Of a stretch of 24,842 nucleotides of DNA, positions 1-24,842 are shown one piece after another; within the stretch, counting starts at the first letter, position 1, and every line of letters starts with the position of its first letter. The translations under genes were made by a program, and so were the position numbers. Origin of the DNA: a virus; the IMG/VR virus record IMGVR_UViG_3300042323_000949, positions 1 to 24,842 of that record. The stretch is one strand, 5' to 3'. The notes below the pieces were generated by a model. The model saw only the letters and a program-made list of their open reading frames with translations, did no database searches and was not told where the DNA came from.

Positions 1-4
1 TCAT
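1..4 (-). CDS. Start codon of a further leftward gene, cut by the window edge
   Basis: On the minus strand an ATG at 4-2 follows the stop of the preceding gene by ten bases. An AAGGAAC ribosome binding site lies just upstream, with about four bases between it and the ATG. This matches the tight spacing of the rest of the leftward operon, so the operon probably continues beyond the window. Only the first codon is visible and nothing can be said about the product. Confidence 0.4.
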
Positions 5-14
5 GATGTTCCTT

Positions 15-392
15 TCATTGCGGCGGGGCGGCAAGCAACTTATTCAGCGTTTCTTTTGTGTGGCGTTCTCTCGCTTCTGCTGCTGCCAGTTTTTGCTCAA
101 GCTCTCGGATTGCAGTTATCAACTTGAGGACGCCAGAACCCTTCAAAAAATATTTATTTGGATGTTCTTTTGCGACTTGCTCGAGAGCGTTTGCATCGAG
201 GTGGCCGTATGAAATCGGTATCTCCATCACCGTTTTCTCACCTGCCTGCGCTTGTGGCTCACTCGATGAGTTGAGTAGGGCTTGCATCTCGTCATGGAGT
301 TTCATCAGGTAAGGCAGTGTTGTACTGCAATCCTTAGCAGTGGACGCCCAATGCTCCAATTTCTCTCTTGGTACTGTTACTGAGTCGTTCAT
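15..392 (-). CDS. Small phage protein with C-terminal coiled coil, unknown function
   Basis: This is a 125-residue protein that I do not recognise. The ATG at 392 is chosen over an in-frame ATG at 425 because it makes a four-base ATGA overlap with the upstream stop, the rule in this operon. The last 40 residues (IRELEQKLAAAEARERHTKE and onward) are charged and heptad-like, so a short coiled coil is likely. No membrane segment, signal peptide or cysteine motif is visible. The first codons (MNDSVTVP) nearly match those of the next gene upstream (MTDSVTTP), and the DNA shares a 12-base identity there. It is probably an early accessory gene expressed with the recombination genes; the role is unknown. 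Confidence 0.75.
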   Translation of the reverse strand: MNDSVTVPREKLEHWASTAKDCSTTLPYLMKLHDEMQALLNSSSEPQAQAGEKTVMEIPISYGHLDANALEQVAKEHPNKYFLKGSGVLKLITAIRELEQKLAAAEARERHTKETLNKLLAAPPQ

Positions 393-742
393 GCGAACCC
401 CATACCTTTCTTGATAAGCACCCAATGGTTTTCACCTTGACGCTGGTACGCGGATTCGTACAACGGTGCATAGAAACTGATCTGCCAGTCGTGATCAGGG
501 TCTGCAGCGGCTAGTTTTTCCATGTCGCCACAAGTTTTGTAATATTGACCTTCCGGCGTGTCCCGTTCTTCGTAAATGGTTTCTTTGCCTTTGGTGCAGC
601 TCGCGCTACCAAATCCGACAGCAATAATTGCAGCAAGTGGCAGCGATGAATGCATATCGCCACAGCAAAGACAGCCTTTAGAGCCCCCGGTTATCGCTGG
701 TTGTTTTGTCCAGGTGGACGGGGTTGTTACTGAGTCCGTCAT
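389..742 (-). CDS. Small Cys-containing phage protein of unknown function
   Basis: A 117-residue protein starting MTDSVTTP at 742, where ATGA overlaps the previous stop; the longer reading from 766 lacks this overlap. A CLCCG cluster sits near residue 25, followed by a hydrophobic stretch (LPLAAIIAVGFGSA) that could be a weak membrane segment or a buried helix. The C-terminal third (DPDHDWQISFYAPLYESAYQRQ, split here as DPDHDWQISFYAPL and ESAYQRQ, then WVLIKKGMGFA) resembles a small-protein family often seen in phage early operons. No function is known for that family as far as I can tell. It lies in the accessory end of the leftward operon and is presumably co-translated with its neighbours. 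Confidence 0.75.
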   Translation of the reverse strand: MTDSVTTPSTWTKQPAITGGSKGCLCCGDMHSSLPLAAIIAVGFGSASCTKGKETIYEERDTPEGQYYKTCGDMEKLAAADPDHDWQISFYAPLYESAYQRQGENHWVLIKKGMGFA

Positions 743-1296
743 TTTGGCCCTCCTACTTTCGGGCACTCTTCATAAGTCAGTTTAAAAATGTCTGGTTTGC
801 ATGGGTACAACTCTCCCTTAACGCCTTGGATAATCCAGTCGTTTTCATCACAGCGACGTGTTCCCTCAAGGGTTTCAATAAGGCAGTAGCACTCAGCATT
901 AGGATCAGCAAATTTTCCTGTGCCAAACACCTTCACTGTCCCTTGCGACACTCTGTCGTGAAACCACTCGGGCCAAGCAAACCGTCGTGTGTATTGGACT
1001 GCCTGCACTTGCACAGGGCGCTTAATAAATGTGGCTTCGTGGTTCACTTTCATCTTCTCCAGTTCTTTGGCAAGGGCTGTGCGGTACTGCCCGAGGGTTT
1101 GAAAGGTGATGGCATAGGCGTCGTCAAGGATTAGCTTTTTGCACTCTTCAACAATGTCAGCACGGGCTAGGCCGGTAAACTTTTCCAGTTCTTCAGGTGT
1201 TAGCACTACAAAACCTTTGCGAACTGGGTCAACTGTGCCGGGTGCTGCAACCTTGCGTGCCAGTGCAATGATTTGTTCTTTTGTGAGGGAGGTCAT
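739..1296 (-). CDS. Phage early protein with C-terminal 'WIIQGVKGELYPCKPDIF' domain
   Basis: A 185-residue protein read from the ATG at 1296, which overlaps the upstream stop by ATGA. It has two parts. Residues 1-90 are helical and charged. From about residue 95 the sequence follows a pattern seen in many phage accessory proteins: IKRPVQVQAVQYT, a Trp-rich segment, CLIETLEGTRR, then DENDWIIQGVKGELYPCKPD and IFKLTYEE. That family is common in siphophages and prophages of many bacteria and has no assigned role that I know. The N-terminal half may be a separate domain fused to it. The start region shares 16 identical bases with the start at 1843. Confidence 0.82.
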   Translation of the reverse strand: MTSLTKEQIIALARKVAAPGTVDPVRKGFVVLTPEELEKFTGLARADIVEECKKLILDDAYAITFQTLGQYRTALAKELEKMKVNHEATFIKRPVQVQAVQYTRRFAWPEWFHDRVSQGTVKVFGTGKFADPNAECYCLIETLEGTRRCDENDWIIQGVKGELYPCKPDIFKLTYEECPKVGGPK

Positions 1297-1307
1297 TTCG
1301 CCACCCC
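1292..1307. repeat. 16-base repeat at a gene start (copy 1)
   Basis: GTCATTTCGCCACCCC, read on the minus strand as ribosome-binding region plus ATGAC. It occurs identically at 1839-1854, at the start of an unrelated gene. It is a shared translation-start cassette. Confidence 0.75.
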
Positions 1308-1505
1308 GCGCCATGGGAGGGATTGACAAATTGAATGCCTAAAATAGTCTTTGTGTGTTTGCGCGATGCGGCTAGTTTTTTGGCTGACACTAAAATTTTT
1401 TCCATCCCACCAGCAATACCGCACAGCGCCCCAGCCATAACGCCGCTCGTAAACCCCAACTCTGGCAGGCTTTTGGTCGCCTCTGTACCATGGTGTAAGT
1501 TTCAT
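1293..1505 (-). CDS. Small Trp-rich phage protein of unknown function
   Basis: A 70-residue protein. The ATG at 1505 is preferred over the in-frame ATG at 1526 because AGGAACAGGAA lies directly upstream and ATGA overlaps the preceding stop. The sequence VGVYERRYGWGAVRYCWWDG followed by a C-terminal LPWRGVAK matches a recurrent small phage protein in which a Trp-Asp-Gly turn and a final 'WRG' are conserved. It is rich in Trp, Tyr and Arg, which would suit a small protein- or nucleotide-binding fold, but that is a guess. It is an accessory member of the leftward operon. Confidence 0.75.
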   Translation of the reverse strand: MKLTPWYRGDQKPARVGVYERRYGWGAVRYCWWDGKNFSVSQKTSRIAQTHKDYFRHSICQSLPWRGVAK

Positions 1506-1843
1506 TTCCTGTTCCTTTTGATGCACTCAAAAGCAATGGCTTGTTGCGGAGACTTGCCACGGGTTCCTATGCTGTTTGAACCTGTCCATGCAATGTTGTT
1601 TTTGAAGCAGACATTCATGCCGTAACGCTGCGCAATAGGGCTGATGACATTCCAGTCGCGGTAGTCAAACCTATTCCAAGGGAGCATTGGTGGCGGGTAA
1701 AGTCCACTGTTTAGCAAAAGAGTTTTTCGGTTGTCTTTTCGAGGCCAGTCAGCAACGTACAACCATCCGTTATGCTCCTTGATTTGGTCGCGCTCCCAGC
1801 CGATAGCCAGCGCAAGAGCCTTGTTTATTTCCAGGTCTGTCAT
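1502..1843 (-). CDS. Phage protein resembling the phage ABA-sandwich/NinX-like group
   Basis: A 113-residue protein starting at the ATG at 1843 (ATGA overlap); the track to 1936 is just an open extension. The start MTDLEINKALALAIGW, the central FDYRDWNVISPIAQRYGMNV and a closing region ending in QQAIAFECIKR match the layout of small phage proteins often annotated as phage ABA-sandwich domain or NinX-like. In those, an N-terminal 'INxAxAxAxGW' helix is followed by 'FxxxWxxxxPLxxxY'. The function of the group is unknown. The assignment comes from pattern memory, not from a search. Confidence 0.75.
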   Translation of the reverse strand: MTDLEINKALALAIGWERDQIKEHNGWLYVADWPRKDNRKTLLLNSGLYPPPMLPWNRFDYRDWNVISPIAQRYGMNVCFKNNIAWTGSNSIGTRGKSPQQAIAFECIKRNRK

Positions 1844-1854
1844 TTCGCCACCCC
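1839..1854. repeat. 16-base repeat at a gene start (copy 2)
   Basis: Identical to 1292-1307. Both copies contain the stop and start overlap (ATGA) of neighbouring genes, and the proteins that follow are unrelated beyond the first two residues. Confidence 0.75.
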
Positions 1855-2169
1855 CAATCGTGCTTTGAGTTTGTTGATGACCTGCTGCCCGTTGCAAGGC
1901 TCGCCGCCTATTTCCCATTGGAGAGCTTCTAAGCACTCCCGCATCAGTGCTTCATCCGCAAGTACAGCAGCGGCTGCACGGCAGTGTCCGTAGTCGAGTA
2001 GCTTTTGCTCGGTGTAGTAACCTTGTGTCGGATACTTGTTTATTACGTCCGACTCAGGCAACCCAACATCCCCTTGCGTCAGTCGCTCAAGTGCATCGGC
2101 GGCTTTTAAACACAAAACACTGATGTTGAGTTCCCAAGCATTGCGCAGTTCTTCAATCAGTTCTTTCAT
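1840..2169 (-). CDS. Small helical phage protein, unknown function
   Basis: A 109-residue protein with ATG at 2169. A strong GGGGGTGAGG ribosome binding site precedes it, and ATGA overlaps the preceding stop. The sequence is mostly predicted helix (MKELIEELRNAWELNISVLC, then AADALERLTQG) with a middle segment 'QGYYTEQKLLDYGHCRAAA'. Short leucine-rich 'ELIEELR...AADALERL' starts are common among small phage early proteins. No catalytic motif or membrane segment is visible. Confidence 0.75.
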   Translation of the reverse strand: MKELIEELRNAWELNISVLCLKAADALERLTQGDVGLPESDVINKYPTQGYYTEQKLLDYGHCRAAAAVLADEALMRECLEALQWEIGGEPCNGQQVINKLKARLGVAK

Positions 2170-2549
2170 ACCTCACCCCCGCCAGCTTTAATGATCGCTT
2201 CAAAATGCATTTCCGCAGCTTCTCGGGTTAGGTGAAGGCGTCGTTGTTTGAGTAGGTTGATGCAGTTGATTCGGTTAGAATCAAAACCACAATCGTAAAC
2301 ACCCTCCGCGCCTGCATACCAGCACTTTGTCCCATCTGGCGGCGCTTCTTTTAACGGCTCTGGATACTCAAATCCGTTTAGAGACAGCATCTTTGGTTTG
2401 ATGCGGTACGTGTAGCCAACGTGGCAAGCTAATCCCTGGATATTGCTTTCAACCCATTTTCCGCGAACCGGAAACTCTTTCTCAATCTGCAAACTCGTAT
2501 CCTCTGCCCATTGGCAGATTAAATCTTTGTGTGGGTGTGGTGTTTTCAT
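2166..2549 (-). CDS. Phage protein of the 'KPHxHxDLIxxWAxG...YRIKP' group
   Basis: A 127-residue protein with ATG at 2549 and ATGA overlap with the previous gene. The opening 'HPHKDLICQWAED' and the later 'VGYTYRIKP' are the conserved ends of a small domain found in very many phage accessory proteins. There, a polar loop and a 'W' motif lead to 'YRIKP'. The second half (PLKEAPPDGTKCWYAGAEGV and a final helix REAAEMHFEAII) also follows known members of the group. Its biochemical role is not established. It sits in the small-gene cluster downstream of the exonuclease. Confidence 0.8.
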   Translation of the reverse strand: MKTPHPHKDLICQWAEDTSLQIEKEFPVRGKWVESNIQGLACHVGYTYRIKPKMLSLNGFEYPEPLKEAPPDGTKCWYAGAEGVYDCGFDSNRINCINLLKQRRLHLTREAAEMHFEAIIKAGGGEV

Positions 2550-3043
2550 AAACTCTCCGTTTCTAATTGGCTGCGCATCCTGGCTGCTGCAATATCCAAA
2601 GCATCCAGCATCTGCTTGGGTGTTGATAGCCGCAAAATCTGTTCGTACAGGTCCAGTGCCTCGCCCAGGTCCAGCAGATCCGGGCCGGTGAAGCCGTAGC
2701 GGCCATGCCTTTGGGCTATGCCGTCGCAGCTACACATTGCGCTAACCCCTCTGACCATGGTTTCGGCTGCAAGCGGGTCTATCTGTTCTGCACGGATCAG
2801 GCCCACATTGATGGCTGCTGCAAGGCGGTCAAACTGGGTGTGGTCTTTGGTGCCGCTTTTTAGCTTTTCAAAGGCCATGCGCAGGGCCAACATGATGCGG
2901 TCGGCATTCTCGGTGGGTTGCTCTGAATTTGCAGCCAGGATGTGCACGGCTGCCAGTGCGTGGCGGGATTGATGTTTGGCGTGGCTGCGCATTCTGTGGG
3001 CGGTGCTCATGCCACAGCCCTTGTACTTTGGCGCTTTGGGCAC
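2546..3043 (-). CDS. Phage early helical protein downstream of the exonuclease
   Basis: A 165-residue reading from a GTG at 3043 (MPKAPKYKGCGMSTAHRM). No ribosome binding site precedes that GTG. An in-frame ATG at 3010 has AAGGG nine bases upstream and would give 154 residues, so the start is uncertain; I kept the longer form because a basic 'KYKxxP' start is usual in this family. The C-terminal part (RHGRYGFTGPDLLDLGEALD, then LRLSTPKQMLDAL) matches a phage protein family in which an 'RxGxxGFTGxEL' loop is followed by a four-helix-like tail. A Cys-rich patch MCSCDG lies before it. Function unknown. Confidence 0.78.
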   Translation of the reverse strand: MPKAPKYKGCGMSTAHRMRSHAKHQSRHALAAVHILAANSEQPTENADRIMLALRMAFEKLKSGTKDHTQFDRLAAAINVGLIRAEQIDPLAAETMVRGVSAMCSCDGIAQRHGRYGFTGPDLLDLGEALDLYEQILRLSTPKQMLDALDIAAARMRSQLETESL

Positions 3044-3065
3044 GTTTTTAGATTGAATTGAGGGG

Positions 3066-4871
3066 TTAGCATGCCGCTACAGCCTCATGCTTCTCTGAAA
3101 CTTCTTCAATGTGAGCTATGAGCGCATTGCAGATCAGGGGAAAATCTGATTCATGGAACAGACTGGCGTTTTTGACTTGAGCGGCCGGCTCAAAGCCCAG
3201 GCCACGTAAAAAGTCTGCCGTTACACCAAACCCCAGGCGCTCACCGATTTGTCCCAGCTTGAGCGTGGGTTGCTCTGACTGGAATACACGCTGCACTTCT
3301 GCAGGCATGATGGAGACAACGGATTGAGGCAGGGCTGGTGTTGGGTGGCTTGGGACTGGTGCAACATCAGGAGCGGTGACGATGCGTTTAACTTCGCCCG
3401 CCGTTTCGATTTTTTGGCGTGCTATTTCTTGCGCAGCAAAAGCGGCATCTTCATTCCCGGACTCAGACGCTATGATTGCCTCGGCCTGGGCGCGCTGGGC
3501 GGCTTCGGCTGCCAGCTTCTCGCGTGCATCTTTTTCGGCCTTGGCTTGCTCTTCGGCTCGGATGCGGTTGCGCTGTTCTTCCAGCTTGCGATCAGCTTCG
3601 GCAATGCGCTGCGCGATGACTGCATCAAGGTCTTCGGATGCCTTAAGAACCAATGTGGCTGCATCTGGAAAACTGCAACGGTCACCGGCATCAATCAGCT
3701 TTTTCATGTTGGCCTGAATACGGTCAGCCACTGCGTTTGCTTCGATCTTGCAGCGCGCCAACTCCCCGGCCACTTTGTCCTTCATGCTGTCCAGACTTTT
3801 CAATCCTTTGATGACACCGGCAAAGTCATTGGCAATCATGGGCATGAAGCTTTTACCCAGGCGGGCATTCAGGCTCTTGACGTGATTAACCAAATCGGCC
3901 ACGGCATCGCCCACGATGGCATTGCGGCGGTTTTCCTTTTCGGCTTTCACCAGCTTTTCCACCAGCAGGCGATTGGTGCGGGCGGTCTGACGGTAGAGCT
4001 CAACCGTTTTGCGCATGGCATCAATGCTGTCGGTTTGCGCCAATGCACCTGATTCGGCGGCGTCCAGCGCGTCCTCTGCGTTTTTCAATGTCCTGACGGT
4101 GGCCTCAAGGTCCGCAAAATCCTGATCTGTTTCGGGTTTTTTATTGATGCGTTCAACATAGGCAGTCAGCGCAGTACCAAACTTGTCCAGGTTGTCCACC
4201 AAGGCGATGGAGCCGTTCACGGTAATGCTGACGGCTGGCAGTCCCATTTGTGGCGCGGCCACGGCTGGCACGATTACTTCGGGCGGTACGTAGGCGGCAA
4301 GGTCTTGCTCAAATTGTTCCCAGCCTGCAATGATCTGCTGGCGCAACTCAAGGTCGGGCGTGTACCAGCAATGGCGTTTTTCCTCCGGCGTGTCGCCATT
4401 CCACTTGCTTGCCATGAACAGAATCCGCTTTGCGCCGGACACCATGCACTGCTGCTCCATCTGGACCCGGTATTGCAGGGGCAACTCTGAACCCAAGCAA
4501 TCATCAATCATCAAGGCGCGTAGCTCTGCATTAAGAGACTTGTGTTCAAACGCGATGTCCTCGGCCATGGTCAACCCATCGAAAGACGCGCTGTATTTAC
4601 CCTCTGCACCAGTCACCGGATACAGGGACTCGCCAATGATCTTCTCGGCCAATGGGCGGGCCAATGCTTCAAAGCGGTGGCCGTCGTCGAATAGGCGCTG
4701 AGTACCGGCATCAACTTCTGGCTTAATCCCGCTCTTGAGTTCTTTCAGAAGCTCTGTGCGGGTCTTGTAGGGGCTGCAACCGAGCATGGCCGGGGCATCG
4801 CTGGCGTTCCAGTGGGTAGCTCGGTGGGCAAACCATTCAGGACTGCCTTGGATTAGGTTTAGGGTTTTCAT
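3066..4871 (-). CDS. YqaJ/lambda-exonuclease-type recombination nuclease with long C-terminal fusion
   Basis: A 601-residue protein. Residues 1-200 are a YqaJ viral recombinase (PD-(D/E)XK) domain: GSPEWFAHR at 9-17, ASDAPAMLG at 23-31, GHRFEALAR at 64-72, catalytic Asp98 (SFDG) and Glu109-X-Lys111 (FEHK), then Q133/Q138/Q140. This family degrades one strand from double-strand ends and hands the 3' overhang to its annealase, encoded immediately upstream. Stop and start share one base (TGATG) with that gene. Residues 200-500 are a long, Ala/Lys/Glu-rich helical and coiled-coil region resembling DUF1351-type phage proteins. Residues about 530-590 (LGQIGERLGFGVTADFLRGL) form a compact HTH-like domain found at the C terminus of other phage proteins. 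Lambda exonuclease is far shorter, so two further modules are fused here. The nuclease call is firm; the role of the tail is unknown. Confidence 0.93.
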   Translation of the reverse strand: MKTLNLIQGSPEWFAHRATHWNASDAPAMLGCSPYKTRTELLKELKSGIKPEVDAGTQRLFDDGHRFEALARPLAEKIIGESLYPVTGAEGKYSASFDGLTMAEDIAFEHKSLNAELRALMIDDCLGSELPLQYRVQMEQQCMVSGAKRILFMASKWNGDTPEEKRHCWYTPDLELRQQIIAGWEQFEQDLAAYVPPEVIVPAVAAPQMGLPAVSITVNGSIALVDNLDKFGTALTAYVERINKKPETDQDFADLEATVRTLKNAEDALDAAESGALAQTDSIDAMRKTVELYRQTARTNRLLVEKLVKAEKENRRNAIVGDAVADLVNHVKSLNARLGKSFMPMIANDFAGVIKGLKSLDSMKDKVAGELARCKIEANAVADRIQANMKKLIDAGDRCSFPDAATLVLKASEDLDAVIAQRIAEADRKLEEQRNRIRAEEQAKAEKDAREKLAAEAAQRAQAEAIIASESGNEDAAFAAQEIARQKIETAGEVKRIVTAPDVAPVPSHPTPALPQSVVSIMPAEVQRVFQSEQPTLKLGQIGERLGFGVTADFLRGLGFEPAAQVKNASLFHESDFPLICNALIAHIEEVSEKHEAVAAC

Positions 4872-5752
4872 CAGTCAAGTGCTTTCACAAAAGGGTCTTC
4901 GGAATCAATGGTTGGGGCTGGTTCTACTTTCGGTTCCTGCTTTTTGAGCGAGAGAATGAATGCCTCTTGCTCGGGCGTTAGGGTCGCCACGGTCTTGACG
5001 GTGGACAAGACATCGCCCACGGTTTTGCCCTTGTTGACAACCTTCTGCCAAACCGGGATGAAATTCTTGAATTCCTCTTCGGTGTAGCCGGGAAGCGTGG
5101 GCTTGTCTTTTGGGATGATTTCTCCCGTAGCCCCATCAATCGTGTCCCCGGCATACTCGTTAAGGGTCTTGCCAATCATTTCATCGGCTGTTGGCTCTGA
5201 GCCAATCTCGGGAAAGGCTTTGCGCAAGGCTTGAGCCTCTGCACACTTGGCCAACTGCCCATAGGGGCGCTTGGTCCACATGGCATTAGGGGCGTTGCTT
5301 TTTTCCTGACCGCCTTTGACGGCGTAGTTTTCTTTCCAGAGTTCTTTGGCAGTAAAGTCCACCACTTCACCGGTGGCAAGCCTGCGCTTGACCGTAACCC
5401 TGCACCATGCCGGGAATGTGATTTGCTGACCTCCCAGGGACTCAGTGACATCCGGCCCGAATTCCGGTTCTGTAACCCCTGCGCATCCGGTCCGTGCCGC
5501 CTGGGTGCGGTACAAGCCAATCCCCGGCATGATCACATCGCGCATCTGCTTGGCCTTGCTGTCCCACATTGGAACGATGTGCACGGGTTTTTGCATTGGA
5601 TCGAGGCCGGATGCCCTGCAATACCCAAGCACCATCTTGATGCTGTTGTTGTTTGCGCCAGGGTAGAGGCTGGTCGATAAGACTTCGATCAGGTCACCCT
5701 CCGACATTGCCAATGCCGGGAGGGCGGATTCATGTTTTGTAATTGCGTTCAT
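4871..5752 (-). CDS. bet: Bet/RecT-family single-strand annealing protein
   Basis: A 293-residue protein with ATG at 5752 and AAGGAT upstream. The core (residues about 15-190) follows the lambda Bet/RecT pattern: SLYPGANNNSIKMVLGYCRA, SGLDPMQKPVHIVPM, DVIMPGIGLYRTQAARTG, FPAWCRVTVKRRL, then AKCAEAQALRKAFPEIG. The C-terminal third is a variable linker and a short acidic end, as usual. Such proteins coat single-stranded DNA and pair it with a complementary strand, and work as a pair with the exonuclease encoded next (one-base overlap). The gene is the fourth in the leftward operon under the 6614-6642 promoter. Confidence in the family is high. Confidence 0.95.
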   Translation of the reverse strand: MNAITKHESALPALAMSEGDLIEVLSTSLYPGANNNSIKMVLGYCRASGLDPMQKPVHIVPMWDSKAKQMRDVIMPGIGLYRTQAARTGCAGVTEPEFGPDVTESLGGQQITFPAWCRVTVKRRLATGEVVDFTAKELWKENYAVKGGQEKSNAPNAMWTKRPYGQLAKCAEAQALRKAFPEIGSEPTADEMIGKTLNEYAGDTIDGATGEIIPKDKPTLPGYTEEEFKNFIPVWQKVVNKGKTVGDVLSTVKTVATLTPEQEAFILSLKKQEPKVEPAPTIDSEDPFVKALD

Positions 5753-5760
5753 GGCTATCC

Positions 5761-5976
5761 TTACTTAGTGAAAAAAATATTGAGAAGCTGGTACGCGCCC
5801 AGCAGTGCGGTTACGAAAACAAAAATGAAAATGATTGCCCTGGCCATGACCTTTGCGATCCACTCAAACACGTAGATGGTTTGGTCTTCGTCTTCTGCTT
5901 TTGGGGTGACTGCGGCAGCGGGTTTGCGTGCAGGGCAGTCTCTGCCTTGGGTGCATTGGTAGTCGCAGCAATTCAT
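5761..5976 (-). CDS. Small membrane protein with N-terminal Cys motif
   Basis: A 71-residue protein beginning MNCCDYQCTQGRDCPAR, a cysteine motif (CC..xC...xxxC) typical of a small phage protein family frequent in Burkholderiales phages. A single hydrophobic segment at about residues 42-66 (AKVMARAIIFIFVFVTALLG) should span the membrane, leaving the Cys-rich end exposed on one side. The cysteines could bind a metal, but the ligand set is not proven. ATGA overlaps the upstream stop, and the annealase gene starts eight bases after this stop. Function unknown. Confidence 0.8.
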   Translation of the reverse strand: MNCCDYQCTQGRDCPARKPAAAVTPKAEDEDQTIYVFEWIAKVMARAIIFIFVFVTALLGAYQLLNIFFTK

Positions 5977-6245
5977 AACGCCCCCGCAATAATTTGACCT
6001 TGACCTTTGCCCTTGCGTGGCTGGCAGCGATACATTCCATCAACCTCAATGTATGAGGCATTCCCGCAAACAATCGCCGCACGGCGCAATAGTTCAGCCT
6101 CTTTCGCTGCTTGTTTCTGTGCGGCGATTAAGTCCTGAGACTGCGCCCACTCATGGCTCATGTCGTCCATGTCAATAGCAACCCCAAGACTGCCAAGGGT
6201 TAAAACACCAGAAATAAGCAGCAGCAGGGTAGAAGGCCGGATCAC
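5973..6245 (-). CDS. Small exported or membrane-anchored phage protein
   Basis: A 90-residue reading from GTG at 6245, chosen because it makes a GTGA overlap with the preceding gene. Residues 4-24 (PSTLLLLISGVLTLGSLGVA) form a signal peptide or N-terminal anchor. The rest is polar and helical, with two cysteines (VCGNASYIEVDG and MYRCQP) that could form a disulphide if the domain is periplasmic. Members with this layout occur next to the 'CTQGxxCPAR' protein in related phages, as here. The role is unknown. Confidence 0.75.
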   Translation of the reverse strand: MIRPSTLLLLISGVLTLGSLGVAIDMDDMSHEWAQSQDLIAAQKQAAKEAELLRRAAIVCGNASYIEVDGMYRCQPRKGKGQGQIIAGAL

Positions 6246-6454
6246 AATGCACCGCCGATCATCATGTCCCGGCGAGCCTGTTCATTGGCCAGCCGACTCA
6301 CAAGGCGACGATGCGTTTCGCCGCTTTTGTAATCCGCAATGCGCTGCATGTCCATCTTGAGGCGATCAGCCTCGGTGATCTTGTGCACCACGCTTTGAGG
6401 GGGCGCAAAGGGGGCCAGTGCTTGCGCTAGGCATGCTGGCAGGTTTGCATTCAT
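6242..6454 (-). CDS. First gene of the leftward early operon, small phage protein
   Basis: A 70-residue protein starting MNANLPACLAQALAPFAPPQ. The ATG at 6454 has GGAG six bases upstream; an in-frame ATG at 6466 has no such site, so I prefer the shorter form. Residues 5-20 are hydrophobic and Pro-containing, and the C-terminal part (ETHRRLVSRLANEQARRDMM) is a basic helix. This two-part layout (an 'APFAPPQS' start, then a 'THRRLV' helix) recurs in small proteins of related phages. It is the promoter-proximal gene, about 160 bases from the candidate promoter at 6614-6642. Function unknown. Confidence 0.78.
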   Translation of the reverse strand: MNANLPACLAQALAPFAPPQSVVHKITEADRLKMDMQRIADYKSGETHRRLVSRLANEQARRDMMIGGAL

Positions 6455-6613
6455 TGCCGTCTCCATCGGGGTAAAACATGGCGATTTCTCGCCGCTTTAC
6501 ACACCTAAACCGATGCGCCCTTTAAGAGCTAACCCCGCCTTCTGCATCCTTGTTGCTTAGACCTCGTGTCGCCAGGTCTAGGGTGTTTCGCGGTTTTTGG
6601 TGCGATGGAAGAA

Positions 6614-6642
6614 AGTATGCATCATGCATAATCTATTGTCAA
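6614..6642 (-). promoter_or_regulatory. Candidate leftward early promoter (PL-like)
   Basis: On the minus strand a perfect TTGACA (6642-6637) is followed, after 17 bases, by CATACT (6619-6614), four of six matches to the -10 consensus. A repressor-type dyad (6616-6630) covers the -10 box and part of the spacer. This is the expected arrangement for a repressible PL promoter driving the operon that starts at 6454. Confidence 0.6.
6616..6630. promoter_or_regulatory. Candidate repressor operator at the leftward promoter
   Basis: A perfect 15-base dyad, TATGCAT-C-ATGCATA, overlaps the -10 box of the leftward promoter. The TATGC half-site recurs in the repressor/cro intergenic region at 8409-8462, as expected if one repressor controls both promoters. 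Confidence 0.5.
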
Positions 6643-6646
6643 GCAA

Positions 6647-6654
6647 TATGCATA
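6647..6654. promoter_or_regulatory. Second candidate operator upstream of the leftward -35 box
   Basis: The palindrome TATGCATA lies a few bases upstream of the leftward -35 hexamer, about 30 bases (three helical turns) from the start of the first dyad. The position and shared half-site suggest a second binding site for the same regulator. Confidence 0.4.
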
Positions 6655-6728
6655 ACAAAATGCCAAAATAAATTCTCTACAACCGACCCCTTGAAGTCCA
6701 AAGGCGTCGCCAAAAAAACGGATGGGCG

Positions 6729-6752
6729 AAAAAAAACCCGCCGCAGCGGGTT
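6729..6752 (-). terminator. Rho-independent terminator of the repressor operon
   Basis: Read on the minus strand: stem AACCCGC, loop TGCG, stem GCGGGTT, then a run of eight T residues. It begins one base after the stop of the 126-residue membrane protein at 6754, so it ends the leftward transcript that starts at the repressor and insulates it from the early promoter. Confidence 0.9.
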
Positions 6753-6753
6753 C

Positions 6754-7134
6754 TCAGAACTTATACGGGATTTCTGGCGGGTCTGGATCTAGGCGCTCCA
6801 GATCAATCTCTTTTTGGTCACACGACAATGACGCCGTTTTTGTGATGGCGTCCCGCCAGACAATACACCGCTTGTTCTCAACAAGAGTCCCGCCCATGGT
6901 TGACCGTGGGATATTGAGCTCAATAAGGGTTCCTTGGGGGGTTTGCCACTCGGTTGTTTTGGGACCAGCCTTGATGACATCTTGAACAGCTTGCTTGCGC
7001 TGGGCTCGGTTTTCGGTTGTGACGCTGGATTTTTCGGCCTTCTTGCTGTTGACCTCCTGGAACCAAAAAAGCAATAAGGCTCCCAGGCTCAGCCAAAAAA
7101 GCATGCCTAACAAGGTTTGAAGATGGGACTTCAT
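6754..7134 (-). CDS. Membrane-anchored protein with a soluble C-terminal domain, lysogeny block
   Basis: A 126-residue protein. Residues 5-27 (LQTLLGMLFWLSLGALLLFW) form one membrane segment. A polar Lys/Glu-rich linker follows, then a compact domain of about 80 residues containing TPQGTLIELNIP and two cysteines about 16 residues apart (NKRCIVWRDAITKTASLSC). The Lys-rich linker after the anchor leaves topology unsettled; a periplasmic domain with a disulphide is possible. It overlaps the previous gene by ATGA and is the last gene before a terminator. Position downstream of the repressor suggests expression in the lysogen; a role in host conversion or exclusion is inference only. Confidence 0.72.
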   Translation of the reverse strand: MKSHLQTLLGMLFWLSLGALLLFWFQEVNSKKAEKSSVTTENRAQRKQAVQDVIKAGPKTTEWQTPQGTLIELNIPRSTMGGTLVENKRCIVWRDAITKTASLSCDQKEIDLERLDPDPPEIPYKF

Positions 7135-7316
7135 TTTGTAAGCTTTACCTCAGCCTTGGCGTCATCTTCTATCAGGTAAATGGTGCCGGTCCAACGGTCT
7201 AGCGCGTAAGCCCTTGCGTACCCTGCAGTGTGCGCACCTATAACCAACTGCCACCTGAACATCAGCACCATGCAAAGCAGTAACGTAGCAGCAAGAACAA
7301 GGATTGATTTGCTCAT
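7131..7316 (-). CDS. Very small membrane protein, lysogeny block
   Basis: A 61-residue protein with an N-terminal membrane segment at residues 4-20 (SILVLAATLLLCMVLMF) and a short polar tail containing ARAYALDRWTGTIYLIEDD. The tail would fit a small beta hairpin. No strong ribosome binding site precedes the ATG at 7316, which lies 24 bases after the preceding stop. It overlaps the next gene by ATGA, so the two are likely made together. No family recognised. Confidence 0.65.
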   Translation of the reverse strand: MSKSILVLAATLLLCMVLMFRWQLVIGAHTAGYARAYALDRWTGTIYLIEDDAKAEVKLTK

Positions 7317-7339
7317 AAAGTACTATAGGTTTTTGACAG

Positions 7340-7699
7340 TCACCGTAAAAAATGTATTGTGATTGAAGCGATCAACCCCGTCATGGTCCCGCGCGCGTGA
7401 GAACTCTCCACTCCAATAGCCAGCGGCCCCTCTGAAGCAGCACGCCGACCGTCATTGAGAACCATCAGAACCATAGATACCAAATAAGAGTACCAGCCAA
7501 AATGGACGCCTAGCCATGTGAAAAAGACCAGGCCAAGCCAATAGCTTAGCATTGCTCCGATTGCACCAGCTACAAAAGCCCAAACTGTTGGTCGACCAAC
7601 TTTCGTGATTGCACCAGCGGCAGACAGCAGAGATCCAAATATCCCCCCTGCTGCACCAATGAACAGGAAGGCGACCGCGTAAGCAATGCCCTCATTCAT
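7340..7699 (-). CDS. Polytopic membrane protein directly downstream of the repressor
   Basis: A 119-residue protein. The ATG at 7699 shares a base with the repressor stop (TAATG), and GGGGAGGA lies seven bases upstream, so translation is coupled to the repressor. Hydrophobic segments at about residues 6-27, 38-62 and 68-83 predict three to four membrane helices; the last (about 107-118) is short. Small Gly/Ala-rich helices (FIGAAGGIFGSLLSAAGA) look holin-like, but a separate holin is present in the lysis cassette. Together with the next two genes it forms a set of membrane proteins made from the lysogenic transcript, the position occupied by exclusion genes in other phages. That role is inference. 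Confidence 0.75.
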   Translation of the reverse strand: MNEGIAYAVAFLFIGAAGGIFGSLLSAAGAITKVGRPTVWAFVAGAIGAMLSYWLGLVFFTWLGVHFGWYSYLVSMVLMVLNDGRRAASEGPLAIGVESSHARGTMTGLIASITIHFLR

Positions 7700-8388
7700 T
7701 AAAAATCCTCCCCCTGCCAAGCCTTCACAACGCGGCCAAAGACTTCAAAATCCATACCCGAATCTATTACCCAAGATTCGTATTTTTTGTTTTCTGATAT
7801 CACCACCAAGCCCCGACCGGGCACGCGCTGCAGGCGCTTGATAAAACCTTCTTCTCCCACGCGAAAGAAGTAAACGGCATCAAAGTCAACAGTTTTGACG
7901 CCCTGATCCAAGACCAGGGGATCACCCGAATTAAACATGCCCTTCATCGAGTCGCCAAAACCAGTGACGATGCACAGATTACCGGCACCCGTGTGGCTTT
8001 TGATGTTTTTGGATATCCATTCCTGACTGACCGACCAGCCACGAATAACGCCTGGCTGATCCCGAAGTAATAAACCACCTCCCATGGCTCCCCCTGTGTC
8101 AAATTCTGGGATGACCAGCTCGTCTGTTGTTTTTAGTCTCAAGCTGGGCGCGCTGTTGATATCAATGGACGCATCTTGATCAAACCAACCAGGTGGCTTG
8201 CCGTAAATACCCTCCAGTTTCTGCGCTAAAGCATCGCCTAGTCCGCGCTTGCCGGAGACCATTGCGCTGAAATGCGACTTTGGAGTGCCGCTTTCTAAGG
8301 CAACTTGTGTAGCACCGCCACTTTCTCGCAGAAGCTTTATGAGGCGTTCTTTGCGTCGAATGCGTCGAAGACTTTCAACTTTTTCCAT
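7699..8388 (-). CDS. CI/LexA-like phage repressor (HTH plus S24 peptidase)
   Basis: A 229-residue protein. Residues 12-62 are a helix-turn-helix domain (GGATQVALESGTPKSHFSAM, VSGKRGLGDALAQKLEG). Residues about 90-225 are an S24 peptidase fold with the nucleophile Ser147 (GFGDSMKG) and general base Lys184 (GFIKRLQ). Proteins of this type hold the lytic promoters off and, in many phages, cut themselves when RecA filaments form. The usual Ala-Gly cleavage pair is not obvious; the linker has GGAMGGG at 99-105, so the cleavage site is uncertain. The gene diverges from the cro-like gene, with TATGC-type sites between. No clear ribosome binding site precedes the ATG, so a weakly translated or leaderless message is possible. 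Confidence 0.93.
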   Translation of the reverse strand: MEKVESLRRIRRKERLIKLLRESGGATQVALESGTPKSHFSAMVSGKRGLGDALAQKLEGIYGKPPGWFDQDASIDINSAPSLRLKTTDELVIPEFDTGGAMGGGLLLRDQPGVIRGWSVSQEWISKNIKSHTGAGNLCIVTGFGDSMKGMFNSGDPLVLDQGVKTVDFDAVYFFRVGEEGFIKRLQRVPGRGLVVISENKKYESWVIDSGMDFEVFGRVVKAWQGEDF

Positions 8389-8406
8389 TTTTTAAGAGTA
8401 AGCGAC

Positions 8407-8435
8407 TTGCATACAATAAAGTTATGCAGTATGCT
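8407..8435 (+). promoter_or_regulatory. Candidate rightward early promoter (PR-like)
   Basis: TTGCAT (8407-8412), a 17-base spacer and TATGCT (8430-8435) point right toward the cro-like gene. The -35 box is weak (only TTG matches) and the -10 box matches at four of six positions. The predicted start is near 8442, ahead of the ATG at 8469. TATGC motifs overlap both boxes, so repressor binding would block it. Confidence 0.4.
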
Positions 8436-8462
8436 TGGGATGAGGTTGCGCATAACGCATAT
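8409..8462. promoter_or_regulatory. Operator region between the repressor and cro-like genes
   Basis: Five copies of a TATGC/GCATA half-site lie in 54 bases: GCATAC at 8409, TTATGC at 8422, GTATGC at 8429, GCATAA at 8450 and GCATAT at 8457. The pair at 8422-8434 and the pair at 8450-8462 are direct repeats facing each other, giving an overall dyad. The same half-site forms dyads at the leftward promoter (6616-6654). This is the expected layout of an OR/OL pair. Confidence 0.5.
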
Positions 8463-8468
8463 CAATTT

Positions 8469-8741
8469 ATGAAACTTAGAGCTTTTTTAGACACGATGCC
8501 AAGAGGTGGAATAGCCGGGTTCGCCCTGCGACTTGGCATATCACCAATTTATTTGTCGCAGTTGGCGGCAGAGCAGGACGGTCGAGTTCCAAGCCCCGAG
8601 CTTTGCGTGGCAATTGAGAAGTCATCGCAGGGGCAGGTCATGCGCTGGGATATGCGTCCAAGCGACTGGCACCGAATCTGGCCCGAACTTATCGGAACAT
8701 CTGGAGCGCCCGACGTTCCATTGGAGGCTACCCATGGTTGA
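8469..8741 (+). CDS. YdaS-type Cro-like regulator
   Basis: A 90-residue protein with MKLRAFLDTMPRGGIAGFAL, LRLGISPIYLSQLAAEQDG, then VPSPELCVAIEKSSQGQVMR and MRPSDWHRIWPEL. This is the YdaS/Cro helix-turn-helix family, with its typical 'CVAIExxxxGxVxRWDxRPxDWxxIWPEL' ending. I start it at 8469 because the upstream in-frame ATG at 8424 lies inside the promoter and operator region, and the family normally begins MKLxxxL. No strong ribosome binding site precedes this ATG. Divergent orientation from the repressor makes it the Cro equivalent, expected to lower repressor synthesis and commit to lytic growth. Confidence 0.88.
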   Translation: MKLRAFLDTMPRGGIAGFALRLGISPIYLSQLAAEQDGRVPSPELCVAIEKSSQGQVMRWDMRPSDWHRIWPELIGTSGAPDVPLEATHG

Positions 8742-8776
8742 AGGCAGCGTGACCAGCGAAAAGAGGTGTTTTATTC

Positions 8777-8836
8777 ATGCCGTCAGTGTCTTTCGTTCGC
8801 CTGAAATCGTCTTTACAAACGCTTACTAATTTTTAG
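8777..8836 (+). CDS. Possible 19-codon leader peptide before the CII-like gene
   Basis: An ATG at 8777 with GAGGTG eight bases upstream opens a 19-codon frame (MPSVSFVRLKSSLQTLTNF) that ends 15 bases before the CII-like gene. The frame is short and could be chance; the good ribosome binding site is the only support. It occupies the 110-base gap between the cro-like and CII-like genes, where nothing else is evident. Confidence 0.22.
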   Translation: MPSVSFVRLKSSLQTLTNF

Positions 8837-8851
8837 CAAGGGTGCACGGCC

Positions 8852-9229
8852 ATGGAATTTGAATCAATCAACGAAGCCCTAATAGCCTGCGTAAAGGCAT
8901 GCGGCGGCTCCAAAACAGTGGGTGCAGTTCTTTGGCCTGACCTTGCCCCAGATCAGGCGCAACGCAAGCTATTGAACGCACTTGACGAGAACCGACCCGA
9001 GAACCTCAAACCCTCCCAAGTGATGCTGATATTCAGGCTGTCGAGGGATAAGGGCTTTCACGATGGTATCGCCTATCTCTTGGACGGCCTGCACTACAGC
9101 CCGACAACACCAATACAGCCAAAAGACCAGGCGGCAGAACTCATGCGCCAGGTGATCGAAGGCCAGAAGATCCTTGCATCACGCCTGGACAGGCTGGCAG
9201 AACTTCAACCTCAACTGAGGGAAGCATGA
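8852..9229 (+). CDS. Phage regulatory CII-family protein (CP76 type)
   Basis: A 125-residue protein with AAGGGTG eight bases before its ATG. Residues 5-75 match the phage CP76/CII regulatory family: 'ALIACVKACGGSKTVGAVLW' followed by a 'WPDLAPDQAQRKLLNALDEN' segment and 'LKPSQVMLIFRLSRDKGFHD'. The C-terminal 40 residues (AAELMRQVIEGQKILASRLD) are a helix that could mediate oligomer formation. In related P2-like and lambda-like phages this family activates lysogenic promoters. Its place right after the cro-like gene fits. Activity here is inferred from family and position. Confidence 0.85.
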   Translation: MEFESINEALIACVKACGGSKTVGAVLWPDLAPDQAQRKLLNALDENRPENLKPSQVMLIFRLSRDKGFHDGIAYLLDGLHYSPTTPIQPKDQAAELMRQVIEGQKILASRLDRLAELQPQLREA

Positions 9230-9546
9230 ACCATTTTGAAGCTGCCCGAGAGCTTGGCGAAAGGGCTGGCAATGCCTGCATGGATAAAGCTAAGCGGATT
9301 GACCCTGAATTCTCCGTGAAAGCAACGGCTGCAATTCTTGGCCACCTACGAGTGACCGGCCAATGTAGTGGCGAGGTTCTTACAGATGTGGCAATCGCCA
9401 GCGGCGCTAGGCCTCATGACGCGAGAGCTATGGGGCCAGTGTTTGCACGCCTGCTACGCGAAAAACGTATTTTTGTTATTGGCTACGCACCACGGCGAAA
9501 AGGTCACGGCTGCATGGGGGCAAAGATTTATGCACTCCAACATTGA
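9226..9546 (+). CDS. Small winged-helix-like phage protein, unknown function
   Basis: A 106-residue protein overlapping the CII-like gene by ATGA, with GAGGGA upstream. The C-terminal part follows a recognisable phage pattern: SGEVLTDVAIASGARPHDAR, AMGPVFARLLREKRIFVIGY, then RRKGHGCMGAKIYAL. The layout (two helices, then a basic hairpin) suggests a winged-helix fold, but no function has been assigned to my knowledge. It lies just before the replication genes, where related proteins also occur. Confidence 0.8.
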   Translation: MNHFEAARELGERAGNACMDKAKRIDPEFSVKATAAILGHLRVTGQCSGEVLTDVAIASGARPHDARAMGPVFARLLREKRIFVIGYAPRRKGHGCMGAKIYALQH

Positions 9547-9558
9547 GCAGGAGGTAGT

Positions 9559-9627
9559 TTGAACTACTTTCCATTCCACATTGGCGATTACGCCAGCCAC
9601 ACGGCCAAACATGGAGAGCAACCATGA
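9559..9627 (+). pseudogene. 22-codon stub: 5' end of a DUF1376 replication gene
   Basis: A TTG at 9559 with AGGAGG four bases upstream reads MNYFPFHIGDYASHTA, the hallmark N terminus of DUF1376-domain phage replication proteins. After about codon 16 the family sequence stops. Six unrelated codons (KHGEQP) and a stop follow, and that stop overlaps the ATG of the next gene by ATGA. Intact DUF1376 genes run 100-plus codons. The sequence therefore keeps the start, ribosome binding site and first 16 codons of a replaced or invaded gene. It may still act as a translated leader that couples ribosomes into the nuclease gene downstream. The N-terminal match is confident; the history is inference. Confidence 0.8.
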
Positions 9628-10196
9628 CAAAAAAAATTGTCGATAGCGTATTTGGCTTTCTTGACATGGCTTCATTGCATTACGGGAGCATGAAGGCTCA
9701 GCAATTCTCGCAGCAAATGTATGGGGATTGTTTGGATCTTGGCATGGAGTCTCCAATAGAGCAAATGTTTTGGATTGCATGCAATGCGCTATGCGAATCA
9801 GTCAGCGAAACGGTAAATCCAGAACCATATCAAAACGAAGATGGAGAAATGCTTATGGGGCGGGGAATTTTCATTTTGCCGCAGCATCTCGTTGGAAATT
9901 ACAGGGTTGATTTTTTGCTATCTCAGAACGGGATAGGTCCAAGCGAATTTCTTTCGCCAGTTCTTGTAGAGCTAGACGGCCACGATTTTCACGATAAAGA
10001 CAAGCGACAGCGTTCGTATGAAAAAGCGAGGGATAGATTTTTAGTCAAGTCTGGTTTTAGGGTTTTGCATTTCACAGGTAGCGATGTGTTCGCAGATCCA
10101 TTCAAGACAGCTTATGAAGCGTTGGACATGATCGGTATTGGTCTGCTTGGTTTAGACAAATACAACCCTGCAGACCCTTTGGGCGGGGGTGTTTGA
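9624..10196 (+). CDS. DUF559/Vsr-like endonuclease-fold protein
   Basis: A 190-residue protein with GGAG seven bases before its ATG. The sequence fits the DUF559/very-short-patch-repair nuclease fold: SPIEQMFW at 43-50 (Glu46 region), YRVDFLL at 93-99 (Asp96), PVLVELDGHDFH at 112-123 (Glu117, His120, His123), then a Lys/Arg helix and FRVLHFTGSDV with a closing 'DPFKTAYEAL'. Members cut DNA; some Vsr-like proteins are homing endonucleases. The codons are more AT-rich than those of the replication genes around it. It lies between a truncated DUF1376 gene and a replication initiator, with overlaps on both sides (ATGA and TGATG), so it is fully integrated into the operon. It may be a moron, a homing nuclease, or a replication or repair accessory. 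Confidence 0.8.
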   Translation: MTKKIVDSVFGFLDMASLHYGSMKAQQFSQQMYGDCLDLGMESPIEQMFWIACNALCESVSETVNPEPYQNEDGEMLMGRGIFILPQHLVGNYRVDFLLSQNGIGPSEFLSPVLVELDGHDFHDKDKRQRSYEKARDRFLVKSGFRVLHFTGSDVFADPFKTAYEALDMIGIGLLGLDKYNPADPLGGGV

Positions 10197-10939
10197 TGGC
10201 CAGGATCAGAACTATCAAGCCCGAGTTTTGGACCGATGAAAGACTCACTGAGTGCTCAATGAGTGCTCGTTTACTCTTCATTGGAATGCTGAACTTTGCA
10301 GACGATAACGGGAATCTGGCTTACTCAGCTAAGCGTTTGAAGATGCAAATTTTCCCGGCTGACAACCTGGATGTGCAGCCACTGATAAATCAACTGCTTG
10401 CTCACGGAGTACTCATTGAGTACGAAAACAATAGCAATAAATACATACATATCAAGGGCTTTAAGAGGCATCAGGTCATAAACAGACCATCAAAATCAAG
10501 TATTCCAGACATTGATTTCAATGAGGACTCCGTGAGTCCTCAAGTGCAACACACTGAGTCATCACTGACGGAAGGGAAGGGAAGGGAAGAGGAAAGGAAT
10601 ACCGTTACTAACGTAACGGGCGAAAAATCGCCGCTCAGTCCCGACCAAATTATTTTTGGCTACGGGCTTCCAATGTTGACCAATTCCGGAACAGCCGAAA
10701 AACAGGCCCGGTCATTTCTCGGTGGCTTGAGGAAGCACCACGGGGACGCTGCCGTAGTTGACGCTCTTCGCAACTGCATCCGTGAAAAACCGATGCAGCC
10801 GCTGGAATGGTTGGCCGCCGCGCTTCCCCCGAGTGGGGCAAAGGCCAAAACAAACAAGCAAATGGACCTTGAGCAGCGAAACAAGGCCGTCGTGGCTTCT
10901 TGGCTGAGGAATCAGGAGGCCAGCAATGCAGTCGTCTGA
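10196..10939 (+). CDS. Phage replication initiator (O-like, DnaD/HTH type) carrying an internal origin
   Basis: A 247-residue protein from the ATG at 10196 (TGATG with the previous stop, GGGGGTG upstream). Residues 1-105 are the 'MARIRTIKPEFWTDERL' winged-helix domain of phage replication proteins (ARLLFIGMLNFADDNGNLAY, KRLKMQIFPAD, YIHIKGFKRHQVINRPSKS). A low-complexity linker at about 105-145 separates it from a C-terminal domain (SFLGGLRKHHGDAAVVDALR, then EWLAAALPP) of the DnaD-like or replisome-organiser kind. As in lambda O, the DNA encoding the linker has dyads, a purine tract and repeated GAGTNCTC motifs that look like an origin. The partner gene follows with a 14-base overlap. Confidence 0.88.
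   Translation: MARIRTIKPEFWTDERLTECSMSARLLFIGMLNFADDNGNLAYSAKRLKMQIFPADNLDVQPLINQLLAHGVLIEYENNSNKYIHIKGFKRHQVINRPSKSSIPDIDFNEDSVSPQVQHTESSLTEGKGREEERNTVTNVTGEKSPLSPDQIIFGYGLPMLTNSGTAEKQARSFLGGLRKHHGDAAVVDALRNCIREKPMQPLEWLAAALPPSGAKAKTNKQMDLEQRNKAVVASWLRNQEASNAVV
10250..10619. other. Candidate replication origin inside the initiator gene
   Basis: Within this stretch GAGTNCTC occurs at 10250, 10261, 10407 and 10534, with an inverted copy (GAGGACTC) at 10523. The last two form a dyad, GAGGACTC-CGT-GAGTCCTC (10523-10541). It is followed by a 30-base pure purine tract built on GGGAA repeats (10570-10599) and a second dyad, CCGTTAC-TAAC-GTAACGG (10602-10619). Lambda's origin has the same layout inside gene O: initiator-binding repeats next to a strand-biased, easily melted tract. 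Binding and melting are inferred. Confidence 0.55.
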
Positions 10940-11552
10940 GAAAAAAGCCTTTGTCGAGTTGCTTGCCGAAGTCATGTCCTACTACGGGAAAGATACCAGC
11001 GAATTTATGATTTCGGTTTGGTGGGATGCTTGCCAAAACGTCAGCTATGAGCAAGTCGCCAAAGCCGTCAACGCGCATGTAAAGGATACCGAGCGCGGCC
11101 AGTTTGCGCCGAAGGTGGCCGACATTGTTCGCGTTTTGCAGGGAACAACAACAGATCGAGCCGCTCTAGCCTGGGGCAAGGTTTTGGGCGCTATGGGGGC
11201 CGTAGGGGCTTATCAAGACGTTGTTTTTGATGACCCAGCCATCCATGCAGCTATCACGGATTGCGGCGGCTGGGTGAAGGTTTGCAGAGGCGAGATAGCC
11301 GAACTATCGTACCTGCAGCACAGATTCTGCCAAGCGCATAAAGCCTACACAAACCGAGGCGTTTTTGATTATCCGAAACAACTTGCCGGGGATAGATCAC
11401 CGGATTCTGAATACCTGAAATTTGGTGTGCCCGTGCCGCGTCCGGCGTTTGTTGGAGACACTCAGGCGGCAATGCAGGTTCTTTTAGGTGGCGGGTCTGG
11501 CACGCCAAAGGTGACATTCAAGCCGGTTAACGAGTTGATTGATGGGTGCTAG
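10926..11552 (+). CDS. Replication partner protein (DUF6475-like, helicase-loader position)
   Basis: A 208-residue protein with a perfect AGGAGG seven bases before the ATG. Residues 1-75 (KAFVELLAEVMSYYGKDTSE, ISVWWDACQNVSYEQVAKAV, RGQFAPKVADIVRVL) match the helical module of phage proteins now called DUF6475, which follow the initiator gene in many Burkholderiales phages. There is no Walker A motif, so it is not a DnaC/P-loop loader. By position it may recruit host DnaB, as lambda P does, but this is inference. The C-terminal third is Gly-rich and probably flexible. Confidence 0.82.
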   Translation: MQSSEKKAFVELLAEVMSYYGKDTSEFMISVWWDACQNVSYEQVAKAVNAHVKDTERGQFAPKVADIVRVLQGTTTDRAALAWGKVLGAMGAVGAYQDVVFDDPAIHAAITDCGGWVKVCRGEIAELSYLQHRFCQAHKAYTNRGVFDYPKQLAGDRSPDSEYLKFGVPVPRPAFVGDTQAAMQVLLGGGSGTPKVTFKPVNELIDGC

Positions 11553-11558
11553 TTTGAC

Positions 11559-11795
11559 ATGCACAAACAGTACAGAAACCACATTCGAGAAGAGCATCAA
11601 GCCGCCGCACGCTGGCTGATGTCACAACCCCATGACCCCGTACCAAGCGAAGTTTCTAGCGCACGTCCTGCACTTGCACAGCCTGGAGTCGAGCTATGCC
11701 ATGAAGTCAGCAAGACACCTGGCAAAGCTAGACCCGTTTCAACTGGCCGACCTGCCGGAAATGTTTTCGCAGGCCTTGGAGGGGCAGCAGCGTGA
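11559..11795 (+). CDS. Small gene in frame 1, possibly only its first 25 codons genuine
   Basis: The frame opens six bases after the previous stop and ends with a GTGA overlap into the HNH gene. The first 25 residues (MHKQYRNHIREEHQAAARWL) look like ordinary coding sequence. After about 11630 the composition turns to Pro/Ala/Gly/Ser-rich filler with poor codon bias, while an alternative frame (11632-11826) gains good codon bias. So the true product is either this 78-residue protein, a short protein that lost its stop, or the first part of a gene broken by a frameshift near 11630. I recognise no family. Confidence 0.45.
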   Translation: MHKQYRNHIREEHQAAARWLMSQPHDPVPSEVSSARPALAQPGVELCHEVSKTPGKARPVSTGRPAGNVFAGLGGAAA

Positions 11796-11826
11796 CAGAC
11801 TTGATGCTTCAAGCCAACTGGATTAA
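11632..11826 (+). CDS. Overlapping small gene in frame 2
   Basis: A 64-residue frame, +1 relative to the preceding one, reading MTPYQAKFLAHVLHLHSLES and DPFQLADLPEMFSQALEGQQ. Its codons mostly end in G or C and it has an amphipathic helical pattern, so it looks more protein-like than the frame-1 reading over the same DNA. No ribosome binding site precedes its ATG, which argues either for translation coupled to the upstream frame or for a frameshift joining the two. Its stop lies 35 bases inside the HNH gene, within the segment that matches ninB. Confidence 0.45.
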   Translation: MTPYQAKFLAHVLHLHSLESSYAMKSARHLAKLDPFQLADLPEMFSQALEGQQRDRLDASSQLD

Positions 11827-12541
11827 CCCCCAGCAGGCCCACGCACACCTGACTAAAACTTGCACCAAATGCTTCAAAGAAATGGATTTGTCGAAATTCA
11901 GCAAACACGCAAAGGGAAAGTATGGTGTTCGCGCTGCTTGCAAGAAGTGTTTAGGAGTTGTTGGAAAAGAGTATGCCGCTAAACATAAAGAAACGAAGGC
12001 GGAAACAAACGCAGCCTGGGCTAAAGCAAACAAACAAAGATGCGCCAGAAATAAGGCCATTTGGTATTCAAAAAACAAGGAAAAGTGCGCAAAAGTTAGC
12101 GCACTATGGGCAAAAGAAAATCCTGAAAAAATTAAAGCAGCAAGCGACTTGTATAAAAAACTAAATCCTGAAAAGGTAAGGTTTTTTTTCAAAAGATGGT
12201 ATTTGAATAATCCTGATTTGGCTCGCAAAGCTACTTTGAATTGGAGGGCGGCCAACCCGGAGGCAAGAAGAATTGCAGAACAAAACAGGAGGGCAAAAGT
12301 TAAATCGAGTGGGCGGCTTTCTAAAGGTTTGGTGCAAAAACTAAATAGGTTGCAAAAAGGCAAATGTCCTTGCTGCAAAAAACCGCTTGGGAAAAAATAC
12401 CACTTAGATCACAAGATTCCGCTTTTTCTTGGCGGGGAGAACATTGACGAAAACATGCAGCTTCTTAAATCTGGATGCAATCTAAAGAAAAGTAAAAAGC
12501 ATCCAGTTGACTTCATGCAATCCAAAGGGTTTTTGTTGTGA
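11792..12541 (+). CDS. HNH homing-type endonuclease with captured NinB N terminus
   Basis: A 249-residue protein from a GTG at 11792 (GTGA overlap, GAGGGG six bases upstream). Residues 12-19 read INPQQAHA, identical to the start of NinB encoded next. A zinc-knuckle region follows (CTKCFKEMDLSKF, then AACKKCLG), then about 120 Lys/Asn-rich residues with repeats such as LWAKENPEKIKAA and LYKKLNPEKVRFF, typical DNA-wrapping repeats of phage HNH enzymes. The HNH domain is at about 190-245: CPCCKKPLG, YHLDHKIPLFLGGENIDENM, then a terminal Cys and Lys-rich helix. The gene is clearly more A-rich than its neighbours, a sign of transfer. The overlap with ninB is again GTGA, so the invasion left the operon translatable. 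Confidence 0.9.
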   Translation: MTDLMLQANWINPQQAHAHLTKTCTKCFKEMDLSKFSKHAKGKYGVRAACKKCLGVVGKEYAAKHKETKAETNAAWAKANKQRCARNKAIWYSKNKEKCAKVSALWAKENPEKIKAASDLYKKLNPEKVRFFFKRWYLNNPDLARKATLNWRAANPEARRIAEQNRRAKVKSSGRLSKGLVQKLNRLQKGKCPCCKKPLGKKYHLDHKIPLFLGGENIDENMQLLKSGCNLKKSKKHPVDFMQSKGFLL

Positions 12542-12987
12542 ACAGCATCACTTTAATTAACCCTCAACAAGCTCACGCCGCTATTTCTGCTTTATTCAAA
12601 AATCACATCAAGCCGATGACAGCAGCCGGGAACCGGCTTGAAATGGAAATTAGGTTATTTGAGGATGCGAAATCAGATCGTCAAAGGGCTTACTACCACA
12701 AGGCAGTGCTGACCGAGATAGCAAAACAAGCCAAGGTCAACGGTCAAACCTTTCCGATGGCGGTATGGAAAGAGCATTTCCGTTCTGTGTACCTTGGGTT
12801 TAAAACTGTGACATGCGTCAACCCCATGACGGGAAAAAAATCCAGGCGCAGGGTTCGTAAATCCACCGAAGACTTGGGTGTGAAGGCTTACAGCGATTTG
12901 ATTGAGAAGGTTACCGCTTTCGCGGTGACTGAGCTGGGCGTTCAGTTCCCGGAGTGGATCGACCCAGAAACCGGGGAGGTTTTGTGA
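12538..12987 (+). CDS. ninB: NinB-family recombination protein
   Basis: A 149-residue protein from a GTG at 12538 overlapping the HNH stop, with AGGG nine bases upstream. The segment RQRAYYHKAVLTEIAKQAKV followed by FPMAVWKEHFRSVYLG, and the ending FAVTELGVQFPEWIDPETGE, are characteristic of NinB (lambda Orf family). These proteins bind single-stranded DNA and SSB and help RecA or annealase loading. Its first residues (NSITLINPQQAHA) are repeated at the start of the upstream HNH gene, with all nucleotide differences in the shared eight codons being synonymous. It is full length, so the gene survived the invasion. Confidence 0.88.
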   Translation: MNSITLINPQQAHAAISALFKNHIKPMTAAGNRLEMEIRLFEDAKSDRQRAYYHKAVLTEIAKQAKVNGQTFPMAVWKEHFRSVYLGFKTVTCVNPMTGKKSRRRVRKSTEDLGVKAYSDLIEKVTAFAVTELGVQFPEWIDPETGEVL

Positions 12988-13400
12988 ATCAAAAACTCAT
13001 GCGGCACCCGGTCAGCAACAAGCCAATTTTGAGCGACGTGGTTTGTGTAGATGACTTTGGAGACATGGTTTTTGTCTGTCAGTACACAGGTGTTTTTGTG
13101 GCGGCCGGTGAAGCGATATTCATCGGCCCAGTTATGCCGAATGTGAATGGAACCTACGTATGCGCCACTGATGCCATGCCGGTGTTCAGAGCCCAAAAAA
13201 CATCCTTCAACGAGTTAGATGCAAACTGCAATATGTGTCGGCACTTGGAGCGCGCACAGAGGCCAAAAAATATTGGCGGGTTTCTTTTTGGCCGTTGCGC
13301 GAAGGGGATAGACCCAAAACTGTATTCAACGGTAGATGGCCTTAACCAGTTTCACCCAGAGGACTACATGGGCATGACGTGCTGGGAGGCTAGGGTATGA
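12984..13400 (+). CDS. Cys-rich phage protein between ninB and ninG
   Basis: A 138-residue protein. I start it at the GTG at 12984, which overlaps the ninB stop by GTGA and has GAGG upstream; the frame's earlier ATG at 12954 lies inside ninB. The C-terminal half holds the pattern CNMCRHLERAQRP, GRCAKG and MTCWEARV, four cysteines that could bind zinc or an iron-sulphur cluster. The 'CxxCxHLxR...CxxG...CWExR' layout recurs in small proteins of nin-like regions. The N-terminal half (PVSNKPILSDVVCVDDFGDM) is unremarkable. Function unknown. Confidence 0.78.
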   Translation: MNQKLMRHPVSNKPILSDVVCVDDFGDMVFVCQYTGVFVAAGEAIFIGPVMPNVNGTYVCATDAMPVFRAQKTSFNELDANCNMCRHLERAQRPKNIGGFLFGRCAKGIDPKLYSTVDGLNQFHPEDYMGMTCWEARV

Positions 13401-14029
13401 CTTTCAACCGGACCCGTTGCCCCCATTGCAGAAAGAAACTGCAGGCTGGCCAGCGCATCCACCCTGAATGCATTGACGGGTTTGCAACGTCTCAAGAGGC
13501 CAAGGCCAAGCGAGAAGAGGCCAAAAGGCTTAGGGTCGCCGCTAGGGTGGAGCGGGTAGAGGTGCGACGCCGCAAAGAGGCTATTAAAACCCGCAGTGAG
13601 TGGCTGGCCGAAGCAAAAATAACCATCCAGAAATACCGACGCCTGGAAGAACTTGCCCTCGGTAGTGGCTGCATGAGTTGTGGAAAGTCACAGCAAGAAG
13701 TCATCAAAACGGACGGATGGAAACCCGGAGGGGCTTGGGACGGCGGGCACTTTCTGAGCAAGGGCGCGCGGCCAGAGTTGGCCCTGGAGCCTTTGAACAT
13801 CTGGCTGCAATGCAAGTCTTGTAACGCAGGGTCTGGCAAGTACGCCCACAAGGGTTACACGGTCAATGCCTTGTTTGAGGCCAACCTGATAAAGCGTATC
13901 GGCATTGATCAGGTGGAGTGGCTCAAAGGCCCGCACGAACCCAAGAAATACACCGTTGATGACTTGAAAGCGTTTATTTCTCAATACCGAGAAAAACTCA
14001 AAGCACTCAAGGAGGCTGCAAGTGATTGA
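13397..14029 (+). CDS. ninG: NinG (Rap) recombination endonuclease
   Basis: A 210-residue protein overlapping its upstream neighbour by ATGA. The N-terminal CPHCRKKLQAGQRIHPECI is the zinc motif of NinG, a Lys/Arg-rich helix follows, and the nuclease core contains GCMSCGKS, GGAWDGGHFLSKGARPELAL, then NIWLQCKSCNAGSGKYAHKG. NinG/Rap resolves branched recombination intermediates in lambdoid phages. With NinB and the Bet/exonuclease pair this gives the phage a complete recombination set. The length matches the family. Confidence 0.93.
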   Translation: MTFNRTRCPHCRKKLQAGQRIHPECIDGFATSQEAKAKREEAKRLRVAARVERVEVRRRKEAIKTRSEWLAEAKITIQKYRRLEELALGSGCMSCGKSQQEVIKTDGWKPGGAWDGGHFLSKGARPELALEPLNIWLQCKSCNAGSGKYAHKGYTVNALFEANLIKRIGIDQVEWLKGPHEPKKYTVDDLKAFISQYREKLKALKEAASD

Positions 14030-14147
14030 CCACCAAGTAGCACAGGCCCTTAAACGGCTGCAGGAATTCATTAACCGTTGTGCTGGCCAGCACTTGAGAG
14101 CTATGAAAAAGACCACTGATTTACCAACCCAAAAGGAATCATCATGA
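14022..14147 (+). CDS. 41-residue protein between ninG and the DUF2829 gene
   Basis: A GTG at 14022 overlaps the ninG stop by eight bases and has a perfect AAGGAGG seven bases upstream. The frame reads MIDHQVAQALKRLQEFINRC, then AGQHLRAMKKTTD and LPTQKESS, and ends with an ATGA overlap into the next gene. Both ends follow the operon's rules, and the interval would otherwise be the only gap in this run of genes, so I consider it real. It is helical and basic with no recognisable family. Confidence 0.65.
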   Translation: MIDHQVAQALKRLQEFINRCAGQHLRAMKKTTDLPTQKESS

Positions 14148-14611
14148 AAACCTATATAGGAACCAAGATCATCAAAGCCCAGCCCATGACGCGGGCTTAT
14201 TACAACGCGCTGCGAGGCTGGACTGTGCCTGCAGATGAAAACGGCGAGGACGAGGGCTACCTTGTTGAGTACACAGATGGCGGCAAGCCAAACCACCCAC
14301 TTCATGACGGGTACATAAGCTGGAGCCCCAAGGAGCAATTTGAAGGGGCTTACCGTGCAGATTCTGGCTTGAGCTTTGGCCTGGCTCTGGAAATGCTGAA
14401 ATCCGGCTCAAAGGTAGCGCGCGCCGGGTGGAATGTGAAGGGCAATTGGATTGAATATCACACGCCTTACCCGTTTGGCCAAATACCTCGACCGGTACCT
14501 TACATCCGAATGATTTACTCGGAATGTAAAAGCTATCCCATGGGGGCCATCTTCCCGTGGGTTGCACAACAGCGCGATATGTTGGCCGACGACTGGATGG
14601 TGATCGCATGA
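14144..14611 (+). CDS. Two-domain protein with C-terminal DUF2829 (Tad2-like anti-Thoeris) domain
   Basis: A 155-residue protein. Residues 77-155 follow the DUF2829 pattern closely: SFGLALEMLKSGSKVARAGW, NVKGNWIEYHTP, a central variable loop, then PYIRMIYSECKSYPMGAIFP and WVAQQRDMLADDWMVI. Tad2 proteins of this family bind the cyclic ADP-ribose-type signal of the Thoeris system and block it. Residues 1-72 (MKTYIGTKIIKAQPMTRAYY, VEYTDGGKPN, GYISWSPKEQFEGAYR) form a second domain seen alone in many phage proteins, of unknown function. The two are fused here. Whether this protein sequesters the Thoeris signal is inference from family. It sits in the accessory part of the nin-like region. Confidence 0.85.
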   Translation: MKTYIGTKIIKAQPMTRAYYNALRGWTVPADENGEDEGYLVEYTDGGKPNHPLHDGYISWSPKEQFEGAYRADSGLSFGLALEMLKSGSKVARAGWNVKGNWIEYHTPYPFGQIPRPVPYIRMIYSECKSYPMGAIFPWVAQQRDMLADDWMVIA

Positions 14612-15126
14612 GCAACGACGCAAAACTCAATATCCATAAGCACCATTTACTGCGCGAACTGGCCAAGTTGGCTGGCTCGCGTGGCGTCCAAGTCGAAGAC
14701 GCATCCATCGAGGCTGAAATCCAAGCCAAAGGCCTGACCGCTCCCCGAGTGACGCCAGCGGATGTTGAGGCCAACATTGCCAGCGAGCACTATTTCACAG
14801 CGGGGCAGGGCTGCAGGCGCGAAATGCAGGAGAGTTCTCCACCGTATCGCGTTGATTTGCACCCATCACTCTACATGCTTACCTTCTGCGTCCTGGTTCT
14901 GGGCAACGGCTTTCTTGTAACCGGCGAGAGCGCATGCGCCAGCCCTGAGAACTTCGACGCCGAGATTGGCCGCAAGATCGCCCGAGCCAATGCAGTGCAG
15001 AAGATTTGGCCGTTGATGGGATATGCATTGAAAGAGCAGATCGATAAACACAGGTTTGATACCACGGTTGTTCCTCTGGCCAATCCCCTCGTACACCCAC
15101 TTTTCAAAACCGGGAGCGCATCTTGA
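14608..15126 (+). CDS. Gp49-family phage protein (PF13876 type)
   Basis: A 172-residue protein from the ATG at 14608 (ATGA overlap). From residue about 46 it matches the Gp49/Gp66 family: RVTPADVEANIASEHYFTAG, LTFCVLVLGNGFLVTGESAC, NFDAEIGRKIARANAVQKIW. The invariant 'TGESACxxPENFDAExGRKxAxxxA' segment makes the family call firm. The first 45 residues are an extra helical region. Gp49 proteins are very common in temperate phages, usually near replication or accessory genes, and have no established role. Confidence 0.9.
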   Translation: MSNDAKLNIHKHHLLRELAKLAGSRGVQVEDASIEAEIQAKGLTAPRVTPADVEANIASEHYFTAGQGCRREMQESSPPYRVDLHPSLYMLTFCVLVLGNGFLVTGESACASPENFDAEIGRKIARANAVQKIWPLMGYALKEQIDKHRFDTTVVPLANPLVHPLFKTGSAS

Positions 15127-15449
15127 TAAGCCCACCAACAAGAATATTTGCAGAGCGAGTGAACTTTGGCCGGCATGTGTACATCCACATGCAAACAGAG
15201 CCGAAGCCCGATAAGTATTTCGTGGCCAAGCCCGTGCAATTTGAAGGAGAGCCGGAAGATGTAGAAGCCCGGCCGCCGATGCTGCAGTTGCACCCGCCCC
15301 AAGCCCAGTTACTGATTGATGCCTTGTGGGATGTGGGTTTTCGACCAACCCAGGGTAAGCAGTCCGAGGGTCAAGTGGCGGCAACCGAGCACCACCTTAA
15401 CGACATGCGCGCCATCGTATTTGCGAAGCTGCAAGTGCCAAAGCCGTAA
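15123..15449 (+). CDS. Phage accessory protein, unknown function
   Basis: A 108-residue protein. The start is a TTG at 15123 that overlaps the preceding stop (TTGA), with GGGAG six bases upstream. The sequence (PTRIFAERVNFGRHVYIHMQ, KYFVAKPVQFEGEPEDVEAR, LHPPQAQLLIDALWDVGFRP, LNDMRAIVFAKLQ) resembles proteins found beside Gp49 genes in Burkholderiales phages. A beta-rich first half and a helical second half are suggested. No motif for catalysis or metal binding is visible. Confidence 0.75.
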   Translation: MISPPTRIFAERVNFGRHVYIHMQTEPKPDKYFVAKPVQFEGEPEDVEARPPMLQLHPPQAQLLIDALWDVGFRPTQGKQSEGQVAATEHHLNDMRAIVFAKLQVPKP

Positions 15450-15490
15450 TTACCTACAAGATGCCAGCCAAATATTGTTAAGGACCAACC

Positions 15491-16039
15491 TTGAAAATCC
15501 AAGACCGCTACGCCAGCGCAATCCATAGCTCAAATCTCAAGAGCAAGCCAGAAACGAACATGTCCGACAGTGACGTGCTTGGTGCTTACGGGTTTGCTGA
15601 CAGAAGGCTTACAAGCGGGGAGGGTCACTATCAAGAACACCCACTGGCAGCGCCATTAACGAGGCTTTTCAATGGCAGCAGGAATACCGGCGAGGTCATC
15701 GGGATATTGACGGGTTTGATATTGGACAGATCCGAGCGGATGAAGATTGGACTGTCCGAGGCTGAAACCAGGGACATGGCCAGGGTGATTCTGGGCTGGT
15801 TCAGAAGCCCAAGATGCCGGGCTTGTGGTGGACACGGGGTAAAGACTATCCGGGGCACCACGGTTTTGGGGGATAGGCGATGCAGCCCCTGCGAGGGGAC
15901 CGGGACGATCCAGATTGAGCTTTTGTACCGAGAATCCCGGCGCGAGCTGGTGCGCTGGGCGGTGGCCCGGATGGAGCAAGAATCATCCTTGGCCGGACCG
16001 GAAGCCATGAAGGCGCTTGCAAGTAGGATGGACTTGTGA
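15491..16039 (+). CDS. Zinc-knuckle protein at the Q (late antiterminator) position
   Basis: A 182-residue reading from a TTG at 15491 with AGGA six bases upstream; an in-frame ATG at 15560 has no clear site and would give 159 residues. The central motif CRACGGHGVK ... CSPCEGTG is a DnaJ-type zinc knuckle at about residues 108-138. Flanking segments (SEAETRDMARVILGWFRSPR, ELVRWAVARMEQ, GPEAMKALASRMDL) recur in proteins of the same position in related phages. It is the last gene before a promoter-like and terminator-bearing gap and the lysis cassette, where lambda places Q. An antitermination role is inferred from position and the zinc motif, not from a recognised Q family. Confidence 0.7.
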   Translation: MKIQDRYASAIHSSNLKSKPETNMSDSDVLGAYGFADRRLTSGEGHYQEHPLAAPLTRLFNGSRNTGEVIGILTGLILDRSERMKIGLSEAETRDMARVILGWFRSPRCRACGGHGVKTIRGTTVLGDRRCSPCEGTGTIQIELLYRESRRELVRWAVARMEQESSLAGPEAMKALASRMDL

Positions 16040-16280
16040 TAGCATTGCGCACGAGAACGCATTCGGTGCTGACCGTATCGCCCTCGAATCTTTGCCGAGT
16101 AGCATGGTTGCGTGCACCTGAAACTCTGAGGTCGGCAAACTCGCCCTAAATTTCTGAAAATCCTAAAAAAATAGGCGCGTGGCCCCTGCGTATGGGGCAC
16201 CATCAATTCATCCAGACACAACAAACCACCTTCGGGTGGTTTTTTCATTTCCGAGCAACCCGCATCATCCCAGGAAGCGA
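16040..16280. other. Non-coding interval before the lysis cassette
   Basis: No convincing gene on either strand. It contains a bulged GC-rich hairpin near 16178-16200 (GTGGCCCC paired with GGGGCAC) and a strong terminator at 16223-16246. In lambda this position holds the late promoter and the terminator overcome by Q. I looked for -35/-10 pairs and found none good enough to list. Confidence 0.5.
16223..16246 (+). terminator. Rho-independent terminator ahead of the late genes
   Basis: An eight-base stem AAACCACC paired with GGTGGTTT, closed by a TTCG tetraloop and followed by T residues to 16245. It lies between the Q-position gene and the holin. Late genes must either start after it or read through it, as with lambda tR'. 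Confidence 0.88.
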
Positions 16281-16415
16281 ATGGGAGGCGCACGGGCAAA
16301 TGCGCCTGTGAAACCGGCGGCTGCACCAGCCGTGATCGCCAGAGGTGCTACCGGCAGCGTCCAGCGGCCTAACCCCCGTAAGCCCGATGGGCGCACCAAT
16401 ACAGAAAGATTAATC

Positions 16416-16817
16416 ATGGCCGAACCCACATCTTCAACCGGCGCAGCCGGATTTGCCGCATTCAAACTGATGGGCGGTGCTGCCGGCATGGCAGCCGGTG
16501 GAGCAGGATTGGCCGCAATCATCGTCATGCTGATGACCCCCCCAAGGAGTCCAAGAGAGTGGGCGGTCGGGCTCATATCGACCGTCGTGGGTAGTGTTTG
16601 CGGTGGGGCTGCGCTGATCACTTACTTCGACCTGCATTACTGGATGCAGACCCCCGTGGGGCTTGTGGCCATGCTCGGACTGGTGTTCGCGTCCGGCTTA
16701 CCGGCTTGGGCGGTTGTGAGAGCTGCATTCACCTGGCTGGAAAAGCGCCGGGGTCAGGATCTGGCCGAAATGGTCGGCGATGCAAAAGAGGCATTCGCCA
16801 GGGCAATAAACAAATGA
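16416..16817 (+). CDS. Putative holin
   Basis: A 133-residue protein starting MAEPTSSTG. Three hydrophobic segments at about residues 14-41 (Gly/Ala-rich), 49-70 and 78-102 predict a three-helix holin, and the charged tail (EKRRGQDLAEMVGDAKEAFA) is typical. It is directly upstream of the endolysin, with an ATGA overlap. The ribosome binding site is weak. The same frame is open upstream to an ATG at 16281 preceded by AGGA, which would add 45 basic, Pro/Arg-rich residues. Such a longer form, if made, could act as a dual-start inhibitor as in lambda S, but family members I know begin at MAEP. Confidence 0.82.
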   Translation: MAEPTSSTGAAGFAAFKLMGGAAGMAAGGAGLAAIIVMLMTPPRSPREWAVGLISTVVGSVCGGAALITYFDLHYWMQTPVGLVAMLGLVFASGLPAWAVVRAAFTWLEKRRGQDLAEMVGDAKEAFARAINK

Positions 16818-17341
16818 CCCCACAAGACTTGGCCAGGTCAACCGGGGCACGGATTGACCGCGCGACCGCGTTTTTGCCGTTCATCCAAGCCGCGATGCTC
16901 GAGTACGACATCAACACACCCGAGCGCAAAGCCGCATTTTTAGCCCAAATCGGCCATGAGTCCGGTGGACTGCGCTGGGTGGTGGAGCTTTGGGGCCCAA
17001 CGGATGCCCAAAAGCGCTACGAAGGCCGCGCGGATCTTGGCAACACCGAGCCCGGAGACGGGTTTAAGTACCGTGGCCGTGGATTGATCCAGACCACAGG
17101 GCGCGCAAACTACAAACGCACGGGCGACGCCCTTGATGCGGACCTGATCGCAAAGCCTGAGAGGCTGGCCGAACCCGAGCTGGCCGCCAGAAGCGCGGCA
17201 TGGTTCTGGAAGGTGCACGGGCTCAATGAACTGGCCGACGTGGGCGATTTCATGCGCATTACCCGAAGGATAAACGGCGGCACCAACGGCTACGAGGACC
17301 GCCTGGCCCGGTTTGAGGTGGCAAAAGAGGTTTTCGCCTGA
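16814..17341 (+). CDS. Endolysin, glycoside hydrolase 19 (chitinase-like) family
   Basis: A 175-residue protein overlapping the holin by ATGA. The segment KAAFLAQIGHESGGLRWVVE contains the first catalytic Glu (Glu49, HESGG) with Glu58 as the likely second. Further family marks are YEGRADLGNTEPGDGFKYRG, RGLIQTTGRANY and a final INGGTNGYEDRL. GH19 endolysins cut the sugar backbone of peptidoglycan. No signal peptide or membrane segment is present, so export depends on the holin upstream. The length fits a single-domain enzyme. Confidence 0.94.
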   Translation: MTPQDLARSTGARIDRATAFLPFIQAAMLEYDINTPERKAAFLAQIGHESGGLRWVVELWGPTDAQKRYEGRADLGNTEPGDGFKYRGRGLIQTTGRANYKRTGDALDADLIAKPERLAEPELAARSAAWFWKVHGLNELADVGDFMRITRRINGGTNGYEDRLARFEVAKEVFA

Positions 17342-17823
17342 TGCCGACCTGGCTTCTCAATCCGAAAGTTTTGGCCGCGCTGGCCGCCACCCTGATCTGG
17401 GCAGGAACGCTTTACAAGGCCTACGACCTGGGTGGAGCCGAAAGCCGCGCCGAACTGAGCGACTACAAGGCCACTCAGGACCAGGCCGCTTTAGAGGCTG
17501 CCGAGGCAAACCGAGCCTTGGAGAAGGGCTACCAAACCGCAATAGGGAATCTGACAGATGCCTACATCAAAGAAAAATCTGCCGGCGCTGCTGCTGCTGG
17601 CCGTGCTGCTGACAGCCTGCGCGACCTCCAAACCACCCTTGGTAGTGCCACCAGCCCAAATTCCCAAGCCGCCAGCAGAGTTAATGGTTTCCCCGGACTT
17701 GAGTCAGAGTTACTCGGATTTTGTGCAGCAACTCTTGTCCAGTTGGCAAAAGAAGCTGACTCCTGCGAAGCCCGTTTGACCGCGCTGCAGGACTACGTCA
17801 GAGCAATCACCAAAGCGCCATGA
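17341..17823 (+). CDS. Rz: Inner-membrane spanin subunit (Rz-like, DUF2514 type)
   Basis: A 160-residue protein, TGATG overlap with the endolysin. Residues 7-25 (NPKVLAALAATLIWAGTLYK) form an N-terminal anchor, followed by a long Ala/Glu-rich helix (residues 33-100) typical of i-spanins, and a C-terminal half with two or three cysteines. The o-spanin is encoded entirely inside it in the +1 frame. The pair links inner and outer membranes and fuses them at the end of lysis. Its stop overlaps the next gene by ATGA. Confidence 0.88.
   Translation: MPTWLLNPKVLAALAATLIWAGTLYKAYDLGGAESRAELSDYKATQDQAALEAAEANRALEKGYQTAIGNLTDAYIKEKSAGAAAAGRAADSLRDLQTTLGSATSPNSQAASRVNGFPGLESELLGFCAATLVQLAKEADSCEARLTALQDYVRAITKAP
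17558..17779 (+). CDS. Rz1: Outer-membrane spanin lipoprotein (Rz1-like), nested in Rz
   Basis: A 73-residue frame inside the i-spanin gene. It has a lysine-containing start, a hydrophobic core and a lipobox LLTAC with the lipidated Cys at residue 21. The mature part is Pro-rich (PPLVVPPAQIPKPPAELM) with a short helical tail, as in Rz1 proteins. Complete nesting of the lipoprotein in the other spanin gene is the lambda arrangement and strongly supports both calls. Confidence 0.9.
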   Translation: MPTSKKNLPALLLLAVLLTACATSKPPLVVPPAQIPKPPAELMVSPDLSQSYSDFVQQLLSSWQKKLTPAKPV

Positions 17824-18401
17824 CCGCCGCAAAAACAGCCCAAAAGGCCAAAACTGCCCAAAAAACAGGCAAAACCGGCGCGTCAAAATCCCTAAAAGGC
17901 AAGCCGAGCGCATCAGGACACAATCCAGCCAAGCCAAAGCGAAGGGTTGACTGGGATGCAGTGGAGCGAGACTTTAGAACCGGCAAATTCACCTTGCGCG
18001 AGCTGGGCGACAAGTATGGGGTGACACATACGGCTGTGCGTAAGCAGTCGGTGTGTCGGGGGTGGTCCGTAGCCTCAACTCGCCAGTATTTTGAACCAAC
18101 GCACCGCGCAGACGACTACTCATCGCCCGGTTTCCTGTACGTCATTTGCATGGAAGACACCGCAGGCCAGCGATTTAGCAAGATTGGGATTGCCACTCAC
18201 CTGGAAAGCCGCATGAAGAGCCACCAGTGTTCCAGCCCGTTTGAGTTGAAGGTGGTCCTGAGTTACTTCGTGGGCAACATGCGCCGCGAGGAATCTGAAA
18301 TTCATGGGCTGTTTGCCCAAAAGCGGGTGAGGGGCGAGTGGTTTGAACTGAATCATGCGGATCTTGAGGCGATTTCCCGCAGGAGCTTGCTCAATGACTG
18401 A
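17820..18401 (+). CDS. T5orf172/MUG113 (GIY-YIG-like) nuclease with a TerS-like N-terminal HTH
   Basis: A 193-residue protein. Residues 1-40 are a Lys/Ala/Ser-rich tail. Residues 43-82 (DWDAVERDFRTGKFTLRELG, then DKYGVTHTAVRKQ) form a helix-turn-helix that matches the start of the small terminase encoded next. Residues about 104-185 match the T5orf172/MUG113 branch of GIY-YIG nucleases: GFLYVIC, KIGIA at 121-125, Arg131, Glu158/Glu160 region (REESEIHGLF) and GEWFEL at 172-177. It overlaps terS by eight bases. The protein is thus a nuclease joined to a terminase-type DNA-binding domain. It could be a homing nuclease; a role in packaging is a less likely alternative. Confidence 0.85.
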   Translation: MTAAKTAQKAKTAQKTGKTGASKSLKGKPSASGHNPAKPKRRVDWDAVERDFRTGKFTLRELGDKYGVTHTAVRKQSVCRGWSVASTRQYFEPTHRADDYSSPGFLYVICMEDTAGQRFSKIGIATHLESRMKSHQCSSPFELKVVLSYFVGNMRREESEIHGLFAQKRVRGEWFELNHADLEAISRRSLLND

Positions 18402-19038
18402 CAAGGTCACCAAAGAAGTGAAGCGTCGCGATACCGATTGGGAGGCTGTCCACCGCGACTTCAGGACTGGCAAGTTCACCGTCCGCGAGCTGGGCACGAA
18501 GTACAACATATCGCACCAAGCAGTTGCCAGGAGGTCCAAGCTACATGACTGGCAGAAAGACCTTTTGCCAGAGATCAGGGAAGCGACAAACGCGCTACTT
18601 GTCAAAAACATTGTCAACAAAGAAGTTGCCAAAGCTGGACAAGAAGTTGCCAACACCGTTTTAGCGGCTGCGGAGATAAACACGCAAGTTATTCTCAAGC
18701 ACAGGAAAGACATTGAAGCTACAAGATTAGTAGCGTCGCAGCTTCTTGCAGAGGTGGCAAACAGCAGCCTATTGGTTGAAGAACAAGAGGTTCTGGCAGC
18801 AATTTTGGCCGGTGGAAACTCTTCTGAGCCCACAGACACAAAAAAGCTTGCTGATGCGAGAAGGGTAATTCAAAAGGCGCTTGATATTGGCAACCGAGTT
18901 GGCAGCGTAAAGCTATTGGCTGACACTTTCACCAAGCTTCAAGGCGCTGAGCGCAAAGCCTTTGGACTGACCGACGTCGACGACGGCGACGACACGCCCA
19001 AGGTAACCATCAAAGACTTGACCGGTCGAAAAGACTGA
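18394..19038 (+). CDS. terS: Terminase small subunit
   Basis: A 214-residue protein with AGGAG eight bases before the ATG at 18394. Residues 11-53 are the DNA-binding HTH (DWEAVHRDFRTGKFTVRELG, TKYNISHQAVARRSKLHDW), the type seen in many small terminases. A long central helical region (about 55-150) would form the oligomer ring, and the C-terminal segment ends DGDDTPKVTIKDLTGRKD. It recognises phage DNA and hands it to the large subunit, whose ATG shares a base with this stop (TGATG). The HTH is duplicated in the preceding nuclease gene. Confidence 0.9.
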   Translation: MTDKVTKEVKRRDTDWEAVHRDFRTGKFTVRELGTKYNISHQAVARRSKLHDWQKDLLPEIREATNALLVKNIVNKEVAKAGQEVANTVLAAAEINTQVILKHRKDIEATRLVASQLLAEVANSSLLVEEQEVLAAILAGGNSSEPTDTKKLADARRVIQKALDIGNRVGSVKLLADTFTKLQGAERKAFGLTDVDDGDDTPKVTIKDLTGRKD

Positions 19039-21527
19039 TGGGCTCTGAGTTTCAGTATGCGTACAAGCCGCAAGGGCCTGTACTGGAAGAGTACATCCTG
19101 AGCGGATACCAGCGAACCATGATCATGGGCCCGCTTGGGTCTGGCAAGACGAATGCCAGTTGCTGGAAGGGGTTTCGCGTCATGTGCGCTCAGGAGCCAG
19201 ACGCGCAAGGGATCCGGAAAAGCCGTGGTATTGCCATCCGGAACTGTTATGACGACAAGACTGAAATCCTGACCGAGCGCAGAGGCTGGCAGTTGTTCCA
19301 GAACCTTGAAGAGGATGACAAGGTGGCCAGCCTGGTTGATGGCCTGCTGCAGTTCGTTCTTCCGACCTATTACTACAGCGCCCCGTATGACGGCGAAATG
19401 GTCACATACGAATCTGAGACTGTGAATTTTTGCGTGACGCCAGATCACCGCATGTATGTATCAAAGCAGGAGACGCGCGCCAAGGTGTGGAGCGATTACC
19501 GGTTTGAGCTGGCCAGCGCAATTGAGGGTAGCGGGGGCTTCCGAGTAAAACGCGATGCTAAATGGCAAGGTGACGCGCAGGAACTAACACAAGACTTTTT
19601 CGAGTGGCTTGGATTTTGGTTTGCGGAGGGGCATGTTGGCAGCACGGATTGCGAGGACGGCGGTACTCGTCGCCGGTTGATGCTAACCCAGGTTAAGGCC
19701 GACGGTATTGCTTACGCAAAAGATCTGTTCGCACGCGCTGGCATCCCATATGCAGCTTCAATGCGGACTGATAAAGGTGTGAACTTCAGGGTTTCAACGA
19801 CGCGCTGGAATCCAGATCACACAGGGAACAGGCTGTATCGACTTCTGGAGCGCGTTGGAAAGGCCACTGATAAGGCGGTTCCATTTTGGGTAAAGCAGGG
19901 TACCGCAGAGCAGTGCCGCGCTTTCATCAAAGGGTATGTGGCTGGCGACGGGTGTGTGCGGAGCAATTCCACGGTGGCCTACACGAGCTCAAAGCAGCTA
20001 GCCGATGACTTGCAGGAGATTGCCTTGAAAGCGGGCATGGTTGCCAACATCAATACGCGCAACCGTGTTGGTTGCGTCATGGTGATTAACGGGCGAGAAA
20101 CCAGCCCGACAGCGCCAGAGCACACCATCAGCTTTGTGAAGAACCGCGGCATTGAGCCAGCACTGCTGCGAAACCAGTGGAAGCGTACGGCCTACAAGGG
20201 GAATGTCCATTGTGTTGAAGTGCCGTCCCACATCGTTTATGTGCGGCGTTGCGGCAAGGCCATGTGGTGCTCCCAAACGTACCCGGACCTTTTTTCGACG
20301 ACGATTAAAGACTGGCTCGATATGTTCGAGCCGCTGGGAAAGTTCAAGCAGGGCGGCATGGAGCCGCCAACGCACTACCTGAAATTCAAGCTGGGTGATG
20401 GAACAACCGTAGAGGCCGAAACCGTCTTCTTGGCGCTGGACCGGGAAGACCACATCAAGAAATTGCGCGGGATTCAGACAACGTGGGGCTGGCTCAACGA
20501 GGTCAAGGAACTGTCATTCAGCGTCGTGGAAATGCTGGACTTGAGGATTGGACGCTATCCAAAGGACGTGCGACCGACCTGGTACGGGATATTTGGCGAC
20601 ACCAACGCGCCCGATAACGACCACTGGTATTACCGACTGTCAGAAGAGCTCAAGCCGGAGGGCTGGAAGTTCTTGAAGCAACCCGGCGGCGTCATAAGAA
20701 AGACGATCAACTCTCCATGGGAGCCAAACCCGGACGCTGAAAACGTCCAAAACCTGCCGCTGAATTACTACGCCAACGGTGCCCAGGGCAAGACAGACGC
20801 CTGGATTCTTATCAACCTGGCCAATGCCTACGGCTATGTCAGTGATGGAAAACCCGTTTACCCCGACTACCACGACCCGACGCATTGCAGGGCTTTCGAG
20901 CTGACACCCGGCTTACCGCTTCATATTGGACTGGACTTCGGGCTTACCCCGGCCGCCCAGATTGGCCAGAGGATGGCCAACGGACAGTGGCGAGTCAGGT
21001 ATGAGATTACGACAAAAGATACCGGTGTGATTCGGTTCGCCAATGAGCTCAAGACGTTCATTGCGGCGAATTGCAAGGGTTACACGATTGGCAGCATTAC
21101 CGGTGACCCGGCGGGCGATCAGCGCCAGGCGGGCGACAACGAAGAAAGAACGGTATTCCAGCTTCTGGAAGCCCACGGAGTCAAGGCGGTTCCAGCGCCT
21201 TTCAACAACGATTTCACGATTCGCACCGAGGCCGTTTCAGCCCCGCTGCGCCGAATGATTGACGGAGAGCCCGGATTCTTACTCCACCCTGATTGCAAGG
21301 TAACCCGCAAGGGAATGCAGGGTGCGTACAAGTTCCGGCGCATGAAAGTTTCCGGCGACGAGAGATATCAAGACATGCCGGTGAAAAACGATGCCAGCCA
21401 TCCATGTGAGGCTTTGCAATATTTAATGCTTGGCGGTGGCGAGGGCCAGGCAGTGATGCAAACCGTCAGCACAAAAGCACAAGAAGACGCCGCAGCAAGC
21501 TGGCGCAAAAAACGAGGCCTTGCATGA
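19038..21527 (+). CDS. terL: Terminase large subunit interrupted by a LAGLIDADG intein
   Basis: An 829-codon frame encoding a 485-residue terminase plus a 344-residue intein. The N-extein (residues 1-69) holds the Walker A box GPLGSGKT at 31-38 and ends AIRN. The C-extein begins TYPDLFSTTIKDWLDMFEPL. Later come TVFLALDRED, a Walker-B-like WGWLNEVKEL, and the nuclease acids in IGLDFGLTPAA, TGDPAGDQR and SHPCEALQY. It is the motor that translocates DNA into the prohead and the nuclease that cuts genome ends. An unspliced protein would separate Walker A from the rest of the ATPase, so splicing must be efficient. The frame is open throughout, with no sign of decay. Confidence 0.95.
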   Translation: MGSEFQYAYKPQGPVLEEYILSGYQRTMIMGPLGSGKTNASCWKGFRVMCAQEPDAQGIRKSRGIAIRNCYDDKTEILTERRGWQLFQNLEEDDKVASLVDGLLQFVLPTYYYSAPYDGEMVTYESETVNFCVTPDHRMYVSKQETRAKVWSDYRFELASAIEGSGGFRVKRDAKWQGDAQELTQDFFEWLGFWFAEGHVGSTDCEDGGTRRRLMLTQVKADGIAYAKDLFARAGIPYAASMRTDKGVNFRVSTTRWNPDHTGNRLYRLLERVGKATDKAVPFWVKQGTAEQCRAFIKGYVAGDGCVRSNSTVAYTSSKQLADDLQEIALKAGMVANINTRNRVGCVMVINGRETSPTAPEHTISFVKNRGIEPALLRNQWKRTAYKGNVHCVEVPSHIVYVRRCGKAMWCSQTYPDLFSTTIKDWLDMFEPLGKFKQGGMEPPTHYLKFKLGDGTTVEAETVFLALDREDHIKKLRGIQTTWGWLNEVKELSFSVVEMLDLRIGRYPKDVRPTWYGIFGDTNAPDNDHWYYRLSEELKPEGWKFLKQPGGVIRKTINSPWEPNPDAENVQNLPLNYYANGAQGKTDAWILINLANAYGYVSDGKPVYPDYHDPTHCRAFELTPGLPLHIGLDFGLTPAAQIGQRMANGQWRVRYEITTKDTGVIRFANELKTFIAANCKGYTIGSITGDPAGDQRQAGDNEERTVFQLLEAHGVKAVPAPFNNDFTIRTEAVSAPLRRMIDGEPGFLLHPDCKVTRKGMQGAYKFRRMKVSGDERYQDMPVKNDASHPCEALQYLMLGGGEGQAVMQTVSTKAQEDAAASWRKKRGLA
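19245..20276 (+). mobile_element. Intein with DOD/LAGLIDADG homing endonuclease in terL
   Basis: The 344-residue insert starts with Cys1 (CYDDKTEILTERRGW, block A). Block B is at intein residues 63-69 (CVTPDHR, the TxxH motif). The two endonuclease motifs are WLGFWFAEGH at 121-130 and IKGYVAGDGC at 228-237, with acidic residues in place (Glu128, Asp235). Block F is VHCVEVPSHIVYVRR, and block G ends AMWCSQ before Thr+1 of the C-extein. The last residue is Gln rather than the usual Asn and the penultimate one is Ser rather than His, an uncommon but known variant. Joining AIRN to TYPDL restores a normal terminase sequence, which fixes the boundaries. Confidence 0.93.
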
Positions 21528-21565
21528 AGCACGGCACGAATTCAGTCCTTTGAAGGAACATCAAA

Positions 21566-23779
21566 ATGGCAATAGAAAAAATAGTCGAGCTGCCCGACGG
21601 CCGAGTTGTGCGTGGCATGACGCTTGTTCACCCCGAGACGGGACACCCGCACGCTGCCGGTAGCAACATCAACGGGATTTTCCGCGAGTCTTTTGAAAGC
21701 TACACGCCCAATGGTGACCGCTGGGCAGAGTCCAAGGCATCGGGCGACCTGGTGTTTGCCGACGGCAATGCGGCCAGCGCGTCTTATTTGGTCGTCAGCA
21801 AAGACCCACTTACCGCCGGCACAGAGACGGTTATTGAGCTGCAGTCGAAGTATCACTTTGCGATGCCGGTCGAAATTGCGTTTGGTGCGCATATGTCCCA
21901 GCGCACATTGGGGCAAGAGTTTTCCGTCGAAGTTGTGGACAATGGCACGCCGCTGCCGGATGTGCAGGAAATTGCAATTGCGTCCATTTCGCAGGCGACA
22001 ACTGTACTGACCATTGACACCACGCTTCCGCACGGACTGAGCGTTGGCAAGTCGATTGGTGTCAATGGCTGCGCCAACGAAGCTGCAAACTACCCAGCGT
22101 TGGTGGTTGCTTCTGTTCCGACGCCAACGCAAATTACCTGCACTGCTGGCCCAGGCGGTACAATCTTGTCACAGACCATTACCAACCCCTCCGGGGAGAA
22201 GGGGTCGATTTACTTCCGCGAGCGCTTTGGCCGCGCCAACAACGGCGTGAGTCAGATTTTTGAAAACGGCACGGCCACCAACGCCTCGCTGTATGTCCGG
22301 TCGGAGTCTGGTGATGCATTGCCAAGCGGCACCGCCGCCGGCAACCACTCGGTAACAGTTGGAAGCACCGCTTCTGCACAACTTATCAACAGCGCATACA
22401 CCTACGCTTTTTCAGCATCAACTGAGTACCGCCTGCTGATACAGTCCGACCGCGTGCAGTGGCCAGACAGCCCCGTTGATTCAAACGTGGAGATGACGGG
22501 CCGACTGACGCGAACCCAGGTCTGCCCGAACCCGGAAAAAATCTACAAGCTGCGAATCCGGTCGACCAACAACAAGGCGCTGACCGTGCCCACGGCGCAG
22601 ATTGTCACTGCCACAAAAGTGGCTTCGACCACGGCGAACATCGTCACAGATCTGCCCCACGGCTTGATTATTGGCGACCCTGTTGTGCAATATGGCACGC
22701 GAGCACAAGGCGCAACCGAGTTTCCTAACCTGCTGGTGGCAACGTCTGTCGCTTCGATTGTCAGCCCGACTGAATACACCATTGTTCAAGGTGCGGCTGG
22801 AACGATTACGAGCTACGGAGGCTACGTCGCCAAGGTGCAGGGTGGCAATTTGATGTCAGCGCTAGGTGCTAACGCTGTGGTCGCGCAAAACGCAACGCTA
22901 ACCACGCTGGTAGACGGCACTCGCCAATTGGTGCTCACAGGCAATACCAACTGGGCAGGGTTGGCCATCGGTGACTTGGCAGACCTTGTCGGTGTGCGTG
23001 CGAACTTGACTGGGGTGAGCCTCGGAGTTGATGGTCCGTGGAAAGTGGCAAACTTTGCGACCACGGCGCTGACGCTTGTTTTGCCGTTCGCTGGACAGCG
23101 CATATTGCCCGCAGACTTTGCCTTGACGGACTGCGGTGGCGGCGTCATCAAGCGCACCGATTTTCGCATGAGCTTTGCGCGTGTCTATGACTACGAGCGT
23201 TTGCGGGTAGAGGCACTTTCCCGCCCGTCTAGTGATGCCGCATCCGGCGCGGGCGTGACTCTCAAGGGTGGAATTGCTGGAGCTAGTCAATCCGGCACAT
23301 GGACTGTTGGCGCTGCCGGAAACACAGCCCAAGACGCAGCAGCCCCCAACCCGGTTGCAATGGGCGGCCGTGCTGCTAACGCCAACCAAGCGGCAATGTC
23401 TGCCGCTGGCGATCTAGTGCACACCATGCACACCATGATTGGCGCTTTGATTGAGAAGCCATATGCCATCCCCGAGGCGGAGTGGACGTTCTCGGGTGCG
23501 CTGACAACCACTACCGCAGTGTCGATTCAGACGGCCGCTGGAGCCGGTCTTAAGCGGCACATCACAAGCCTGTGGGCTATCAACACAGGCGCGGCAGCAG
23601 TTGATCTGATTATTTTGGATGGCTCAACAGAGCGCAAGCGGTACCCGCTGCCGATCAACGTGCCGGTCCCAGTTCTTTTCCCGACCAGCATCCTCAACAC
23701 AGCAAACACCGCACTCAACGCCAACTTGAGCGCGGCTGGCACTGTTCGTTTGAACGTAACCGGCTACACCGCACCTTAA
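21566..23779 (+). CDS. Large repeat-containing virion-type protein between terL and portal
   Basis: A 737-residue protein with AAGGA eight bases before the ATG. Two related modules are visible: residues about 140-195 (TTLPHGLSVGKSIGVNG, YPALVVASV, PTQITCTAGPGGTI) and about 360-425 (TDLPHGLIIGDPVVQYG, FPNLLVATS, PTEYTIVQGAAGTI). Between and after them are Thr/Ala/Gly-rich beta segments. The last 110 residues (LKRHITSLWAINTGAAAVDL, RYPLPINVPVPVLFP, AAGTVRLNVTGYTAP) resemble C-terminal jelly-roll-like domains of phage decoration or fibre proteins. I infer a surface or fibre component, not a specific role. There is no signal peptide or enzymatic motif. Confidence 0.75.
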   Translation: MAIEKIVELPDGRVVRGMTLVHPETGHPHAAGSNINGIFRESFESYTPNGDRWAESKASGDLVFADGNAASASYLVVSKDPLTAGTETVIELQSKYHFAMPVEIAFGAHMSQRTLGQEFSVEVVDNGTPLPDVQEIAIASISQATTVLTIDTTLPHGLSVGKSIGVNGCANEAANYPALVVASVPTPTQITCTAGPGGTILSQTITNPSGEKGSIYFRERFGRANNGVSQIFENGTATNASLYVRSESGDALPSGTAAGNHSVTVGSTASAQLINSAYTYAFSASTEYRLLIQSDRVQWPDSPVDSNVEMTGRLTRTQVCPNPEKIYKLRIRSTNNKALTVPTAQIVTATKVASTTANIVTDLPHGLIIGDPVVQYGTRAQGATEFPNLLVATSVASIVSPTEYTIVQGAAGTITSYGGYVAKVQGGNLMSALGANAVVAQNATLTTLVDGTRQLVLTGNTNWAGLAIGDLADLVGVRANLTGVSLGVDGPWKVANFATTALTLVLPFAGQRILPADFALTDCGGGVIKRTDFRMSFARVYDYERLRVEALSRPSSDAASGAGVTLKGGIAGASQSGTWTVGAAGNTAQDAAAPNPVAMGGRAANANQAAMSAAGDLVHTMHTMIGALIEKPYAIPEAEWTFSGALTTTTAVSIQTAAGAGLKRHITSLWAINTGAAAVDLIILDGSTERKRYPLPINVPVPVLFPTSILNTANTALNANLSAAGTVRLNVTGYTAP

Positions 23780-23792
23780 AGGAGATTGAGCC

Positions 23793-24122
23793 ATGCCACG
23801 CAACTACGACACCACGGGCCACAAGCCCTATCCTCGCGTTACTAAAGTCGAAATCAGCTACTCGCCCGCTGGAGACTCTCACACCGAATACATGGAGCAA
23901 ATGGCCGTGGTCGATGGTGATGGCAATGTGCAGCACATTGACGCCAGTGCTTCGCGTCACATCCTTGACTTCGCTTCGATTACAGAGCCGGTGCAATTGG
24001 TCAACCCTGCAACCGGAGAGCACATCGCTGGGCAGTTTGTGACTAAGCAACAGGTCATGCTCTCTTTGCTGGCTTTCTTGCGTGCTGACCAACTGCGCAG
24101 AGACCAGGCTCTGGAAAGCTGA
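23793..24122 (+). CDS. Small phage structural-region protein, unknown function
   Basis: A 109-residue protein with AAGGAG eight bases before the ATG, 13 bases after the preceding stop. It reads PYPRVTKVEISYSPAGDSHT, EYMEQMAVVDGDGNVQHID, then a helical tail VTKQQVMLSLLAFLRADQLR. The first half is beta-rich and the last 30 residues helical. It may partner the large protein upstream, since the two are always this close here, but no family is recognised. It overlaps the next gene by TGATG. Confidence 0.72.
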   Translation: MPRNYDTTGHKPYPRVTKVEISYSPAGDSHTEYMEQMAVVDGDGNVQHIDASASRHILDFASITEPVQLVNPATGEHIAGQFVTKQQVMLSLLAFLRADQLRRDQALES

Positions 24123-24577
24123 TGATCACCGTTGCGTTTGTCAAGCGGCCGTGGTGGCACCCGGCCGGCATCCTCATTCGGTGGGCGCTGCCGGTAAGCC
24201 GCTTTAAGTGGGCTCAGGCAAGCCACTCCATGATCCTGGATGGAGACTACGCTATCCACGCGACCATGCTGCATGGCGTCGTGCGTCAGCCTATGGCCAA
24301 GGCGATGCGCGGACAAAAGCTTGTCTCATACCGGCATTACGAAGTGCCAAACGCCGAAGCCGGCCTTGAGTGGGCGCGCAGTCAGGTAGGCAAAAACTAC
24401 GACTTTGCCGGCGCTATTGGGCTTGCCCTTAAACCCAATAGGTCTTGGCAAGAAGACAACAAGTGGTTTTGTCACGAGTTATGCGCTGCGGCCATCCACC
24501 AAGCCGGACGACAACTGTTCAGTAGCTCAGGCCATGTAACTGACACGTCTTTGATGTTGGTCCACCCTGGCCGGTAG
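24122..24577 (+). CDS. Permuted-papain (YiiX/NlpC-like) fold protein
   Basis: A 151-residue protein. The order of motifs is His first, Cys last: ASHSMILDGDYAIHA at 33-47 (His35, His46), a central helix AEAGLEWARSQVGKNYDFAG, and KWFCHELCAAAI at 114-125 with Cys117, Glu119 and Cys121. This is the circularly permuted papain order of YiiX/YaeF-type NlpC/P60 relatives, which act as amidases, peptidases or acyl-bond enzymes. It lies between virion genes and the portal, so it might cut peptidoglycan during entry or act in virion maturation; both are inference. No export signal is seen. Confidence 0.8.
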   Translation: MITVAFVKRPWWHPAGILIRWALPVSRFKWAQASHSMILDGDYAIHATMLHGVVRQPMAKAMRGQKLVSYRHYEVPNAEAGLEWARSQVGKNYDFAGAIGLALKPNRSWQEDNKWFCHELCAAAIHQAGRQLFSSSGHVTDTSLMLVHPGR

Positions 24578-24616
24578 ACGAGCGGCAACAAGAAGAATTG
24601 AGCGAGGCCTTTCGAC

Positions 24617-24842
24617 ATGATGAAACCAACCAAGCAATACGATGACCGAAAGGGTGATCCGTCACGCGATCTTTCGGGCTCGGACAGTTTCAGCATGTAC
24701 GCCCTTGAGAGACTTCTAAGGTCTTGCTCTGATCAGCCGATGTGGCGCGAGCGCGCATCCGTGGCAGATGCTTACTACGACAGCCGCCAATTGACCGAAG
24801 AGCAAAAGCGCGATATCAAAGCCGAAGGCCTTGAGGTGCGCG
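24617..24842 (+). CDS. Portal protein, N-terminal part, cut by the window edge
   Basis: An ATG at 24617, followed by a second at 24620, with GAGG nine bases upstream. The visible 75 codons read MMKPTKQYDDRKGDPSRDLS, then MWRERASVADAYYDSRQLTE and EQKRDIKAEGLEVR. The 'WRxxAxxxxxYYDxxQLTxEQxxxxxxxG' pattern is the start of P22-like portal proteins. Position after terminase also fits. Only the first tenth or so of the gene is present, so the call rests on this segment. Confidence 0.75.
   Translation, partial: MMKPTKQYDDRKGDPSRDLSGSDSFSMYALERLLRSCSDQPMWRERASVADAYYDSRQLTEEQKRDIKAEGLEVR

Follow-up and report, generated by a model that had tools for sequence, protein, structure and literature searches.

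In the 24,842-base stretch of viral DNA analysed here (the window), a gene of the lysis cassette, a nuclease gene, the small-terminase gene terS and the large-terminase gene terL follow one another in this order (Table 1). The stop codon of the lysis gene overlaps the start codon of the nuclease gene (ATGA), and the terS ATG at 18394, with AGGAG some eight bases upstream, in turn overlaps the nuclease stop codon. A frame embedded in the lysis gene (17558-17779) has a lipoprotein-like start and looks like an Rz1-type spanin. Some 5 kb upstream, a second nuclease gene, of the HNH type, directly precedes ninB.

Table 1. Features of the terS and ninB loci in the window
Feature	Position	Strand	Remarks
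HNH nuclease	11792..12541	+	first 20 residues match uninterrupted ninB N-terminus (15/20 with L221)
ninB	12538..12987	+	residues 1-31 resemble distant ninB type L229/L230; body 80% identical to L216
Lysis-cassette gene directly upstream of nuclease	17341..17823	+	Rz-like by position and layout, without family hit
Chimeric nuclease, 193 aa (leader, terminase HTH, MUG113/T5orf172 of GIY-YIG type)	17820..18401	+	
Lys/Ala-rich leader of nuclease	17820..17945	+	DNA homology to terS leaders of L030, L004 and L060, weaker to L064
Terminase-type HTH of nuclease, residues 43-83	17946..18068	+	PHROG 1206, E 5.8e-12; pLDDT 94-97
MUG113/T5orf172 nuclease domain, residues 104-187	18129..18380	+	KIG, Arg, Glu and GEWF conserved in relatives
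terS, 214 aa (short leader, second HTH, terminase body)	18394..19038	+	PHROG 1206, E 4.3e-37
HTH of TerS, residues 15-53	18436..18552	+	in-register repeat of nuclease HTH, spacing 487 nt
terL, interrupted by LAGLIDADG intein	19038..21527	+	
TerL intein, 344 aa	19245..20276	+	starts CYDD, ends MWCSQ before TYPDL

The protein encoded directly upstream of terS is a chimera, as proposed in an earlier note on this DNA that described a MUG113/T5orf172 nuclease fused to the helix-turn-helix (HTH) domain of a small terminase. Its C-terminal part scores well above the Pfam cut-offs for both MUG113 (PF13455, 57.4 bits against a cut-off of 22.3, E 2.2e-15) and T5orf172 (PF10544, 45.5 bits against 20, E 1.2e-11). 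The core residues of GIY-YIG enzymes (Tyr, KIG, Arg and Glu) are present, and Y, K, G, R, E, H and GEWF are invariant columns in an alignment of five relatives. Upstream of this domain, residues 39-83 match PHROG 1206 (terminase small subunit). The match ends at position 47 of the 207 in the profile and does not reach the C-terminal oligomerisation/body region, nor did the nuclease match a profile of the TerS body. Judging from its sequence, the protein is not a terminase, since it has no TerS C-terminal body. In the AlphaFold model, in which the GIY part is of low confidence, the HTH consists of three helices (residues 45-54, 59-66 and 70-80), and comparison of the model with the PDB returned common HTH folds only (best Z 4.9). 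No group I intron was detected in the window with Rfam and TerS is complete without splicing, and an intron-borne nuclease was rejected.

The same HTH recurs in TerS. Nuclease residues 44-82 (DW...W) align with TerS residues 15-53, with 58% identity over 43 residues (BLAST E ~2e-15 to 5e-15), which places the shared segments within one residue of where they had originally been reported (43-82 and 14-53). These E-values, together with the PHROG 1206 match of the nuclease, rule out chance similarity of the two HTHs. Their predicted structures agree as well, with TerS helices 16-25, 30-36 and 41-50 matching the three helices of the nuclease HTH at the same spacing. At the DNA level the copies are 76% identical over the best 68 nt and 59% over the 120-nt HTH, and synonymous sites are near saturation, which excludes a recent duplication and bears out the original suggestion that the HTH copy is not recent. 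The fusion and the duplicated HTH are both confirmed. When the two HTH copies are joined in register, they yield an open TerS frame of 243 residues, close to the 247 residues of the TerS of L004, a related virus; recombination between the repeats would thus be expected to drop the nuclease and give back a terS gene with a long leader. The terL gene downstream carries an intein, absent from L004, of which the first residue is Cys and the last apparently Gln, where Asn is usual.

This arrangement is unusual. Of 109 viral loci fetched for this HTH, the window alone contains two strong copies, and its nuclease is the only one to carry the domain. The remaining HTH proteins with other C-termini are for the most part terminases of other types or short phage proteins without assignment, and every other HTH protein that was inspected either lies in a packaging-gene context or has no nuclease domain. 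Conversely, the HTH was found in 0 of 30 MUG113 loci in genomes of the order of Bordetella trematum (G003), i.e. Burkholderiales, which disposes of the possibility, raised with the original observation, that it is generic to MUG113 proteins. No fusion of HTH and MUG113 was found in 399 + 369 genomes or in 50,697 phage records, collections that may omit the window's own record. The fusion is known from one genome plus a 7.3-kb contig (L003/L018/L032) encoding a protein identical over the overlap, so that mobility is not seen. In a wider comparison of 8661 ORFs from 231 loci, neighbouring ORFs seldom resembled each other at the N-terminus, and most pairs that did have the appearance of tandem paralogues; the window pair was the only case of a nuclease and a packaging gene sharing their N-termini.

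The origin of the N-terminal part of the nuclease became apparent from comparison with relatives. Three of these (L004, L033 and L015) have terS without the nuclease, as is seen around free-standing homing endonuclease genes; the other refuting condition set out in the earlier note, that every relative would have the nuclease ahead of terS, thus does not hold either. In L004 lysis genes are followed directly by terS and terL, with neither nuclease nor intein, and the TerS body and TerL are 73% and 86% identical, respectively, to those of the window. Lysis-type ORFs lie directly 5′ of terS in L030 also. The TerS of L004 starts with a Lys/Ala leader of 45 residues; such a leader is found on the window nuclease, while the window TerS has only a short one. 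The similarity extends to the DNA: the nuclease leader is identical to the terS leader of L030 at 60 of 72 nt without gaps, a score reached by none of 2000 codon shuffles, and it strongly matches that of L004 (1/2000 shuffles), with L060 (7/2000) and L064 (16/2000) following. The terminases encoded behind the leader are of unrelated families (L004, PHROG 1206; L030, Terminase_2; L060, Sf6_terminase), and the leader therefore marks the locus rather than a protein family; on this sequence evidence, it stays with the locus when the terminase body is exchanged. The HTH points in the same direction. Among 76 HTH sequences, that of the nuclease is nearest to L004 (first on DNA, tied with L005 on protein), and trees group the nuclease, L004 and the window TerS with a bootstrap of 83 on DNA, and the same three plus L070 with 78 on protein, although these supports are moderate and the alignment, of 40 residues, is too short to order events. 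To see whether terS had obtained its second 5′ end from elsewhere, HTH and body identities were compared, and the window TerS is no significant outlier. The earlier note had stated that the nuclease begins with its neighbour's own N-terminus, at terS as at ninB. This is supported but needs refining, since the N-terminus of today's TerS does not appear to be what the nuclease begins with: the nuclease seems to carry the ancestral front end of terS (leader and HTH), including a leader that the present TerS does not have.

The A-rich leader DNA encoding Lys and Ala is conserved at 17820-17945 of the window and at L030:5135, L004:2508, L060:5295 and L064:4951, and a site for packaging or regulation may lie within it. 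An exact scan for the leader as a widespread cos/pac motif returned four viral stretches, two of them clearly at terS starts. In L064, TerL matches in separate pieces (5865-7273) and may be interrupted or frameshifted.

A parallel is found at ninB. Uninterrupted ninB genes (L216-L221) open with M(S/T)DL..., and so does the HNH gene of the window, while the window ninB starts differently. Its residues 1-31 are identical to L229 at 19 of 31 positions and to L216 at 12, and beyond residue 31 the relationship is inverted, with ~23% identity to L229 against 80% to L216. The corresponding maximum chi-square breakpoint was reached by none of 5000 shuffles. Among controls, L223 and L225 have no ninB breakpoint at a comparable level, L217 has a high statistic that stems from three informative sites only, and the uninterrupted L222 has the same kind of breakpoint as the window, implying that ninB 5′ ends have been exchanged in other phages too. 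L222 is HNH-free, with a ninB start of another type and a KilA-N/ORF11CD3 gene directly 5′ of ninB (1007-1543). The motif INPQQAHA, common to the HNH protein and NinB, is not explained by copying of one gene into the other; both derive from ninB starts. Two nucleases of unrelated families thus each begin in the way that is typical of the gene behind them, while that gene itself starts differently. Among 30 related HNH loci, none shares its N-terminus with the next gene at a comparable level in an alignment test that was noisy, and a general rule for this HNH family was rejected. The HNH gene has a G+C content of 41% against 53% for the window, consistent with a foreign origin. In several related HNH loci (L159-L171 and L178-L180), PLEGV(T/N)M, in some cases preceded by TDTI, lies directly before the HNH start and is possibly a common upstream element.

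Several elements of this arrangement have precedents. In a survey of T5orf172 genes, a terminase gene was present in 35% of the neighbourhoods, and the free-standing T5orf172 homing endonuclease genes found beside terminase genes are of the same family and in the same position as the window nuclease (PMC10448857). The DNA-binding parts reported there are zinc fingers in 87% of cases, and a terminase HTH, such as the window nuclease has, is not among the domains described in the parts of the survey consulted (PMC10448857). The closest likeness to the duplicated gene end comes from fungal mitochondria, in which mobile ORFs make gene hybrids (atp6 in Allomyces; atp6, atp9, cox2 and nad3 in Glomus), the duplicate copies of Glomus atp6 being 63.5% identical at the nucleotide level (PMC3630166). 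There too, a nuclease ORF lies within a gene, one end of which has been duplicated and has diverged, a substitute end keeping the gene functional. In the fungal hybrids, however, it is the C-terminal end that is duplicated and the native end that is left behind (PMC3630166), whereas in the window, which is from a phage rather than a mitochondrion, duplication affects the 5′ end, the native copy of which appears to have become the N-terminus of the nuclease. By analogy, the arrangement may be regarded as a 5′ mirror of the fungal hybrids. At both loci in the window a part of the target gene is present twice and flanks the nuclease, namely the HTH at terS and the start of the gene at ninB.

We propose, with a probability of about 0.6, that homing-type nucleases inserted in frame just behind the 5′ end of their target genes, and that a replacement 5′ end preserved each target. 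At terS, a MUG113 homing-type module would have entered just behind the HTH-coding region, so that the resident 5′ end (a start codon coupled to the lysis gene, the leader and the HTH) would now head the nuclease. A second 5′ end, composed of a Shine-Dalgarno sequence inside the nuclease gene, a short leader and the second HTH, would have been joined in register to the terminase body, and the HNH gene seems to have arrived at ninB by the same route. The nuclease would thereby gain the translation start of its target gene, which would stay functional, and the target sequence would be interrupted in the carrier. We infer the order of these events, homing activity and an active nuclease, as well as the arrival of the second terS 5′ end with the element.

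An alternative is that the HTH acts as a guide, directing the nuclease to the site bound by TerS (cos or pac) in competing phages or satellites, as the earlier note had envisaged, and that the fusion arose or was retained through selection for this interference. The precedent is Odn (origin-directed nuclease) of vibriophage ICP1, a T5orf172 nuclease with a RepA_N domain resembling the one in the phage's satellite; it cleaves the origin of the satellite, to which RepA binds (PMC8263062). Further RepA_N-T5orf172 proteins are known (PMC10448857). The window nuclease likewise joins a T5orf172-type nuclease to the domain of a site-binding protein; unlike in Odn, the donor of this domain would be the small terminase that the phage itself encodes at this very locus, and leader and start would have come along with it; cutting is a predicted function. 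In its identity to other TerS HTHs (mean 0.50), the nuclease HTH is on a par with that of a normal TerS (0.51 for L004; 0.45 for the window TerS). It looks constrained (pN 0.19 and pS 0.76 versus L004) and probably still binds DNA. This constraint may nevertheless date from the TerS donor lineage, before capture, as selection specific to the nuclease branch is inseparable from it; many isolated TerS HTHs bind DNA weakly or without sequence specificity (PMC9611059), and the nuclease has no TerS oligomerisation core. The HNH gene captured ~20 residues of ninB and no DNA-binding domain, so that takeover of the 5′ end covers both cases while guidance is an extra claim. Guidance to cos/pac is not supported as the primary explanation and we consider it unlikely in that role, although guidance may still occur, the HTH being conserved. 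A combined reading, in which nucleases of unrelated families share the takeover (adopting the start and N-terminus of the target and supplying or duplicating its 5′ end) and at terS the HTH additionally aims the nuclease at the packaging or terS DNA of nuclease-free relatives, is tentative and would be put at somewhat below even odds.

A role as packaging accessory, in which the HTH would place the nuclease on the TerS site to help the terminase cut it, draws on the position of the gene between lysis genes and terS, which is the HK97/HK106 layout, and on the finding that HK97 gp74 stimulates cos cleavage in vitro (PMC11331095). The gp74 protein is an HNH protein, of another nuclease family, and has no terminase HTH (PMC11331095, PMC10448857). 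Since L004, L033 and L015, all close relatives, package their DNA in the absence of the nuclease, and practically no other virus has the gene, such a role seems improbable. Even less credible is that a MUG113 gene acquired a common HTH from some other source with no link to the terS beside it. Domain shuffling is frequent in T5orf172 genes, and yet the DNA-binding domains known in this family are mostly zinc fingers (PMC10448857), leader and HTH alike belong to the terS of this phage group, the other HTH proteins inspected lie in packaging-gene contexts or have no nuclease domain, and none of the 30 MUG113 loci has the HTH.

The arrangement is real and unusual, and what is new is that the nuclease appears to carry the ancestral front end of terS, the older one of the locus. 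Entry behind the 5′ end of a target gene, as proposed here, suggests how free-standing nuclease genes may get into essential phage genes with no need of an intron or intein, and how chimeric nucleases of the Odn kind might be born in one step. It also suggests why the starts of terminase and recombination genes are exchanged between phages, and predicts that the nuclease would read the same DNA as the small terminase.
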